Assembly (NCBI GenBank): GCA_015064895.1
Contig: SVRI01000007.1
Coordinates: 1 to 64,000, forward strand
Source of the DNA: Oscillospiraceae bacterium
GTDB lineage: Bacteria > Bacillota > Clostridia > Oscillospirales > CAG-382
DNA: 64,000 bases
Direction: 5' to 3'
Shown here: piece by piece, positions 1 to 64,000 of the stretch
Layout of the letters: each line of letters opens with the position of its first letter
Position numbering within the stretch: position 1 is the first letter of the stretch
Position numbers and translations under genes: made by a program
Notes under the pieces: generated by a model
Told to the model about the DNA's origin: nothing
What the model saw: the letters and a program-made list of their open reading frames with translations, nothing else
Database searches by the model: none

Positions 1-338
1 ATACTCTGACAGTCGGGTATTGAAAACAGCTTTGATTTAATCGAATGACCTTTAACGGGAAAAGCATCGTCTTTTCCGACAATCATTTCCCAGGGTATAC
101 GTTTAACATTATCAAAAAGCTCGGTAAAGGTCTCCGCCTTAAAGGAAGCAAGTTCGATAAAGAGTCGTTCTGCACATCTGAAATTAATGTTACAGCGTGC
201 GACGGCATCGGCACTGCCTTTAAAATACACTCTGCCGTCTATTGTGTCAACTCTTTCATATCCGAGTTCGTCTATTTCCTCTCCGACAAGTCTTTCTAAG
301 CCGAAAAGACAGGTCGCAACGTAGTTAAAATTTGCCAT
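1..338 (-). CDS. THUMP-domain class I SAM-dependent rRNA methyltransferase (N-terminal part)
   Basis: The gene starts at ATG 338 on the minus strand and stays open to the window edge, so only the first 112 residues are present. The protein begins MANFNYVATCLFGLERLV and later has the segments ERLFIELASFKAETF and FPVKGHSIKSKL. These are the ferredoxin-like and THUMP parts of the RlmL/YpsC family, which methylates guanine in 23S rRNA. The methyltransferase domain itself lies outside the window. The ribosome binding site AAAGGTGA is at 343-350. A terminator-like hairpin sits just upstream of it (353-384), so the gene either depends on readthrough or is attenuated. The family assignment rests on the characteristic N-terminal sequence. 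Confidence 0.85.
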   Translation of the reverse strand, partial: MANFNYVATCLFGLERLVGEEIDELGYERVDTIDGRVYFKGSADAVARCNINFRCAERLFIELASFKAETFTELFDNVKRIPWEMIVGKDDAFPVKGHSIKSKLFSIPDCQS

Positions 339-352
339 TTAATCACCTTTAG

Positions 353-384
353 CAAAAAGGATTGTGACAAACAGACACAATCCT
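353..384 (-). terminator. Hairpin terminator or attenuator ahead of the THUMP methyltransferase gene
   Basis: On the minus strand AGGATTGTG and CACAATCCT form a 9-bp perfect stem with a 9-nt loop, followed by TTTTT. It ends the preceding minus-strand membrane-protein gene. Because it lies only 3 nt before the next gene's ribosome binding site, it could also act as an attenuator. Confidence 0.75.
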
Positions 385-393
385 CATTGAGAT

Positions 394-879
394 TTATTTG
401 TTTTCTTCCTTCTTGACATTTTTATAAACATTTTCATACTTTAGTTCTTTTTCAACCGCCGTCTTTTTAACGGCACCGAGCAAAAGAACAACCAAGGCAC
501 AAATAACATACGCAACAACGAATCCAAACGAAATCATCAATAGCGAATATGCCATGTTATGGCTGTTTGTTTCTACATGATTTTTGAGAGTTCCTCTTAA
601 AAACCACGTTCCGATAAAGGAAGCATAAGTAAGCACAAACTGTACGCACCTGCGGATAATCGTATTGTTCTTAATGAAGTCAGCAATAAGAAACGACAAA
701 GCAAAAAACAAAGAAATAATAGCAAACGTAAATATCTGATTAACCGTTAAATACTTAGAAAGCTCGTCAGACTTGTTGAAAAGTCCCACAAATGCCATTA
801 CAAGTGTCAACAGAGAAAAACAGGTAAAAGTTCTGACAAAAAACTTTCGAATCATTTCAAATATCACATTAAATTTCAT
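394..879 (-). CDS. Four-helix membrane protein of unknown function (DUF3021-like)
   Basis: The protein has 161 residues with four strongly hydrophobic segments and a short charged C-terminal tail rich in lysine and glutamate. The size and spacing resemble DUF3021-type membrane proteins, but I see no diagnostic motif, so the family is tentative. I chose ATG 879 because AAAGGTGG lies about 8 nt upstream. An in-frame extension to 930 has no ribosome binding site and would run through a palindrome (911-927). A strong hairpin terminator follows the gene, so it is probably monocistronic. The palindrome in its promoter region suggests a dedicated regulator. Confidence 0.6.
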   Translation of the reverse strand: MKFNVIFEMIRKFFVRTFTCFSLLTLVMAFVGLFNKSDELSKYLTVNQIFTFAIISLFFALSFLIADFIKNNTIIRRCVQFVLTYASFIGTWFLRGTLKNHVETNSHNMAYSLLMISFGFVVAYVICALVVLLLGAVKKTAVEKELKYENVYKNVKKEENK

Positions 880-910
880 GGACAATCCACCTTTCCTACA
901 TATATTATCA

Positions 911-927
911 CATATTGAATCAATATG
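911..927. promoter_or_regulatory. Perfect 8+1+8 palindrome, candidate operator
   Basis: CATATTGAATCAATATG is a perfect inverted repeat of two 8-mers around one base. It lies 32-48 nt upstream of the membrane-protein start at 879, next to a GATAAT-like -10 on the minus strand. Placement and symmetry fit a dimeric repressor site. The regulator is unknown. Confidence 0.5.
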
Positions 928-991
928 CAAAACAAATAGTAAAAATTTAGATTAACTTTTTGTAAACTGTTGTCAATTTCTGTTTTTTACA

Positions 992-1020
992 TTGAAATAA
1001 ATTGAAAATTGATTTATAAT
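992..1020 (+). promoter_or_regulatory. Sigma-A type promoter for the 1044-3208 operon
   Basis: TTGAAA (992-997), a 17-nt spacer and TATAAT (1015-1020) lie 24 nt before the ATG at 1044. Confidence 0.75.
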
Positions 1021-1043
1021 AAAATACTGAAAGGCGGTGCAGC

Positions 1044-1556
1044 ATGAGAAAAGAAACAAAGAATATAACTCTTTCCGCTCTGTTATCATCACTCATCGTT
1101 GTACTTATAGTACTGGGTACTTTTGTGGAGCTTCTTGACATAACAGTAGCCGCGATTTGTTCTCTCATTGTGTTCGTAATTAAAATTGAATGCGGCGGTA
1201 AATACCCGTTTCTTGTTTTTCTTACATCAAGCGTGCTTGCACTTATTTTTGTGCCCATGTCTACCGCAACACTGTATTTTATCGGTTTCTTCGGTTACTA
1301 TCCCATTCTGAAGTTTGTCTTCAAAAAAATGCCGAAAGCCCTCAGAAAGATAATATGTGTTTTGATATTCAACATTTCAATGTGTATTCTTATGTTTTGC
1401 TTCAAAACTATATTTGCACTTCAGAATGAGCCGTGGCAGATATATGTCGCTTTACTTGTAACTTCTAACATTTTCTTTATTTGCTTTGATTATTTACTCG
1501 ATGTGTTTATTTTTATATACATTAAAAAAATCCGCCCAAAATTCAAAAAGCATTAA
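1044..1556 (+). CDS. Conserved integral membrane protein, possibly ECF-transporter S-component-like
   Basis: This 170-residue protein is almost wholly hydrophobic, with about five or six membrane segments and a basic C-terminus ending KKIRPKFKKH. The organisation, with a glycine/proline-containing loop (IECGGKYPF) after the second helix, resembles small clostridial membrane proteins that are sometimes labelled ECF S-components. No substrate can be named. AAGGCGG precedes the start by about 7 nt. It is first in an operon with a HAD phosphatase (9-nt gap) and a DHH phosphoesterase (4-nt overlap). Confidence 0.55.
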   Translation: MRKETKNITLSALLSSLIVVLIVLGTFVELLDITVAAICSLIVFVIKIECGGKYPFLVFLTSSVLALIFVPMSTATLYFIGFFGYYPILKFVFKKMPKALRKIICVLIFNISMCILMFCFKTIFALQNEPWQIYVALLVTSNIFFICFDYLLDVFIFIYIKKIRPKFKKH

Positions 1557-1565
1557 GGTGATATC

Positions 1566-2213
1566 ATGAATTTTAAATACGCAGTTTTCGACCTTGACGG
1601 CACTCTTCTCGACACCCAGAAATACTGGGACAAGTATGAAAGGGAAATACTCGGCAAACGTTTCGGAATAGATATGTTCAACGATGAAAACGGGAACTAT
1701 ATTCCTTTCACCGGTCTTAAAGCCATGTTTGACAGGGCAATGAAATTAACAGGCAAAACAATAAGTCTTGATGAGGTAATAGACGAGCTTTACGATTTAA
1801 TGCGTGAAGTATACAGAAACGGCAATATAGAAACCATGCCAAGAGCTCTGGATTTTCTGAAAGCACTTAAAGCACAAGGCATAAAAACTGCCATTGCTAC
1901 TGCAACTAACATTGATGTCTGCAAACCCGCCCTTGAACGAATGGGGCTTCTTCCCTATCTTGATGAGCTTGTATGTACAGATTACGTAGGTAAAAATAAG
2001 AACCATCCCGATGTATTCGACAGAGCCATGGAGCTTATAGGCGGAAACAAAGAAGAAACTATGGTTTTTGAAGATTCGCTATATGCCGCAAACACATTAA
2101 AGAAAAACGGTTTCAGATATACAATCATTGAGGAAGAAGGAAGCCTTTGCTGTATTGATGAGCTAAAAGACGGATGCGAAAATTACATTAAAAGCTACGA
2201 GGAATTATTATGA
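1566..2213 (+). CDS. HAD-superfamily phosphatase, beta-phosphoglucomutase-like
   Basis: The protein has 215 residues. Motif I FDLDGTLLDT near residue 8 carries the nucleophile and acid/base aspartates. Motif II lies in the IKTAIATAT stretch, a lysine follows in TDYVGKNKNHPD, and motif IV is VFEDS. A helical cap sits between motifs I and II, as in subfamily I enzymes that act on small phosphorylated metabolites. The substrate cannot be read from sequence. AAGGTGAT precedes the ATG. The stop overlaps the next start by 4 nt (ATGA), so the gene is translationally coupled to the DHH phosphoesterase. Confidence 0.85.
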   Translation: MNFKYAVFDLDGTLLDTQKYWDKYEREILGKRFGIDMFNDENGNYIPFTGLKAMFDRAMKLTGKTISLDEVIDELYDLMREVYRNGNIETMPRALDFLKALKAQGIKTAIATATNIDVCKPALERMGLLPYLDELVCTDYVGKNKNHPDVFDRAMELIGGNKEETMVFEDSLYAANTLKKNGFRYTIIEEEGSLCCIDELKDGCENYIKSYEELL

Positions 2214-3208
2214 ATGAAACTATAACAAGCGTTTCCAGATTTTTACTTGAAAACGACAATTATGTAATCGGTGTTCATGCAAATCCCGACGGCGACTGCT
2301 TCGGTTCAGCCTGCGGTCTTTCGGGCGCTCTCAAAAAACTCGGCAAAAAGGCTTTGATTCTTTCACCAAATCCTGTACCCAAAAGACTTTTGTTTCTTAA
2401 TTACTCTGACACAGAAGTATTGGAAAGCCGAGAGGGTTATGACAAAATCAAGGACGAGAAGCACACATACATTACGGTAGATGTCGCTTCCGACCACCTG
2501 CTCGGAGAAGTTGCAGATGTTTTTCATCAGAACAACAAATTTGCAATAGACCACCACGAAAAGAATACTATTACTGCTGAAAAGCTCTACCTTGATAGTA
2601 CAGCGTCAGCGGCAGGCGAAATAGTTTACAAGATTATCTGCGAGCTTGAAGAATGGACAAATGAATCAATATGGGACGAAAGAATAGCAAGCTCTGTTTT
2701 CGGTGCGATAAGCTCTGACACAGGCTGTTTCAAGTACGGAAATACAACACCCGAAACCCACAGAATTGCGGCATCATTGCTTGAAAAGAATACTGACAGT
2801 CGGGACATTAACTACCGTTTATTTGACTTGAAATCTTCGGTTCAGATAGCTGTTGAAAGCCTTGCGTACAGCAATCTTGAATACTATGAAAACGGTAAGA
2901 TTTCTTTTATTTATCTTTCAAACCAAATGCTTGAATCAATCGGTGCAAAGGTGAGCGACACAGAAACCGTAAGCCAGCTTGGCAGAGGCATCGAGGGTGT
3001 TCAGATTGCGGCATTTATGAGAGACAAAGCAGAGGGTGAATATAAAATTTCGGTAAGATGCAATATTGATACTGATTTATCTGTTCTTTGTGCTTCTCTC
3101 GGTATCGGCGGCGGTCATAAGAAGGCGGCAGGATGTACTGTTTTTACCGATAGTCCGCAGAAAGCAAAGGAAATGTTTTTGGAAAAGGCAAAAGATTATA
3201 TTGAATAG
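2210..3208 (+). CDS. DHH-family phosphoesterase, NrnA-like nano-RNase / pAp phosphatase
   Basis: The protein has 332 residues, normal for NrnA. The N-terminal DHH domain shows VHANPDGDCFGSA (metal ligands) and the signature DHH in AIDHHEKN near residue 118. The C-terminal DHHA1 domain ends with GGGHKKAAG, the substrate-binding glycine motif. NrnA-type enzymes degrade 2-5 nt RNAs or linear dinucleotides such as pApA, and can dephosphorylate pAp. No membrane or PAS/GGDEF segment is present, so this is not the GdpP type. It is last in its operon and is followed by a bidirectional terminator. Confidence 0.88.
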   Translation: MNETITSVSRFLLENDNYVIGVHANPDGDCFGSACGLSGALKKLGKKALILSPNPVPKRLLFLNYSDTEVLESREGYDKIKDEKHTYITVDVASDHLLGEVADVFHQNNKFAIDHHEKNTITAEKLYLDSTASAAGEIVYKIICELEEWTNESIWDERIASSVFGAISSDTGCFKYGNTTPETHRIAASLLEKNTDSRDINYRLFDLKSSVQIAVESLAYSNLEYYENGKISFIYLSNQMLESIGAKVSDTETVSQLGRGIEGVQIAAFMRDKAEGEYKISVRCNIDTDLSVLCASLGIGGGHKKAAGCTVFTDSPQKAKEMFLEKAKDYIE

Positions 3209-3210
3209 CA

Positions 3211-3243
3211 AAAACGGCACAGATTTTCCTGTGCCGTTTTTTA
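3211..3243. terminator. Bidirectional rho-independent terminator
   Basis: AAAACGGCACAG and CTGTGCCGTTTT form a 12-bp stem with a short loop. T-runs occur on both strands. It separates the DHH operon from the convergent murF-ddl operon. Confidence 0.9.
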
Positions 3244-3255
3244 ACGTGCAATTAA

Positions 3256-3513
3256 TTACAATACGCAATCAAAACAAATCTTATCAATATTCAACCTAAG
3301 CGTTGTATTGTTTCCAAAGTCAAAATCAAGCAATTCTTCAATAGTGCCTTTGAAAACTTCCTTCTTCAACTTACAATCGGAAAGGTGCATAATCTGAATT
3401 TCTTTACTGTCAACATTCTCTAAATCATAGTACAGAAAATATGGGACAGAATCAAAAGTAAGCTCAAATTCTCTGCCTTCGTATACATATGTTAGAAATT
3501 CGTTAAGTTTCAT
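3256..3513 (-). CDS. Small hypothetical protein at the end of the murF-ddl operon
   Basis: This is an 85-residue acidic protein without membrane segments. I recognise no domain. It begins MKLNEFLTYVYEG, is rich in aspartate and aromatics (YFLYYDLENVD), and ends CFDCVL. ATG 3513 is chosen because GGAGGA (3521-3526) sits 7 nt upstream; a possible TTG at 3528 would overlap that site. It begins 24 nt after the ddl stop and precedes the shared terminator, so it is probably co-transcribed. Function unknown. Confidence 0.6.
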   Translation of the reverse strand: MKLNEFLTYVYEGREFELTFDSVPYFLYYDLENVDSKEIQIMHLSDCKLKKEVFKGTIEELLDFDFGNNTTLRLNIDKICFDCVL

Positions 3514-3537
3514 GAATATATCCTCCAAAACATAAAA

Positions 3538-4755
3538 CTATGCCTTTCCACCTCTTGAAAGAGTGATCCCCTGAAGAATATTTGTATCAAACGAGAAGTT
3601 AAGCTCACCCTGTTCACGTTCTCTCTTGAATGCAAGCTTTACAAGGTCATCGAGAAGTGTGCTGAAACTCTTACCCGAAGCTTCCCAGAGATAGAATGAA
3701 AGCGAGCCGGGGATTGTGTTAAGCTCATTTACATAGAGTTCTTCTGTTACTGTGTTATAAAGGAAGTCTACTCTTGTAACACCGCTGCAACCGAGTCCTT
3801 GGAATGCCGCCTTTGCGAAGAAACGTACCTTTTCTTCGAGTTCCTTTGAAATTTCAGCAGGAAGTTTGCGTTTTAGGTCAGCCATGCCGCTTGAACCCTT
3901 GCTTCCGCCAACCTTTGTACCGAGCTTTGAATCCTTACTGCCTCCGCTAAGGTATTTATCGGAATAGCTGAGGATTTCATCACCGCCGACGGGTTCTTCA
4001 CAGACAGATGTTTCGGCATCATATATGTCACCGAGAACCGAACAGTTGATTTCCTTTAAGTTTTCAACGGCGTTTTCTATAAGAACGACATTGGCAAAAC
4101 CAAAGGCATAGTCAAGTGCTTTGTCGAGGTCTTCCCTATTCTTTGCCTTCTTGATGCCGACACTTGAGCCGAGATTTACAGGCTTTACGATTACAGGATA
4201 CATTGTTTTTTCTTCAATAAGGTTGAGTACAGCATCGCCGTCAACAGAATACTGCTTAGAGTTTACGGTCACACAGTCGAGTACGGGTATGCCTTTAGCC
4301 TTCATAATAAGCTTACTTGCTTCCTTATCCATGCAGACAGCACTTGAAAACACATCACAGCCTGCATACGGAATACCCAGTGCATGAAGATACCCCTGAA
4401 GCGTTCCGTCTTCGACGTTTGTGCCGTGAACAACGGGAAGTGCCACTTCAATTGTGTCAACAACATTGTTGCCTAACTTTTTAGCAGGATATCTGATAAG
4501 GCTGAAGTTGTTGCCATCTTTGATGAGATTAACTCTAACGGCCGTTTCAAGCAATTTCTTTATATCCTTATAGGCTTCAATTTCGCCGACGTTACCGCCT
4601 GCGTACATTTCACCGTTCTTTGTTATGTAAACGGGTACAGGCTCATACTTATCGGCATCAAATGCGTAAACAGCCTGAAGTCCCGAGATTACAGAAACCT
4701 CGTGTTCAACGCTCTTACCGCCGAAAAATACGCCGACCTTAATCTTGTCTGACAT
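3538..4755 (-). CDS. ddl: D-alanine--D-alanine ligase
   Basis: This cytoplasmic ATP-grasp ligase joins two D-alanines for the peptidoglycan stem peptide. The 405-residue protein starts with VGVFFGGKSVEHEVSVISG. It has VVHGTNVEDGTLQGYL (first substrate region), VIVKPVNLGSSVGIKKA (ATP-grasp core) and VNELNTIPGSLSFYLWEA (metal and D-Ala site). The omega-loop region contains a Ser/Gly/Lys-rich stretch of about 20 residues before GMADLKRKLPAEI. ATG 4755 follows AGAGGAA by 5 nt. It lies 26 nt after the MurF-like ligase gene, whose enzyme adds the D-Ala-D-Ala made here. Confidence 0.93.
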   Translation of the reverse strand: MSDKIKVGVFFGGKSVEHEVSVISGLQAVYAFDADKYEPVPVYITKNGEMYAGGNVGEIEAYKDIKKLLETAVRVNLIKDGNNFSLIRYPAKKLGNNVVDTIEVALPVVHGTNVEDGTLQGYLHALGIPYAGCDVFSSAVCMDKEASKLIMKAKGIPVLDCVTVNSKQYSVDGDAVLNLIEEKTMYPVIVKPVNLGSSVGIKKAKNREDLDKALDYAFGFANVVLIENAVENLKEINCSVLGDIYDAETSVCEEPVGGDEILSYSDKYLSGGSKDSKLGTKVGGSKGSSGMADLKRKLPAEISKELEEKVRFFAKAAFQGLGCSGVTRVDFLYNTVTEELYVNELNTIPGSLSFYLWEASGKSFSTLLDDLVKLAFKREREQGELNFSFDTNILQGITLSRGGKA

Positions 4756-4781
4756 GTGTATTCCTCTTTTCAAAATAGAAT

Positions 4782-6317
4782 TTAATAATTATCGGGTAGG
4801 TCATTTTCAAGAAGAACGAACTTCTTTTTATCCGACTCCAACATTCTTGCATATTCAACTGCTTCTTCAACCTTATCAAAGCGAAGGAGCTTTTCTTTCG
4901 GGAAATCCGTAGAATTTGCACCCTCAAAAACATCATCTGCAATTCTGCCGCCGACAAGGAAAATATAGTCACAGTATTTTGTACAATTTACGCCAAACTC
5001 TCTATTTAATTCAGCCTGCTTTTCGCCAAGCTCTATCATACCCGGAGTTACAATGATTTTTGTGCCGTCAAATGAACCGAGCACCTCAAGAGCCGCCTTA
5101 GTACCTGAAGGGTTTGCATTAAAGGCATCGTCAATTATTGTAATATTTCCGCCGTCTATCATCTGAAGCCTATGAGGTACACTTTCAAGTCGTTTTACCG
5201 CAAGTACAAGGTCGCTTTCTTCAACGCCCATATCAATTGCAATTGCTATACATCCCGCAAGATTCTGAACATTGTGATTGCCGAGAAGCTTAGTGGAAAA
5301 ATGAATTTTATTGCCATTGTATGTAACATCAAAATCCGTACCTTTTTCGGAAAGTGTGATATTTGATGCAAGACAAGAAGCGTTTTCATATTCACAGCCG
5401 AATGAAACGATATCTTTACCTGCCTTTGCGTTTCTTATAAGTTCATTGTCATAGTTGAGATAAACCTTACCGCCTTCGGGAATTGCATCGTAAAGTTCAA
5501 ACTTTGTATTAACAACATTTTCAATAGTCTTAAAGCTCTCCAAATGCTGAGGACCAACAGACGAAATAAGACCCATATGAGGGTGAACAATATCGCAGAG
5601 TTCCTTGATATCGCCGATGTTCTTTGCCCCCATTTCGCAAACAAAGATTTCATGGGAATTCTTAAGGTGCTCCCTGACGGTCTTTACAACACCCATAGGA
5701 GTATTATAGCTTGCAGGAGTCATAAGGACATTGTACTTTGTTGACAGAAGCTTTGTAAGGAAATACTTACAGCTTGTTTTGCCGTAGCTTCCCGTAATGC
5801 CGATTATTGTAAGATTCTTACGTCCTTCAAGGATTTTCTTTGCATCCTTAATAAAACCGTTCTTTATTGCCTTTTCAACGGGAGAATTTATAATATCCGC
5901 AAAAAGAACCACAAAGTTCACAAGCACAAATCCGAGTGCCGAAACAAAATGACAGTACGGAACAAGGAAAGATACCGCAACAAGTGCGGAGTAAATAACA
6001 ATAATCGTTGTAAAAAGTCTCTTTATTCTTGCCGTATACACAAATGGCTTTTTTGCAGGCCGCGGCAAAAACATTAAAACTGTCAGAACATTTAGTATTG
6101 AAGCAATGGAAAGAGTAAACTTATTTTCAAAAATAACAAGCACAAAAGCAATAAATGCAAATGTCATCTTTGCGGAAATTGCACCAAGTATATCGTTGTG
6201 CCATCTCATATGTCCGTCTCTGTGATAGCCGTTAAGCTGGAACATGTGCATAAAGAATATAGCAGCAAATATAAAAGCAACGGCTGCAGTTACGTGGTAG
6301 ATAATAGGATAAATCAT
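4782..6317 (-). CDS. MurF-like UDP-MurNAc-tripeptide--D-Ala-D-Ala ligase with N-terminal membrane domain
   Basis: The C-terminal ~360 residues are a Mur ligase: ATP loop GITGSYGKTSCKYF near residue 175, the PVE..NGF linker before it, central domain with SVGPQHLESFKT and LNYDN, and third domain with IDDAFNANPSG and TPGMIELG. MurF attaches D-Ala-D-Ala to the UDP-MurNAc tripeptide. The first ~155 residues are unusual for MurF: four or five hydrophobic segments beginning MIYPIIYHVTAAVAFIF, which should anchor the enzyme in the membrane. GGAG precedes ATG 6317. It is flanked by the alpha/beta hydrolase gene (13-nt gap) and ddl. I am sure of the Mur ligase fold, less sure it is the only MurF in the cell. 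Confidence 0.82.
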   Translation of the reverse strand: MIYPIIYHVTAAVAFIFAAIFFMHMFQLNGYHRDGHMRWHNDILGAISAKMTFAFIAFVLVIFENKFTLSIASILNVLTVLMFLPRPAKKPFVYTARIKRLFTTIIVIYSALVAVSFLVPYCHFVSALGFVLVNFVVLFADIINSPVEKAIKNGFIKDAKKILEGRKNLTIIGITGSYGKTSCKYFLTKLLSTKYNVLMTPASYNTPMGVVKTVREHLKNSHEIFVCEMGAKNIGDIKELCDIVHPHMGLISSVGPQHLESFKTIENVVNTKFELYDAIPEGGKVYLNYDNELIRNAKAGKDIVSFGCEYENASCLASNITLSEKGTDFDVTYNGNKIHFSTKLLGNHNVQNLAGCIAIAIDMGVEESDLVLAVKRLESVPHRLQMIDGGNITIIDDAFNANPSGTKAALEVLGSFDGTKIIVTPGMIELGEKQAELNREFGVNCTKYCDYIFLVGGRIADDVFEGANSTDFPKEKLLRFDKVEEAVEYARMLESDKKKFVLLENDLPDNY

Positions 6318-6330
6318 AATCTTCTCCGTT

Positions 6331-7104
6331 TTATTTTATGTTAAAGAAGGATTTTAGCACATTAGCAGTAAGCGTCGGTGCTTGTGCAAAGGAAAAATGA
6401 CCTGCTTTAGGAATTGTCACAAGACCGCAATCGCATATTCCCTTTTCAAGCACTTTCGCACAGGAAAGCGGTGTATCATTATCGTTTTCCCCCCAGATAA
6501 GAAGGGTTGGATTCTTAATATCCGACAGCTTATTTGTATAATCACAAGGCAAAACCTTAATCATACTCTGACGCATAATATCGGATGCTGCGGCATAGTC
6601 GGCAGAGCCGAATTTTTTCTTGAGTTTATCCAGTGCGTCAGGGAACATTTTCTTAACAGGAGCAAAAGTAACAACACCTTTAAGTATTTTATAAGTGCGT
6701 ATTCTTATACGTTTTGAAAGCTTCTTTTTGACGGGAATGCCCGCAGAATCAAGAAGCACAATTTTTCCTATTTCGAATCCGTAATTTCCCGTAGCAAGCT
6801 CCAAAGCGGTTCTGCCGCCATGGGAATGTCCTATCAAATGTGCTCTATCAATGCCAAGTTCTTTTAAAAGTGCTGCGACAAATTCCGCATAATCTTCAAT
6901 GGAATAAGGAAATGACGGTTCTGTACTTTTTCCAAATCCGGGAAAATCGGGAGCAATTACACGGTAATGCGAAACAAGAGGATTTATGACGGTTCTGTAT
7001 AAATCAGCCCTTGCACCCCAGCCGTGAAGTACCACAACCGTTTCGCCCGTACCCTCATCTATTAAGTTAACGCTCAGTTTATCGCCTTTAAAGTTCAGCT
7101 CCAA
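6331..7104 (-). CDS. Alpha/beta hydrolase
   Basis: This 257-residue single-domain alpha/beta hydrolase has the oxyanion segment VVLHGWGARADLY, the nucleophile elbow GHSHGG (serine near residue 93), a late aspartate in LIWGENDNDTPL and the catalytic histidine in AGHFSFAQAP. There is no signal peptide. The substrate is not predictable. The start is TTG 7104, which follows GAGGT by about 7 nt; the nearby ATG at 7111 is out of frame. It is first in the operon with the MurF-like ligase and ddl, driven by a perfect consensus promoter. A cell-envelope role is only inferred from context. Confidence 0.82.
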   Translation of the reverse strand: MELNFKGDKLSVNLIDEGTGETVVVLHGWGARADLYRTVINPLVSHYRVIAPDFPGFGKSTEPSFPYSIEDYAEFVAALLKELGIDRAHLIGHSHGGRTALELATGNYGFEIGKIVLLDSAGIPVKKKLSKRIRIRTYKILKGVVTFAPVKKMFPDALDKLKKKFGSADYAAASDIMRQSMIKVLPCDYTNKLSDIKNPTLLIWGENDNDTPLSCAKVLEKGICDCGLVTIPKAGHFSFAQAPTLTANVLKSFFNIK

Positions 7105-7140
7105 AGCACATACCTCACACGTTTTACAATATATAGTATC

Positions 7141-7169
7141 ATTATACGTTCGGATGGAAGTTTTGTCAA
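7141..7169 (-). promoter_or_regulatory. Perfect consensus sigma-A promoter for the hydrolase-murF-ddl operon
   Basis: On the minus strand, TTGACA (7169-7164), exactly 17 nt, then TATAAT (7146-7141). It matches the consensus at all 12 positions and lies 37 nt upstream of the TTG start. Confidence 0.85.
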
Positions 7170-7207
7170 TAAGTGTAGTATAAAATTTATATATTTTACA
7201 ACTAATT

Positions 7208-7237
7208 TAGACAAAGAACACATTATTGATTTATAAT
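7208..7237 (+). promoter_or_regulatory. Sigma-A type promoter for the HAD phosphatase at 7262
   Basis: TAGACA (7208-7213), an 18-nt spacer and TATAAT (7232-7237) lie 24 nt before the ATG. Confidence 0.6.
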
Positions 7238-7261
7238 GAACACAGAAACGGAGGATGCAGT

Positions 7262-7912
7262 ATGAAATACACTACAATTCTTTTTGATCTTGACGGTACT
7301 CTTACCGATCCTGCGGTTGGTATCACAGGCGGTGTGGCACATGCACTTGACTACTTTGGAAACAAGTATGACAGCAGAAAACAGCTTGAAGAATTTATCG
7401 GTCCGCCTCTGCGTGAACATTTTATGGAGTTTTGCGGAGTTGACAGAGAAAAAGGCGAAGAATATGTCGCAAAATACAGGGAGTATTACGCTACTGTCGG
7501 CATATATGAAAACAAAGTTTACAATGGCACAGAAGACATGCTGAAAGCACTCAAAGGTGCAGGCAAAAAAATCGTGCTTGCAACTTCAAAGCCCGAAAAA
7601 TTTGCTGGTATTATCCTTGAGCATTTCGGACTTATGCAGTACTTTGATTTTGTTGCCGGCGCACTCATGTCAAACAGCCGAACAAAAAAGGACGAGGTCA
7701 TAGCCTACGCCCTTGAAAATATCGGTGAATATGATAAAAACTCTATTATTATGGTCGGCGACAGAATGCACGATGTGGAAGGTGCCGAAAAATTCGGAAT
7801 AGACACAATCGGCGTAACCTTCGGCTACGGCACATACGAGGAGCTTTACGACAGCGGTGCAAAAATCATAGTAGACACGGTTGAAGAACTCAAAGCAGAG
7901 CTTCTCAAGTAA
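7262..7912 (+). CDS. HAD-superfamily phosphatase, phosphoglycolate-phosphatase-like
   Basis: The 216-residue protein has motif I FDLDGTLTDP near residue 8, motif II in VLATSKP, a conserved lysine after SNSRTKKDE and motif IV GDRMHDVEGA. This matches the PGP-like HAD group with a helical cap. The true substrate is unknown; such enzymes often repair or recycle small phosphates. ATG 7262 is chosen because GGAGG lies 7 nt upstream; an in-frame TTG at 7226 precedes the -10 box. The gene is convergent with the prolyl-tRNA editing gene, whose stop is at the next base. Confidence 0.85.
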   Translation: MKYTTILFDLDGTLTDPAVGITGGVAHALDYFGNKYDSRKQLEEFIGPPLREHFMEFCGVDREKGEEYVAKYREYYATVGIYENKVYNGTEDMLKALKGAGKKIVLATSKPEKFAGIILEHFGLMQYFDFVAGALMSNSRTKKDEVIAYALENIGEYDKNSIIMVGDRMHDVEGAEKFGIDTIGVTFGYGTYEELYDSGAKIIVDTVEELKAELLK

Positions 7913-8440
7913 TCACATACGTACAATTGTATAAAAATGACCTGTATGAGTAAGGAACTTATTAAGAATATCATCCGTCTTAATCTTCAGACTTGTTGTG
8001 TTAACGCAAGGATGACAGCCGTAGTATTCCTGTTCCAGTACTCTCTCGTCAATACAGAGATTGACAACCCTGTCTTTATCGTTATGAAGTCCGAGTATGC
8101 TGGCAGAACCGGGTTTTACATGCAGAAGTTCTCTGAGGTTTTCTTCAGGTGCAAAGGAAAAACGCGGCGTGCCGAGCTGTTTTGACAAAACATTCGATTT
8201 AAAAGGAACACTTGCAGGCATAACCAACAAATAAAATTTTGTCTTCTGAGCATTACAAAGAAGCAGGTTTTTAAGTCTCATAATTCCGAGTGTATCATAA
8301 ACATTATCTGTGCCCGCGTCCTCAATAGACCAATCAAGTCTTTCAAAAGGAATTTCAAGCATTTCAAGGACATCATAAACTGCCTCTTCTTCGGCACTTC
8401 TTTTTTCACTTGGTCTTACACTATATATAGTCCCGGGCAT
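7913..8440 (-). CDS. Prolyl-tRNA editing-domain protein (YbaK/PrdX/ProX type)
   Basis: This 175-residue protein resembles stand-alone INS-like editing domains that hydrolyse mischarged aminoacyl-tRNA, mainly Ala-tRNA(Pro). Visible features are an N-terminal helix (EEEAVYDVLEMLEIPFERLDW), the strand KLLLCNAQKTKFYLL-like segment (here LLLCNAQKTKFYLLVMP), LGTPRFSFAPEENL, and the C-terminal GCHPCVNTTSLKI typical of PrdX. ATG 8440 is preceded by GGAG at 8452-8455. A GTG at 8488 lies inside the promoter spacer and is unlikely. It is monocistronic and convergent with the HAD gene. Confidence 0.82.
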   Translation of the reverse strand: MPGTIYSVRPSEKRSAEEEAVYDVLEMLEIPFERLDWSIEDAGTDNVYDTLGIMRLKNLLLCNAQKTKFYLLVMPASVPFKSNVLSKQLGTPRFSFAPEENLRELLHVKPGSASILGLHNDKDRVVNLCIDERVLEQEYYGCHPCVNTTSLKIKTDDILNKFLTHTGHFYTIVRM

Positions 8441-8478
8441 TGTTAAAACATCTCCAAACTCGTTAATATTTACATAAC

Positions 8479-8507
8479 AATATAACACTTTTTTCTACAC
8501 ATTTCCA
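8479..8507 (-). promoter_or_regulatory. Probable promoter for the prolyl-tRNA editing gene
   Basis: TGGAAA (8507-8502), 17 nt, TATATT (8484-8479) on the minus strand. The -10 is good and the -35 is weak. Confidence 0.5.
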
Positions 8508-8568
8508 CCAAAAAAAGTAAAATTTTATATTTTTTTAGTTATTTAATGTCAAAAAACGATAAAATCAC

Positions 8569-8597
8569 TTGAAAACAAGTAAAATAAATGATATAAT
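8569..8597 (+). promoter_or_regulatory. Sigma-A type promoter of the rnf operon
   Basis: TTGAAA (8569-8574), 17 nt, TATAAT (8592-8597). Transcription should begin near 8604, so an ATG at 8609 would have no room for a ribosome binding site. This supports the downstream TTG start of rnfC. Confidence 0.8.
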
Positions 8598-8656
8598 TAC
8601 TTAATTTTATGGAAAACCAACATATTGTCAAATCTTTAACGAAAGGAATGACTCTT

Positions 8657-10006
8657 TTGCTAAAAACTTTTAAGGGCGGTCTTCACGTTCCTGACAACAA
8701 AAACACAAAAGGTTGTCCCATTACAGATATGCCGTCGCCTGCCAAGGTATATATACCCATGCAGCAGCATATCGGTGCTCCTGCACAGCCGCTTGTTGCC
8801 AAGGGCGACTATGTAAAAAAAGGCCAGCTTATAGGCAATTTTGAAAACGGTCTCTCCTGCCCCATTCATGCATCCGTTTCGGGCACGGTAGCAGACATTG
8901 AGATGCGTAATTCTTATACAGGTTACGGAAAAACAGCTCATATTGTCATTGAAAACGACTTCACCGACACTCTTGATGAATCAATTAAGCCCTACGGCGG
9001 AGATATATTCAGTGAGAGTTCTGAAAAGATTATCGAAATAGTACATGACGCAGGTATCTGCGGACAGGGCGGTGCGTCCTTCCCGACATATGCCAAAATT
9101 CAGTCCGCAATCGGCAAAGCAACCGAAATTATTGTCAACTGTGCCGAATGTGAGCCTTACATTACGGAAAACCACAGACTTATGTTGGAACAGCCCGAAA
9201 TGATAATCGGTGGTGCAAGAATACTCATGCATGCAACAGGTACAAAGCACATGACTATTGCCATTGAAAACAACAAGATGGATGCTGCAAAGGTTATGAA
9301 GGAAAAGGCTTCTGAATTTGCCAACATTGAAGTTAAGATTCTTAAAACAAAGTATCCTCAGGGCGATGAGCGTCAGCTTATGAAGGTTATTAAAAATGTA
9401 GAGCTTCCTGCCGGCAAGCTTCCTGCTGATGTCGGTTGTGTAATCTTCAACGCTGAAACATGTGTTTCCGTTTATAAGGCTGTTTACTGCGGCATGCCGC
9501 TTATTGATACGGTTCTTACCGTTGACGGTGATGCTATTAATGAACCTAAGAATTTAAGAGCACCCGTCGGTACTACGGTTTCAGATATTATTGAATTCTG
9601 CGGCGGTGCTAAAGACAATCTTGCAAAGGTTGTAAGCGGCGGACCTATGATGGGTCAGGCTCAGTGGGATACAAATGCGGTTGTTATGAAAAACACGTCT
9701 GCATTCCTATTCCTTTCAGACAAAACACAGTCAAACAATGAGGGCGACTGCATACACTGCGGTAAATGTGTAGGTGTCTGTCCCATGCATCTCATGCCAA
9801 ACTACCTTGCGGCATTCTCTAAAAAGGATGACAAGGCTATGGCTGAGGAGTTCGGCATTCTTTCATGCGTTGAATGCGGCAGCTGTACATACATTTGTCC
9901 CGGTAATGTTCCTATTGTTCAGTACATAAGAACAACTAAAGGTGCAATTCTCGCAGAAAAGAGAAAAGCCGCAGCAAAGACTAAAGAAAGCGAGGCGAAG
10001 AAATAG
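8657..10006 (+). CDS. rnfC: Rnf electron transport complex subunit C
   Basis: RnfC is the cytoplasmic NADH-binding subunit of the Rnf complex, which oxidises ferredoxin, reduces NAD+ and pumps Na+ or H+. The 449-residue protein begins LLKTFKGGLHVPDNKN. It has the NADH/FMN-binding region GICGQGGASFPTYAKI and two 4Fe-4S motifs near residues 365 and 404: CIHCGKCVGVCP and CVECGSCTYICP. I chose TTG 8657, 9 nt after AAAGGA. ATG 8648 abuts that site, and ATG 8609 almost coincides with the transcription start. The stop overlaps the rnfD GTG start by one base. Confidence 0.95.
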   Translation: MLKTFKGGLHVPDNKNTKGCPITDMPSPAKVYIPMQQHIGAPAQPLVAKGDYVKKGQLIGNFENGLSCPIHASVSGTVADIEMRNSYTGYGKTAHIVIENDFTDTLDESIKPYGGDIFSESSEKIIEIVHDAGICGQGGASFPTYAKIQSAIGKATEIIVNCAECEPYITENHRLMLEQPEMIIGGARILMHATGTKHMTIAIENNKMDAAKVMKEKASEFANIEVKILKTKYPQGDERQLMKVIKNVELPAGKLPADVGCVIFNAETCVSVYKAVYCGMPLIDTVLTVDGDAINEPKNLRAPVGTTVSDIIEFCGGAKDNLAKVVSGGPMMGQAQWDTNAVVMKNTSAFLFLSDKTQSNNEGDCIHCGKCVGVCPMHLMPNYLAAFSKKDDKAMAEEFGILSCVECGSCTYICPGNVPIVQYIRTTKGAILAEKRKAAAKTKESEAKK

Positions 10007-10986
10007 TGAACAATTCAAAATTCCTTACAATGACGGCATCGCCTCATGTCAAAGGACCGATTAAGACAAAAAACATAATGCTTGATGTTATCATTGCACT
10101 TATGCTTCCCCTTATTTGGTCTGTTTATGTTTTCGGTTTTCGTGCTTTGACTATTACTGCTGTCAGCGTTGTATCTTGTGTCCTTTTTGAATACATATAC
10201 AGAAAACTCATGAAAAAGAGCAATACTATTTCAGATTTATCTGCAATAGTTACAGGTATTCTTCTTGCATTCTGTCTTCCCGTTACCGTTCCGCTATGGA
10301 TTCCCATCGTAGGTGCATTCTTTGCAATTGTTATTGTAAAGCAGTTATACGGCGGCCTTGGCAAGAATGTTGTAAATCCCGCACTTGCGGCAAGAGTATT
10401 CCTGTTTGTTGCATATCCTTCACAGGTAAGCTCTTATAATTCCATTGACAGTGCAAAGCTTTCTCCCATTGCCATGAATGTAGATGTAACTGCAGGCTCA
10501 ACCCCCCTTGCAAAACTCAAAGAAGGACAGCTTCCGGAATCGGGCGTTACTGATGCTCTTATCGGAAACATTCCCGGTTGTATCGGTGAAATATCTGCCG
10601 CACTTGTTATACTTGGCGGCATATTCCTTATCGCAAGAAAGGTAATATCCTGGCACATTCCCGTAACTTACATTGCAACTGTTGCGATTATTTCATTTAT
10701 TTTCCCTGCAGGAAATATTTCAAACCTCGACTATATGCTTCATCAGCTCTTCTCCGGCGGTCTTATGCTTGCGGCATTCTTTATGGCAACAGACTATGTT
10801 ACAAGTCCTGTTACAAAGAAGGGCCGTATCATTTACGGAATCGGCTGCGGTCTGATTACAGTATTCATCAGATTCTTCGGCGGATATCCCGAAGGCGTTT
10901 CATTTGCAGTACTTATTATGAACCTCTTTGTATGGTATCTTGACAAAAACACAAAACCAAAGGTATTCGGAGGTGCTAAGAAATGA
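10006..10986 (+). CDS. rnfD: Rnf electron transport complex subunit D
   Basis: This 326-residue integral membrane subunit has about nine or ten hydrophobic helices. The segment VTAGSTPLAKL near residue 165 corresponds to the covalent FMN-threonine site of RnfD/NqrB proteins. The GTG start shares a base with the rnfC stop; a GAGG lies upstream. The end overlaps rnfG by 4 nt. The protein carries electrons across the membrane together with RnfG. Confidence 0.94.
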   Translation: MNNSKFLTMTASPHVKGPIKTKNIMLDVIIALMLPLIWSVYVFGFRALTITAVSVVSCVLFEYIYRKLMKKSNTISDLSAIVTGILLAFCLPVTVPLWIPIVGAFFAIVIVKQLYGGLGKNVVNPALAARVFLFVAYPSQVSSYNSIDSAKLSPIAMNVDVTAGSTPLAKLKEGQLPESGVTDALIGNIPGCIGEISAALVILGGIFLIARKVISWHIPVTYIATVAIISFIFPAGNISNLDYMLHQLFSGGLMLAAFFMATDYVTSPVTKKGRIIYGIGCGLITVFIRFFGGYPEGVSFAVLIMNLFVWYLDKNTKPKVFGGAKK

Positions 10987-11660
10987 GTAATACAAATTCA
11001 AAAAACACCAAAGAAATTCTTGTAATTGCATTAAAGCTTCTTGTTATATGCTCCATTGTTGCAACTATTATCGCGGCAGTAAATGCAATAACAAAGGACA
11101 AAATCAAATACAATGAACAGTTAAAAACAGCAGATGCCCTTTCCGAAATTTACTCTTTGGATTTTGACAACAAATCCTTTACAGTTGACGGCGAAGAATA
11201 CGTAATACTTGAAAATGATAACAAGACGGTTGTTGCTCGGTGTTCACTTGCAGATTGCAGTTACATCAATGAAGATATTAAGGCTCTTTATGTTCTAAAG
11301 GATGCAAACGGTAACTCGAAGGGTTATTGCGTATCTATTGAGCCTATGGGCTTTAAGGATGCAATAAAAATGCTTGTGGCTGTCAATGATGACATGACTG
11401 TAAAGAGTGTTAAAATCGTTTCCATGTCCGAAACCAAAAACTATGGTACAAGAGCAATGAACGACCCGACTCCTCCTGCAGGCAAAGCATCAAGCACATG
11501 GTTCCTCGAACAGTTTGAGGGCAAAAATGAACCGGGAATTCAGTCAGCCGACATTATTTCCGGTGCAACAAAGACGTCAAAGCCTATTATAAATGCCGTA
11601 CAGACAGCATTAAATCAGGTTAATGTCTACAATAATACGATCGGAGGTAACAGCAAATGA
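10983..11660 (+). CDS. rnfG: Rnf electron transport complex subunit G
   Basis: The 225-residue protein has one N-terminal membrane helix and an extracytoplasmic FMN-binding domain. The motif SGATKTSK near residue 200 holds the threonine that carries covalent FMN. It overlaps rnfD by 4 nt and rnfE by 4 nt, showing tight translational coupling within rnfCDGEAB. Confidence 0.94.
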   Translation: MSNTNSKNTKEILVIALKLLVICSIVATIIAAVNAITKDKIKYNEQLKTADALSEIYSLDFDNKSFTVDGEEYVILENDNKTVVARCSLADCSYINEDIKALYVLKDANGNSKGYCVSIEPMGFKDAIKMLVAVNDDMTVKSVKIVSMSETKNYGTRAMNDPTPPAGKASSTWFLEQFEGKNEPGIQSADIISGATKTSKPIINAVQTALNQVNVYNNTIGGNSK

Positions 11661-12283
11661 ATGAAAACAAGTTCGACATAAAAAAGCATTTTTTCAGCAG
11701 TTTGTTTGACCAGAATCCGATTCTTGTACAGCTTTTGGGCACATGTCCTACCCTTGCCACATCCAAGACAATGATAGACGGTATAGGTATGGGTCTTTCT
11801 GCCACAGCAGTTCTTATTCTTTCAAACCTTCTTATTTCACTTCTTCGAAAGTTTATTCCAAAACAGGTAAGAATTGCGGCATACATAGTTATTATTTCAG
11901 GCTTTGTTACAGCCGTTGAGCTTCTTATAAAGGCATATCTTCCCAGCCTTAACGAATCCCTCGGTATCTTTATTCCTCTTATAGTTGTAAACTGCATTAT
12001 CCTTGCAAGAGCCGAAGCTTTTGCTTCCAAAAACAAGCCCATTCCCTCTATGATTGACGGTTTATTCATGGGTATCGGTTTCACATTTGCCCTCGGACTT
12101 CTCGGCATGATAAGAGAATTTTTGGGTACGGGTGCTCTTCTCGGAAAAACAATTATAAAAGGTTATCCCGAAAACGGATTTATCACCGGTAACGCCGGAG
12201 CATTCCTTGCACTCGGCTGCCTCATTGCCGCTGTTAGTTTTATTCTTTCAGTTGCGAAAAATAAAAAAGGAGGTAATAAATAA
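11657..12283 (+). CDS. rnfE: Rnf electron transport complex subunit E
   Basis: The 208-residue polytopic membrane protein has six predicted helices. It contains QLLGTCPTLATSKTM near the start and NCIILARAEAFA in the middle. The cysteines in these two segments are those proposed to hold the RnfA/E intramembrane iron-sulfur centre. It is paralogous to RnfA and adjoins it by a one-base overlap. Confidence 0.95.
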   Translation: MNENKFDIKKHFFSSLFDQNPILVQLLGTCPTLATSKTMIDGIGMGLSATAVLILSNLLISLLRKFIPKQVRIAAYIVIISGFVTAVELLIKAYLPSLNESLGIFIPLIVVNCIILARAEAFASKNKPIPSMIDGLFMGIGFTFALGLLGMIREFLGTGALLGKTIIKGYPENGFITGNAGAFLALGCLIAAVSFILSVAKNKKGGNK

Positions 12284-12873
12284 TGAATGTCGGTGTAATT
12301 ATCGGAATTATTATTTCCTCCGTCTTGATTGAAAACTATGTTTTCTCTAGATTTTTAGGTATTTGCCCGTTTCTGGGTCTGTCCGAAAAGCCTTCAACTG
12401 CTTTCGGTATGGGTTGCGCCGTTACATTTGTAATGACTCTTTCAACGGCAATTACGTGGCTCATATATACACACGTGCTTGTTCCCTTTGAGTTGGAATA
12501 CCTCAAGACAATAGCTTTTATTCTTGTTATTGCATCGCTTGTACAACTTATTGAAATGTTTCTTAAAAAATCAGTACCTTCACTTTATTCAGCACTTGGA
12601 ATTTATCTGCCTTTGATTACAACCAACTGTGCAATACTCGGCTCTGCACTTCTTTGCGTACAGAACGGCTACAATCTCATTGAATCTGTAATATTCAGCT
12701 TTGGCTCTGCTGTGGGCTGGACTCTTGCAATTGTTATTTTTGCAGGTGTCAGAGCAAGAATAGTATTTGCAGAAACTCCAAAGTGCTTTAAAGGTACACC
12801 GATTGCGCTTGTAACAGCCTCACTGATTGCTCTTGCATTCTCAGGCTTTTCAGGTGTTGAATTACCGCTGTAA
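12283..12873 (+). CDS. rnfA: Rnf electron transport complex subunit A
   Basis: The 196-residue six-helix protein is paralogous to RnfE with inverted topology. It shows ENYVFSRFLGICPFLGLS near residue 14 and TTNCAILGSALL near residue 112, the paired cysteine segments of the RnfA/E core. AAAGGAGG precedes the ATG and lies inside the end of rnfE. Confidence 0.95.
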   Translation: MNVGVIIGIIISSVLIENYVFSRFLGICPFLGLSEKPSTAFGMGCAVTFVMTLSTAITWLIYTHVLVPFELEYLKTIAFILVIASLVQLIEMFLKKSVPSLYSALGIYLPLITTNCAILGSALLCVQNGYNLIESVIFSFGSAVGWTLAIVIFAGVRARIVFAETPKCFKGTPIALVTASLIALAFSGFSGVELPL

Positions 12874-12890
12874 CTGAAAGGATTGATTAT

Positions 12891-13766
12891 ATGTACACTA
12901 ATATATTATTTGCATTTTTATGCTTCCTTGTACTCAGCGGTGTTTTAGGTCTTATTCTTGCAATTGCAAGTAAGGTGTTTGCCGTTGAAACAGATGAAAG
13001 AGTTGAACAGATTACCGAATGTCTTCCCGGTGCCAATTGCGGCGGCTGCGGATATACGGGCTGTGCCGCTCTTGCACAAGCAATTGTAAAGGGCGAAGCA
13101 CCAGTAAACGCTTGTACATCCGTTTCCAAGGAAGTATGCGACAAAATTGCTGAAATCGCAGGTGTCGCACCGGCAGAAAGTCATGTCAGATACCGTGCTC
13201 AGGTTATGTGCTCGGGTACACATGAGCTTGCAAAGAAAAAATACGTCTATGAAGGTATTCACGACTGTGTCAGTGCAAACAAGCTTGCGGGCGGCGACAA
13301 GCTCTGCCCTAACGGATGTATTGGTCTTGGCACATGTGCTGCGGCATGTAAATTTGATGCTATACACATTATTAACGGTGTTGCTGCAGTTGATTACAAC
13401 AAGTGCGTTGCATGCGGCATGTGTGTTGCGGCTTGTCCCAAGAGTATCATAAAGCTTATCCCCTACGATTCAAAGCATTGGGTTGGCTGTATGTCTGCCG
13501 ACAAGGGTGCTATCACAAAGAATTACTGTGATGTAGGCTGTATAGGCTGTAAGATTTGCGAAAAGGCATGTCCCAACGGTGCGATAAAGGTTGACGGAAA
13601 CGTGGCTTCTATCAACTATGACCTTTGCGACGGCTGCGGTCTTTGTGAAAGCAAATGTCCGAGAAAGATCATTTGGTCGGCACGTTCTCAGAGTGAAGAA
13701 GGTGTTATAAGATTAAAGCAGGATCTTTCGACACCCGAAGCGAACAAGGAAAACACAAACGAATAG
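12891..13766 (+). CDS. rnfB: Rnf electron transport complex subunit B (ferredoxin-like)
   Basis: The 291-residue subunit is the entry point for ferredoxin electrons. An N-terminal membrane helix is followed by CLPGANCGGCGYTGC (a 4Fe-4S motif). The C-terminal half has several ferredoxin motifs, including CVACGMCVAACPK, CIGCKICEKACP and CDGCGLCESKCP. Cysteines around LCPNGCIGLGTCAAAC add a further pair. Six or so clusters are plausible. GAAAGG precedes the start. It is last in the rnf operon and is followed by a terminator shared with the convergent mrp gene. Confidence 0.95.
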   Translation: MYTNILFAFLCFLVLSGVLGLILAIASKVFAVETDERVEQITECLPGANCGGCGYTGCAALAQAIVKGEAPVNACTSVSKEVCDKIAEIAGVAPAESHVRYRAQVMCSGTHELAKKKYVYEGIHDCVSANKLAGGDKLCPNGCIGLGTCAAACKFDAIHIINGVAAVDYNKCVACGMCVAACPKSIIKLIPYDSKHWVGCMSADKGAITKNYCDVGCIGCKICEKACPNGAIKVDGNVASINYDLCDGCGLCESKCPRKIIWSARSQSEEGVIRLKQDLSTPEANKENTNE

Positions 13767-13769
13767 TAA

Positions 13770-13800
13770 AAACCCCGCCAAATCGGCGGGGTAATTTTTA
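13770..13800. terminator. Bidirectional terminator between rnfB and mrp
   Basis: ACCCCGCC and GGCGGGGT form an 8-bp GC-rich stem with an AAATC loop. T-rich runs occur on both sides. Confidence 0.88.
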
Positions 13801-13805
13801 TGCAA

Positions 13806-14633
13806 TTACAAAAGCTTTTCAACCTTATCAACGAGCTTATCAAGATAATCACCGCTGAACTTTTCGATTTCACCCTTATCTGTAAGAGATGCAACCTGTT
13901 CACAGAAAGGAACTCTTGCAAGGAAATCAAGTCCCTGTTCCTTAGCTGTCTCTTCAGTCTTGCTCTTACCGAAAATCTCAATCTTCTTGCCGCAGTCGGG
14001 ACATACAACATAGCTCATGTTTTCAACAAGACCGATAATCGGGATTTCCATTGTTTTTGCCATGTTTACTGCCTTAGAAACAACAAGTGAAACAAGATCC
14101 TGAGGGCTGGTTACCATAACAATACCGTCAAGAGGAATTGACTGGAATACCGTAAGAGGAACGTCGCCTGTTCCGGGAGGCATATCGATAAACATAAAAT
14201 CAAGGTCTTCCCAAACTGTATCAGTCCAGAACTGCTTTACTGCACCTGCAATAACAGGACCTCTCCAGATAACCGGAACATCTTCCTTTTCAAGAAGAAG
14301 GTTAGCTGACATAATCTTAATACCGCTGTGGCTTGTTTTAGGAACCATAAAGCCGTCAAAACCCGTAATCTGTCCGCTTACGCCAAAAGCCTTAGGAATA
14401 GAAGGACCTGTAATATCGGCATCAAGAATACCTACATTATATCCCTTTCTAGCCATAAGAACAGAAAGAAGGGATGTTACCATTGACTTACCGACACCGC
14501 CCTTACCGCTGACAACGCCGATTACCTTTTTTATACTGCTATGCTCGTTAAGGGGCTCAAGCATGCTCGTTTTATCACGCGATGAGCAGTTAGCCGTACA
14601 GGTACTGCAATCATGTGTACAATTTTCAGACAT
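13806..14633 (-). CDS. mrp: Mrp/NBP35-type ATP-binding Fe-S carrier protein
   Basis: The 275-residue P-loop ATPase of the Mrp/ApbC family delivers Fe-S clusters to apoproteins. It has the deviant Walker A GVVSGKGGVGKSMV near residue 40, DADITGPSIP, FIDMPPGTGD and the C-terminal CPDC pair (VVCPDCGKKIEIFGKS) used to bind a bridging cluster. The N-terminus has a cysteine cluster, CTHDCSTCTANC, typical of clostridial versions. GGAGGT precedes ATG 14633. Placement beside rnf, a cluster-rich complex, is suggestive only. Confidence 0.9.
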   Translation of the reverse strand: MSENCTHDCSTCTANCSSRDKTSMLEPLNEHSSIKKVIGVVSGKGGVGKSMVTSLLSVLMARKGYNVGILDADITGPSIPKAFGVSGQITGFDGFMVPKTSHSGIKIMSANLLLEKEDVPVIWRGPVIAGAVKQFWTDTVWEDLDFMFIDMPPGTGDVPLTVFQSIPLDGIVMVTSPQDLVSLVVSKAVNMAKTMEIPIIGLVENMSYVVCPDCGKKIEIFGKSKTEETAKEQGLDFLARVPFCEQVASLTDKGEIEKFSGDYLDKLVDKVEKLL

Positions 14634-14670
14634 TTATATTACCTCCATAAATAATCATCATTCTCAATGT

Positions 14671-14699
14671 AGTATACTTATAATATTGAACATTATCAA
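14671..14699 (-). promoter_or_regulatory. Sigma-A type promoter of mrp
   Basis: TTGATA (14699-14694), 17 nt, TATACT (14676-14671) on the minus strand, 38 nt before the ATG. Confidence 0.7.
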
Positions 14700-14875
14700 C
14701 CAATAATTATAAATAATTTATTAACTATATTGTGTACGATTTAAAAAATGTGAACGTCACGGCGATAAAAAAACATATTGTCATCACATTATCATCTTTT
14801 TTAATTCATAAAAAAATGGTAACATAATCATATCATTTATAGAATAGGCAATTATTTTACGAAAGGACTATATTC

Positions 14876-16921
14876 ATGAGCAAAGAAAATACGAATGCCG
14901 AAAAGAATACAGAAGCTGCAACGTCCGCCGAGCCTGTCTCCAAGGCTGCTGCTTTGAAAAAACACAAAGGCAAAAAGAAAAAGAAAATCATTAAGACTGT
15001 TATCATTATTTCCGTAATTTTGATTGTTCTATTATTCGCCGCATTCAGGGTCGGAATCTTCGGGAAAAACATGCGTGCTCAGGAAACGACACATTCAACC
15101 TACACCGTTTCCAAGAGAACTATCACGGAAATTATTGAAAGTACAGGCACCATTGCGCCCAAAGACGAGTATTATGTTACTCCCCTTGTCAACGGTGAAA
15201 TCCTTGAAGACTACTTTGAAGAAGGCGACAACGTTGTCGAAGACCAGCCTTTATACCTGATTGATTCCGAGTCGGGTGATTCAAAAATTCAGCAGCTTGC
15301 CAACAATGTTGAAATTGCCGAAAATAATTTAAATCGTGTATATGACAGCATGGACGATATTTATATCAAGTCCACCATCAGCGGCACTATCGAAAAAATA
15401 CACATTGAGGTCGGTGATGATGTCAGAGCAACACAAGCTGTTGCCGATGTTATCGACAAAAAGACCATGCTTGTTGACATTCCGTTCTTTGAAGTAGATG
15501 TTTCTTCGGGCATCATTAACATAGGCGACAAAGCCACGGTTATGCTTGGTGAAGACAGATATATAGATGGTTATGTAAAGAGCATCGGTGCATCAAGCTA
15601 CCCAAATACTTACGGCACGTCTGTCAGAAATATAACTGTTGCCGTCACAAACAACGGCTCAATATCAAACTCTACAGCGGCCTATTCAGCCACAATTAAT
15701 GAATGTGTCAGCAACGGCGGCGGTGTTTTCGAATACAACGATTACGGCTCAATCATTTCTTATGGTGCAGGCGAAATTATAGACATCGCTTTCAACGAGG
15801 GTGACTATATTAACAAAGGCGACTATTTTGCCACATTCTCCGATACATCACTCAAATATAGCATTGAAGACGGAGAAAACAATGTTGAAAACGCTCTTAT
15901 AAACCTTGATAACGCTCGTGACGAGCTTGACAATTATAAAATCAAGGCACCTAAGACGGGTAAAATCGTTACAAAAACATACAAGACCGGTGATACCGTG
16001 TATTCGGGTATGACAGGTACATCTCTTGCTGTAATTTATGACATGTCTGCGTTGAAATTCACAATGAATATAGACGAACTTGACATTGACAAGCTTGAAA
16101 TCGGCCAGGATGTTATTGTAACATGTGATTCACGTGAAGGCAAGGAATATAACGGCAAAATCACAAACATGAACATTATCGGTACTACCGTGAACGGCAC
16201 AACCACATATCCTGTAGAGGTTACAATAGACAATGTAGAAATCCCCGAAGAAAGAATTACGGATAAAGACGGTACAATTCACAAGAAATATAAAACCGGT
16301 ATGACTTCAACCGTTACAACACACAATCTCGTTTCTTCTGTTCAAAATGAAGAAGGCACATTTTATAATTATTCAGGCAATATAACTGTGAAGCAGACCA
16401 TAACCGGTGAATTATATATTGACGACACATTTCTCCGTCAGTACGGCTCATCCTATGTAATCAGAGATAACTTCTACACATTCTCCGATGATTTTTCAAC
16501 ACTCACACTCGAACAGCAAAACACAAAGGAGATGCTCAGAATATCAATGAACGTCGATGCAAAAATTATTATTGAAAAGCATGTGGATGTTCTTGCGATT
16601 CCTCTTACTGCAGTTTCAAGAGGAGACATAGTAAAGGTTATAAAAAACCCCACTGACGTTACACCTGCAAAAGGCGGCGATAAGCAAATCGGCACTGCAC
16701 CTCTCAATGTACAATTTGAAGAAGTCAGAGTAAAAACCGGTGTCAGCGATGATGATTATATTGAGATACTTGAAGGTATCAACGAAAATGACATAGTTTT
16801 GATTAATCCATCTGATGACGGCATTGACGACATATTCAACATGATGATGGGTCAAGGCGGTCCTCCTGCCGGAAATTCTTCAGGCGGCGGTATGCAAGGA
16901 CCACCGGCAGGCGGCATGTAA
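14876..16921 (+). CDS. MacA/HlyD-type membrane fusion adaptor, enlarged
   Basis: This is the adaptor of an ABC export system. A lysine-rich cytoplasmic N-terminus precedes one membrane helix (residues ~42-62). Two barrel-sandwich-like segments follow, one around NGEILEDYFEEGDNVVEDQ and IKSTISGTIEKIHIEVGDDV, the other around GEIIDIAFNEGDYINKGD and IKAPKTGKIVTKTYKTGD. A beta-barrel region and a C-terminal part with VLAIPLTAVSRGD complete it. At 681 residues it is far longer than the usual 350-450. The C-terminus is Gly/Pro/Met-rich. GAAAGG precedes the ATG. ATPase and permease genes follow at 14 nt and by near-overlap. Confidence 0.85.
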   Translation: MSKENTNAEKNTEAATSAEPVSKAAALKKHKGKKKKKIIKTVIIISVILIVLLFAAFRVGIFGKNMRAQETTHSTYTVSKRTITEIIESTGTIAPKDEYYVTPLVNGEILEDYFEEGDNVVEDQPLYLIDSESGDSKIQQLANNVEIAENNLNRVYDSMDDIYIKSTISGTIEKIHIEVGDDVRATQAVADVIDKKTMLVDIPFFEVDVSSGIINIGDKATVMLGEDRYIDGYVKSIGASSYPNTYGTSVRNITVAVTNNGSISNSTAAYSATINECVSNGGGVFEYNDYGSIISYGAGEIIDIAFNEGDYINKGDYFATFSDTSLKYSIEDGENNVENALINLDNARDELDNYKIKAPKTGKIVTKTYKTGDTVYSGMTGTSLAVIYDMSALKFTMNIDELDIDKLEIGQDVIVTCDSREGKEYNGKITNMNIIGTTVNGTTTYPVEVTIDNVEIPEERITDKDGTIHKKYKTGMTSTVTTHNLVSSVQNEEGTFYNYSGNITVKQTITGELYIDDTFLRQYGSSYVIRDNFYTFSDDFSTLTLEQQNTKEMLRISMNVDAKIIIEKHVDVLAIPLTAVSRGDIVKVIKNPTDVTPAKGGDKQIGTAPLNVQFEEVRVKTGVSDDDYIEILEGINENDIVLINPSDDGIDDIFNMMMGQGGPPAGNSSGGGMQGPPAGGM

Positions 16922-16935
16922 CGAGGTGAAGCACA

Positions 16936-17700
16936 TTGATTACACTTAAAGATATATACAAGATATATGTCAACGGCGACACTACCACATATGCCTCAAA
17001 TAATGTCAATATCCATATAGATGAAGGTGAGTTTGTTGCTATTGTTGGTCAGTCGGGCTCGGGTAAATCGACTATTATGAATATAATAGGCTGTCTTGAT
17101 GTACCGACCTCCGGCACATATCTTTTAAACGGTATTGATGTCAGCACAATGGATGACAATGAGCTTGCAGAAATACGAAACAAAATGCTTGGTTTTATAT
17201 TTCAGCAATACAATCTCATTCCAAAACTTACTGTTGTTGAAAATGTAGAGCTTCCCTTGCTGTATGCAGGATTAAGTCCCGAAAAAAGACATAAAGCTGC
17301 AATCGAATCACTTGCACGTGTAGGACTTGAAGATAAAGCCAAGAATTATCCATCACAGCTTTCGGGCGGACAACAGCAAAGAGTATCAATTGCCCGTGCA
17401 CTTGCCGGCAATCCTTCGGTAATACTTGCCGATGAGCCGACAGGTGCTCTTGACTCAAGAACAGGCATCGAAGTTCTTCAGTTCTTGCAAAAGCTTAACA
17501 GTGAAGGCAACACAATTGTTCTTATTACTCATGACAATTCAATAGCAAAATCTGCAAAAAGAATCATAAGACTTCATGACGGAAAAGTTGTTTATGACGG
17601 GCCTTCCGATGCACCCGAAGCAACCGTCAGCTCCAGCATTTCCTTTGACGAGGACCCTTTGGTAATCAAGATGAAATCCGAGAAAGGAGATGCATGTTGA
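16936..17700 (+). CDS. MacB/LolD-type ABC transporter ATP-binding protein
   Basis: The 254-residue ATPase has Walker [10 protein letters not shown] near residue 38, the Q-loop [11 protein letters not shown], signature [15 protein letters not shown] and Walker [14 protein letters not shown]. It belongs to the LolD/FtsE/MacB group that drives mechanotransmission rather than classical transport. The start is TTG 16936, 6 nt after GAGGTGA. A C-terminal tail of about 35 residues after the ATPase core is variable. The permease gene follows immediately. Confidence 0.93.
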
Positions 17701-17701
17701 T

Positions 17702-18895
17702 ATGGGCATAGTTCAATGCTTTATAATGGCTATAAAAAGCCTTGCGGCAAGCAAAATGCGTTCCTTTCTTACCATGCTCGGTATAATTATCGGCGTAGGC
17801 TCGGTAATTGTAATCATGGCTCTCGGTAACGGTATGACCGTATACATGAATGACAGCTTTGAAAGCATGGGTACAACAAATATTTCGGTAAACATCATCG
17901 GTAGAGGTTCATCGAGAACTGTTGATGTTGATGACATGTATGAATTCTACAATGAAAACAAAGATTTATACAACTACATTTCCCCCACCGTTTCAGCTTA
18001 CGGACAGGTAAGAGGTGCAAACAACGAGAAGTATACGCCTTCCATCACAGGTTGCAGTGAAGACTATCTTGCAATCAAGGATTATGATCTGAAAAGCGGA
18101 AGAAACATAAGTTATATCGACATCAAGGAAAACAAAAGAGTTTGTCTTGTCGGTGAGTTTTATGACTACGTTGTTTACGGCGGCAATGCTCTTGGAAGCA
18201 CCATAGACATTAACGGTGAAAACTACCGCATAATCGGAGTTGTTGAAGAACAAGACGATAAAACAGACGAAAACGGTGCCGATAATTTCATCTATGTTCC
18301 CTATTCCACAGCTGCTCGCTTTATAGTTAAAACATCTGAAATAAATACATATACTTTTGTAGCAAAATCAGATGACCTTGTTGATAAGGGTATCTCAGCA
18401 ATCAAGGACAGATTATTCCAGACATTTCACGATGATGACTACTATGCTGTAACAAGTCTCACGATAATTCTTGATATTATGAATGAAATGATGGATACCA
18501 TGGTAATTATACTTGCCGCAATTGCAGGCATTTCCCTGGTTGTCGGTGGTATCGGCATCATGAACATAATGCTTGTTTCGGTAACCGAGCGAACAAGAGA
18601 AATCGGTATAAGAAAAGCACTTGGAGCTAAAGGCAAACATATAAGAATGCAGTTTGTAATTGAAGCCGCTACCACAAGTGCCGTCGGCGGTATTCTCGGC
18701 ATTGCCTTCGGATTCCTGCTTTCAAGCATACTCTCTAAGACATTTCTTGCGGCACTTGAAATGCAGGCAATACCTACCTTGGAATCGGTGCTTCTTTCCT
18801 TCGGTATTTCTGTTGCAATAGGCATTCTGTTTGGATATCTTCCCGCAAACAAAGCTGCAAAGCTTAATCCTATCGAAGCACTCAGACACGATTAA
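17702..18895 (+). CDS. MacB-type ABC transporter permease
   Basis: The 397-residue permease has one N-terminal membrane helix, a large extracytoplasmic MacB-PCD domain (~residues 45-270) and three C-terminal helices in FtsX arrangement. Signature segments are SKMRSFLTMLGIIIGVGSV and TERTREIGIRKALGAKG. An in-frame ATG at 17690 abuts the GGAG (17686-17689); I prefer ATG 17702. With its ATPase and adaptor it forms a tripartite-like exporter for peptides, lipids or a toxic small molecule. The cargo is unknown. Confidence 0.9.
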   Translation: MGIVQCFIMAIKSLAASKMRSFLTMLGIIIGVGSVIVIMALGNGMTVYMNDSFESMGTTNISVNIIGRGSSRTVDVDDMYEFYNENKDLYNYISPTVSAYGQVRGANNEKYTPSITGCSEDYLAIKDYDLKSGRNISYIDIKENKRVCLVGEFYDYVVYGGNALGSTIDINGENYRIIGVVEEQDDKTDENGADNFIYVPYSTAARFIVKTSEINTYTFVAKSDDLVDKGISAIKDRLFQTFHDDDYYAVTSLTIILDIMNEMMDTMVIILAAIAGISLVVGGIGIMNIMLVSVTERTREIGIRKALGAKGKHIRMQFVIEAATTSAVGGILGIAFGFLLSSILSKTFLAALEMQAIPTLESVLLSFGISVAIGILFGYLPANKAAKLNPIEALRHD

Positions 18896-18922
18896 ACTCT
18901 TTTTTGAAAGGTAAAACCAATA

Positions 18923-21634
18923 ATGAAAAAAATAACTGTGAACATAATAATCGGAATTATGCTGGTTATGTGTTTAATGACAATTTCGGTTGCCGCAAAC
19001 AACGAAAAGACAACCATCAGCGATGAAGCTGTTAATGTAATAAAGCTTCTTGAAATCGCCAACGGCGACCAGAACGGCAACATGAATTATTCAAGTAATG
19101 TAACCAGAGCCGAGTTTGTCAAGATGACAGTCAACGCTTCAACTGACAAGAATCTTGCATCCAATACAAAGCTTAACGTATCCATCTTCCCCGATGTCAG
19201 AAACACTCATTGGGCGGCAAGCTACGTTTCGGTTGCTATCAACCGCGGTCTTGTTAACGGTTATCTTGACGGTACTTTTAAACCGTCTAACCCCGTAACT
19301 CTCGAAGAAGCGGCAACAATAGTTTTAAGACTTCTCGGTTATTCAAACAACGACCTTATAGGCAACTATCCCACGGCTCAGCTGAATAAATATAAAGAGC
19401 TTGATCTTGATGAGAACATCACGGCAGAACAAGGCGATAAAATGACCCGTGAACAGTGTATGATTCTTATATATAACATGCTCTCTACAAAAACAAAGAG
19501 CGGGATTGTCTACTGTACTACTCTTGGATATACAGCTGATGCCGAAGAACAATTAGACTATTCCGAGCTTCTGAAAAAAGAGCTTGACGGACCTTTTATT
19601 TCCGACGGCGTATCAGATAGCTTTGAGGGTTTTGTACCAAATGAAAGCACAGTATATATGCTCAACAATAACAAATGTGCATCTGCAGACATAAAGCAAG
19701 GTGATGTTATTTACACAAACGATGTTATCAACAGCATCTATGCATACAGAAAGACAGCCACCGGTATTGTTACTTACTCATCTGAAAGCATGGTAACACT
19801 CGGTACAAAAAACTATTCAATCTCTACCACAAAGGCTAAGCAAAAGCTTGCACTCGGCGGCTCTTTCAGTCATGAAAAGGCTTTTGTAACTCTTTTATTA
19901 GGCATTGATGACGTAGTAGTAGATGTAATTGAAGGCGACATTACTTTACTTGACAGCAACAGCGACAACGCAACATATCTTGAAATGATTGATGCCACAA
20001 TCAGCACTCCCGTTTATATCAATAACGAAGAAAAGCTGGCTTCATGGAAAAATAACATTCCGTTTAGTGTTGATAGTGCCAAGGTTTACTTTAACGGCAA
20101 AGAAATGAGCAACTATCTTATTTCTCTAAATGATGTAATTTATTACTCTGAGCCATTTAAGAGTGTATGGATTTTCAGAGATACACAGTCAGGTGTAATT
20201 GCCTCTGTTTCACAAAATGCCGTAACAATAGGCTCCGGCACGTACATTCTTGCCACAAACGACTCAAAGCTCAAGGTATCTACCTACGGTGAATATTCTG
20301 AAAATGACTATGTAACACTCATTCTCGGCAAAAACGATGAAGTTATTGACATAGTTGATGCCGACACAACAAGTATAGGCAGTACCGACAAGGATTCATC
20401 CTATGCCGAGGTTGTTTCGGGTACATTAAAGGGTCCGTATGTTGTTTCTGCTGACGGCTCAATGGAAAACTTAAAGCTTGATGCTGAAAATGCAACTGTG
20501 TTCCTTGAAAACAGTGTCATTGATTCAACTGATATTCTTCCTTATGATGTATACTATTTCTCTGAAGTATTAAATTCAGTATGGATTTACAGAGACCGTG
20601 AATCGGGAACGATTGAAGCAGTTACCCCTGTCTCATCACCCATGACTGTGGTTCTTTCGGGTAAAACATATCACATAGATAGTTCAAATGCATCATATGA
20701 ATTGTCATCCTTCGGTTCATTTGACGTCGGTGACAAAGCAACACTTCTTCTCGGAATGGATGAAAAGGTTGCGGGAATTGTCAGACCCGAAGTGATTTCA
20801 AGTGAATCAAGCGGCGTCATTATCGACAAAGGAGAAAAGATGTATACCGACAAAAACGGCAATTCATATACATCAAATTATCTTACCGTTGTCGATGCTA
20901 CAGGTTCTGTTCACACTTATCAGTACTCTAAAAACAGTTTTAAAGTCGGCGATGTTGTTAAGGTATACATATCAGACAACGTACAGATTTCAAGAGTAAG
21001 CTCAGAAATAGTAAAGTCCGAAGCCGCAAAGCTCGCAAGAGCAATAAATGAGGGCGGTTTTACCGATAACTGCAATATTATTGATATTTCAGGCACAAAC
21101 ATTCTCAAGGTTTATCCTCAGAGACTTTCGGGATGTGAAATTGATGCCGAACATATAATATACACATCTTCCGTACTCTACTATGAGTTTGAAGACGGTC
21201 TCATTAAGAGTCTTATACTGAATGATTTTACCGGTGACACCAATGACTACGGTATTGTTACTTCATCAAAGCTTGGTACAATAACCTATCTTGATAACAG
21301 CAACGTTGAAAAGGTAATAACCTCAGGGTCCAACTGTTCAGTCGGTGCAGCAAAGCTTATAAAGGAAAACGGTGCTATTGTTTCTGCAACAGCCCTTACG
21401 GGTGTTATTGACAACATCGACCATGTTACAAGCGACAGTGTGGTCGATGAAAGAGGTAATTCATACAAGCTTTCGGACAATATCAGAGTTTATATCAAAG
21501 AAACCACAACACACTTTGAACATGTAGAGCTTGGTGAAGTTCTTAACGGCTCGTACAATCTCAAAGCCTACTATGATAAATTACCCGAGTATGGCGGCAG
21601 AATCCGTGTTATCATTGCTACAAAAAATGTATAA
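18923..21634 (+). CDS. Secreted S-layer-homology (SLH) protein with three internal repeats
   Basis: The 903-residue protein has a signal peptide (residues ~1-25, ending SVAANN). About 170 residues of SLH repeats follow, with VTRAEFVKM, FPDV..THWAASYVSVAINRG, VNGYLDGTFKPSNPVT and MTREQCMILIYNML. SLH domains bind pyruvylated wall polymers. The middle holds three copies of a ~120-residue module marked S(I/V)(Y/W)(A/I)(Y/F)R, then 'G..TY..' strands, and a TLLLG/TLILG segment near residues 330, 470 and 610. No enzymatic motif is visible. GAAAGG precedes the ATG 27 nt after the permease, so it may be expressed with the exporter. Confidence 0.82.
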   Translation: MKKITVNIIIGIMLVMCLMTISVAANNEKTTISDEAVNVIKLLEIANGDQNGNMNYSSNVTRAEFVKMTVNASTDKNLASNTKLNVSIFPDVRNTHWAASYVSVAINRGLVNGYLDGTFKPSNPVTLEEAATIVLRLLGYSNNDLIGNYPTAQLNKYKELDLDENITAEQGDKMTREQCMILIYNMLSTKTKSGIVYCTTLGYTADAEEQLDYSELLKKELDGPFISDGVSDSFEGFVPNESTVYMLNNNKCASADIKQGDVIYTNDVINSIYAYRKTATGIVTYSSESMVTLGTKNYSISTTKAKQKLALGGSFSHEKAFVTLLLGIDDVVVDVIEGDITLLDSNSDNATYLEMIDATISTPVYINNEEKLASWKNNIPFSVDSAKVYFNGKEMSNYLISLNDVIYYSEPFKSVWIFRDTQSGVIASVSQNAVTIGSGTYILATNDSKLKVSTYGEYSENDYVTLILGKNDEVIDIVDADTTSIGSTDKDSSYAEVVSGTLKGPYVVSADGSMENLKLDAENATVFLENSVIDSTDILPYDVYYFSEVLNSVWIYRDRESGTIEAVTPVSSPMTVVLSGKTYHIDSSNASYELSSFGSFDVGDKATLLLGMDEKVAGIVRPEVISSESSGVIIDKGEKMYTDKNGNSYTSNYLTVVDATGSVHTYQYSKNSFKVGDVVKVYISDNVQISRVSSEIVKSEAAKLARAINEGGFTDNCNIIDISGTNILKVYPQRLSGCEIDAEHIIYTSSVLYYEFEDGLIKSLILNDFTGDTNDYGIVTSSKLGTITYLDNSNVEKVITSGSNCSVGAAKLIKENGAIVSATALTGVIDNIDHVTSDSVVDERGNSYKLSDNIRVYIKETTTHFEHVELGEVLNGSYNLKAYYDKLPEYGGRIRVIIATKNV

Positions 21635-21637
21635 AAC

Positions 21638-21665
21638 AAAACCCACCGAAAGGTGGGTTTTCTAT
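21638..21665 (+). terminator. Terminator of the exporter-SLH operon
   Basis: AAACCCACC and GGTGGGTTT form a 9-bp stem with a GAAA loop, followed by TCTATTT. Confidence 0.85.
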
Positions 21666-21687
21666 TTATTGATTATAAAGCTAAGAC

Positions 21688-21714
21688 AAGCCCCGCTCGA
21701 TTTGAACGGGGCTT
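21688..21714. terminator. Hairpin, probable terminator of the sodium symporter gene
   Basis: AAGCCCCG and CGGGGCTT form an 8-bp stem directly downstream of the minus-strand symporter gene. The T-run is poor, so efficiency is uncertain. Confidence 0.6.
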
Positions 21715-21722
21715 AAATATAG

Positions 21723-23144
21723 TTAATATACAAAGAATTTAAGAACAGCCTGTGCGGTTTTCTCACCATATGCTGCTACGAGTGAATTCTCAATGGGTGT
21801 TCTGAATGCACTGAGTACGGATGTTATAAGAATAAGAACAAGACAAATAGGTGCTACGTACTTAATCACAACTCTGAAAAGCTTTTTCTTCTTAAACGTA
21901 CCCGAAAGTTCAACTTCATCTTCAATAGCTTTAGGCTTAATAAGATATCCGACAATAATGCATGTTGCCAAAGCACCGATCGGCATAAGGAAGTTATTTG
22001 TAACAATATCAAACAAGTCGAGAACATTGTTTTTAGGATTACCGAAGGGATGGAAATCAGGCCAAAGTGAATAGCCGAAGCAAGTGATAAGACCAAGAAC
22101 AATTGAGAAAAGGAATACTGCAAGGCAGGATAGTTTTCTACCGAGTTTGAACTTATCACAAAGAATCGATACAACAGTTTCCATAAGGGAAATTGAAGAT
22201 GTGAGAGCCGCAAAAAGAACAAGAAGGAAGAATACAGCACCAACAATATGACCGGCAATACCCATGCTGTTAAATACACCGGGAAGTGCAACAAACATAA
22301 GACCGGGGCCCGCAGTTTCTGCACCGGCAGCACCGACAGCAGGAAGAATCATAAGACCTGCCATAAAAGCAATACCTGTGTCGAAGATTTCGATATTTCC
22401 AACCGCAGATTCAATGCTGACATTCTTCTTCATGTATGAACCGTAAGTAATCATAATACCCATTGCAAGAGACATGGAATAGAAAAGCTGTCCCATCGCC
22501 GCAAGAACGGTTGACATTGAGAACTTACTGAAATCGGGAATAAGGTAATACTTTAGCCCCTCAATATTCTTAGGAGAACAAATACAAGAGTAAATTGCAA
22601 TGCAAACGGCAAGAACTGCAAGAACGGGCATCATAACCTTTGATACTCTTTCAATACCTTTTTCCACGCCGAAAAGAACAACCAGTGATGTAATTCCAAT
22701 AAATATTATAAACCAAACAATAGGTTCAACGGGTGCAGAAATGAATCCGCCAAAGAATCCGTCAGTAGAAGCCGAAGCACCTTTTCCTGTTGCATAAACA
22801 GCAAGATACTTTGTAACCCATCCGCCGATTACAGAATAATACGGAAGAATAAAAGCAGGGACAATTGCTGCAAGATAACCTACAAAAGTATACTTTTTAT
22901 TGAGCTTCTGAAAAGCACCGATTGCACTGAGACCTGTTTTTCTGCCGATTGCAATTTCTGCTGTCATCAGTGCGAAGCCAAATGTTACGGCAAGAATAAG
23001 ATAAACCAGCAAGAATATGCCGCCGCCGTGACGGGCAGCAAGATATGGGAATCTCCAAAGGTTACCGAGACCTACTGCAGAACCGGCAGCGGCAAGGACA
23101 AACCCAAGTTTTCCCGAAAAGCTTGAACGTTTTTCGTTAGTCAT
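21723..23144 (-). CDS. Sodium-dependent transporter, NSS/SNF (LeuT-fold) family
   Basis: The 473-residue protein has 11 or 12 membrane helices of the neurotransmitter:sodium symporter family, which imports amino acids or related amines with Na+. The first helix carries the unwound Na+/substrate site AAAGSAVGLGNLWRFPYLA, and helix 6 shows FYSMSLAMGIMITYGSY. The glycine stretch near residue 270 (MILPAVGAAGAE) is also typical. The specific substrate is not predictable. AAGGAG precedes ATG 23144. It is monocistronic with its own promoter. Confidence 0.92.
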   Translation of the reverse strand: MTNEKRSSFSGKLGFVLAAAGSAVGLGNLWRFPYLAARHGGGIFLLVYLILAVTFGFALMTAEIAIGRKTGLSAIGAFQKLNKKYTFVGYLAAIVPAFILPYYSVIGGWVTKYLAVYATGKGASASTDGFFGGFISAPVEPIVWFIIFIGITSLVVLFGVEKGIERVSKVMMPVLAVLAVCIAIYSCICSPKNIEGLKYYLIPDFSKFSMSTVLAAMGQLFYSMSLAMGIMITYGSYMKKNVSIESAVGNIEIFDTGIAFMAGLMILPAVGAAGAETAGPGLMFVALPGVFNSMGIAGHIVGAVFFLLVLFAALTSSISLMETVVSILCDKFKLGRKLSCLAVFLFSIVLGLITCFGYSLWPDFHPFGNPKNNVLDLFDIVTNNFLMPIGALATCIIVGYLIKPKAIEDEVELSGTFKKKKLFRVVIKYVAPICLVLILITSVLSAFRTPIENSLVAAYGEKTAQAVLKFFVY

Positions 23145-23176
23145 TTTTCTATCTCCTTAAAGCTTTAATCTAGAAG

Positions 23177-23205
23177 ATTGTACCATAGATTTAATTTATT
23201 TGCAA
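23177..23205 (-). promoter_or_regulatory. Promoter of the sodium symporter gene
   Basis: TTGCAA (23205-23200), 17 nt, TACAAT (23182-23177) on the minus strand, 33 nt before the ATG. Confidence 0.65.
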
Positions 23206-23350
23206 TACTTTAACAGGAAAATATTAAAAATATTGTCAAAAACGGTTTTTTCTTTGAAAATAACAAATGCATGTCGGCTTTACAAGTAATGTGACACAAT
23301 AAATCAGTTTAAGCCGGGACTTAACGTTTTTTGTTGTCGGGCTTCCCGAC

Positions 23351-23803
23351 CGCTTCGTGCCCTCACAGGGTTCGAGTCCCAACATATAAAAGAAAAAAGG
23401 AACATCGAACTATGTTCCTACAACTTTCGCGCCGCAAGGGACGCATCTGCTTCGCATCTTAACTGCTCGAAGTCGAGCTTCTCGCACCACTTCGCTAAAA
23501 AACAACCGTTTTGGTTGTTTTTCTTAACGCTTCGTGCCCTCACAGGGTTCGAGTCCCAACATATAAAAGAAAAAAGGAACATCGAACGATGTTCCTTTTA
23601 CTGGCGCGCCGCAAGGGACTCAGATGCTTCGCATCTTGATTGCTCGACGACCGCACAGCGGTTCCCGTCTCGCACCACTTCGCTAAAAAACAACCATTTT
23701 GGGTTGTTTTTCTTAACGCTTCGTGCCCTCACAGGGTTCGAGTCCCAACTGATAAAAGCAAAAAAAGAACATCAAACGATGTTCTTTTTACTGGCGCGCC
23801 GCA
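23351..23803. repeat. Tandem array of ~180-bp units derived from the tRNA-Arg 3' end and terminator
   Basis: Three units begin CGCTTCGTGCCCTCACAGGG at 23351, 23528 and 23717 (spacing 177 and 189 bp). Each contains GGGTTCGAGTCCC, an A-rich stretch, a hairpin built on GGAACATCG or its variant, then a GGCGCGCCGCAAGGGAC-like block equal to the tRNA-Arg acceptor/T-arm end in reverse orientation. In the third unit this block continues into the intact tRNA. In the first two it breaks off after GGGAC(TC) into AGATGCTTCGCATCT-like sequence and a second hairpin (AAACAACC..GGTTGTTT). Nothing here codes for protein. This fills the gene-free stretch between the symporter and the tRNA. Confidence 0.8.
23761..23790 (-). 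terminator. Terminator of tRNA-Arg
   Basis: On the minus strand AGAACATC and GATGTTCT pair around GTTT and are followed by a run of T. It begins two bases after the encoded CCA end. Confidence 0.85.
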
Positions 23804-23868
23804 AGGGACTCGAACCCCTGACCTTTTGGTTCGTAGCCAAACACTCTATCCAGCTGAGCTAGCGGCGC
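23792..23868 (-). tRNA. tRNA-Arg (anticodon ACG)
   Basis: The 77-nt gene on the minus strand has a 7-bp acceptor stem (GCGCCGC with GCGGCGC), discriminator G and an encoded CCA. The D arm contains AGCTCAGCTGGATAGAG. The anticodon arm is TTTGG-CTACGAA-CCAAA with anticodon ACG, and the T arm contains GGGTTCGAGTCCC. A34 would be deaminated to inosine to read CGU/CGC/CGA codons. Confidence 0.95.
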
Positions 23869-23894
23869 AGATGCTGTCTTACGACAGCTTTAAT

Positions 23895-23923
23895 ATAATA
23901 ACACTTTTAAAAATGTTTGTCAA
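23895..23923 (-). promoter_or_regulatory. Promoter of tRNA-Arg
   Basis: TTGACA (23923-23918), exactly 17 nt, TATTAT (23900-23895). It lies 27 nt before the mature 5' end. A short hairpin (GCTGTC..GACAGC) lies in the 5' leader. Confidence 0.85.
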
Positions 23924-23946
23924 GAGGTTTTACCGAAAAATTTAGA

Positions 23947-24945
23947 TTACTTTTCCAGCACATCAAGAATCTTTCTTCTAAGTATTCCCGCACATCTCAC
24001 AGAAGCATTTACATTCGGATGACCGTACGTTCCTCTCTGATTCTTATATTCATTAACAGACTTTACAATAAAGCAATAGGTATTCTTATCAGTCTTATTG
24101 AATCTTTCTATTGCTTCCTTAAGTTCTTCGTCAAACACGTGAACCATCATACCGTACATCCATATAATAGGAGTTTTGGGATATTTACTTCTAATGTCAC
24201 TAAGCAAAGCAATAACGCCATCAATAAATTCTTCACTTGTCACATGGGTTCTCTTATCATTTGTTCCACCGTTTACTATAAATACATCGGGAACATAGTC
24301 ATCGGGAGTAAAGCCGTCAATTCCGCGGGCAGTCTGATTAAAGAACTTAATAAACGGAGTGCCGACCATGTCCCCGCAGGAGTGGCAGATACCTTCACCC
24401 GAAATACAGATTGTTCTGATTTCTGCATTAAGAGCCTCAGCCGTAAGATAGGCATATGTTTTGGTACTGTCCTGCTCGTATGTTGTATATTCCATTTTTT
24501 CGCCGTCAGCAAGTACACCAAAGCCTGCCGTTATTGAGTCGCCGAGAAACTCGAGCTTTAGTCTCTTTTTATCGGGAACAGGCATAAATTCGGGATTCTT
24601 TCCGTAAATCTGCACCTTTTCGACGGATATAGGATTCCAACCCTCGCTTATACGCAATATCTTTACGGTGTGCATTTTATCTCTGAAATTTTCGAGAACA
24701 GCAGCCGTTCCCTTTCCGACAACAGAGGTTTTAACTTCAACACTGTCTACAAACACCTTAAAAAAAGCAGGTGTTTCAACGATGTTTTCGCCGAAAAACA
24801 CGGTAAGTCTGTCGAATTTAGCACAAAACTCAATACCGCTGTTTGACCAGGTAAATGCGGGAACATCATTGACATAATACGGTCTTCCGTGAAGCTTGAA
24901 GGACTCGTCTCTTTTTATTTCCATAACTTTAGTATTAAAATTCAT
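23947..24945 (-). CDS. SGNH-hydrolase esterase, CE2-like two-domain architecture, no signal peptide
   Basis: The 332-residue protein has an N-terminal beta-sandwich (~residues 1-125, with FTWSNSGIEFCAKF) and a C-terminal SGNH hydrolase. Block I is LEFLGDSITAG, the oxyanion block is VNGGTNDKR, and the catalytic histidine sits in GTYGHPNV. This order matches carbohydrate esterase family 2 acetyl esterases. No signal peptide is present, so it likely deacetylates imported oligosaccharides in the cytoplasm. ATG 24945 is chosen because GGAGGA lies just upstream; an ATG 15 nt earlier overlaps that site. Confidence 0.82.
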   Translation of the reverse strand: MNFNTKVMEIKRDESFKLHGRPYYVNDVPAFTWSNSGIEFCAKFDRLTVFFGENIVETPAFFKVFVDSVEVKTSVVGKGTAAVLENFRDKMHTVKILRISEGWNPISVEKVQIYGKNPEFMPVPDKKRLKLEFLGDSITAGFGVLADGEKMEYTTYEQDSTKTYAYLTAEALNAEIRTICISGEGICHSCGDMVGTPFIKFFNQTARGIDGFTPDDYVPDVFIVNGGTNDKRTHVTSEEFIDGVIALLSDIRSKYPKTPIIWMYGMMVHVFDEELKEAIERFNKTDKNTYCFIVKSVNEYKNQRGTYGHPNVNASVRCAGILRRKILDVLEK

Positions 24946-25032
24946 AACTTCCTCCGACATAACGGTTTTTCATTAATATACCACAGTTAAATAACAAAAT
25001 TTGCAGTTATTCTTTAATAAAGTTAAAATTGT

Positions 25033-25593
25033 TCATATAAGAACAGGCTGAATCTGGCTTCCTTTTACCGCAAGCTTTACCGTATCGCCGAGCTTTGTAA
25101 AATCACACACAAGACTTCTTGGTTTACCAATGGCATCATCCTGTCTGAGCGGCACAAAATACACGTTGCGTCTTGCCATCATTCTTCCGAAGTTTTCGGC
25201 ATTGCCGAGAAGTCCGTCGTTTGATGCAAGGGCTATTACAAGCGGTCTTTCGTTTCTCATATGAGCTTTAGCCGCAAGCGTTACGGGTGTGTCGCATATA
25301 CCGCAGGAAAGTTTTGCAAGCGTATTCCCCGTACAGGGGCATATACACAGGCAGTCAAGCTTAATTTTCGGTCCAAGCGGTTCTGCATCCTCAAGTGTAT
25401 GAATAACTTTGCGACCGCACAGCGCTTCTGCATTACTTATAAAGTCTTCAGCTTTTCCGAATCGTGTATCGGTTGTATAGACGTTATACGACATAATCGG
25501 TATGACATCTTCACCTGATTTCACAAGCTTTTCAAGCTCATCAAAAGCATATTTGAAATTACAGAACGAACCGCACAAAGCAAATCCCAGCAT
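25033..25593 (-). CDS. dpaB: Dipicolinate synthase subunit B
   Basis: The 186-residue flavoprotein-fold protein begins LGFALCGSFCNF, the SpoVFB hallmark, and has CICPCTGNTLAKL and VIALASNDGLLGNA. With DpaA it converts dihydrodipicolinate to dipicolinic acid in the mother cell during sporulation. Its start overlaps the dpaA stop by one base, so the two are coupled. No terminator is visible after it. Confidence 0.92.
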   Translation of the reverse strand: MLGFALCGSFCNFKYAFDELEKLVKSGEDVIPIMSYNVYTTDTRFGKAEDFISNAEALCGRKVIHTLEDAEPLGPKIKLDCLCICPCTGNTLAKLSCGICDTPVTLAAKAHMRNERPLVIALASNDGLLGNAENFGRMMARRNVYFVPLRQDDAIGKPRSLVCDFTKLGDTVKLAVKGSQIQPVLI

Positions 25594-26471
25594 TAAATTA
25601 CCCCCTCATCTTCAAGCATATCAAGAATAACACGAGCCTGAACTCTTCCTGCACTAATCGGCAGTTTTTTACCCGGAAGCCCCAGTGCCCATAATGTTTT
25701 GAGTCCGCATTTTTTCGCCGCCTCAAAATCGACACCGCCCGGCTTTGATGCAAGGTCTATAACCAGACAGTCTTTTTGCAGACAGCATAAAACATCCTCA
25801 CCAAGTACAAGTTTCGGAATTGTATTGAAAATAAGCCTGCACGAGGCAACCACGTCACAAACCTTACTTGTATCAATTGGTGAATAACCAAATGCTCTTA
25901 TCCATTCAAAATCCTTATTTTTCCTTGCAGAAGCATATACATTTGCCCCCATACCCTTCAGCAAATGACACAATGCCTTACCGATACGTCCATATCCCAT
26001 GACAAGAACAGACATATAACGCAGCGATTCTTTCATCTCATTACTTGCAATTGAAACAGCGCTTTCTGCTGTAAGATATGCGTTTGCAATAACAAGCTCT
26101 TCCCTTTCAAAATAGTCTTCAATTTTTACTCCGTATTTTTCGCTTACATCACCGACTCTGCCGCCAAAAAGCATTATGTCATCACTAACTTTAGAAAACA
26201 AGTCGCAAAGACCAAGCTTAATATCGGAAAACGGCATAAACAACATTTTTCCATCATTCGATAACGGCATTGGCAGAACTACACATCTGCTTTTATTCAG
26301 GGCATCATCAACGCAAGATGCTCTTGTACACAATCCGATATCGCCTGTGAAATTTTCAAACCCGAAAACAGCAACCTCGTAGCCGTTATTTGCAAGCTCT
26401 GTGGCAGTATATACTTGTCTCAAATCACCGCCGATAACGGCTATCTTTATATTTTCATCGGAACATTTCAT
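25593..26471 (-). CDS. dpaA: Dipicolinate synthase subunit A
   Basis: The 292-residue protein has an N-terminal segment IKIAVIGGDLRQVYTATEL and a C-terminal Rossmann domain with SVLVMGYGRIGKALCHLL, both typical of SpoVFA. It is the NAD(P)-dependent subunit of dipicolinate synthase. GGAGG lies upstream of ATG 26471. A sporulation sigma factor would be expected to drive it, but I could not find a convincing sigma-K or sigma-E promoter in the 184-nt gap upstream. Confidence 0.92.
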   Translation of the reverse strand: MKCSDENIKIAVIGGDLRQVYTATELANNGYEVAVFGFENFTGDIGLCTRASCVDDALNKSRCVVLPMPLSNDGKMLFMPFSDIKLGLCDLFSKVSDDIMLFGGRVGDVSEKYGVKIEDYFEREELVIANAYLTAESAVSIASNEMKESLRYMSVLVMGYGRIGKALCHLLKGMGANVYASARKNKDFEWIRAFGYSPIDTSKVCDVVASCRLIFNTIPKLVLGEDVLCCLQKDCLVIDLASKPGGVDFEAAKKCGLKTLWALGLPGKKLPISAGRVQARVILDMLEDEGVI

Positions 26472-26595
26472 GTAAACTCCTCCAAAACGAGATATACTTC
26501 ATGTTATGAAAGATACATTTTTTCTGAAACATACAAAAGTTTTGTGACAGCTTTTATAAATCAGCAAAAAAACAAACAATAATTATAAAAATCTA

Positions 26596-26624
26596 TTGAA
26601 AATAATCAAAAAAAGTAATATAAT
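26596..26624 (+). promoter_or_regulatory. Sigma-A type promoter of the phoH-ybeY/era-recO-mutS2 operon
   Basis: TTGAAA (26596-26601), 17 nt, TATAAT (26619-26624), 31 nt before the phoH ATG. Confidence 0.8.
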
Positions 26625-26655
26625 TATTTTGTATATTTATATAGTGAGGTAAAGC

Positions 26656-27684
26656 ATGACCGAAAAAATTTTATGCGGCATTAATCCGCAGAAGCAATCA
26701 GTAATATTCGGAAACTTTGACAGCAACACAAGAATAATTGAAAATGAATTTGGTGTTGTCATAACATCAAAGACAGACGGCATAAAAATATCCGGCGAAG
26801 AAAAGCAGGTAAACCTTGCATCCGACGTTATAGAGAATCTTTTGAAGCTCTCGGAAAGAAACGAAGAACTTAACGAGCAGAACGTAAGATACGTTATAAG
26901 CATGGTGTCCGTCGGCAACACGGAAGAGCTTCGCGACTTTTCGGGCGACTGCATTTGTATAACCAGCAAAGGCAAACCTGTAAAGGCTAAAACCTACGGT
27001 CAGAAAAATTACATTGAAGCAATAAAAGAAAACACCGTAACCTTGGGTATAGGGCCTGCCGGTACGGGTAAAACATTTCTTGCCGTTGCGATGGCAGTAA
27101 CTGCACTTCGTACAAAACAGGTGTCACGTATCATTCTTACCCGCCCTGCCGTTGAAGCAGGCGAACGTCTCGGCTTTTTACCGGGCGACCTTCAGAGCAA
27201 GATTGACCCATATTTAAGACCCTTATATGATGCTCTATATGAGCTTATGGGTGCTGAGAGCTTTGCACGAAACATGGAACGGGGTGTTATTGAAATTGCT
27301 CCTCTTGCTTACATGAGAGGACGCACGCTTGACGATTCATTCATAATCCTTGATGAAGCACAGAACACAACCCCCGAGCAGATGAAGATGTTTTTAACCC
27401 GTCTCGGTTTCGGTTCAAAAATCGTAGTTACAGGAGATATTACCCAGATAGACCTTCCGGGCAACACAAGAAGCGGACTTGAGCTTGCCGCAAAGATTAT
27501 TGAAGGTATACCCGGAATCTGTGTTTTCCACCTTTCCGACAAGGACATTGTAAGACATTCACTGGTTCAGAAGATTATTAACGCTTACGAAAAGTTTGAA
27601 AACAAAAAAAGACATGCTGTCGAAAACAAAGAAGTGACAGCATCTTCCGACAACAAGGAAGAAAACGGAGGAAATGAAAATTGA
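26656..27684 (+). CDS. phoH: PhoH-family ATPase
   Basis: The 342-residue protein has an N-terminal KH-like segment (ISGEEKQVNLASDVIENLL) and a PhoH P-loop domain: Walker A GPAGTGKTFLAVAMAV near residue 133, RPAVEAGERLGFLPGD, Walker B SFIILDEAQNTT and VTGDITQIDLP. PhoH is a putative RNA-linked ATPase that in Firmicutes is routinely adjacent to ybeY and era. GTGAGGT precedes the ATG. Its stop overlaps the TTG start of the next gene, so the two are coupled. Confidence 0.92.
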   Translation: MTEKILCGINPQKQSVIFGNFDSNTRIIENEFGVVITSKTDGIKISGEEKQVNLASDVIENLLKLSERNEELNEQNVRYVISMVSVGNTEELRDFSGDCICITSKGKPVKAKTYGQKNYIEAIKENTVTLGIGPAGTGKTFLAVAMAVTALRTKQVSRIILTRPAVEAGERLGFLPGDLQSKIDPYLRPLYDALYELMGAESFARNMERGVIEIAPLAYMRGRTLDDSFIILDEAQNTTPEQMKMFLTRLGFGSKIVVTGDITQIDLPGNTRSGLELAAKIIEGIPGICVFHLSDKDIVRHSLVQKIINAYEKFENKKRHAVENKEVTASSDNKEENGGNEN

Positions 27685-29087
27685 AGCACACAATATACTC
27701 AACAAACGATCAGAATAAAATCGAATTATCTGCCGCTCTGAGAAACACCGTAAAGAAAGCAATTGTTGCGGCACTTGATTATCAGGAAATAGACTTTCCC
27801 GTTGAAATCTCATTAACCTTTGTGGACAACGAAAAGATACACGAATTAAACAAAGAATACAGGGGCAAGGATGCACCGACAGACGTACTCTCCTTCCCAA
27901 TGTTCGAAAACGGTGAAATTGAATACGATGACGAATCCGACGAGCCTTGTGCCATCGGTGACATTGTTATTTCTCTTGAAAAGGCAAAAGAGCAGGCAGA
28001 AGAATACGGTCATTCTATGGAAAGAGAGGCATCTTTCCTTGCCGTTCATTCGGTTCTTCATCTTCTCGGCTTTGACCACGAAGTAAGTGAAGAAGACGAT
28101 GAATACATGAAAGAAAGCACCGAAGAAATCCTTTCCTCAATCGGTCTCAGACGTGACATATCCGATGCCGTTGATGGCTCTTCAAAGGTACCTGTAAAGG
28201 AACAGAAAACAATGTTTATAAGCCTAATCGGAAGACCGAACGTCGGCAAGTCTACCCTTCTTAATGCCATTGTCGGCGAAAAGGTTGCGGCTGTATCAAA
28301 AAAGCCTCAGACAACAAGAAACAGAATAACGGGTATTCACACGGTTGGATGCGAGCAATATGTATTCGTAGACACGCCCGGTCTTCACAAGCCCAAAAAC
28401 AAGCTGGGTGAATTTATGGTAAATGCCGCGGAAACTGCAATTCCTGACACGGACGCTGTTGTTTTCATGGCTGAGGTCAACGATTCAATTCATCCTCAGG
28501 ACAGAGAAATAATTGAAAGAATCAAGAAAGCAAAGCTTCCCGCAATTCTTGTTCTCAACAAGACAGACATCTGCAACAAAGGAAAGCTTCTTGACAACAT
28601 GGCAAAGTTCAACGAGCTTTACGATTTTGTATCGATTATCCCCGCCTCAGCTCTCAAGGGTGAAAACATTGATATCATAATGAACGAGCTTAAGCCTTTT
28701 CTTCGTAACGAACCCTGGTTCTATCCCGAGGATATGATAACAGACCAGACGGTAAGAACAATCAGTGCCGAAATAATCAGAGAAAAGCTGCTTCGTCTTC
28801 TTGATGAGGAAATTCCCCACGGTACTGCAGTTACCGTTGAAGACTACGAAGAAACCGAAAAACTCATAAAAATAAGAGCCGAGATATACTGCGAAAAGGA
28901 TGCCCACAAAAAGATTATCATCGGCAAAAACGGTGAAACCTTAAAGAAGGCGGCAACCTTTGCAAGAGAAGATATCGAGGAAATGACCTCAAAGAAGGTA
29001 TTTCTCGATTTATGGGTAAAGGTTAAAGAAAATTGGAGAGACTCTGAGCTCAACATGGCTCGTCTCGGCTTTAAGAAGGAAGACTAA
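27681..29087 (+). CDS. YbeY endoribonuclease - Era GTPase fusion protein
   Basis: One 468-codon reading frame holds two proteins that are usually separate. Residues ~1-150 are YbeY, the 16S rRNA 3'-end nuclease, with the metal motif HSVLHLLGFDH. Residues ~178-468 are Era, the GTPase of 30S assembly: G1 GRPNVGKST, the TTRNRITGI switch, G3 DTPGLHKP, G4 NKTD and a C-terminal KH domain with IIIGKNGETLKKA. A ~25-residue acidic linker joins them. The start is TTG 27681, 9 nt after GGAGG in the end of phoH. An internal ATG at 28212 follows AAAGGA by 10 nt and could yield free Era. In related genomes a diacylglycerol kinase or cytidine deaminase gene often separates these genes. Confidence 0.93.
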   Translation: MKHTIYSTNDQNKIELSAALRNTVKKAIVAALDYQEIDFPVEISLTFVDNEKIHELNKEYRGKDAPTDVLSFPMFENGEIEYDDESDEPCAIGDIVISLEKAKEQAEEYGHSMEREASFLAVHSVLHLLGFDHEVSEEDDEYMKESTEEILSSIGLRRDISDAVDGSSKVPVKEQKTMFISLIGRPNVGKSTLLNAIVGEKVAAVSKKPQTTRNRITGIHTVGCEQYVFVDTPGLHKPKNKLGEFMVNAAETAIPDTDAVVFMAEVNDSIHPQDREIIERIKKAKLPAILVLNKTDICNKGKLLDNMAKFNELYDFVSIIPASALKGENIDIIMNELKPFLRNEPWFYPEDMITDQTVRTISAEIIREKLLRLLDEEIPHGTAVTVEDYEETEKLIKIRAEIYCEKDAHKKIIIGKNGETLKKAATFAREDIEEMTSKKVFLDLWVKVKENWRDSELNMARLGFKKED

Positions 29088-29860
29088 TGGAATTTTCAAC
29101 CGTCGGTATTGTAATCAAGGAACAATTTCAAGGCGAAAATGACAAGATGCTGACCATTCTTACCCCTGCAAAGGGCAAAATTCATGTATATGCCAAAGGT
29201 GTCAGAAAGATTTCAAGCAAAAACGCCTCTGCATGTCAGCTTTTTGTATATTCGGATTTTGAAATAATTGAAAAAAACGGCAGATTTACCGTCAAAACCG
29301 CCGTATGCAAGGAAATGTTCTACAACATGCGTTCAAGCATGGAAAAATATTCTCTTGCCTGCTATTTTGCTGATGTTGTGAGTCATACATCAACCGAGCT
29401 TAGTGACGAAAGCGACAGTCTTCGTCTTTTGCTGAATGCGTTGTTTGCTCTTGCAAACATGAACGAAATCCCCTTATGGTTTATAAAGGGTGCTTTTGAA
29501 TTAAAGCTCATGTGCGTTTGCGGATTTATGCCGGATTTTTCATCTTGCTTTGTCTGCGGTAACAAAATCGGAAATTCACACTCTTACACTTTCAGCTTTG
29601 AAGAATCGGCAATAATATGCGACAAATGCAAGACTTCTTCAAGCATTCCGTTTTCCTGCACAATTTCCGGCAATACCGCCGTTATGCTTTCATGCATAGC
29701 TTCTTCGGAAATATCAAAATTCCTTTCATTTAAATACTCAGACGATATTAAAGAGGATTTTACTTTTATTTGCGAAAACTATCTTATCCACAAAACCGAA
29801 AGAACATATGAAACACTAAAAATTTATAAATCTATACTCAATTCACTTGGAGAAAAATGA
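29087..29860 (+). CDS. recO: DNA repair protein RecO
   Basis: The 257-residue protein has an N-terminal OB-fold (VGIVIKEQFQGENDKMLTIL, then GKIHVYAKGVRK) and a helical domain with a zinc site formed by CVCG, CFVCGN and CDKC. RecO loads RecA onto single-stranded DNA with RecR. Its start overlaps the ybeY-era stop by one base (TAATG) and its end overlaps mutS2 by 4 nt, matching the common era-recO order. Confidence 0.9.
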   Translation: MEFSTVGIVIKEQFQGENDKMLTILTPAKGKIHVYAKGVRKISSKNASACQLFVYSDFEIIEKNGRFTVKTAVCKEMFYNMRSSMEKYSLACYFADVVSHTSTELSDESDSLRLLLNALFALANMNEIPLWFIKGAFELKLMCVCGFMPDFSSCFVCGNKIGNSHSYTFSFEESAIICDKCKTSSSIPFSCTISGNTAVMLSCIASSEISKFLSFKYSDDIKEDFTFICENYLIHKTERTYETLKIYKSILNSLGEK

Positions 29861-32265
29861 AAAAACGAAATAACCTGACACTATCCTCAGACAATCTGAA
29901 TAAACTGTCTTTTGATGACTTTTCCAAAGCAACAAAAACACTTGAGTTTGACAAAATTCTCTCTGTTCTTGCCTCATACTGTCCCGTTGAAGCTGCACAC
30001 GAAAGAATATTCGAAATTTCCCCCTCGGTTTCTGCCGAAGAAATCAAAAAAAGGCTCAAGGAAACAAGTGAGGCAAAGCTTCTTATACAAACAAAAAGTG
30101 CTCCTACCCTCAGTTCTGCAAGAGACATCACCCGGCACATTGCAAGAGCCGACAAAGGCTCATGTCTCAACATGAAAGAGCTGCTTGATATAGGTGCTCT
30201 TTTGAGGGTCTGCTCTTCTTTGGGAGTATACTTTGCCAATGTTTCCGAAGAAAGCCTGCTCAACATATATCTTAAAAGAATACATGAAAACAAGTTTCTT
30301 GAAGAAAAGATATCAAAATGCATAGTTTCCGAAGACATTATGGCGGATACCGCCTCCGATACTCTTTACGAAATAAGAAGAAAAATTAAAAATGCCTCCT
30401 CAAAGGTTAAGGAAGTACTGAATAAATATATTTCAGGCGACTCTAAGTATCTTCAGGAAAACATTGTCACTACCCGTAACGGCAGATATGTAATCCCGGT
30501 TAAAGCCGAGTACAAAAATGAAATCAAAGGTCTTGTTCATGATGCATCCGCTTCCGGTGCTACGGTTTTTATCGAACCCATGGGTGTTGTTGAAGCAAAC
30601 AATGAGTTAAGAACTCTTGAAGCACAGGAAAAGATTGAAATCGAAAGAATACTTTACGAGCTGACAAGCGACTGTACAAGATTTTCAGCAGATTTACTTG
30701 ACAGCTTTGAGGCTATTTGTACTTTAAGTATAATATTTGCCAAAGCCGAGTTTTCACTTGCCTATGACTGCTGTGAGCCCGTCATAGGCAATGACAAATA
30801 TCTGAGACTCAACGAAGCAAGACATCCGCTTCTGGACAAAAACAAGGTTGTGCCCACAAACATATATCTGGGAAAATCCTTTACGACCCTCGTAATTACC
30901 GGTCCTAATACCGGCGGTAAAACCGTAACTTTGAAAACTATCGGTCTTTTATCGCTTATGGCACAATCGGGACTTCATATTCCTGCAAAAGACGGCTCTA
31001 CCCTTCCCGTTTTTGACGGAATACTTGCAGATATTGGTGACGAACAGAGCATCGAACAGTCACTTTCGACTTTCTCCGCTCATATGGTAAATATTGTTGA
31101 TATTCTGACAAGATATTCGGCAAATTCCCTTGTGTTATTCGATGAACTCGGAGCCGGCACCGACCCTATTGAAGGTGCGGCACTTGCCCAGACAATCCTT
31201 GAAACTATAACCGAACGCGGTGCTTTATGTGCCGCAACAACTCACTATGCAGAACTAAAAGCATATGCTCTTGATGCAAAGAATGTAACAAACGCATCAT
31301 GTGAGTTTGACATCAAAACACTTAAACCCACATACCGTCTTATGATTGGTATGCCGGGCCGTTCAAATGCCTTTGCAATTGCAAGAAAACTTGGACTTTC
31401 AGAGGGAATTATAAACCGTGCCAACAGCAAAATCAACAAAGAAACACGCTCTTTCGAGGGTCTCATCGGCAAGCTTGAAGAAGACAGAATTGAACTAGAG
31501 ACTCAAAAAGAGCATGCCAAAAAGCTTAAAGAAAAAGCACAGGCAATGTTCGATGTTTCAGAAAAGCAGAGACTGGAGTTTAACAGACGTCTTGAAGAAG
31601 AAGGAGAAAAGGCAGAAGCCAAAGCAAATGAGCTTTTGGAACGCGCAAGAGAAAGCGCAGACTTTGTTTTTGCCGAGCTTCAGGAAATTCAAAGAAAGAA
31701 AGACGCAGAAAACTTCAAGGAGCTTTTAGCTAAGAGTCAGGATGAAGTACGAAAGGCTCTCGGTATTGCGGAGCTTAACAATAAAATCGGTGAAAAAATT
31801 GAAGCAGAATACAAGCCTCCGAGAGATTTTGTCAAGGGTGACAATGTAACTATAGCTTCTCTCGGCAAGCAAGGTGTTATTGACAAGATTGACGGCGAAA
31901 AGGTTACGGTTCTTATAGGCTCGGCAAGGTTTAACACAAAGCTTAAAGAACTCAGACTTATCACCGAAAAGAAAGATGACAAGAAAAAGTCGGGTGCAAG
32001 AACACCCAGAAAGATAATGGAAGCCAAGAGCGAAGTAGACGTTCGCGGATTTATAGCCGACGATGCAATTTTTGTTGTTGACAAATTCCTTGACGATGCT
32101 GTACTTTCGGGTCTTGTAAATGTTAGAATTATTCACGGAAAAGGAACAGGTGCTCTCAGAAAGGCACTTTGGGACTACTTCAAACGTGACAAGAGAATCG
32201 CTGAGTTCAGAATGGGAACATTTGGTGAGGGCGACTCGGGCGTTACGGTTGTAACTTTAAAATAA
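29857..32265 (+). CDS. mutS2: Endonuclease MutS2
   Basis: The 802-residue MutS2 has core and clamp domains, Walker A GPNTGGKTVTLKT near residue 349, Walker B LVLFDELGAGTDP, a coiled coil (~residues 520-640, rich in Glu/Lys) and a C-terminal Smr nuclease domain with VDVRGF and IIHGKGTGALRKAL. MutS2 restrains recombination and in some Firmicutes rescues collided ribosomes. The N-terminus is about 20 residues longer than usual (MKKRNNLTLSSDNLNK). An ATGA overlap links it to recO. Confidence 0.94.
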   Translation: MKKRNNLTLSSDNLNKLSFDDFSKATKTLEFDKILSVLASYCPVEAAHERIFEISPSVSAEEIKKRLKETSEAKLLIQTKSAPTLSSARDITRHIARADKGSCLNMKELLDIGALLRVCSSLGVYFANVSEESLLNIYLKRIHENKFLEEKISKCIVSEDIMADTASDTLYEIRRKIKNASSKVKEVLNKYISGDSKYLQENIVTTRNGRYVIPVKAEYKNEIKGLVHDASASGATVFIEPMGVVEANNELRTLEAQEKIEIERILYELTSDCTRFSADLLDSFEAICTLSIIFAKAEFSLAYDCCEPVIGNDKYLRLNEARHPLLDKNKVVPTNIYLGKSFTTLVITGPNTGGKTVTLKTIGLLSLMAQSGLHIPAKDGSTLPVFDGILADIGDEQSIEQSLSTFSAHMVNIVDILTRYSANSLVLFDELGAGTDPIEGAALAQTILETITERGALCAATTHYAELKAYALDAKNVTNASCEFDIKTLKPTYRLMIGMPGRSNAFAIARKLGLSEGIINRANSKINKETRSFEGLIGKLEEDRIELETQKEHAKKLKEKAQAMFDVSEKQRLEFNRRLEEEGEKAEAKANELLERARESADFVFAELQEIQRKKDAENFKELLAKSQDEVRKALGIAELNNKIGEKIEAEYKPPRDFVKGDNVTIASLGKQGVIDKIDGEKVTVLIGSARFNTKLKELRLITEKKDDKKKSGARTPRKIMEAKSEVDVRGFIADDAIFVVDKFLDDAVLSGLVNVRIIHGKGTGALRKALWDYFKRDKRIAEFRMGTFGEGDSGVTVVTLK

Positions 32266-32278
32266 AGGAGAAAACACT

Positions 32279-32818
32279 ATGAAAAAATATTTGTTTTTTA
32301 TCTTAGCTATGATTATTCTTAGTCTTTGCTCATGCAAGAAAGAGCCCCAAGTTTCATCAGCTGCAAATATCCTTAACAAGCCTGTTGCAAATCAGGAACA
32401 GCAAGAGAAAGAAACACTCAGTGAAAATGTCATAAAACCCGATTTTGACAAGGCAGAACTTGATAAAAAATTCGGAACAGAAGAAATCTATATCGTAAAG
32501 ACCTACAAGGAAGATAACCATGAGGAATTTGAACACTTCCTTGACGAAAACATGATTTTTACTAAGGTCAGTCATTATCAGCTCAGCGACGGAAGCTGGA
32601 AAACAGATGACTACTCCTATAAATACAAGCTTGAAATTTCGGGAGTAATGAACAATGCTGCATGCGGCACAATCTATCACATTTTATCAAACAACGATGA
32701 CATAACCTTTGATATGGCATGGAAAGCTGCCGGCTACTCTAGCAATACTGAAGACTATTTCAAGCCCGAAGATGCAATTATCGTCGGTGTGGGAAAATTT
32801 GATATTGACAGCAATTAA
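32279..32818 (+). CDS. Small lipoprotein of unknown function
   Basis: The 179-residue protein has a lipoprotein signal peptide ending with the lipobox LCSC (cysteine near residue 20) and then a charged linker rich in Lys/Glu/Gln. The mature part has no motif I recognise; it contains several aromatic strands (YKEDNHEEFEHFLD, SDGSWKTDDYSYKYK). AAAGGAG precedes the ATG 13 nt after mutS2, so it may be the last gene of that operon. Its stop is 3 nt before the Rex-like site of the hydrogenase-maturation operon. Confidence 0.7.
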   Translation: MKKYLFFILAMIILSLCSCKKEPQVSSAANILNKPVANQEQQEKETLSENVIKPDFDKAELDKKFGTEEIYIVKTYKEDNHEEFEHFLDENMIFTKVSHYQLSDGSWKTDDYSYKYKLEISGVMNNAACGTIYHILSNNDDITFDMAWKAAGYSSNTEDYFKPEDAIIVGVGKFDIDSN

Positions 32819-32821
32819 ACT

Positions 32822-32839
32822 TTGTGATAAAATTATCAA
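32822..32839. promoter_or_regulatory. Candidate Rex operator upstream of the hydrogenase-maturation operon
   Basis: TTGTGATAAAATTATCAA matches the clostridial Rex consensus TTGTTAA-N4-TTAACAA at 11 of 14 fixed positions, and the TTGTGA-N6-TCACAA form at 10 of 12. A weak promoter (TTGTGA at 32822, AAGAAT at 32844) overlaps it. Consensus sequences are from memory. Confidence 0.5.
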
Positions 32840-32853
32840 TGTAAAGAATCCGA

Positions 32854-32967
32854 CCTGAAGAATTTTTCTGAAAGCAGGATGCAGTACATCAATCTAACAC
32901 ATTCCCCTTTTAGGTGAACTATGCTTACTTTGACTGCATTCTGTTTTAGGATGCAGTCATTTTTTTA
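32854..32967 (+). promoter_or_regulatory. Leader with mutually exclusive hairpins ending in a terminator (attenuator)
   Basis: Three elements are visible. A hairpin pairs CCTG (32854-32857) with CAGG (32875-32878). AGGATGCAGT at 32876-32885 can pair with ACTGCATTCT at 32933-32942 (antiterminator). GACTGCATTCT pairs with AGGATGCAGTC (32932-32958), followed by seven or more T (terminator). AGGATGCAGT thus occurs twice, 72 nt apart. The hydrogenase operon ATG follows at 32985 with AAGGAG at 32970. No T-box or known riboswitch consensus was recognised. Confidence 0.6.
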
Positions 32968-32984
32968 TTAAGGAGAAAATTGGA

Positions 32985-33248
32985 ATGGAAACGAGAGTTG
33001 CCGTTATGGGTATAATTGTATCCGAAACGGAATCGGTTGAAAAGCTGAATGCACTGCTTCATGAGTACGGTAAGTACATAATCGGCAGAATGGGTATTCC
33101 CTACCGTGAAAAGAATATAAGCGTTGTATCTGTTGCCATTGATGCACCGCAGGACGTAATTGCAGCACTGTCGGGAAAAATCGGAAAACTTGAAGGAATT
33201 ACAGTTAAAACCGCATATTCCAACGTAATAACAAATGAACAAAGTTAA
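32985..33248 (+). CDS. TM1266-family putative iron-only hydrogenase system regulator
   Basis: The 87-residue protein has an ACT/NikR-like ferredoxin fold. It starts METRVAVMGIIVSE and contains IIGRMGIPYREKNISVVSVAI and LSGKIGKLEGITVK, matching the small regulator found beside hydE/F/G genes. It lacks a DNA-binding helix-turn-helix, so 'regulator' is a family name rather than a demonstrated function. AAGGAG precedes it by 9 nt. It overlaps hydE by 14 nt, so they are co-translated. Confidence 0.8.
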   Translation: METRVAVMGIIVSETESVEKLNALLHEYGKYIIGRMGIPYREKNISVVSVAIDAPQDVIAALSGKIGKLEGITVKTAYSNVITNEQS

Positions 33249-34281
33249 AGATTTTATTGAAAAACTGAATAAAAACAAAAGTCTTTCACTTGATGAATAC
33301 AGATTCATTCTTGACAATTACACCGGTGAAGATGCCGAATTTGCAAAAAATCTCGCTGTAGACATAAGAAAATCCGTTTACGGAAACTCGGTATACATCC
33401 GTGGTCTTATTGAAGTATCAAACTACTGCAAAAACGGCTGTCTATACTGCGGAATTAACCGTGACAACAAATCGTGTTTACGGTACAGGCTGACAAAAGA
33501 AGAAATCCTTTCATGCTGTGAAAACGGATATAAGCTTGGTTTTCGCACCTTCGTATTACAGGGCGGTGAGGACAATCATTTTACGGATGAATTTGTATGT
33601 GACACGGTTCGTAAAATCAAGAAAAGATACCCGGACTGTGCCGTAACGCTTTCACTCGGCGAAAAAAGTTATGACAGCTACAAGGCTCTGTATGATGCCG
33701 GTGCCGACAGGTATCTTCTTCGTCACGAAACGGCAGACAGCGAGCATTATTCTAAGCTCCATCCAAGTGATTTAACCTTAGAGAACAGAATGGAGTGTCT
33801 TCACAATCTTAAAAAGATTGGTTTTCAGACAGGCTGCGGAATAATGGTGGGAAGTCCCTATCAGACAAACGAGCACATTGCAAAGGATTTAAAATTCATC
33901 GAAGAATTTGACCCGCAGATGTGCGGAATAGGTCCTTTTCTTCCCCACAAGGACACGGTTTTTGCAGACTTTGAAAAGGGTTCATTTGAGTTGACGCTGT
34001 TTTTACTGTCACTTATACGCATAATGAAGCCGTCTATTCTTTTGCCGTCAACTACAGCCCTCGGAACACTCAAAGACGGCGGCAGAGAAATGGGTATCTT
34101 AGCCGGAGCAAACGTAATTATGCCCAATCTTTCACCCGATACGGCTAAAGACAAATATATGCTCTATGACAACAAACTTCGAACAGGTCTTGAAAGTGTT
34201 GAAGGGCTTGAAAATCTGAAAAAGAAATTTGCGGATATCGGATATGAAATTGTAACCGACAGAGGGGATTATAAGAGTTAG
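33235..34281 (+). CDS. hydE: [FeFe]-hydrogenase H-cluster radical SAM maturase HydE
   Basis: The 348-residue radical SAM enzyme has the 4Fe-4S motif CKNGCLYCG near residue 65, within YIRGLIEVSNYCKNGC. It also has VLQGGEDNHF, RHETADSEHYSKLHP and GCGIMVGSPYQTNEHI, as in HydE. HydE processes an organometallic intermediate when the dithiomethylamine bridge of the H-cluster is made. Its last codons lie in a GAGTTAG heptamer repeat that provides the TAG stop. hydG follows after 70 nt. hydF is not in this window. Confidence 0.92.
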   Translation: MNKVKDFIEKLNKNKSLSLDEYRFILDNYTGEDAEFAKNLAVDIRKSVYGNSVYIRGLIEVSNYCKNGCLYCGINRDNKSCLRYRLTKEEILSCCENGYKLGFRTFVLQGGEDNHFTDEFVCDTVRKIKKRYPDCAVTLSLGEKSYDSYKALYDAGADRYLLRHETADSEHYSKLHPSDLTLENRMECLHNLKKIGFQTGCGIMVGSPYQTNEHIAKDLKFIEEFDPQMCGIGPFLPHKDTVFADFEKGSFELTLFLLSLIRIMKPSILLPSTTALGTLKDGGREMGILAGANVIMPNLSPDTAKDKYMLYDNKLRTGLESVEGLENLKKKFADIGYEIVTDRGDYKS

Positions 34282-34307
34282 GAGTTAGGAGTTAGGAGTT
34301 AGGAGTT
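34275..34307 (+). repeat. GAGTTAG heptamer tandem repeat, 4.7 copies
   Basis: Four perfect copies of GAGTTAG and a partial fifth (GAGTT) run from inside the hydE stop codon into the hydE-hydG gap. Each copy carries an AGGAG-like element. A slip of one unit would not change HydE because the stop is in the first copy. Confidence 0.9.
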
Positions 34308-34351
34308 TTTACTTTTAAATATACGAGTTACAGAAAGGACTGTTACAGATA

Positions 34352-35800
34352 ATGGCAAAATTTGATTTGAAATCACTTAAAGCTGAAGAATTTATCAACC
34401 ACGAGGAAATCCTCGAAACTCTTGAATATGCAGAAAACAACAAGCACAACAGAGAGCTTATTGAAGCAATTTTGGAAAAGGCAAAACCCAAGAAAGACGA
34501 AGCAGGTACTCACTCTGTAGGTCTTACACACAGAGAAGCTTCCGTTCTTCTTGCTTGTGACATTCCTGAGCTTAACGAAAAAATGTATGAGCTTGCCCGT
34601 CAGATAAAGCAGGATTTTTACGGCAACAGAATTGTAATGTTCGCGCCTTTATATCTTTCAAACTACTGTGTAAACGGCTGTACATACTGCCCTTACCACT
34701 ATCAGAACAAGCACATTTGCCGAAAGAAACTTACACAGGAAGAAGTTGAAAAGGAAGTAATTGCACTTCAGGACATGGGTCACAAGAGACTTGCCATTGA
34801 AGCGGGTGAAGACCCCGTAAACAACCCCATTGAATATATTTTGGAATGCATTGACACCATCTACAAGGTAAAGCACAAAAACGGTGCAATCAGAAGAGTT
34901 AATGTCAACATTGCGGCAACTACCGTTGAGAATTACAAAAAACTCAAAGATGCGGGAATCGGTACATACATTCTCTTCCAGGAAACATATCACAAGGAAA
35001 CCTATGAGACACTTCACCCCACAGGTCCAAAGCACAATTATGCTTACCACACCGAAGCCATGGACAGAGCCATGGAAGGCGGCATTGACGACGTAGGTCT
35101 CGGCGTACTCTTCGGACTTGAATTATACAAGTACGAATTTGCAGGTCTTATCATGCACGCAGAGCACCTTGAAGCTGTACACGGTGTAGGACCTCACACA
35201 ATAAGTGTTCCGAGATTAAAGAGAGCCGACGACATTGACCCCTCGAAGTTCGATAACGGCATTGACGACGAAACCTTCAAGAAGATTATCGCCTGCATAA
35301 GAATTGCTGTTCCATACACAGGTATGATTATTTCGACAAGAGAAAGTGCAAAAGTCAGAGGCGAAGCTTTACAGCTTGGAATTTCACAGATAAGCGGTGC
35401 TTCAAGAACCTCTGTCGGCGGATATGCAGAAGAAGAAAGACCGCACGACACAGAACAGTTTGATGTGTCGGATGAACGAACTCTTGACGAGGTTGTCCGC
35501 TGGCTTATGGAAATGGGTCATATTCCCTCTTTCTGTACGGCATGCTACCGTGAAGGCAGAACGGGCGATAGATTTATGAGTCTTTGCAAGACAGGTCAGA
35601 TTCTCAACTGCTGTCACCCCAACGCACTTATGACTCTTTCCGAATTCTTAGAGGACTATGCTTCACCCGAAACAAAGAAGCTCGGTTATGAAATGATTGA
35701 AAAAGAGCTTCTCAACATCCCCAAAGAAAAGGTAAGAGAAATTGCAAAGAGCAACATTGAAGCAATAAGAAACAACAACAAGAGAGACTTCAGGTTCTAG
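34352..35800 (+). CDS. hydG: [FeFe]-hydrogenase H-cluster radical SAM maturase HydG
   Basis: The 482-residue ThiH-like enzyme cleaves tyrosine to make the CO and CN ligands of the H-cluster. The SAM cluster motif is CVNGCTYCPYH near residue 108, and the C-terminal auxiliary cluster is carried by CTACYREGRTGDRFM near residue 397. ETYHKETYETLHPTGPKHNY and STRESAKVRGEALQLG also match HydG. AAAGGA lies 12 nt before the ATG. A strong bidirectional terminator follows. Confidence 0.94.
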   Translation: MAKFDLKSLKAEEFINHEEILETLEYAENNKHNRELIEAILEKAKPKKDEAGTHSVGLTHREASVLLACDIPELNEKMYELARQIKQDFYGNRIVMFAPLYLSNYCVNGCTYCPYHYQNKHICRKKLTQEEVEKEVIALQDMGHKRLAIEAGEDPVNNPIEYILECIDTIYKVKHKNGAIRRVNVNIAATTVENYKKLKDAGIGTYILFQETYHKETYETLHPTGPKHNYAYHTEAMDRAMEGGIDDVGLGVLFGLELYKYEFAGLIMHAEHLEAVHGVGPHTISVPRLKRADDIDPSKFDNGIDDETFKKIIACIRIAVPYTGMIISTRESAKVRGEALQLGISQISGASRTSVGGYAEEERPHDTEQFDVSDERTLDEVVRWLMEMGHIPSFCTACYREGRTGDRFMSLCKTGQILNCCHPNALMTLSEFLEDYASPETKKLGYEMIEKELLNIPKEKVREIAKSNIEAIRNNNKRDFRF

Positions 35801-35808
35801 ACATAAAA

Positions 35809-35840
35809 AAAGAGAGTTTGGATTACTCCGGACTCTCTTT
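35809..35840. terminator. Bidirectional terminator between hydG and the AraC gene
   Basis: A 14-bp stem (AAAGAGAGTTTGGA with TCCGGACTCTCTTT, two G-U pairs) has a TTAC loop. A seven-T run lies on the minus strand; the plus side has TTTAATTT. Confidence 0.88.
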
Positions 35841-35843
35841 AAT

Positions 35844-37172
35844 TTATATAAGTTCCACAACAATGTCTTTTACAATATAGTCCACAGGTCTGTCGCCGGC
35901 AGGCGATGAATAAACTGAAAAATTATCAATACTTGACGGCTTATAGTAACCGGGAACTGTATAGCTGAACAAATATTCATACCATCCGTCTTCCAAAGCG
36001 ACCGTTTCAATCTGCGTCGGCGAATGGTGTTCTATTTTTATTACATCGTCGGGAAAACAGAAATTACATCTGATATTCTGATTTTTTGCATCACCGCTTA
36101 AACTTTTTGCTTTATAGGAAATCCGGTATTCCCTGCCTGCACAGAACATCATTCTGAGGTTCAGATGGCACCAGCACTTCTTCTCAGGGTCTTTACTGTG
36201 AAGGAAAATGGCATTGCTATCATAGTCATTATCAAACAAAACCGTGCTATTCCATTTATAACTGAAAATCTTACTGCCAAGAGCTGATATTTGTGTGTCA
36301 ATACCCGAACTATCTTTTTCAGATGCTCCCAGCCTTATGGCAGAAGGAGTCAAACCCGCAACACTTTTGAAAACATTATTTAATGTTCTGATAGTGTCAA
36401 ATCCGCAAAGAAATGCTATTTCGGAAATGCTTTTTTCTGATGCTGTTATAAGTTCAATTGCCCGGTCTACCCGCAAACGGTTAAGGTAGTCTTTAAAATT
36501 ATGACCTGTAAGCTTTGGAAACAGTGCTGAAAGGAATGACTTATTAAGTCCCGAAACATTTGACAGAATCTCAAGGTTGATTTTTGACTTGGCGTAGTTT
36601 TCCTTAATATAATCAAGTGTTTTGTCAAACTTTTCGATTGTTTCAACACTGATGTTCTGATTAAACTCCATTGTGTCTGAATCTTCCGGCACTTTATCCG
36701 TTGCAAAATCGCTTTTCTTTCTCTGACCGTAAAAAGACACAAGTATTGAGCAAAGGCTGGAGCACAGGTTTCTTATAACCGATTTATCATTACCGTTCTG
36801 TTTTAAATATTCGCAAATACTGCTAAGCAAATTTTTATCAACATCATTTACACTTAAAGTATCACCTGCAATTACAAAACTGTTTCGTATAGGTTTATTG
36901 CCAAGCAAATTCTGATAGGATACAGGAAAACGAAACAGCTCATATTCACAAGATCCCATGCAAAAGCATCTGTGAACATCGGAGCTTGCTATAACTGCAT
37001 AGTCACCTGCCGAAGCATCACAGACAGACTGAGACATATCGGTTCTTAACCGTATTATTCCTTTTTTTATGTATATTATTTCGATGCAGTTATGGCAGTG
37101 ATATTCTTCACAGGAAGAAGACTCAATAAATTCATATTCAAATTCGGTAACGTTATCACGATTATATTTCAC
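35844..37172 (-). CDS. AraC-family regulator with cupin sensor and C-terminal carbohydrate-binding-like domain
   Basis: The 442-residue protein has three parts. An AraC cupin comes first (~1-150, ECHNCIEIIYIKKG-like segment EEYHCHNCIEIIYIKKG). A double helix-turn-helix follows (~190-285, with LEILSNVSGLNKSFLSALF and ISEIAFLCGFDTIRTLNNVFK). The last ~145 residues form a predicted beta-sandwich (GREYRISYKAKS, GWYEYLFSYTVPG) like a family 4/9-type carbohydrate-binding module, which is rare on a cytoplasmic regulator. GTG 37172 follows GGGGGGTGA by 4 nt. It is divergent from the secreted SGNH protein gene, its likely target. Confidence 0.82.
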   Translation of the reverse strand: MKYNRDNVTEFEYEFIESSSCEEYHCHNCIEIIYIKKGIIRLRTDMSQSVCDASAGDYAVIASSDVHRCFCMGSCEYELFRFPVSYQNLLGNKPIRNSFVIAGDTLSVNDVDKNLLSSICEYLKQNGNDKSVIRNLCSSLCSILVSFYGQRKKSDFATDKVPEDSDTMEFNQNISVETIEKFDKTLDYIKENYAKSKINLEILSNVSGLNKSFLSALFPKLTGHNFKDYLNRLRVDRAIELITASEKSISEIAFLCGFDTIRTLNNVFKSVAGLTPSAIRLGASEKDSSGIDTQISALGSKIFSYKWNSTVLFDNDYDSNAIFLHSKDPEKKCWCHLNLRMMFCAGREYRISYKAKSLSGDAKNQNIRCNFCFPDDVIKIEHHSPTQIETVALEDGWYEYLFSYTVPGYYKPSSIDNFSVYSSPAGDRPVDYIVKDIVVELI

Positions 37173-37194
37173 AATGTCACCCCCCTTTGAAATT

Positions 37195-37223
37195 ATGATA
37201 ACACTAAATTAAAGAACTTTCAA
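37195..37223 (-). promoter_or_regulatory. Promoter of the AraC-family gene
   Basis: TTGAAA (37223-37218), 17 nt, TATCAT (37200-37195) on the minus strand. Confidence 0.7.
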
Positions 37224-37263
37224 GCAAAAATAAAATATTTTCTATGATTTGATATAAAATTTC

Positions 37264-37292
37264 TTGTGTTGCAGATATTTTTGTAATAAAAT
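37264..37292 (+). promoter_or_regulatory. Possible promoter of the secreted SGNH protein gene
   Basis: TTGTGT (37264-37269), 17 nt, TAAAAT (37287-37292). The weak -35 would fit activator-dependent transcription. Confidence 0.4.
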
Positions 37293-37332
37293 TATTGTGT
37301 AGAAAGCAATTTTTCAGAAAGGAAGACAAAAC

Positions 37333-40300
37333 ATGAAAAGATTTTCACGTTTAGCCGCAATTATCATAATGGCACTTATTCTTTCATTGGCAGCCTTTGC
37401 TGCTTCTCCCGGTCTCAATGCTCTTACGGGAACAACAGAACCCGAGACATTCGACGACATGACTTCCCTTCCCTCCACCGTTAAAAACGCTGTTCTTGAC
37501 GACAGCCCCATATCGGGTGATAGCGGTAAAGTTTTAAGACACTATGTAGGCGAAAGCATTACGAGTGAATACGCTACAATAGGCTTTGCTTTCAATCCTG
37601 CCCTCGACAGAAACCGTCCTTATCAGATTTCCTTCAAGGCTTACAAGTGGTCAAGTGATGCCTCTGTAGGTGTTACAAACACAGAGCTCTGGATTATGAA
37701 GAACGGCACAGCAGGTTGGCAGATAGCACAGCAAATTGGCTCTTTTGCGTCGGGAAAAAACAGCTGGTACGAACACAGCTACAATGTAGCAACCTTCGGT
37801 TCTCTTACAAACAAGAACACAGGTGCAATAGATACAACCGACATCAACACCGTTTATTTTGAATGGCATTATGATTCCCTTTCCAGCTATAACTCGACCG
37901 AAAAAATTTATATTGACGATGTTTCCATCATCCCTGCATACAAGGTTACATATCTTGACGAAGACGGAACAGAGCTCAAGGTAACTTACGAGAGTCTGAC
38001 AGGCTCAAGCTTTGAACCCATAGTCAGTGTGGCTGATGCAAACAACGGCATCATCGGATGGTCAAAAGCAAACGACGGAACGGTCGATGAATCAATCGTT
38101 CTCAACAACACAGACCTTACCCTTTATGCAGTTTACGACAACAATCTCAATTTCAACCTCAAAGCAGACAAGACACTTCTCATAAAGTCAGGTGATGTTG
38201 CCTCTCTTACAACAAATCTCTGGCACAGAAACGGTGTAGACGGCATTACCGTTTCCTACTCTGTTGCAGAAGGTGCATCCTTTGTAACTCTCAAGGATAA
38301 CGGCAACGGCAGTGCAACCGTAACTGCAAAAGCAGAAGGTTTGGCAACCATTACTTGTAAAGCCTCCACAGGTGAAACAGAGGACATCTGCATTCTCTGC
38401 GACTATCATACAATTGATGTAGAGCAAGCAGTGCAGACTGTTCCTACAATTGCCGCATCCAACTGGCTCTATGACCACACAGGTGCTACTTTCGATGAAA
38501 CCGAGGGCGCATGGGCTGTCAGGAAGAGAACCGACGTGTTAAAACCCGACGGCACTACATATTACAACAACGGCTTTCTTTCAATCAGTGCTTCTGTTGA
38601 CACTTCTACATACAAGTATCTTCTCTTCAGAGTGAAGGCTGACCGATCCACCTCATTCCAGGTAAGAATGAACAAGGGTGGAACCTATTATTCTGCTACA
38701 TATCCTACAATTGCCGCAACTACCGGCCAATATGTTGATGTTGCTGTTGATATATCAACACCTGTTTCCCAAGGCACTATCAGCCAGTATGTTCTCGGTG
38801 TTACAAACCACCACGATACAGTTTATATCAAGGACATCACCCTTTCAAATATCCCTACATACGAACCCGAAATTCCCGAAATCAAGGTATTGAAGCTTAT
38901 AAAGACAGCTTCTACGCTTTCGGGTGACGGTGCATCGGCGTCTGTTCAGGCTCAAGCATTCTCGAACAAAGCTTCTGCTGTAAATGTCGCTTGGAAATCA
39001 AGTGATAGCTGTGTTGCTGTAAAAAATGACGGTAACGGCTATGCAACACTTAAAGCCATGAGTGACGGCACAGCCACCATTACAGCTTATGTTTCGGGTG
39101 ACGAATCTATTTCCGAAAGCTTTAATGTTACAGTATCGGGACAGCGTGAAAAACAGGCAGTATATGACATCAGAATCCTCTTCTGGGGTGCATCCACAAC
39201 AAAGCACGGTCCCGCTGCAAGCCTCGGCTGGTACGGTGACTGGGGTATGGCGGCATCCGCTGAAGAAAACGACTATGTTCATAAGCTCGTTTCCTATCTC
39301 GAAGAAGAATACTATCCTTCAAAGGTCACATTTGAAATTATTGCAAACTCCGAATGGGATGCTGCTATAAGCCCCGAAACGGACGTAAACAAGGACTGGA
39401 CAACTCACGCAAAGTACCTTGAAATTGAAAGTGCAGTCAAAACCTTAAGACCTAACATCATCATGACAGCTCAGACGGGTAACATGAAGGCAGATGCCAA
39501 CGGCGATGTAGCTTATAACGCATACAAGCAGATGTACGACATGATGTTCTCCTACTGTCCTGATGCTATTATTGTTGCCCAGTACTGCGGAACATGGCAC
39601 AGTGCTATGAAGGAAGAATTTATGGCAAGACTCGGACAAAACTACAGCGACAAAAACTTCTTCCTTCTTCACAACGACGTTGCAGGTGTTCCCGAATATC
39701 TTGCTCCCGAATTTGAAAATTCGGGTGTTGCAAATCACTGGGGCGACAAGGGTCACGAAAGAGTTGCACAGCAGTGCTTTGCTCTTGCAAATCCCGTTAT
39801 TCCCGCAGTTATTGAACCCACCTACATTTACATTCCCGAATCCATAGAAATTAACGGCGAAAGCAGCATTTCCGACAAAGGGAGTTCAATCCAGCTCACA
39901 GTCAAAGCAACACCTTCCGATGCTTCCACTGATGTCAGCTGGAGTGTTGATAATACTGATATTGCTATTATTAGCAAAAACGGTCTTCTTTCGGCGTTAA
40001 ATAACGGTACTGTAACGGTTACTGCAACAAGCAGCTTCGACGACTCTGTTAAGGCTACTCATACAGTAAAGATTACAGGTCAGACTGATACATATACCCT
40101 CACATATGCGGCAGGCACAACAGATACAGTTACAGGTCTTCCCGAGGCCGATGAATACGCAGGAAGCAATTATACGCTCTCATCTGCAATTCCTCTTCGT
40201 GATAAATATACCTTTATCGGCTGGGGACTTAATGAAAACGCGTCTGAAACTGTAACAACACTTGACGTTAAAGAAAATACTACTGTATACGCAATCTGGA

Positions 40301-41571
40301 AAAAGACCGACGGCTTTGAATTTGACGGCGAATACGACGAAAACGCAGGCTTTATCTATGGCTTCAGTATCGACGGCGGCTTCCATGCAAAGGTTTCCGA
40401 CGGCCACTTGTGGTCAACATGTACGGCGGGTACAAAGGTAAACTTCAAGACACCTGTTCTCGAAATCTTTGATGCAAACATACTTTCCTTCGGTCTTACC
40501 AGTGCATACACAGACGAAAACGGCACGGTTGAGCTTACGGTAAAAACCACAAGCGGCAACAAGGTTTACGTATTCCCGCTTACATCTACAGGTTACACAA
40601 CATATGTTGCTGACATCTCAGCTCTCTCGGGTGCTGTTACGGGTGTTGAAATCTATGTAAATGCAGCACCTACCGACAACGCAGCCTTTGATATCAGCCT
40701 TGACTATATCAGATTCTCGTCTGTCACTTCTCTTAATAAGGATGAGACCGAATTTGTTGTCACAGACGGCAATGTTTATGTATCAAGCCTTGATTTCTCC
40801 GATGCGTTTGAAATAACAACATCAGCAGAAAATACCGACAAAATAAGAACTGCTCTTGATTCGGGTTATTCCGTAATTCTTTCGGGAACTGACAAGGTAT
40901 ATGCCGGCGGTGTAAAGAACGGTGCCAATATTACTGTCAATGTTCTGACAAACGGCTCAATTTTTACAAAATCCATAGCAGATATTTACACGTTTGACGG
41001 CACTGCCTTTGCCGAAAACGAAGTATTATCCGATTCACTTGCCTCATATAATGTTTCATCCATTAGAACAAAAGAGCCTCAGGGCATAAGAGCAAAGGCA
41101 TCTGTCAGCAGCAACCTTTATCTTGAAGATACTGTTGAAGAATACGGCTTTGCAATTTCAAGATACGATTATATAACAAGCGGAAAAATTGCAGATGTTG
41201 TTATGAATGATGAGTATTTATCAAAGGGTCTTGTGCTTTACGGTAAGACATTCTGCAAGAGTGATAACATCCACAAGGTATATGAAAAAGACGACGAAAC
41301 AGAAGTCTATGCAGCAGTTCTTACAAATATACCAATGCGCAAAGATGCACTCACAACAGTTCTTGTATTCCGTCCATACATAAAGCTTTCAAACGGCAGC
41401 TTTGTCTACGGTACACCTATTTCAAAAACTCCATATGAGGTTGCGGTTTCACTTTACTATGACTCCAACACAGACGAAACCTCAAAGGCGGCAGCATGGG
41501 AAATCATACAACTTGTCGGCGATCCCTTAGATAAAGACATCGGAATTGATCTTGATGATTTGTTCAGCTAA
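37333..41571 (+). CDS. Large secreted multidomain protein with SGNH-hydrolase-like domain
   Basis: The 1412-residue protein has a signal peptide (~1-24). It then runs: beta-sandwich module (~30-200); InlB/Flg_new-type repeat (~207-275, VTYLDEDGTEL..LYAVYDN); bacterial Ig-like Big_2 domain; second beta-sandwich; another Big_2; an SGNH-like domain (~612-835); a third Big_2; a second Flg_new repeat (~925-985); a binding module; and a C-terminal ~170-residue domain. The SGNH motifs are divergent: GASTT replaces GDS, TGN is in block III, and GDKGHERV carries the presumed histidine. No LPXTG, SLH or dockerin anchor is visible. Polysaccharide deacetylation at the cell exterior is an inference. Confidence 0.8.
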   Translation: MKRFSRLAAIIIMALILSLAAFAASPGLNALTGTTEPETFDDMTSLPSTVKNAVLDDSPISGDSGKVLRHYVGESITSEYATIGFAFNPALDRNRPYQISFKAYKWSSDASVGVTNTELWIMKNGTAGWQIAQQIGSFASGKNSWYEHSYNVATFGSLTNKNTGAIDTTDINTVYFEWHYDSLSSYNSTEKIYIDDVSIIPAYKVTYLDEDGTELKVTYESLTGSSFEPIVSVADANNGIIGWSKANDGTVDESIVLNNTDLTLYAVYDNNLNFNLKADKTLLIKSGDVASLTTNLWHRNGVDGITVSYSVAEGASFVTLKDNGNGSATVTAKAEGLATITCKASTGETEDICILCDYHTIDVEQAVQTVPTIAASNWLYDHTGATFDETEGAWAVRKRTDVLKPDGTTYYNNGFLSISASVDTSTYKYLLFRVKADRSTSFQVRMNKGGTYYSATYPTIAATTGQYVDVAVDISTPVSQGTISQYVLGVTNHHDTVYIKDITLSNIPTYEPEIPEIKVLKLIKTASTLSGDGASASVQAQAFSNKASAVNVAWKSSDSCVAVKNDGNGYATLKAMSDGTATITAYVSGDESISESFNVTVSGQREKQAVYDIRILFWGASTTKHGPAASLGWYGDWGMAASAEENDYVHKLVSYLEEEYYPSKVTFEIIANSEWDAAISPETDVNKDWTTHAKYLEIESAVKTLRPNIIMTAQTGNMKADANGDVAYNAYKQMYDMMFSYCPDAIIVAQYCGTWHSAMKEEFMARLGQNYSDKNFFLLHNDVAGVPEYLAPEFENSGVANHWGDKGHERVAQQCFALANPVIPAVIEPTYIYIPESIEINGESSISDKGSSIQLTVKATPSDASTDVSWSVDNTDIAIISKNGLLSALNNGTVTVTATSSFDDSVKATHTVKITGQTDTYTLTYAAGTTDTVTGLPEADEYAGSNYTLSSAIPLRDKYTFIGWGLNENASETVTTLDVKENTTVYAIWKKTDGFEFDGEYDENAGFIYGFSIDGGFHAKVSDGHLWSTCTAGTKVNFKTPVLEIFDANILSFGLTSAYTDENGTVELTVKTTSGNKVYVFPLTSTGYTTYVADISALSGAVTGVEIYVNAAPTDNAAFDISLDYIRFSSVTSLNKDETEFVVTDGNVYVSSLDFSDAFEITTSAENTDKIRTALDSGYSVILSGTDKVYAGGVKNGANITVNVLTNGSIFTKSIADIYTFDGTAFAENEVLSDSLASYNVSSIRTKEPQGIRAKASVSSNLYLEDTVEEYGFAISRYDYITSGKIADVVMNDEYLSKGLVLYGKTFCKSDNIHKVYEKDDETEVYAAVLTNIPMRKDALTTVLVFRPYIKLSNGSFVYGTPISKTPYEVAVSLYYDSNTDETSKAAAWEIIQLVGDPLDKDIGIDLDDLFS

Positions 41572-41580
41572 ACCACAGCA

Positions 41581-41616
41581 AATACTCCTGCAGGATTTCT
41601 GCAGGAGTTTCTTTAT
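41581..41616 (+). terminator. Terminator of the secreted SGNH protein gene
   Basis: ACTCCTGCAG and CTGCAGGAGT form a 10-bp perfect stem with a GATTT loop, followed by TTCTTT. Confidence 0.88.
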
Positions 41617-41634
41617 GTAATAATGCCAAATTCC

Positions 41635-41663
41635 TTGACATAAATGTGCAAAACTGATATAAT
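41635..41663 (+). promoter_or_regulatory. Perfect consensus sigma-A promoter of mutL-tgt
   Basis: TTGACA (41635-41640), 17 nt, TATAAT (41658-41663). All 12 positions match, 33 nt before the TTG start. Confidence 0.85.
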
Positions 41664-41695
41664 AAAATGAAATATGGTAAAGTGAGGTGAGAGCT

Positions 41696-43660
41696 TTGGG
41701 AATCATAAACGTACTTGACAAGCAGACGGCAAACCTTATAGCCGCAGGTGAGGTAGTGGAAAGACCTTCCTCGGCAATAAAAGAGATGCTGGAAAACTGT
41801 GCAGATGCCGGCAGTACAAGTATTACAGTTGAAATAAAAAACGGCGGTACTTCCTTTATAAGAGTTACCGACAACGGCTGCGGTATACTTCGGGAAGATG
41901 TCCCGAAGTGTATTCTCCGCCACGCAACAAGTAAAATTAAAACAGGTGCAGACCTTGAAGCTATAGGTACATTCGGTTTTCGCGGTGAAGCACTTGCCGC
42001 CATTGCGGCCGTATCAAAGGTCAGAATACTCACAAAGCATATAGATGAAGACACAGGCACAATGTATGAGTGTCACTTCGGTGATGAAGTTATAATGACA
42101 GATGCAGGCTGTCCTCAGGGCACAACGATTACTGTCGAAAACATCTTTGAAAACGTGCCTGCAAGACGCAAGTTCTTAAAGAAAGACTCCACCGAGGCAC
42201 TTTCTGTTATGGCAGTGTGCGAAAAATTTGCTCTTTCAAGAAGTGAAATTGCCCTTACCTTTATCTCAAATAACGAAGTTAAGCTTCAAACTCCCGGTGA
42301 CGGCAATCTTAAAAGTGCAATTTATGCCTGCATGGGCAGAGAATTTGCCTCTGTCCTCTACCCTGTTGACTATGAGCTTTCAAAGGTAAGAATACACGGT
42401 TTTATTGCAAAGCCCGAATTTTCACGTCCCAACAGAAACATGCAGAATTTCTTTGTAAATAACCGTTATATACGTTCCCGTACCATGCTTGCCGCCCTTG
42501 AAGAAGGCTTCAGAGGCTTTTGTCCTACAGGTAAATTTCCTGCCTGCGTTCTGTTCTGTGATATTGACTTAAGACTTGTTGATATTAATGTACATCCCGC
42601 AAAGCTTGAAATAAAGTTTACCGATGAAAAAAGCATATTTGATGCCATTTACTTTGCAGTCAAAAATGCCCTGAGTCAGGCAGTAAGGTTTTCGGGATTC
42701 ACCAATGACGAGGAAGTATTCCCAAAGGTTGAAAGAGCCAATGAACAGACTGTTGTTGAAGTGAAAAAGCAAGAGCCTGAAACAAAGGCTAAAGAGCCCT
42801 ACAAAGCACCGAGTACTCCCCCGTTATATACTTCACCCGTAAGCTATGACACAAAGCCGAAATCAAGTTCCGATAACAATGAATCCAATAAGCTTGATTT
42901 TTTAAAGGATATTTATGTTCCGCCGATGCCCGAAAAAACAGCTCCCGAATTTATCCCAAAGCCTGTAAAACAGGAAATCAAGATAACCGAAATCGGCGAA
43001 AGCATAAAACAGGAAATAAAGCCTGTCGAAGTGCAGAAAACAATCCCTGTTGAAGTATTCAAGCAAGAGGAAATTACCCCCGAAAAGAAAAAACAGTCAC
43101 CCATTTACATTGGTGAAGCGTTTAGTACATACATTGTTGCGCAGAACGGTCAGAGTTTATATCTTGTGGATAAACATGCGGCTCATGAACGCATTATCTA
43201 CGAAAAGTTAAAGAAACCCGACCACGAAAACTCGGCACAGTATCTCTTAGAGCCGATAAATGTTGTTTTGACACCCAAGGAAGCCGAGGCTGCAATGGAA
43301 AACAAGGAATATTTTGAAAAAATCGGCTTTGACTTCGATGAATTGGGAGCAAACACGGTAATTATCCGTTCAATCCCCACTCCTATATCTCAAAGCGATA
43401 CAAAGGATGTATTTACATTCCTTGCAGGAAAGCTTTCTGAGGGCAACAGCAAGAGCGCAGGCGAAATATTCGACAGAGCACTGTTTACCGCCGCCTGCCG
43501 TGCCGCAATTAAAGCCGGTGACAGGCATACGGATTTTGACAACAAGTATATACTTGATGAAATTTTCAACAACGAGGCAGTGCTCTACTGTCCTCACGGA
43601 AGACCCGTTATTTACGAATTTACAAAGCAGAAGCTTGACAAGATGTTTGACAGGCTTTAA
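41696..43660 (+). CDS. mutL: DNA mismatch repair protein MutL
   Basis: The protein is 654 residues long. The N-terminal GHKL ATPase has AAGEVVERPSSAIKE, DNGCGI and TSKI..ADLEAIGTFGFRGEALA. A proline-rich linker (~345-465) leads to the C-terminal dimerisation and endonuclease domain with DKHAAHERIIYE (the DQHA-X2-E-X4-E metal motif) and CPHGRP. So this is a nicking-type MutL. I chose TTG 41696 because GAGGTGA ends 5 nt upstream and the family starts MG-x-I-x-x-L; a GTG at 41687 lies inside that site. It is followed by tgt after 16 nt. Confidence 0.93.
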   Translation: MGIINVLDKQTANLIAAGEVVERPSSAIKEMLENCADAGSTSITVEIKNGGTSFIRVTDNGCGILREDVPKCILRHATSKIKTGADLEAIGTFGFRGEALAAIAAVSKVRILTKHIDEDTGTMYECHFGDEVIMTDAGCPQGTTITVENIFENVPARRKFLKKDSTEALSVMAVCEKFALSRSEIALTFISNNEVKLQTPGDGNLKSAIYACMGREFASVLYPVDYELSKVRIHGFIAKPEFSRPNRNMQNFFVNNRYIRSRTMLAALEEGFRGFCPTGKFPACVLFCDIDLRLVDINVHPAKLEIKFTDEKSIFDAIYFAVKNALSQAVRFSGFTNDEEVFPKVERANEQTVVEVKKQEPETKAKEPYKAPSTPPLYTSPVSYDTKPKSSSDNNESNKLDFLKDIYVPPMPEKTAPEFIPKPVKQEIKITEIGESIKQEIKPVEVQKTIPVEVFKQEEITPEKKKQSPIYIGEAFSTYIVAQNGQSLYLVDKHAAHERIIYEKLKKPDHENSAQYLLEPINVVLTPKEAEAAMENKEYFEKIGFDFDELGANTVIIRSIPTPISQSDTKDVFTFLAGKLSEGNSKSAGEIFDRALFTAACRAAIKAGDRHTDFDNKYILDEIFNNEAVLYCPHGRPVIYEFTKQKLDKMFDRL

Positions 43661-43676
43661 TCGAAAGGAATTATAA

Positions 43677-44819
43677 ATGTTTAAGGTACTCAAAAAAGAA
43701 GGATTTGCACGCCGCGGCAGAATGGAAACCGTCCACGGAACAATAGAAACACCCGTATTCATGAACGTCGGCACTTCTGCCGCCATCAAGGGTGCTGTTT
43801 CAACCGACGACTTAAAGGAAATCAAGTGTCAGGTTGAATTATCAAACACATATCACCTGCATATCAGACCCGGTGATGAATTAATCAAGGAAATGGGCGG
43901 TTTACACAAGTTTTTTAACTGGTCGGGGCCGGTCCTTACCGACAGTGGCGGATTTCAGGTGTTTTCCCTTGCAACGCTCAGGAAAATTTCCGAAGAAGGT
44001 GTGCATTTTGCTTCCCACATGGACGGCAAACGAATCTTTATGGGACCTAAGGAAAGTATGAAAATTCAGGCTAACTTAGGCTCTACCATTGCTATGGCAT
44101 TTGACGAATGTATTGCAAACCCTGCCGAGCTTAACTATGCGAGAAACAGTTGTGCAAGAACTACACGCTGGCTTAAAATCTGTATTGACGAAGTTAAAAA
44201 GAACAATCAGATGGAGGATGCAGTAAATCCCAATCAGCTTCTTTTCGGTATCAATCAGGGTTCAACCTTTGAAAAGTTACGAATTGACCACATGAAGTCA
44301 ATTGCCGAATACAGAGACGACCTTGCAGGCTTTGCAATCGGCGGTCTTGCAGTCGGCGAAAGTGCAGAGGAAATGTATCACACAATCGAGGTTGTAGAAC
44401 CTTACATGCCCGAGGACAAACCGAGATACCTTATGGGTGTCGGAACACCCGGCAACATTTTAAATGCAGTAAAACGCGGTGTTGACTTCTTTGACTGCGT
44501 AATGCCAAGCAGAAACGCAAGACACGGAAATCTCTTTACTTCTAAAGGCTTCATGAACTTAAACAACGAAAAGTATGCAAAAGATTCAAGACCTATTGAA
44601 GAAGGCTGTCAGTGTCCTGCATGCAGAAGCTATTCACGCTCTTACATCAGACACCTGTTCAAAGCAAGAGAGCTTCTCGGAATGCGTCTTTGCGTGCTTC
44701 ACAATCTATACTTCTACAACGTGCTTATGGAAAGAATCAGAGAAGCACTTGATGAGGGTAGATTTGAGCAGTTCTATAATGAGAATATTGAGATTCTGGA
44801 ATCGAGATTACAAGATTGA
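43677..44819 (+). CDS. tgt: Queuine tRNA-ribosyltransferase (bacterial Tgt)
   Basis: The 380-residue TIM-barrel enzyme exchanges guanine 34 for preQ1 in tRNAs with GUN anticodons. It shows LSNTYHLHIRPGDELI, the substrate-site DSGGFQVFSLA, IGGLAVGES, the nucleophile region FDCVMPSRNARHG and a zinc site CQCPAC..H. GAAAGG precedes the ATG. No other queuosine gene lies nearby. A bidirectional terminator follows. Confidence 0.95.
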   Translation: MFKVLKKEGFARRGRMETVHGTIETPVFMNVGTSAAIKGAVSTDDLKEIKCQVELSNTYHLHIRPGDELIKEMGGLHKFFNWSGPVLTDSGGFQVFSLATLRKISEEGVHFASHMDGKRIFMGPKESMKIQANLGSTIAMAFDECIANPAELNYARNSCARTTRWLKICIDEVKKNNQMEDAVNPNQLLFGINQGSTFEKLRIDHMKSIAEYRDDLAGFAIGGLAVGESAEEMYHTIEVVEPYMPEDKPRYLMGVGTPGNILNAVKRGVDFFDCVMPSRNARHGNLFTSKGFMNLNNEKYAKDSRPIEEGCQCPACRSYSRSYIRHLFKARELLGMRLCVLHNLYFYNVLMERIREALDEGRFEQFYNENIEILESRLQD

Positions 44820-44826
44820 ATATAAC

Positions 44827-44858
44827 AAAAAGAGGAAGCACAAGGCTTCCTCTTTTAA
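44827..44858. terminator. Bidirectional terminator between tgt and the HD protein gene
   Basis: AAAAGAGGAAGC and GCTTCCTCTTTT form a 12-bp stem with a short ACAAG loop. T-runs occur on both strands. Confidence 0.9.
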
Positions 44859-44859
44859 T

Positions 44860-45519
44860 TTACATAAGCTGCTGCTCATTAATTATCAACTTAAATTCAA
44901 GTCCCAATTTTTCGCAAGCCTTTCTGCAAAGCACCATACGGTTTAGGAAAATCTCAAAGTAATTTACAACCGAGCTTACCTTGGTATCAACTTCAAGCTT
45001 TAATTTAAGAAGTGTTTTTTCGCCATTTATCTTGATAGACGACTTCTTTACAGAGTAGTTTACTCTGTCGTGAATATCAAAGCTCGGAAGGTCGGTATTT
45101 CTTACTCTTGTATATCTTACATCGCTCTTATCGGCAATAATAAGAGCCGCCGCAATGGGATTTACAGGCACACCGTCACCTTCGTCGTGGTTACCGATTG
45201 CGGTAGTAATTGTGGCAACATCCTCAGGCTCAAAACCGAGGTCAGTAAGAATCTTGAATGCCATTATAGCTCCGCTTTGTGAGTGGTCTACCCTGTTTAC
45301 AAGATTTCCTATATCGTGCATATAGCCTGCGATTTTTGCAAGCTCAATGTCATGCTCGGAAAAGCCAAGAGTTTCGAGAATATATGCAGCATCCGTCGCA
45401 ACCTTCGTAACGTGGGCAAAGTTGTGTTCTGTATAGCCAAGAGCTTCAAGTGAGGCATCGGCTTTCTTTATATATGTGTTTATAGTCTCATTCTTTCTTA
45501 TTTCATCAAAAGTAATCAT
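44860..45519 (-). CDS. HD-domain phosphohydrolase-like protein
   Basis: The 219-residue protein has the HD metal-site pattern: histidine in NFAHVTKVA, HD in AGYMHDIGNL, histidine in IGNHDEGDG and a later aspartate in LIIADKSDV. It resembles the PF01966 HD group; nucleotide or phosphoester substrates are possible. Its C-terminal half has a small beta-rich region (KSSIKINGEKTLLKLKLEVD). The start at 45519 has AGGAG upstream. It follows the deacetylase-like gene by 12 nt and is probably co-transcribed with it. Confidence 0.75.
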   Translation of the reverse strand: MITFDEIRKNETINTYIKKADASLEALGYTEHNFAHVTKVATDAAYILETLGFSEHDIELAKIAGYMHDIGNLVNRVDHSQSGAIMAFKILTDLGFEPEDVATITTAIGNHDEGDGVPVNPIAAALIIADKSDVRYTRVRNTDLPSFDIHDRVNYSVKKSSIKINGEKTLLKLKLEVDTKVSSVVNYFEIFLNRMVLCRKACEKLGLEFKLIINEQQLM

Positions 45520-45531
45520 AAACTCTCCTTT

Positions 45532-46614
45532 TTATCTTCTCTCTTCAAGAGCAATTGAGCTGATGGTAACAGGTTTATAGCCATGATTATGACACCAGTC
45601 AACCGTTCTGAATATTCTTTCTTTATAATCAGGCTCATACATGAAGTAATCTTCATAGAAATACTGCTCGTGTATCAAAAGATAGTGGAAGCAATTGTTC
45701 TGACGGCTGCTTATATCTTCCATATAACCGTCAATTTTATCAAGGTCAACCTCATTTATAACAATATCGTCCTTAACAAAAATTATGTCCTCTTTATTAT
45801 CAACCCAGAAATCTCTGTCAAAAACATGCTTTGTCTGTTCCTTGTCGAGATAATACGAAACATACGGGTCGCCGTTTTCGTCAAAAGTAAAATATCCGTC
45901 AATGCACCTGAATCCGAGATTTCTGAAGGCTCTTGTTGCCCAAAGATTTGAGTTTGCCCAATGCTGAGAAGTAATATTGGATGTCACTTCTTTACCGGCA
46001 AAGCGCAAAATTTCTTTTTCGACAAGTCTACCCTCACGCATAACCTGTTCATAGGTAGCATCTTTATAAGGACTGTCGGGATGGTCGGCATTGGCATGGA
46101 ATGTGAACTTTAACCATTCGCCGTTGGCAATAAACTCGTCTTTATATTTATCGGGAAACATGGAAAGATTGAACTTCTTGTCGTCCGTTTCATAGTATAT
46201 GTGCATATGGACATAAGTACCATACTTTTCGTGAAGCTCTTTATAAATTGCAAGAAACGGGTCATCAAAGATTGATTTATACTCATCCTGATGCTCATAT
46301 ATGTTCTGAAAACATCTTATAACGTCGTCTACGCCGAATCTGTAGGTTTTATAGCCGTTCTTGAACCAGTACACATAGATTGTTACAATTTCGTTTGAAT
46401 CGGTATCAACAGCCTCAACAGCGTTTCTGTATGCATCGAGATATACTTCAGCAGTATATACCCCGTCTTTTTCGGAGGCAGAAACGCCGTTTATTGCAAG
46501 ATTTCTTCCGCTTTCACAGGATACGGAAACATTTACAAGTATACCGTCCTCAAAAGCCTTACCGTCTGCATTTGTAAACAAAACATCTCCGTCAATCGGG
46601 AAAATAAACTTCAT
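45532..46614 (-). CDS. Polysaccharide-deacetylase-like protein with N-terminal beta domain
   Basis: The 360-residue protein starts MKFIFPIDGDVLFTNADG. An N-terminal Ig-like part (~1-90) is followed by a larger domain with YVHMHIYYET, FTFHANADHPDSPYKDAT and TSQHWANSNLWATRAFRNLG. The last part ends with HNHGYKPVTISS. The pattern suggests a NodB-like barrel with altered metal ligands, but I do not find the full TFDDG/HxxxH signature. There is no signal peptide. GGAG lies 7 nt before ATG 46614. Treat the function as tentative. Confidence 0.5.
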   Translation of the reverse strand: MKFIFPIDGDVLFTNADGKAFEDGILVNVSVSCESGRNLAINGVSASEKDGVYTAEVYLDAYRNAVEAVDTDSNEIVTIYVYWFKNGYKTYRFGVDDVIRCFQNIYEHQDEYKSIFDDPFLAIYKELHEKYGTYVHMHIYYETDDKKFNLSMFPDKYKDEFIANGEWLKFTFHANADHPDSPYKDATYEQVMREGRLVEKEILRFAGKEVTSNITSQHWANSNLWATRAFRNLGFRCIDGYFTFDENGDPYVSYYLDKEQTKHVFDRDFWVDNKEDIIFVKDDIVINEVDLDKIDGYMEDISSRQNNCFHYLLIHEQYFYEDYFMYEPDYKERIFRTVDWCHNHGYKPVTISSIALEERR

Positions 46615-46720
46615 AACACCGCTCCGTCTCAAATCAAAATAGGCACATTGTCCAAAGAATATTATACCATATTTTCACAATTTTTCAACACATTTTTACA
46701 ATAAAATATTGATAAAAAAC

Positions 46721-46749
46721 TTGACGAAAACACTCTTTTATTATATAAT
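46721..46749 (+). promoter_or_regulatory. Sigma-A type promoter of the dCMP deaminase-rex operon
   Basis: TTGACG (46721-46726), 17 nt, TATAAT (46744-46749). This gives a leader of about 40 nt before the ATG at 46797. Confidence 0.8.
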
Positions 46750-46796
46750 AAATTGTTAAATGTATAATTATGCCCAAAAATAAGGAGGCGCACATT

Positions 46797-47285
46797 ATGG
46801 AACGCATAAGCAAAGAGAATTACTACCTTGATATAGCACAGACGGTTGCCGCAAGAAGCACCTGTTTAAGACGTAAATTCGGTGCAATTATCGTGTCCAA
46901 CGACTCAATTGTTTCTACAGGCTATAACGGTGCACCCAGAGGCAGAAAGAACTGCTCGGACCTCGGCACTTGCATGAGAGAAGAACTGAATATTCCCAGA
47001 GGCGAAAGATACGAAATGTGCAGAAGCATTCATGCAGAACAGAATGCTATCATTGCCGCCGCAGCTCATCAGATGATGGGTTCTACCCTCTACCTTGCAT
47101 GCGTTGATGCACCTACGGGACAGCTTATGGGCGGTACCTGCTGCTGTCAGATGTGTAAGCGTAATGTTATCAATGCGGGCATCGAAAAGGTTGTAGTACG
47201 TGAAACTCCCACAGAGTACACAGTATACAACGTAAAGGACTGGATTGACGACGACGACAGCCTTTCGGGCAAGTTCGGTTATTAA
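46797..47285 (+). CDS. Deoxycytidylate (dCMP) deaminase family protein
   Basis: The 162-residue zinc deaminase has the catalytic SIHAEQNAI (HAE) near residue 81 and the paired cysteines in TCCCQMCKRN. It deaminates dCMP to dUMP for thymidylate synthesis; the ComEB group of Gram-positive bacteria has this form. An extra cysteine-containing segment, NCSDLGTCMREEL, near residue 55 may bind a second zinc. ATG 46797 is chosen because AAGGAGG lies 8 nt upstream; an earlier ATG at 46770 has no binding site. It is first of five co-directional genes ending with rex. Confidence 0.88.
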   Translation: MERISKENYYLDIAQTVAARSTCLRRKFGAIIVSNDSIVSTGYNGAPRGRKNCSDLGTCMREELNIPRGERYEMCRSIHAEQNAIIAAAAHQMMGSTLYLACVDAPTGQLMGGTCCCQMCKRNVINAGIEKVVVRETPTEYTVYNVKDWIDDDDSLSGKFGY

Positions 47286-47286
47286 A

Positions 47287-47733
47287 ATGAAAAAGGTTTT
47301 ATTTGTCTGCACAGGTAACACCTGTCGAAGTCCTATGGCAGAGGCTGTATTTAACCACCTTGCCGACGGAACAGATTTTTGCGCTTTTTCATGCGGAATT
47401 TACGGTGACGGTGTTTCGCCTATAAGTCATAATGCAAAGGCGGTTCTTGCGGAAAAAGGCATTGAATTTACTCACACATCGACTCCTGTTGCGGAAGAAT
47501 TGCTTAAAGACGCAGACTACATTATCGGCATGAGCGGTAATCATTCGAGAAGTCTTATTGCAATGTACCCGAAATATTCAGACAAAATATATGCCTTGCC
47601 CAAGGACATTTCCGACCCGTACGGCGGTGACATGGATGTTTACAAACAGTCGCTTTGTGAAATTGAGGAATGTGTCAAACAGCTTATAAAAACCCTTCTT
47701 GACGAGGATGCTTATGGAAATCAGACAACATAA
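47287..47733 (+). CDS. Low-molecular-weight protein-tyrosine-phosphatase-like protein
   Basis: The 148-residue protein begins KKVLFVCTGNTCRSPMAEA, the P-loop CX5R(S) of LMW phosphatases, and has the catalytic general-acid segment KDISDPYGGD near residue 115. Firmicute homologues (YwlE) dephosphorylate protein arginine or tyrosine. The residue deciding between the two (Thr versus Ile/Ser in the loop) is Thr here (CTGNT), as in the arginine-specific YwlE. It starts one base after the deaminase stop and overlaps rimI by 20 nt. Confidence 0.85.
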   Translation: MKKVLFVCTGNTCRSPMAEAVFNHLADGTDFCAFSCGIYGDGVSPISHNAKAVLAEKGIEFTHTSTPVAEELLKDADYIIGMSGNHSRSLIAMYPKYSDKIYALPKDISDPYGGDMDVYKQSLCEIEECVKQLIKTLLDEDAYGNQTT

Positions 47734-48148
47734 AAAGGAAGATCTTGGGGCAATTGCCGAAATTGAAAAATTAAGCATAAATCCCCCGTGGTCATACAGT
47801 GCCGTGTGCTCTTTTTCAGAGTGTGAAACGAGCAGGATTCTGGTTGCCGAATGTGACGGCATTGTCGCAGGATATATAACATATTCGGTGGTACTTGACG
47901 AAGTACAGATTGCAAATGTTGCTGTCCATCCCGAATACAGACGTAAAGGCATTGCAGAAAAGCTTCTGACTACGCTTTCTGAATCGGCAAAACTAGATAA
48001 TATGTTTATAATAACCCTTGAAGTCAGGCAGTCAAATGAGCCGGCAATAAATCTTTACACCAAGTGCGGATACACCGAGGTCGGAAAACGCAAAAACTAC
48101 TACAAAAATCCCGCCGAGGATGCAATTCTCATGAACCTTACCCTTTAA
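47714..48148 (+). CDS. rimI: Ribosomal-protein-alanine N-acetyltransferase RimI-like
   Basis: The 144-residue GNAT protein has VQIANVAVHPEYRRKGIAEKLL (acetyl-CoA motif A), LEVRQSNEPAINLYTKCGY and RKNYYKNPAEDAILM, the RimI signature. RimI acetylates the S18 N-terminus; in Firmicutes it is often fused or adjacent to tsaD/tsaB, as here. ATG 47714 follows GAGG by 6 nt. It overlaps the phosphatase gene. Confidence 0.9.
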   Translation: MEIRQHKKEDLGAIAEIEKLSINPPWSYSAVCSFSECETSRILVAECDGIVAGYITYSVVLDEVQIANVAVHPEYRRKGIAEKLLTTLSESAKLDNMFIITLEVRQSNEPAINLYTKCGYTEVGKRKNYYKNPAEDAILMNLTL

Positions 48149-48164
48149 TGAAAGGACATTATAA

Positions 48165-49205
48165 ATGCTTATTTTAGGATTCGAGTCCTCCTGTGACGAA
48201 ACGGCGGTAGCAATTGTCCGAGACGGCAGAGAGATACTCGCAAACAAAATATCATCACAAATTGAAATACATGCCCTGTACGGCGGTGTTGTTCCTGAAA
48301 TTGCAAGCAGGGCTCACACCGAGGCAATATCAAGTCTTACGAATGAAGCTCTTGAAGAAGCAGGCTTAAGTCTTTCCGACATTGATGCAATTGCCGTTAC
48401 AAACTGCCCGGGGCTCATCGGTGCACTTCTTGTGGGTGTCAACTTTGCAAAATCCCTTGCGTACAAGCTGGGTATACCGCTTATTCCCGTTCACCACATA
48501 AGAGGACACATTGCGGCAAACTACTGTTACTTTGACGGAAATGACGGCAGAGAATTGTTAGTGCCCCCTTTTACTTCCCTTGTAATGTCGGGCGGACACA
48601 CGTCCCTCATTGGAGTCAACGGATATACAGACTTTGAAATTTTGGGTGCAACAAGAGACGATGCGGCAGGTGAAGCCTTTGACAAGGTGGCAAGGCTGTT
48701 GTCACTGCCATATCCCGGCGGTGCAAAAATGGACAAGCTTGCATACGAGGGTGACAAAAACTATATTACTTTCCCACAGGCTCAGGTAAAGGACAGCCCC
48801 TTTGACTTTTCATTCTCAGGTCTTAAAACTGCAGCTATCAACTACATTCACAAGCTTGAGCAAAACAAAGCCGAGTACAACAAGGCTGACATTGCCGCAA
48901 GCTATACCGATGCTGTAGTCAAGGCAATAACAAAACGGGTAGAGCTTTTATTTGAAGATAACGAAAAGTTCAAAACAAAAAAATTCGTTCTTGCAGGCGG
49001 CGTCAGTGCAAACAGCCATATAAGACGTGCCATAGCAGAGCTTGCCGATAAGTACGGCGTAAAGCTTTATGTACCTCCCCTTTCTCTTTGCGGTGACAAT
49101 GCGGTAATGATAGCTTCCCAGGGCTATTACGAATACACCGTCGGCAATAAAACGGCAGGAACCAATCTTAATGCATATGCCACAATGGGCATTGATGAAG
49201 TATAA
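48165..49205 (+). CDS. tsaD: tRNA N6-threonylcarbamoyladenosine synthase subunit TsaD
   Basis: The 346-residue ASKHA-fold protein transfers the threonylcarbamoyl group to A37 of ANN-reading tRNAs with TsaB and TsaE. Signatures are GFESSCDETAVAIV, the metal-binding HHIRGHIAAN, VMSGGHTSLI and LAGGVSANSHIR. GAAAGG precedes the ATG. tsaB and tsaE are not in this window. Confidence 0.96.
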   Translation: MLILGFESSCDETAVAIVRDGREILANKISSQIEIHALYGGVVPEIASRAHTEAISSLTNEALEEAGLSLSDIDAIAVTNCPGLIGALLVGVNFAKSLAYKLGIPLIPVHHIRGHIAANYCYFDGNDGRELLVPPFTSLVMSGGHTSLIGVNGYTDFEILGATRDDAAGEAFDKVARLLSLPYPGGAKMDKLAYEGDKNYITFPQAQVKDSPFDFSFSGLKTAAINYIHKLEQNKAEYNKADIAASYTDAVVKAITKRVELLFEDNEKFKTKKFVLAGGVSANSHIRRAIAELADKYGVKLYVPPLSLCGDNAVMIASQGYYEYTVGNKTAGTNLNAYATMGIDEV

Positions 49206-49217
49206 ATTTATATAAAG

Positions 49218-49883
49218 GTGAAGAAAATGAACAACAAACAGAACGACAAAAAGATTTCCAATGCGGTTATAAGACGTCTTCCCAGATATTTCAGATATCT
49301 TAGAGAGCTTATCAGAAACGATATCATGAGAATATCCTCCCGAGAGCTGTCTGAAAAGATGAATATTACCGCTTCCCAAATCCGTCAGGACCTCAACTGC
49401 TTCGGCGGTTTCGGTCAGCAGGGCTACGGCTACAATGTAAAGTTCCTCTATTCCGAGATTTCACACATTCTCGGTGTTGAAAACGGCATAACTGCCATTA
49501 TTATCGGTATCGGTAACATGGGCAAGGCTCTTGTCAACAATCCCCTTTTTGAAAAGAGAGGAATAAAAATAATGGGCCTGTTTGACACAGACCCGGATGT
49601 TATAGGTACAACCTACGGTGATTTAACTGTAATGGATGCAAAGGATGCTGCAGGATTCATTGACGAAAACTTTATTGACATTGCAGTTCTCACAATACCA
49701 AAGAGTGCAGCTCAGGACACCTTCAACGAGCTTGCAGAAACAAGCATACTCGGTATCTGGAATTTCTCCAATGCCGAAATCAAATGTCCCGAAAATAAGG
49801 ACATCAAGATTGAAAACGTACATCTCGGCGACTCACTTATGGCTCTTTGCTATGAGGTTGCTCAGACAAAGGAAAGCAATTAA
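49218..49883 (+). CDS. rex: Redox-sensing transcriptional repressor Rex
   Basis: The 221-residue repressor has an N-terminal winged helix (ISSRELSEKMNITASQIRQDL, FGGFGQQGYGYNV) and a Rossmann NAD(H) domain (AIIIGIGNMGKAL). High NADH/NAD+ releases Rex from DNA and derepresses fermentative and hydrogen-related genes. A Rex-like site lies at 32822-32839 in front of the hydE/hydG operon. AAGGTG precedes the ATG. Its stop overlaps the stop of the convergent DUF6062-type gene. Confidence 0.95.
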   Translation: MKKMNNKQNDKKISNAVIRRLPRYFRYLRELIRNDIMRISSRELSEKMNITASQIRQDLNCFGGFGQQGYGYNVKFLYSEISHILGVENGITAIIIGIGNMGKALVNNPLFEKRGIKIMGLFDTDPDVIGTTYGDLTVMDAKDAAGFIDENFIDIAVLTIPKSAAQDTFNELAETSILGIWNFSNAEIKCPENKDIKIENVHLGDSLMALCYEVAQTKESN

Positions 49884-50569
49884 TAATCGCTCTCTAAAAA
49901 TTTGATTGCACGTTCCACGGCATCCTTGGAATTGCCCCAAGGCTCATTTTCGTATCTGTAATCAAACTTTTTACAGAACCATGAAACGTCCTCTTTAAGG
50001 CTTTCCATATATTTTGACTGAACGGCTGAGAGCTGTTCGGCAAAGGATGCAAAGGATTTTTTGTCAAGCTTTACTCTTGCCGTTTCAAGGTATTCTTCGG
50101 CGTGCTCAAGACAGAAATAAGGCTGTTTTGACAGTTTTTCACGAAACTCCGGTTCTCTTGACCACAAAAGAACGGCACAGAACATCATTTTTGAAAACTT
50201 ATCAATAGTTCTTTCACAGACATAACAGCTCTTTTTGATTTCTCTGATGTTTTCGGATGCCTTTTTCGTATGATCCTTGCCGATAAGCGAATTTTTCCAG
50301 ATAACTGTTTTATCCGACACCTCGGCAAGATGACTTTCCAGCATAAGAGCAAGGCTGAGTCTGTTGTTCATGCCGAACATCTTATCATAATGCTTTCTGC
50401 AGAAACCGAGCTTATTTGTCTTGATTCTTATATCGGGTTCCATCATGGAAGCACCCATGATAAGCTCGCGTTCATTATCTTCAAGAGTTCTTCTCATTCT
50501 GCAAAAGGGACAGCCGTCATATTCATCAAATGCTTCATTGACGGGTATGGTATATATCTTTTCTTCCAT
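49880..50569 (-). CDS. DUF6062-type cysteine-rich protein of unknown function
   Basis: The 229-residue soluble protein has a CPFC pair near residue 21, a CYVC pair near residue 117 and isolated cysteine/histidine pairs (GFCRKHYDK, YFCLEHAEEYL). This repeated Cys-x2-Cys plus Cys-x2-His pattern suggests two metal sites or redox pairs. It matches, by memory, the DUF6062 family of Clostridia, whose role is unknown. AAGGAG precedes ATG 50569 by about 8 nt. Its stop overlaps that of rex by 3-4 nt. Confidence 0.72.
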   Translation of the reverse strand: MEEKIYTIPVNEAFDEYDGCPFCRMRRTLEDNERELIMGASMMEPDIRIKTNKLGFCRKHYDKMFGMNNRLSLALMLESHLAEVSDKTVIWKNSLIGKDHTKKASENIREIKKSCYVCERTIDKFSKMMFCAVLLWSREPEFREKLSKQPYFCLEHAEEYLETARVKLDKKSFASFAEQLSAVQSKYMESLKEDVSWFCKKFDYRYENEPWGNSKDAVERAIKFLESDY

Positions 50570-50653
50570 ATTTTTCACTCCTTGTCCCATCTATGCTAAC
50601 ACAATAAATCAATAAAATCAACCACTTGATGTAAATAATATTCAGGAGTAAAA

Positions 50654-51481
50654 ATGACATATTCAATTAAACGTCCTGACAATTTTGATATAGCTCAGAT
50701 TTTTGACTGCGGTCAGTGCTTCAGATTTTCAAAGCATTTAAGCAAAAACGATACCTACTGCGGTGTTGCCTTCGGCAGATATCTTGAGATAACGCAAACA
50801 GATAACGACGTTATTTTTAACTGCGACAAGGACACCTACAACAATCTTTGGCACAGCTTTCTTGACCTTGATAACAACTATTCTTTATACATAGATTCCT
50901 TCTCAAATGACACGGTGCTTTATGAGGCTTCAAAATTCTCAAGCGGTATACGTCTGTTAAAGCAGGATCCCTGGGAAACGCTTTGCTCATTCATCATCAG
51001 TCAGAACAACAACATCCCCAGAATCAAAGGCATTATCGAAAACATGTCAAAAGCATACGGCGAAAGCTTTGAATGTGACGGCAATACATATTATTCTTTC
51101 CCCACTGCAAAGGCTTTATATGATGCAGGAACCGATGCAATTTTCGCACTTAAAACAGGTTTTCGTGCAAAATACATATATGATGCCGCTTCAAAGGTTG
51201 CGGGCGGCGAGCTTGACTTAAACGCAATTTTTGATATGCCCCTTGATGATGCAATGCAGGCTCTTATGACAATCAAGGGAGTCGGTCCCAAGGTTGCTTC
51301 CTGCGTACTTCTTTTCGGATTTTCAAAGTATGATGCCTTTCCCATTGACGTATGGGTTAAAAAGATTCTTAAAAATTATTATTCCGAAGGTATGTCTCCC
51401 CACTTTACGGGAAAACACGCAGGCATTGCACAGCAATATCTTTTCTACTACGAAAGATGCAAAAACAACGTATATCTTTAG
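50654..51481 (+). CDS. 8-oxoguanine DNA glycosylase-like (OGG1-type HhH-GPD)
   Basis: The 275-residue base-excision enzyme has the N-terminal OGG domain (FDCGQCFRF), CSFIISQNNNIPRIKGII and the helix-hairpin-helix GVGPKVASCVLLF with the catalytic lysine, followed by the aspartate in FPIDVWVKKIL. Both Lys and Asp are present, so it should be a bifunctional glycosylase/lyase for 8-oxoguanine. AGGAG lies upstream of the ATG. It is followed 9 nt later by the CpXC gene. Confidence 0.88.
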   Translation: MTYSIKRPDNFDIAQIFDCGQCFRFSKHLSKNDTYCGVAFGRYLEITQTDNDVIFNCDKDTYNNLWHSFLDLDNNYSLYIDSFSNDTVLYEASKFSSGIRLLKQDPWETLCSFIISQNNNIPRIKGIIENMSKAYGESFECDGNTYYSFPTAKALYDAGTDAIFALKTGFRAKYIYDAASKVAGGELDLNAIFDMPLDDAMQALMTIKGVGPKVASCVLLFGFSKYDAFPIDVWVKKILKNYYSEGMSPHFTGKHAGIAQQYLFYYERCKNNVYL

Positions 51482-51490
51482 GAGTTTATT

Positions 51491-52120
51491 ATGGAAACAA
51501 GAACAAAAACAACGGTTGCATACAGATGTCCCCACTGCGGTGCAATACTCACCTTTGACGTAACACGTGAAAGACTTGAAAAGGGCAAAATGAGTATGCC
51601 CTGTATTCAGTGCGGAAAAAGTCATCTTGAAATAATGAAAGAACCCTCAGGTTCCATATCCCTGCTTGTTCCCTGTCTTATGTGTCCCCACGCACATCCA
51701 TACAAGATTTCCCCTGAGATGTTCTTTGAAAAGGAAATATACTGTTTCCCCTGTTCCTTTACGGGCATTGACATCTGTTTTATCGGTGAAAGTGACTATG
51801 TAGACGATGAAATTATCCGTTCGGGCAGAGAAATTGCGGATATGATTGAAGAAACAAACGAGGAAGACTCCAACGCCAAGGATGCAAATGTCATGGTTGC
51901 AGACACGAGCGTAATGAGAGAGGTTCTCTTTGCAATAGGCAATCTTCAGGAAGATAAGAAAATAAAATGCAGCTGCGGAAGCTCTGCTGTCAAGGTTCTT
52001 ATTGACTACGACAAGGCAGTTGTTACTTGCAAGGTATGCGGTAAGAAAAAAGAAATCGCAGCACGCTCGAGATTCGACGCAAATGCAGCGATTGATTTGG
52101 ATGAGATTATTATTCTCTGA
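51491..52120 (+). CDS. CpXC-domain zinc-ribbon protein
   Basis: The 209-residue protein has CPHCGAILTF near residue 15 and CIQCGK near residue 38 (the CpXC zinc ribbon), CLMCPHAHPYK and CFPCSF in the middle, and a C-terminal zinc-ribbon-like CSCG..CKVCGKKKE. The middle is acidic. No catalytic motif is visible; zinc binding and a nucleic-acid or protein interaction are inferred. AGGAG precedes the ATG. It is probably co-transcribed with the glycosylase gene. Confidence 0.78.
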   Translation: METRTKTTVAYRCPHCGAILTFDVTRERLEKGKMSMPCIQCGKSHLEIMKEPSGSISLLVPCLMCPHAHPYKISPEMFFEKEIYCFPCSFTGIDICFIGESDYVDDEIIRSGREIADMIEETNEEDSNAKDANVMVADTSVMREVLFAIGNLQEDKKIKCSCGSSAVKVLIDYDKAVVTCKVCGKKKEIAARSRFDANAAIDLDEIIIL

Positions 52121-52126
52121 TTACTG

Positions 52127-52588
52127 TCAGATAATTGCCGTAATGTAATAAATAATCCCTATAATTACACTGGTAAGTGTCCCGTAAACAATAACGGGAC
52201 CCGAGATTTTAAACATATTGGCTCCGACGCCGAGGATGAGTCCTTCGGCTTTGGAATCTATTGATATTGAGCTTATGGCATTTGCAAAACCGGTTATGGG
52301 TACAAGAGTACCTGCACCCGCGTATTTTGCAATTTTCTGATACAAGCCCAGTCCCGTAAGAATACAAGAAAGTACAATCAGCGAGCATGGAATAAGAATT
52401 TTGACATTCTCCTCATTGACGCCAAACATTTTACCTATATCTCCTATTCCCTGCCCGATAACACATATTGTCCCGCCGATTACAAAGGCAAAAACACAGT
52501 CTTTTAAAAGATTTGATTTCGGTGCAAACTTCTCGGCGTACTTTTTAAAGTTTTTCTTATCTTTTTCATTGTACTTATGCTTATTCAT
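52127..52588 (-). CDS. spoVAC: Stage V sporulation protein AC
   Basis: The 153-residue membrane protein has a charged N-terminus (KKNFKKYAEKFAPKSNLLKD) and four helices. The motifs FVIGGTICVIGQGIGDI, AGAGTLVPITGFANA and LGVGANMFKISGPVIVYGT match SpoVAC and separate it from the shorter SpoVAEB. SpoVAC helps move dipicolinate across the forespore membrane and acts as a channel in germination. GAGGTGA precedes ATG 52588. spoVAD and spoVAEB, usual neighbours, are absent here. Divergent start codons with the MBOAT gene are 25 nt apart. Confidence 0.88.
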   Translation of the reverse strand: MNKHKYNEKDKKNFKKYAEKFAPKSNLLKDCVFAFVIGGTICVIGQGIGDIGKMFGVNEENVKILIPCSLIVLSCILTGLGLYQKIAKYAGAGTLVPITGFANAISSISIDSKAEGLILGVGANMFKISGPVIVYGTLTSVIIGIIYYITAII

Positions 52589-52613
52589 TTTAGTCACCTC
52601 GGAGGAAAGCAAA

Positions 52614-54023
52614 TTGATTTTCGCATCGCTTTTATTTTTGTTTATATTTTTACCTCTGAATTTAATATTATACTATGCAGTTCCAAGCTTTAAGGCAAAA
52701 AATGCAATACTAATTGCCTTTTCCCTGCTTTTCTATGCATGGGGTGAGCCTGTATGGGTGCTTTTACTTGTTCTTACTGCTTTTCTTGACTGGCGTCATG
52801 CCCTTGCCATTGAAAAGTACCGCGGTACAAATAAAGCTAAGACAGCACTTCTTATGACGGTAATTACCGATATCGGAATTTTTGCTGTATTCAAATATTC
52901 GGGCTTCTTTATATCTAACTTAAATCTGATTCCTTTTATTAACCTGCCCGTTCCGCACTTTATACTTCCTGCAGGTATTTCCTTCTATACCTTCCAGACT
53001 CTTACATACAGCATTGATGTATACAGAGGAAAAATAAAGCCTCAGGAAAAGTTCACAAACTATCTGCTTTATCTTTCACTCTATTTCCAGCTTGTTGCAG
53101 GTCCCATTGTACGATACACCGATGTTGAAAACAGCATAAACCACAGGATATTATCTGTTCCAAAGTTTTCTTCGGGTATATACAGATTCATTCTGGGACT
53201 TGGCAAAAAGGTAATAATTGCAAACACGGCAGGCAAGTTTGTTGACATGTACATGACAAGCAAGGCAGACGAGCTTACAACTCTCGGTGCATGGTTCGGA
53301 ATTATAATGTACTCGGTTCAGCTTTATTTTGATTTTTCGGGATATTCCGATATGGCAATAGGTCTTGGTAAAATGTTCGGCTTTGATTTTCCCGAAAACT
53401 TCAACTACCCGTACATATCAAAATCCGTAAGCGAATTTTGGCGCAGATGGCACATGACGCTCGGTTCGTTTTTCAGAGACTATGTGTACATACCTTTAGG
53501 CGGTAACAAAAGGTTTGTTCTTAGAAACCTTATAATCGTATGGTTCTTGACAGGCTTCTGGCACGGTGCAAGCTGGAATTTTATTATCTGGGGTCTGTAC
53601 AACGGACTGTTTATAATACTTGAAAAATACACAAAGAAATGGTTTGACAAAATACCTGCATTTTTAAGGCATATATACCTTTTAACTGTTGTGAATGTCG
53701 GATTTGTATTCTTCAAATTCACAAACATGTCAGATGCCGTAAAATATCTTAAGGTGATGTTCACGGGCGGCGTGTCCTTTACGAGCATGTCAGATACAAC
53801 AATAATCCTCAATAACATATTCTGGATTTGTCTTGCCCTTATAATCTGTACACCCGTTATGAAACTGCTTGAAAAGCTGTATGATAAATCGACTTATTCC
53901 AATGCCGTTGTAATTACTGCATCAAACACAATAAGAATTTTGCTTTTATTTACTATTATGGTCTTGTCGGTAGCACATCTTACAGGCAACAGCTTCAATC
54001 CTTTTTTATATCATTCCTTTTAA
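52614..54023 (+). CDS. MBOAT-family O-acyltransferase (AlgI/DltB-like)
   Basis: The 469-residue polytopic membrane enzyme acylates extracytoplasmic sugars or polymers. The MBOAT signature includes FWRRWHMTLGSFFRDYVYIPLGG and GFWHGASWNFIIWGLYNG, with the conserved histidine in the latter. It usually works with a SGNH/DHHW partner; none is adjacent. TTG 52614 is chosen because GGAGG (52601-52605) lies 8 nt upstream; the in-frame extension upstream runs antisense to spoVAC. No terminator follows before parB. Confidence 0.9.
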   Translation: MIFASLLFLFIFLPLNLILYYAVPSFKAKNAILIAFSLLFYAWGEPVWVLLLVLTAFLDWRHALAIEKYRGTNKAKTALLMTVITDIGIFAVFKYSGFFISNLNLIPFINLPVPHFILPAGISFYTFQTLTYSIDVYRGKIKPQEKFTNYLLYLSLYFQLVAGPIVRYTDVENSINHRILSVPKFSSGIYRFILGLGKKVIIANTAGKFVDMYMTSKADELTTLGAWFGIIMYSVQLYFDFSGYSDMAIGLGKMFGFDFPENFNYPYISKSVSEFWRRWHMTLGSFFRDYVYIPLGGNKRFVLRNLIIVWFLTGFWHGASWNFIIWGLYNGLFIILEKYTKKWFDKIPAFLRHIYLLTVVNVGFVFFKFTNMSDAVKYLKVMFTGGVSFTSMSDTTIILNNIFWICLALIICTPVMKLLEKLYDKSTYSNAVVITASNTIRILLLFTIMVLSVAHLTGNSFNPFLYHSF

Positions 54024-54098
54024 CTTTTACAATATACAGAGTTCACATATTCAATTTATAATATACATCACAAATAACAAACAAGCGAGGAATAATAC

Positions 54099-55046
54099 AT
54101 GGTTAAGAATAAAGGTCTCGGAAAAGGTCTCGGTGCACTTTTTACAGAGGCAGACTATTTTGTTGAAAATGAATCATCTGCCGTTAATACCGTCAGAATA
54201 TCGGATATAGAGCCGGACAAGGATCAGCCAAGAAAGATGTTTGATGAAGAAGCACTTTCTTCCCTTGCAATGAGCATTGAAAGACACGGAGTTCTTCAGC
54301 CTCTTGTTGTAAGAAAGGTGAAGCTTGAAAACGCAGACAGTGCAGCATCAAAACTTCTTGGCGACAAGTATACAATTATTTCGGGTGAAAGACGTTGGAG
54401 AGCTGCAAAAATGGCAGGTCTTACAACCGTTCCCGTTGTAATCAAGGACCTTACTGATTCCGAAGTTGCGGCAGTAAGCCTTGTTGAAAACCTTCAGAGA
54501 GAAGACTTGAATCCCGTAGAGCTTGCAGAAGGTTTAAAAAGACTTATTGAAGAGTTCGGGCTTACTCAGGAAGAGGCGGCACTTGCGGTAGGTATTTCAA
54601 GACCTGCACTTACAAACTCGCTTCGTCTTCTTTCACTTCCCGATGAAGCACTTGACTCCCTTGCAAGCAAGGACATTTCAGCAGGTCATGCAAGAGCTCT
54701 GCTTTCACTCGGTAATGCCGACCTTATACATACGGCACTCCAGGATGTTGTAGGAAAGGGACTTTCGGTAAGAGATACCGAAAAGCTCGTAAAAGACATG
54801 CTGAAGGCTGCTGAAAAGGCACAGAATGAAATTCCCGACGATGAAACACTCAAAAAGTCAAGAGATATGAAGGTATACTTCTCTAAGCTTGAAGAAAAGA
54901 TTTCATCCAATCTCGGCAGAAAGATAGCAATTGCCTCAAACAAGAAAAAGCCGGGACAAGGCAAGCTTGAAATAGAATATTACGACGATGCCGACCTCGA
55001 GACGCTTCTCAAGCAGTTGTGCGGTAACGATATATTCAACGACTAA
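54099..55046 (+). CDS. parB: ParB/Spo0J-family chromosome partitioning protein
   Basis: The 315-residue CTP-dependent clamp begins GLGKGLGALF, typical of chromosomal Spo0J. It has ISGERRWRAAKMAG and VSLVENLQREDLNPVELA (the nucleotide-binding regions), then the helix-turn-helix LTQEEAALAVGISRPALTNSL. No parA/soj gene precedes it; the MBOAT gene does. No 16-nt parS site (TGTTTCACGTGAAACA) was found in the window. AGCGAGGAA lies before the ATG. Three further genes follow closely. Confidence 0.9.
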   Translation: MVKNKGLGKGLGALFTEADYFVENESSAVNTVRISDIEPDKDQPRKMFDEEALSSLAMSIERHGVLQPLVVRKVKLENADSAASKLLGDKYTIISGERRWRAAKMAGLTTVPVVIKDLTDSEVAAVSLVENLQREDLNPVELAEGLKRLIEEFGLTQEEAALAVGISRPALTNSLRLLSLPDEALDSLASKDISAGHARALLSLGNADLIHTALQDVVGKGLSVRDTEKLVKDMLKAAEKAQNEIPDDETLKKSRDMKVYFSKLEEKISSNLGRKIAIASNKKKPGQGKLEIEYYDDADLETLLKQLCGNDIFND

Positions 55047-55058
55047 AAGGAGTTAAAA

Positions 55059-55736
55059 ATGCTTAACAATATACCCGTAATCAATTTCTTAATTTTTGCG
55101 GCAGGTATAGGTATTATCATCGCAATGATTTATACCAACATTCAGCGTTCAGCTTTGAGCAGTTTTATTAATGCTCTTATCAAAAAAGAATGTACAAATG
55201 AGGATAGTGCCCTAACAATGAGAAGTCTCGGCTTAACAGGACTTAAAGGCGCAATTGCGGCATCCGGTGCAAAAAAACTGTTTGGTCTGAAAAAAGCAGT
55301 TGTTATTGTCTATCCTGAAGATAAAGAAAAAAGCGACACCCTTGAAGATGCCCTTGAAGGAAAGCATTACGAAAAGTATTATCTATCTGAAGAATGCGAC
55401 ACCGAGCTTCTTCTCAAAAAATACAACTACAAAGCCTTGTCTGTAAGAAAAATGATTCTTCTCTGTACGGCAACACTTATTATCGTTATTGTTGCTGCAT
55501 TCTTTACAGACAAGATTCTTGAGCATGTATTTACCAAAAAGCTCGAAAAGCCTCAGGAAGAAGTTACAGAAGAACAGCAAAATGAAGAAGAACTAAAGGA
55601 CAATGACACCGAAGAAAGCAAGGACAGCGGTGAAGAATCATCCGACGGCAAGGAAAGTTCTGATTCCACAGAGTCCGAGGACATTACATCGGAAAATGAT
55701 AACAACACAGCAGGACCCAGCATTCCGTTAGAATAA
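55059..55736 (+). CDS. Membrane protein with acidic tail, unknown function
   Basis: The 225-residue protein has an N-terminal membrane helix (~6-27), a cytoplasmic basic part (LKGAIAASGAKKLFGLKKA), a second helix (~130-150) and a Glu/Ser/Asp-rich low-complexity tail of about 70 residues ending PSIPLE. I recognise no family. AAAGGAG precedes the ATG. It begins 12 nt after parB and ends 10 nt before the MORN gene. Confidence 0.6.
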   Translation: MLNNIPVINFLIFAAGIGIIIAMIYTNIQRSALSSFINALIKKECTNEDSALTMRSLGLTGLKGAIAASGAKKLFGLKKAVVIVYPEDKEKSDTLEDALEGKHYEKYYLSEECDTELLLKKYNYKALSVRKMILLCTATLIIVIVAAFFTDKILEHVFTKKLEKPQEEVTEEQQNEEELKDNDTEESKDSGEESSDGKESSDSTESEDITSENDNNTAGPSIPLE

Positions 55737-55746
55737 GGAGGCACTC

Positions 55747-56652
55747 ATGAAGCCGATTAATAAAAATCACTTCAAATCCATATTGATTATTGCCGCAGCC
55801 ACACTTTCGATAATACTAATTGCAGGTCTTATAGTTTTCTTTACAGGCTACAGGTATATTACAACCGATACGGCAAAATTCAGCGGCTGGGTAAAAAAAG
55901 GTCAGCCCGTTTCAGGTACAATCAAATATTCAAACGGCGATTCGGGCGAGCTGTCAATTGACAAAAACAAAAAGCTTACCATAAAATATTCCACAGGTGA
56001 CGTATACGAAGGCGGGCTCAAGGGTGTTCTCAGACACGGCTACGGAAAAATCACCTATAAAGACGGTAATGTTTATGAAGGCGACTTTATAAATGATGTG
56101 CGTACGGGAAATGCAAAAATAACCTATGCCGACGGCAGCAGTTACATAGGTGCGGTGATCGACGGCATACCCCACGGTAACGGTCTTTATACCTTTGCCG
56201 ACGGCTCATACTACAACGGAAATTTCAACATGGGCAAAAAAGACGGCATCGGTGAATACCGCTTCAGCGACGGTTCATACTATTACGGTACCTTTGTAAA
56301 CGATATTAAACACGGCAGTGAAATAGTTACCGTTCCCCTGTCCGACGGTACACAATATACGGGTGAATGCACACTTCACATGGCAAACGGCGACAGCTAC
56401 ACGGGTGACTATGAAAACGACCTGCCGTCGGGCTTTGGAATATTTGAATGGGCAAGCGGCGAAAGGTATACCGGCTCATTTACTGCCGGCATGTTCAACG
56501 GTCAGGGCACCTATACCTATGCCGACGGCACTTCCATCACCGAAACATTTGTAAACGGCAATCTTCCTAAAAAGCCTGAGGTAACAGAACCTGATGAACA
56601 GGAGCAGAATACAGAATCTTTGGAAAATGCAGGACAGCAAGATGAACAATAA
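55747..56652 (+). CDS. Membrane-anchored MORN-repeat protein
   Basis: The 301-residue protein has an N-terminal membrane helix (~14-36) and at least seven MORN repeats between residues ~75 and 270. Repeat examples are YEGGLKGVLRHGYGKITYKDG, YEGDFINDVRTGNAKITYADG-type units, YNGNFNMGKKDGIGEYRFSDG and YTGSFTAGMFNGQGTYTYADG. The tail is acidic and glutamine-rich. MORN repeats bind lipids or proteins. AAGGAGG precedes the ATG. The stop overlaps the next gene by 11 nt. Confidence 0.85.
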   Translation: MKPINKNHFKSILIIAAATLSIILIAGLIVFFTGYRYITTDTAKFSGWVKKGQPVSGTIKYSNGDSGELSIDKNKKLTIKYSTGDVYEGGLKGVLRHGYGKITYKDGNVYEGDFINDVRTGNAKITYADGSSYIGAVIDGIPHGNGLYTFADGSYYNGNFNMGKKDGIGEYRFSDGSYYYGTFVNDIKHGSEIVTVPLSDGTQYTGECTLHMANGDSYTGDYENDLPSGFGIFEWASGERYTGSFTAGMFNGQGTYTYADGTSITETFVNGNLPKKPEVTEPDEQEQNTESLENAGQQDEQ

Positions 56653-57400
56653 TAATACAGATGTGACGCTTCTTGAAGGTATAATATCTCTTGACGCTGC
56701 TATAAAGGCAGGAAAAAGAGAAATACTCGGTGTCTACATTGACAGGGAAAAGCAGGCAAAAAGGGACAGAAAGATAACACATCTTATATCAAATCTCAAA
56801 AAATCAAACATTCCCTACACCATCTGCGACAGAGAGTATATTGATACCCTTTCAACGGGTAAATCCCATGGCGGTGTTGTTGCTCAAGTCGGAAATTATA
56901 CCTTTACTGACATCAATGAATTACTTGCCGGTCTAAAAGATAACGAATATCTTGTCATGCTCGACGGTGTTGAAGACCCGTTCAACTTCGGCTATTCCAT
57001 ACGCAATTTATTTGCCTTCGGCTGCCGCGGCTTCATAATACCCGAAAGAAACTGGATGAGTGCGGCAAATGTGGTGTCCACATCATCCGCAGGTGCAAGT
57101 GAGCTGTGTGACATGGCTGTATCGCATGACGATGATGAGCTTGTAAAGCAAGTTAAAAAGCACGGCGTTGACATAGTTTGCTCTGCCCTGTCTAAAGACT
57201 CGGTTTCTCTTTTTGATTTTAAACCGCAAAAGCCTTTTGTACTTTTCATAGGCGGTGAAAAACGCGGCATTTCTAAAACATTCATGGAAAACGCAGACGC
57301 GGTTGTACACATACCCTACAGCAATGAAAATGCAAGGTATTCACTTCCTACAGCGTCATGTGCCGCAATATTTGCAAGCTATCTTTCATCAATAAAGTAA
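56642..57400 (+). CDS. TrmH/SpoU-family RNA 2'-O-methyltransferase
   Basis: The 252-residue SPOUT enzyme has an N-terminal substrate-binding domain (~1-90, with HGGVVAQV) and the knotted catalytic domain: LDGVEDPFNFGYSIRNLFAFG (motif 1, arginine near residue 122), FIGGEKRGISK (motif 2) and IPYSNENARYSLPTASCAAIF (motif 3). Motif 3 differs from the usual ESLNVS form, so the exact RNA target is uncertain. ATG 56642 has AGGA about 8 nt upstream inside the MORN gene. Confidence 0.82.
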   Translation: MNNNNTDVTLLEGIISLDAAIKAGKREILGVYIDREKQAKRDRKITHLISNLKKSNIPYTICDREYIDTLSTGKSHGGVVAQVGNYTFTDINELLAGLKDNEYLVMLDGVEDPFNFGYSIRNLFAFGCRGFIIPERNWMSAANVVSTSSAGASELCDMAVSHDDDELVKQVKKHGVDIVCSALSKDSVSLFDFKPQKPFVLFIGGEKRGISKTFMENADAVVHIPYSNENARYSLPTASCAAIFASYLSSIK

Positions 57401-57438
57401 AAAAATGCCTCGGTATTTAACCGAGGCTTTGCTTTTAT
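57401..57438. terminator. Bidirectional terminator between the TrmH and methyltransferase-GNAT genes
   Basis: GCCTCGG and CCGAGGC form a 7-bp stem with a TATTTAA loop. T-runs lie on both strands (TTTGCTTTT on plus, ATTTTTTT on minus). Confidence 0.85.
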
Positions 57439-59039
57439 ATTCTTTTACTTACGGGAATCATCTCTATATCTTCTTCGACATATTTGCCGCCGTCTTTTGA
57501 AAATCCGAGCGTTTGATAAAATCCCAATGCCTGAGCCTGAGAATTAACGTGAATAAGGCTTGCCTTTTCATCTTTTGCAATTTCTTCAAGCATCAAAAGC
57601 ATCTGCTTTCCGAGACCGAACTTGCGGTACTCATTCTTGACAGCAACCTTACCGATAAGCCGCTCATTTTTATTATCAAGGTATATCATTCTCGATGTAG
57701 CACAGACAACGCCCTTACCGTCATAGACATTGACGAACCATGCAGTATCGTCTTGTATATCCCTTGAAGCACCTGCCTTGTAGTTTTGCTCATTTGCAAA
57801 CACTTCACTTCTTACACTCAAAGCATCCTTAAGCATCATGCTTGACTTACCGGCAATAACCTCAAAGCTTTTGCCGCCGCTTTCAACTGTCTTTTTACCC
57901 GAAAGAATAAGCGAGCCGAAGGTAAGGTGTGAGGAAAACTCATTAGCAAAGCAATCGATTTTCTTTTTGATAACAGACTTCTTTTTATCGTTTATCTTGG
58001 TAGTACGTTTAGCTCTTATAAGCACATTTTTGGGAGAATGCTCAATGTCGATAAACTCCAAGACATCAACACTGTACCCGCAGTATTCAAGGTATTTACC
58101 CCTTAATGCGTCTGTTGCAAGAGCCGAAAAGCGTTCTTTTAAAAGACCGTAATCACACAAAAGCGAGAAGTTATCAGACTTAACCTTGCCGTTCATTTCA
58201 TGCTGACAGCAAGGAACCGAAAAGATATAGTCCGCCTGCCATCTGTAGGCATTATAAAGGGCATAGTCCGTTGCAACGTCACAGGCATGAAGGGCAATCA
58301 CCATATCGGGACGTACCTTCGGAAGATAATCCTTGATGTCCATGCAAAGGAATGTGAGATTGTCATAGCCGTACTTTTTTGCAAGAGCATTACAGTCATC
58401 AATTACCTTTTTCTTAAGGTCAAGACCCACAATATTTACCTTTTTGCGGGCAATTTCTGTCATGTAGTGGTAGCAAATAAATGTCAGATAACTTTTGCCG
58501 CAACCAAAGTCTATGATGTTGTATTCTTCTCTTGGGTCTTTTTTCACAACATCGTCAATAAACTCTACAAAACGGCAAATCTGCTTATACTTGTCATATC
58601 TTGAATTGATAATCTTACCGTCTTTTCCGATAACACCTATATCACAAAGGACAGGGGGTGCGTTATCAAGGTCAATTATATGGTTCTTTTCTCTGTTATG
58701 GGTTATATTTTCCTTTTTGACTTTGGTATTTCTGCGTCTGTTGTGAAGCAGCTTGCCTTTGGAGGAAATCTTAATACCGTAGACATACTCATCGGTGAAG
58801 ATTTCAGCCTGTCGGAAACAGACCGTAAGAAGTGAACAGATTTTGTCGCAAAGTCCGTCTTTAGCTACATTTTCGTGAAAAGCCTGAGTCTTGGTAAAGG
58901 ACTCGAACTGATACCTCTCGCCCATGGGACGAAGATTGCATTTAACATACTCACTGTCTTTTTTCATCGGAACGGAAAATACGCCCTTTAAGATATTAAG
59001 TTTTGTAATTTCTTCAACAAGTCTTAAAAGCTCTGTCAT
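57435..59039 (-). CDS. SAM-dependent methyltransferase - GNAT acetyltransferase fusion
   Basis: The 534-residue protein has two domains. Residues ~1-355 hold a class I methyltransferase with IIDFGCGKSYLTFICYHY (SAM site), LDLKKKVIDDCN and ALHACDVATDYAL, then SVPCCQHEMN. This resembles the Methyltransf_32/GSTCD-like group thought to act on RNA. Residues ~400-534 are a GNAT domain with IGKVAVKNEYRKFGLGKQML and HVNSQAQALGFYQTLGF. Both look intact. A Lys-rich linker joins them. The target is unknown. ATG 59039 follows GGAG by 7 nt; cinA ends 2 nt upstream. Confidence 0.83.
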   Translation of the reverse strand: MTELLRLVEEITKLNILKGVFSVPMKKDSEYVKCNLRPMGERYQFESFTKTQAFHENVAKDGLCDKICSLLTVCFRQAEIFTDEYVYGIKISSKGKLLHNRRRNTKVKKENITHNREKNHIIDLDNAPPVLCDIGVIGKDGKIINSRYDKYKQICRFVEFIDDVVKKDPREEYNIIDFGCGKSYLTFICYHYMTEIARKKVNIVGLDLKKKVIDDCNALAKKYGYDNLTFLCMDIKDYLPKVRPDMVIALHACDVATDYALYNAYRWQADYIFSVPCCQHEMNGKVKSDNFSLLCDYGLLKERFSALATDALRGKYLEYCGYSVDVLEFIDIEHSPKNVLIRAKRTTKINDKKKSVIKKKIDCFANEFSSHLTFGSLILSGKKTVESGGKSFEVIAGKSSMMLKDALSVRSEVFANEQNYKAGASRDIQDDTAWFVNVYDGKGVVCATSRMIYLDNKNERLIGKVAVKNEYRKFGLGKQMLLMLEEIAKDEKASLIHVNSQAQALGFYQTLGFSKDGGKYVEEDIEMIPVSKRI

Positions 59040-59040
59040 A

Positions 59041-60288
59041 TTACAACTCCATAACTTCATCTATTGCAGTCATGAGTGCGTTCTTGACTGCAAGTTTTCT
59101 TATATATTCACGGTCACGTGTTGCATGCTGACCGAGAAGCATTCTCTTTGCATAAAGCTTATCACCGACAGAAACGCCGAGATATACAAGACCTACAGGC
59201 TTTTCGTCGCTTGAGCCGCCGGGACCTGCAATGCCTGTAAGTGACAGTGCAATATCGGCACCCGAAAGTTTACGGACACCCTCAGCCATTTCCATTGCCG
59301 TCTGCTCGGACACGGCACCGTATTTTTCGAGGGTATCTGCCTTAACACCGACAAGCCTCATTTTAGCCTCGTTAGCATATGTACAAACTCCAAAGCCGAA
59401 TACCTCACTTGAACCCGGAACCGCTGTTATAGAGGCGCTAACCAAGCCTCCGGTGCATGATTCGCAGGTAGCAATGGTTTTTTTCTTTTCAGAGAGCAGT
59501 TTTACAAGGCTGTGTTCTACAGAAGGACTGTCAACATCATAGACAACCCTGCCGAGAACTGTTTTTACTTCTTCAACTGTTTTTGATATGAGCTTTCTTG
59601 CCTCAACCTCATTTTTTCCTCTTGCAGTCACTCTTACCCTGACTTCCCCTTCATTTACATAAGGAGCAAGTGTGGGATTCTTCGACTTTGTCATAAGGTC
59701 ATACAGCTTTTCCTCAACGCTCGATTCACCCATACCGATTATATTGACATTGGAGGAAACAAGCACGTGGTCTGTATATTTTGAGAGATACGGTATAACC
59801 TGATTTTCAAGCATGGGCTTCATTTCTCTTGGAGGACCGGGTAACATCACAAGAACTTTACCGTCTTTCTCTACTGCAATACCGGGTGCCGTTCCGAAAT
59901 CATTCATAAGAACGGTGCTGGTGTCGGGTACCATAGCCTGTTTGAGGTTATTTTCCGTCATTTTTCTGCCCGTCTTTTCAAAGTAAGAATAAAGCTGTTT
60001 TTCAACATTTTCGTCCTTATGAAGACCAAGACCTAAAGCCTTTGCACAAAGCTCGGTTGTTATATCGTCATATGTAGGACCAAGACCCCCTGTAGTTACT
60101 ACAAGGTCTGCCCTTTTAAATGCATGTTTTAACGTCTCTTCAAGACGGACTTTATTGTCACCGCACACAGAGTGATACAACACATCAAAGCCGTATTCGG
60201 AAAGACGTTTTGAAATATATGTCGCGTTTGTATTTACTATATCGCCTATAAGTATTTCAGTTCCGATACACAGTATTTCAGCAATCAA
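59041..60288 (-). CDS. cinA: CinA: NMN amidase / ADP-ribose pyrophosphatase-like protein
   Basis: The 415-residue protein has the N-terminal COG1058 domain (GTEILIGDIVNTNATYI, TTGGLGPTYDDIT, PGPPREMKPMLE) and the C-terminal PncC amidase domain (ATCESCTGGLVSASIT, AGPGGSSDEKPVG). CinA recycles pyridine nucleotides and is a competence-linked gene in streptococci and bacilli. It overlaps thiI by 4 nt upstream and is nearly joined to the methyltransferase-GNAT gene downstream. Confidence 0.94.
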   Translation of the reverse strand: MIAEILCIGTEILIGDIVNTNATYISKRLSEYGFDVLYHSVCGDNKVRLEETLKHAFKRADLVVTTGGLGPTYDDITTELCAKALGLGLHKDENVEKQLYSYFEKTGRKMTENNLKQAMVPDTSTVLMNDFGTAPGIAVEKDGKVLVMLPGPPREMKPMLENQVIPYLSKYTDHVLVSSNVNIIGMGESSVEEKLYDLMTKSKNPTLAPYVNEGEVRVRVTARGKNEVEARKLISKTVEEVKTVLGRVVYDVDSPSVEHSLVKLLSEKKKTIATCESCTGGLVSASITAVPGSSEVFGFGVCTYANEAKMRLVGVKADTLEKYGAVSEQTAMEMAEGVRKLSGADIALSLTGIAGPGGSSDEKPVGLVYLGVSVGDKLYAKRMLLGQHATRDREYIRKLAVKNALMTAIDEVMEL

Positions 60289-61478
60289 AATACATTTACC
60301 TCCTGAATATAGGCAGATTCAACTGCGTTGTTAACAAGTGTTTCAACATCAAGCTTTGCTTCTTCAGAGAGAATGTTTTCAAGCTTAGGATTTGTTACGG
60401 GATGTCTTGGTGTAAAGACTGTACAGCAGTCCTCAAAGGGCTGGATGGAAATGTCAAATGTGCCGATTTTACGGGATAGCTTTACAATATCCTCTTTATC
60501 CATGGCAATGAGAGGTCTATGGACACAAAGAGTTTTGACAACGCTGTTTGTTGAATTAAGAGCATTCATTGTCTGGCTTGCAACCTGACCGAGACTTTCG
60601 CCTGTAATAAGACATCTGCATTCACGACGGATTGCTATTTCTTCGGCAATTCTCATCATAAAGCGGCGAAGAAGAAGTGTGAAATAATCTTCGTTACATT
60701 TACTCTTTATATGCTCCTGAATTTCGGTAACAGAGGCAACCGTAAGCTTAATCTTACCGCAGTAATCCTCCATTTGTGATGCAAGCTCCACTACCTTTTC
60801 CCTTGCTCTTTCACTTGTATACGGGAAGCTCTCAAAATGAAGTGCATCAATTACAACACCGCGTTTTGCACACATATAGCCTGCAACTGGGCTGTCAATA
60901 CCGCCGGAAAGCAGTAAAAGTCCCTTACCTGCACTGCCGTAAGGCATACCGCCCGCACCAACAAGGGGGTCAGTATGAATATACGCAAAGTCGGTTCTGA
61001 TTTCAACTTTAACGGTTACCTGAGGATTATTTACATCAACCTTAAGGTGATGGAATTTTTCCAGGATTGCACCGCCGCATTCTCTTGAAAGTTCGGGACT
61101 CTTAAGAGGAAATTCCTTGTCGGAACGCTTTGATTCAACCTTGAATGTACGTGCATTCCGAAGTGCATCGGCAGTATATGTTCTTACAGCTTCAAGAACG
61201 GCATCCAGTGTCTTTTCACACACAGCCGCCTTACATACGTTCATAATGCCGAAAATCTTTGTACTCTCAAGCAGTGCCGTATCCATGTTCATTTTTGCTT
61301 CTTCGTCAACAGGAGTTACGTAAAGCACCGATTGAACACTGCTGTAAGAGAATTTTCCAAGACGGTTAAGGCGTCTTTTTGTATCCTTTATAAGCATACT
61401 TTCAAAATATGAACGGTTAAGTCCCTTAAGAACAACTTCACCGAATTTTAAAAGTAATACTTCGTTATAATTTGCCAT
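60285..61478 (-). CDS. thiI: tRNA 4-thiouridine synthase ThiI
   Basis: The 397-residue enzyme has an N-terminal ferredoxin-like domain and THUMP domain (residues ~1-170, KFGEVVLKGLNRSYFE), then the PP-loop adenylating domain with LLSGGIDSPVAGYM and GESLGQVASQT. It thiolates U8 of tRNA and can act in thiamine thiazole formation. No C-terminal rhodanese domain is present, the usual state in Firmicutes. A cysteine-desulfurase partner gene, common upstream elsewhere, is absent. Confidence 0.94.
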   Translation of the reverse strand: MANYNEVLLLKFGEVVLKGLNRSYFESMLIKDTKRRLNRLGKFSYSSVQSVLYVTPVDEEAKMNMDTALLESTKIFGIMNVCKAAVCEKTLDAVLEAVRTYTADALRNARTFKVESKRSDKEFPLKSPELSRECGGAILEKFHHLKVDVNNPQVTVKVEIRTDFAYIHTDPLVGAGGMPYGSAGKGLLLLSGGIDSPVAGYMCAKRGVVIDALHFESFPYTSERAREKVVELASQMEDYCGKIKLTVASVTEIQEHIKSKCNEDYFTLLLRRFMMRIAEEIAIRRECRCLITGESLGQVASQTMNALNSTNSVVKTLCVHRPLIAMDKEDIVKLSRKIGTFDISIQPFEDCCTVFTPRHPVTNPKLENILSEEAKLDVETLVNNAVESAYIQEVNVF

Positions 61479-61498
61479 ATCTATACTATCCTTTCGGG

Positions 61499-62020
61499 TT
61501 AATAATCTTCGTCATCCTCATTTTCTGCCTTTTCCCATGCCGCAGATATTTTATCATTGAGATAATCAGCAAACATCTGATCGGGTTCAAACTTCATCAT
61601 ACTCTTTTTGCCGTTGAACTCAAAAAAATATAAGTAATAGCTGTCGGGTGCAAAATTCTTACAGAGGTTCACATTAAAATTAGTCTTTGGAAAGCTGTCC
61701 TTTCTTTCTTCGTATTCCTCTTTTGAAACAACATGAGACAGCGACATTTCATAATCAAGACTTGACACGCATATACTTTTTTTGCCGGTAACCTTATAGA
61801 CTTTAAAGCTATCCTCAGCAGCTTCATATATGTAACTGCTGCCTACATATTTGAGATACATTTCTATGGATAAAATACCGCAAACAAAAGCCGTAAGCTG
61901 ATATACAACAACTAAGCGGTTTACCAACCCCGATACAAGAAACAAAATAACAGCAGCAACAGCCAAGGATATTGACAGTATTTTTTCTTTTTTACTTTTT
62001 GAAGAAGGTCTGAATGTCAT
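61499..62020 (-). CDS. Two-helix membrane protein of unknown function
   Basis: The 173-residue protein has a basic N-terminus, two membrane helices (~14-32 and ~36-55) and a ~115-residue cytoplasmic-type domain with paired strands (YYLYFFEFNGKKSMMKF) and an acidic end. No family is recognised. Its start overlaps the MPE phosphodiesterase stop by 4 nt, and thiI follows 20 nt after its stop, so it is probably in the same operon. Confidence 0.6.
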   Translation of the reverse strand: MTFRPSSKSKKEKILSISLAVAAVILFLVSGLVNRLVVVYQLTAFVCGILSIEMYLKYVGSSYIYEAAEDSFKVYKVTGKKSICVSSLDYEMSLSHVVSKEEYEERKDSFPKTNFNVNLCKNFAPDSYYLYFFEFNGKKSMMKFEPDQMFADYLNDKISAAWEKAENEDDEDY

Positions 62021-62511
62021 TTTTCCACCTCAATTATATCATATTTAACGTCACTGCCCGAAACCTCAAGTCTGACATATGTTCCGTTTGTGTTATCCCT
62101 GGGTCTTGAAAGACTTCCCGGGTTTATTACAAGAACCCCGTTCTGTTCTTTACATAGTGCCACATGTGTATGACCATACAAAACTATGTCAGCACCCTTA
62201 TATTTTGCATTGGCGGCAAGACGTTCCGAACCATAATCAACATGATATTTATGACCGTGGGTATAGAATATTCTTCTCTTTTCTGCAGTAAAACAGCCTT
62301 CGGATACCGGATCAAGATACATTGAAGCAAAGTCGCAGTTACCGAGAACACCAAGCTTTGCAATTGTGGGAAAATCACGCATTACCTCGTTGATATCCTT
62401 AAGATTATCACCAAGATGTATAACAAGGTCGGTATTGGCTCTATATTTTGAAACTATGCTGTACAGAAGCTCTGTATCACCGTGGGTATCAGATACTACA
62501 AGTATTTTCAT
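62017..62511 (-). CDS. YfcE/MJ0936-type metallophosphoesterase
   Basis: The 164-residue calcineurin-like phosphodiesterase has the metal motifs VVSDTHGD, VIHLGDN, VLGNCDF, YTHGHKYH and YGHTHVA, all intact. The family hydrolyses phosphodiesters such as cyclic nucleotides or model substrates; the physiological target is unknown. GGAGG lies 4 nt before ATG 62511. It is first in a minus-strand operon that continues through thiI and cinA. Confidence 0.9.
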   Translation of the reverse strand: MKILVVSDTHGDTELLYSIVSKYRANTDLVIHLGDNLKDINEVMRDFPTIAKLGVLGNCDFASMYLDPVSEGCFTAEKRRIFYTHGHKYHVDYGSERLAANAKYKGADIVLYGHTHVALCKEQNGVLVINPGSLSRPRDNTNGTYVRLEVSGSDVKYDIIEVEK

Positions 62512-62544
62512 ATAACCTCCGAAAAAACAGAAAGGGTGATCTCG

Positions 62545-62742
62545 ATGAATAAACAGGATTCGCAGATGCTGTCGCAAAAAATCATGGAAATATCTAAAGA
62601 CAAGGGAATCGACACAAGAAACGTCGAAACAGCAATCAATCTTATTGACAAGCTCGACAAAGAAACACTGCAAAGTATCGGCAAAAACCTCGACAGTAAA
62701 CAGCTGGCACTACTCGAGCAGCTGCTTGAAACAATGAAATGA
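62545..62742 (+). CDS. Small hypothetical protein, first of a three-gene cassette
   Basis: The 65-residue, highly charged helical protein starts MNKQDSQMLSQKIMEIS and ends ALLEQLLETMK. I know no family. A strong AAAGGGTGA lies 5 nt before the ATG. It is divergent from the MPE gene (33 nt between starts) and followed after 9 nt by the second cassette gene. Confidence 0.6.
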   Translation: MNKQDSQMLSQKIMEISKDKGIDTRNVETAINLIDKLDKETLQSIGKNLDSKQLALLEQLLETMK

Positions 62743-62751
62743 GGTGTTTAC

Positions 62752-63012
62752 ATGCCGCAAAACAGCATTGCAGGTTTACTCTCAGACTCAAATCTTGTTG
62801 AAAAGCTAAAAGATGTACTTGAAGGTAATTTATCATCCGAAACAAGCCCTGACACGTATATTGAAGAAGGCAACAAGATGTACAGGGAATACATCGACTT
62901 AATTCTTGCACTAAAACCGTTCATTCCCGAAAAAAACAAGCACAAAGCCGAGATGCTTTTAAAAATATTCGAATGTGCCTCGGCACTGCAAAGCATACAT
63001 ACCAAGACATAA
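62752..63012 (+). CDS. Small hypothetical helical protein, second of the cassette
   Basis: The 86-residue protein starts MPQNSIAGLLSDSNLV and contains LILALKPFIPEKNKHKAEMLL near the C-terminal half. It is predicted to be almost all helix with no membrane segment. GAGGTG precedes the ATG by 5 nt. No function can be assigned. Confidence 0.6.
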   Translation: MPQNSIAGLLSDSNLVEKLKDVLEGNLSSETSPDTYIEEGNKMYREYIDLILALKPFIPEKNKHKAEMLLKIFECASALQSIHTKT

Positions 63013-63021
63013 TTTAAAATC

Positions 63022-63045
63022 CGGCGGCAAAAATTGCCGCCTTAA
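63022..63045. repeat. GC-rich inverted repeat between cassette genes 2 and 3
   Basis: GGCGGCAA and TTGCCGCC pair over 8 bp with an AAA centre. No T-run follows directly. It may stabilise or process the mRNA rather than end it. Confidence 0.55.
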
Positions 63046-63056
63046 CCGGAGTATTT

Positions 63057-63317
63057 ATGTATATACAACACATACAGGAAAAAGGTAAAGACAATTGCAG
63101 TCAGTCTGTTACCACATTTCCAAATCATAAAGCCATTGCACAAATGAACCTTTTGAAACAACGGCAAACAGGCACAAAACCTTATGCCGAGTCTCAAAAT
63201 CAAAACGACGAACAGGACAGTCTTCTTGCCGCTGCAATAATGTCAATGTGTATCAACGGTACAGCGATTAATCACAGTTCTGCAATTCTACTGCTCATTA
63301 TGAGTCTAATCATTTAG
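63057..63317 (+). CDS. Small hypothetical protein, third of the cassette
   Basis: The 86-residue protein has a polar, glutamine-rich first half (QKRQTG- and QNQNDEQD-like stretches) and a hydrophobic C-terminus (HSSAILLLIMSLII), so it may be tail-anchored. GGAG lies 6 nt before the ATG. The stop overlaps the convergent partial gene by 12 nt. Function unknown. Confidence 0.55.
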   Translation: MYIQHIQEKGKDNCSQSVTTFPNHKAIAQMNLLKQRQTGTKPYAESQNQNDEQDSLLAAAIMSMCINGTAINHSSAILLLIMSLII

Positions 63318-64000
63318 ATGGGACAACGACTTTGTTTTAAGAGTATAAATAAGCTTATCGTTTTCATAGCATTCGGCATATACAACGACACCGTAATCAA
63401 CAGAAAGCGTATACACCTCTGTCTGTGAATAGTCACCCATAACCGTTTCAAAGGTAATGGTAAGTTCTGAGCCGTAGGTACCGTTTTCAAGATAGAATGA
63501 TGCCTCATCAAGCTCATAATCGGAACTTAGGAAATTGTCGGCAGTAATAATAAAGCCGCATTCGTCGGTAATATCAAAATTGGATTTCGGATACGTTATT
63601 ACCGATTCGTTGCCGTCTGAAAACATCGTAACAGATATAATTCCGTCATTTTCCGAAACGGTTTTAAGACTATTTCCCGCACCGTCAGTTACAACGGCAT
63701 GACTTATACCGTTATCCGACTCAAAGCTGATATTCTGTAACAAAGCAACTTGTGATTCATCATAGTACTCTGCAGTCATTTCATGCCTGTATGATTTTAC
63801 TGCCTCAATTTCTTCAATAAGAGACCTGGCATTTTCATAAGTCAGTTCAGAAACAGGCGTAACAACCGTTTTTTTGTCGTTATACTCAATTGATTCATCA
63901 AGTCCCGAATTGGATTTAATGCTCACATCCTGAGGTTCCTTATATGTGCCAATAAGCTTTTCAACACGGTCGGGTAAATCGTAAACACCGATTTTATTCA
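63306..64000 (-). CDS. Unknown protein, C-terminal part (gene runs past the window)
   Basis: The frame is open from the window edge to the stop at 63306, giving the last ~231 residues. They are mainly beta strands and polar, with DLPDRVEKLIGTY near the edge and then LTYENARSLIEEIEAVKSYRHEM. No cysteine pairs, membrane helix or motif are visible. The acidic, strand-rich composition would fit an extracytoplasmic protein, but its N-terminus is not seen. Confidence 0.65.
   Translation of the reverse strand, partial: NKIGVYDLPDRVEKLIGTYKEPQDVSIKSNSGLDESIEYNDKKTVVTPVSELTYENARSLIEEIEAVKSYRHEMTAEYYDESQVALLQNISFESDNGISHAVVTDGAGNSLKTVSENDGIISVTMFSDGNESVITYPKSNFDITDECGFIITADNFLSSDYELDEASFYLENGTYGSELTITFETVMGDYSQTEVYTLSVDYGVVVYAECYENDKLIYTLKTKSLSHLND

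Follow-up and report, generated by a model that had tools for sequence, protein, structure and literature searches.

A conserved leader RNA that can probably switch off transcription of [FeFe]-hydrogenase maturation genes in Clostridia

Results

Organization of the locus

The window analyzed here, the whole 64,000-nucleotide stretch of DNA, contains a TM1266-hydE-hydG gene set preceded by a structured leader. These genes were identified by matches to TIGR03959, TIGR03956 and TIGR03955, all far above the cut-offs of these curated models, in agreement with an earlier interpretation of the DNA (the sequence-only reading) that had placed a leader on a hydrogenase maturation operon. That reading set the start of the element at 32854, which was too far downstream; a rod-shaped RNA element begins at 32848 and is itself preceded by a promoter. 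The features of the locus, all on the forward strand, are as follows.

32805-32833 (+): promoter, TTGACA, 17 nt, TAAAAT, with TG ahead of the -10 box (11 of 12 consensus matches, sigma-A)
near 32840 (+): expected transcription start, from the promoter position
32848-32880 (+): conserved RNA rod of 33 nt, the putative sensor and anti-antiterminator (covariance models R1 and R2, covariation)
32848-32851 with 32877-32880 (+): rod helix P1
around 32854-32856 with 32872-32874 (+): short central helix of the rod, between two internal loops
32859-32861 with 32867-32869 (+): rod helix P2
32876-32886 (+): antiterminator 5' strand, the first AGGATGCAGT copy, whose GGAU doubles as the P1 3' strand
32931-32959 (+): intrinsic terminator hairpin, 13 bp with a 3-nt loop, holding the second AGGATGCAGT copy at 32948-32957
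32933-32942 (+): terminator 5' arm, ACTGCATTCT, partner of the first AGGATGCAGT copy
32960-32966 (+): terminator T run, 7 T
32971-32976 (+): ribosome-binding site AAGGAG of the TM1266 gene, directly 3' of the terminator (from the sequence)
32985-33248 (+): TM1266 gene, putative [FeFe]-hydrogenase system regulator (TIGR03959, 117 bits; PF21699; 2NZC)
33235-34281 (+): hydE (TIGR03956, 556 bits)
34352-35800 (+): hydG (TIGR03955, 926 bits)

The TM1266 protein encoded here has 87 aa and no DNA-binding domain, and its predicted model (pLDDT 92) matches both the TM1266 crystal structure 2NZC and the C-domain of the nickel-sensing NikR (ACT-like fold). An open reading frame of 179 aa, resembling a small lipoprotein and with no Pfam match, was also observed just 5' of the leader (32279-32818).

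Alternative structures of the leader

The two copies of AGGATGCAGT were found where the sequence-only reading had reported them, 72 nt apart (32876-32885 and 32948-32957), and the downstream copy does form the 3' arm of the intrinsic terminator, which folded alone at -17.8 kcal/mol (z -5.6; none of 200 shuffles as good). The upstream copy can pair with the terminator 5' arm, giving a duplex of -14.6 kcal/mol. Two more exact copies of the 10-mer occur in the window, at 7252 and 44215, so its repetition by itself would prove little; it is the terminator, and the element's conservation among relatives, that exceed chance, rather than the 10-mer alone. A third small hairpin had been proposed to hide the upstream copy. 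This hairpin exists and is the conserved rod, which hides just the GGAU and not the whole copy.

Three mutually exclusive states had also been proposed, and they appeared in succession when minimum-energy folds were computed for growing 3' ends. The rod alone was obtained with 3' ends up to 32930, the antiterminator with 3' ends at 32945-32950 (-22 to -25 kcal/mol), and the terminator together with the rod at full length. The rod given by minimum-energy folding of the window is nearly the same as that of the conserved model.

Conservation and covariation in related leaders

Relatives of the leader were collected from 110 loci, nearly all encoding TM1266 relatives. A common pattern 5' of the TM1266 gene consisted of CCUGACAUAAAG, a hairpin and CUGAGUGAAAGGUGC, followed by a terminator with a 5' arm ending in GCACC, and dozens of other Clostridia showed the same arrangement of rod, antiterminator strand and terminator as the window. 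Strict regular expressions caught just 35 of 107 leaders, and a covariance model was adopted for this reason. The first model (R1), built from an alignment (A1) of 39 clean examples that did not include the window, scored 22.8 bits on the window leader, with E about 0.01. It also matched many further leaders, a tally that is not independent where TM1266 leaders are concerned, since R1 and its successor were trained mostly on these. The second model (R2) was built from 75 sequences with the window among them, and matched the window at 32842-32887 with 40 bits. An alignment of the most divergent leaders with MAFFT was too poor for a third model and was left out. The 60 TM1266 loci, drawn from about 50 families, gave 23 weak matches, of which 13 fell on the sense strand within the 4% of sequence just upstream of the TM1266 gene (P about 6e-13), and divergent or tandem forms of the rod were visible by eye in many more of these leaders. 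Two tandem rods within a single leader 5' of TM1266 were observed at three loci, one by the model (L188) and two by eye (L168, L176).

In the conserved rod, P1 is followed by an internal loop and a central helix of about 3 pairs; beyond a second internal loop, which is A-rich, P2 closes a hairpin that varies. P1 pairs CCU with AGG, and the internal loop adjoining it is of the G.A and A.A type. Each strand of the rod carries CUGA-NNN-AAAG, which makes it nearly twofold symmetric, and about 18 nearly invariant nucleotides lie within and around the two internal loops. We saw no junction or pseudoknot in the rod.

Covariation of the stems in orthologous leaders, on which the sequence-only reading had staked its claim beforehand, was present, with changes on both sides in 9 of 11 base pairs (75-82 leaders) and in 10 of 11 (94 leaders). 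The covariation score was 0.288 with 75 rows, compared to 0.138 (sd 0.010) for shuffled and 0.053-0.088 for slid controls, and 0.314 with 94 rows; over all alignments, which were fitted to the covariance model and so lean towards the structure, it ranged from 0.288 to 0.314 versus 0.14-0.15 shuffled and at most 0.10 slid. Compensatory changes were visible by eye as well, such as the change from U-A to C-G in P1 within the genus of the window. The rod has, then, the conserved domain with covarying helices that is expected of a riboswitch sensor. A single sequence could not have revealed the full size of the element or how well it is conserved.

Terminators similar to that of the window were observed in nearly all related leaders, and in nearly all of them the P1 3' strand and the bases that follow it fit the leader's own terminator, as with AAAGGUGC and GCACC, AAAGAUGC and GCAUC, AAAGGCGC and GCGCC, or AGGAUGCAG and CUGCAUU. 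When the antiterminator-terminator duplex was computed for 63 leaders, own pairs had a mean of -10.5 kcal/mol versus -7.8 kcal/mol for exchanged pairs, and none of 20,000 permutations was as good. Two features expected of an attenuator are in place, an intrinsic terminator ahead of the first gene and a mutually exclusive antiterminator kept in relatives. A good promoter was found in 66 of the 75 related leaders, and its -10 box mostly ends 8-14 nt 5' of the rod, which places the rod at the 5' end of the message.

Rod copies ahead of other genes

In relatives, including members of the genus of the window, the rod recurs between hydE and hydG, where it has no terminator and abuts or overlaps the ribosome-binding site. 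These copies played no part in the choice of the motif, nor did those ahead of hydE, aspA-hydF and the FecCD operon described below. The central helix of the hydG copies also shows compensatory changes to the eye, either UAGG facing CCUA or CGGG facing CCCG. In the window the hydE-hydG gap holds no recognizable rod, leaving the leader copy only; about five tandem GGAGTTA repeats (34276-34308) were observed where relatives have the second rod.

A scan of 392 genomes of the class with R2 gave 17 matches, a search that misses some true copies (the rod at L221 among them), so that absence there means little. Fifteen of the 17 matches precede H-cluster genes, namely TM1266, hydE alone, hydG, or aspA followed by hydF. 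The other two lie within unrelated genes. Matches of 27-29 bits inside other genes (L151/L159, L152/L160) were taken as chance, and so were the matches L123, L126, L128, L129 and L065:3110.

The arrangement rod, aspA, hydF was found in L153 (G491:C40) and L154 (G198:C1). In L153 genes for a FecCD/FecE/FecB-type transporter follow, suggesting a link between the uptake of metal or siderophores and the assembly of the H-cluster. The aspA gene belongs to many hyd operons, and AspA can supply ammonium as the nitrogen source for the bridging ligand of the H-cluster (PMC11736057). In the relative G005 the rod precedes FecCD, a fusion of an ABC ATPase with TM1266, HydE, nitrogenase-like genes and HydF. 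Operon-like clusters in L130 (G005:C60:1-13700) and L135 (G053:C19) encode such an ABC ATPase with a C-terminal TM1266 domain, recognized by Pfam in L130 and by a TIGR03959 match and alignment in L135, along with a HydE-like radical SAM protein, NifH-like and nitrogenase-component-like proteins and a periplasmic binding protein; the L130 cluster additionally has FecCD and HydF.

Discussion

An attenuator for H-cluster maturation genes

We put at roughly 85% the probability that the leader acts in cis as an RNA attenuator and shuts down the H-cluster maturation genes at times when they are not required, a value that applies to the attenuator and not to its effector. The parts of the leader, their conservation and covariation, the exclusive pairings, the position at the 5' end and the set of genes that follow were all computed here. 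Judged by comparison of sequences, the leader appears to be a genuine attenuator RNA, conserved and devoted to [FeFe]-hydrogenase maturation, whose family Rfam does not list and whose mechanism is well supported.

In the proposed mechanism RNA polymerase would start near 32840 and make the rod-shaped sensor RNA first. P1 and the antiterminator share a strand, from which we infer that a rod held together means termination; the effector that would hold it is putative. With the effector bound, the P1 3' strand (GGAU) would not be free, the antiterminator (32876-32886 with 32932-32942) would be absent, and the terminator at 32931-32959 would form and end transcription ahead of TM1266-hydE-hydG. 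With no effector the antiterminator would open P1 and block the terminator, and the operon would be read. In the hydG copies that lack a terminator, a rod held at the ribosome-binding site would instead block translation.

The leader remains unclassified, as had been claimed from the single sequence: no family of Rfam 15 scored over its cut-off there or in any of 40 related loci. Sub-threshold Rfam matches to Arrc14, freshwater-2, trpB and the L10 leader were far below cut-off and mostly over the terminator hairpin. We found no paper on this RNA or on RNA-level control of [FeFe]-hydrogenase maturation genes, in a search that did not extend to subscription literature, where a prior description is possible.

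Candidate effectors

The choice between a riboswitch and a protein-controlled attenuator, posed by the sequence-only reading, proved to be the right one. Its further suggestion of a signal related to SAM, tyrosine or iron-sulfur clusters drew no support from anything we found.

Attenuators of pyr operons controlled by PyrR (RF00515) consist of an anti-antiterminator, an antiterminator and a terminator, with the regulator gene first and the binding site repeated in the operon. The leader described here has the same order of elements, and in relatives the rod lies ahead of TM1266, the first gene, and is repeated within the operon, which supports the candidate protein as effector; the window has the leader copy only. 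The resemblance does not extend to the PyrR family itself. RF00515 was far under its cut-off (just 17.5 bits against 54 in a relative), and TM1266, the first gene, is not PyrR-like, its RNA binding being a candidate role. A second comparison is with the RAT antiterminators of the LicT/BglG family, hairpins with two internal loops and near-twofold symmetry, as in the rod. The protein that acts on RAT, which overlaps the terminator, promotes readthrough, whereas the rod overlaps the antiterminator and its stabilization should stop reading, and no LicT/BglG-family gene adjoins the rod.

The symmetry of the rod and its PyrR-like repetition slightly favor the candidate TM1266 protein over a metabolite. 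A NikR/ACT-type sensor fold with no DNA-binding domain also speaks for the protein. We commit weakly, at just under an even chance, to TM1266 as the effector, possibly with a bound H-cluster-related ligand and acting in the manner of PyrR. Tentatively, it may be an RNA-binding attenuation protein that clamps the near-symmetric rods of its own operon, of hydG and of aspA-hydF and so reports the state of H-cluster assembly. Against this, many TM1266-bearing genomes have no recognizable rod, and the fusion of a TM1266 domain to a transporter ABC ATPase is more simply read as ligand sensing without RNA. Rod and TM1266 co-occur in 16 of 17 genomes, but this is weak evidence, TM1266 being present in most genomes with hydG in any case; the idea that the two co-occur more often than expected proved uninformative once the presence of hydG was considered. 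A rod was found at one hydG locus (L221, in an incomplete MAG) among 29 genomes with hydG and no detected TM1266. Together with the rods missing from TM1266 operons, this means that presence data do not decide the effector.

Direct binding of a metabolite or metal by the RNA is quite possible, at somewhat less than an even chance. The rod would then be a true riboswitch for a small molecule or ion of H-cluster building, for example an Fe(CO)(CN) intermediate, a by-product of the pathway or iron itself, and TM1266 merely one of the regulated genes. The leader resembles riboswitches with transcription-terminating platforms in having a 5' leader, a conserved sensor, an antiterminator and a terminator, plus versions at ribosome-binding sites. 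The nearly invariant nucleotides in and around the internal loops are consistent with this reading, as are the transcriptional and translational outputs and the tandem copies of some leaders, found in many riboswitches, and a regulated set that includes transport and biosynthesis genes. However, an aptamer of this size with neither junction nor pseudoknot is unusual, and the symmetric rod would suit a protein dimer. None of Rfam's riboswitch families reaches its cut-off here. The molybdenum/tungsten cofactor riboswitch is likewise a leader of a cofactor pathway and has been reported before some hydrogenase genes (PMC9481103). It has a larger fold, whereas here there is a simple rod with no Rfam match.

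Some other effector is unlikely, and a protein regulator other than TM1266 rather improbable. Such a protein would account for the frequent absence of the rod in TM1266-bearing genomes and for the one rod-bearing genome with no detected TM1266, but no other gene was noticed travelling with the rod, as far as an unsystematic inspection goes. Still less probable is a constitutive, partly leaky terminator with no switch: the terminator of the window is strong, but a terminator alone would not preserve a rod with covarying pairs, a matching antiterminator strand or a set spacing from the promoter, and would not explain the hydG copies that have none. A DNA operator near the promoter, instead of an RNA element, is scarcely credible even though the rod begins within a short distance of the transcription start and its two halves are nearly symmetric, given that compensatory changes keep the RNA pairing, G-U pairs occur, the hairpin between the halves varies in length, the rod is coupled to a terminator and copies lie at ribosome-binding sites within the operon.

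As an attenuator, the leader offers a new, testable handle on the cellular control of [FeFe]-hydrogenase assembly, and its rod recurs in many gut and rumen Clostridia. Operons of hydE, hydG, aspA-hydF and TM1266 that have this RNA in common make up an H-cluster regulon; the shared rod gives TM1266 a possible function and provides a short RNA for a direct effector search. The signal sensed could be an organometallic precursor, iron or a protein, and in each case would be of interest for hydrogen metabolism in these gut and rumen organisms.

Two actinobacterial TM1266 loci (L086, L089) have no visible rod, and ahead of TM1266 there is a long inverted repeat of another kind, GAGTGACC...GGTCACTC, which is possibly another control element.
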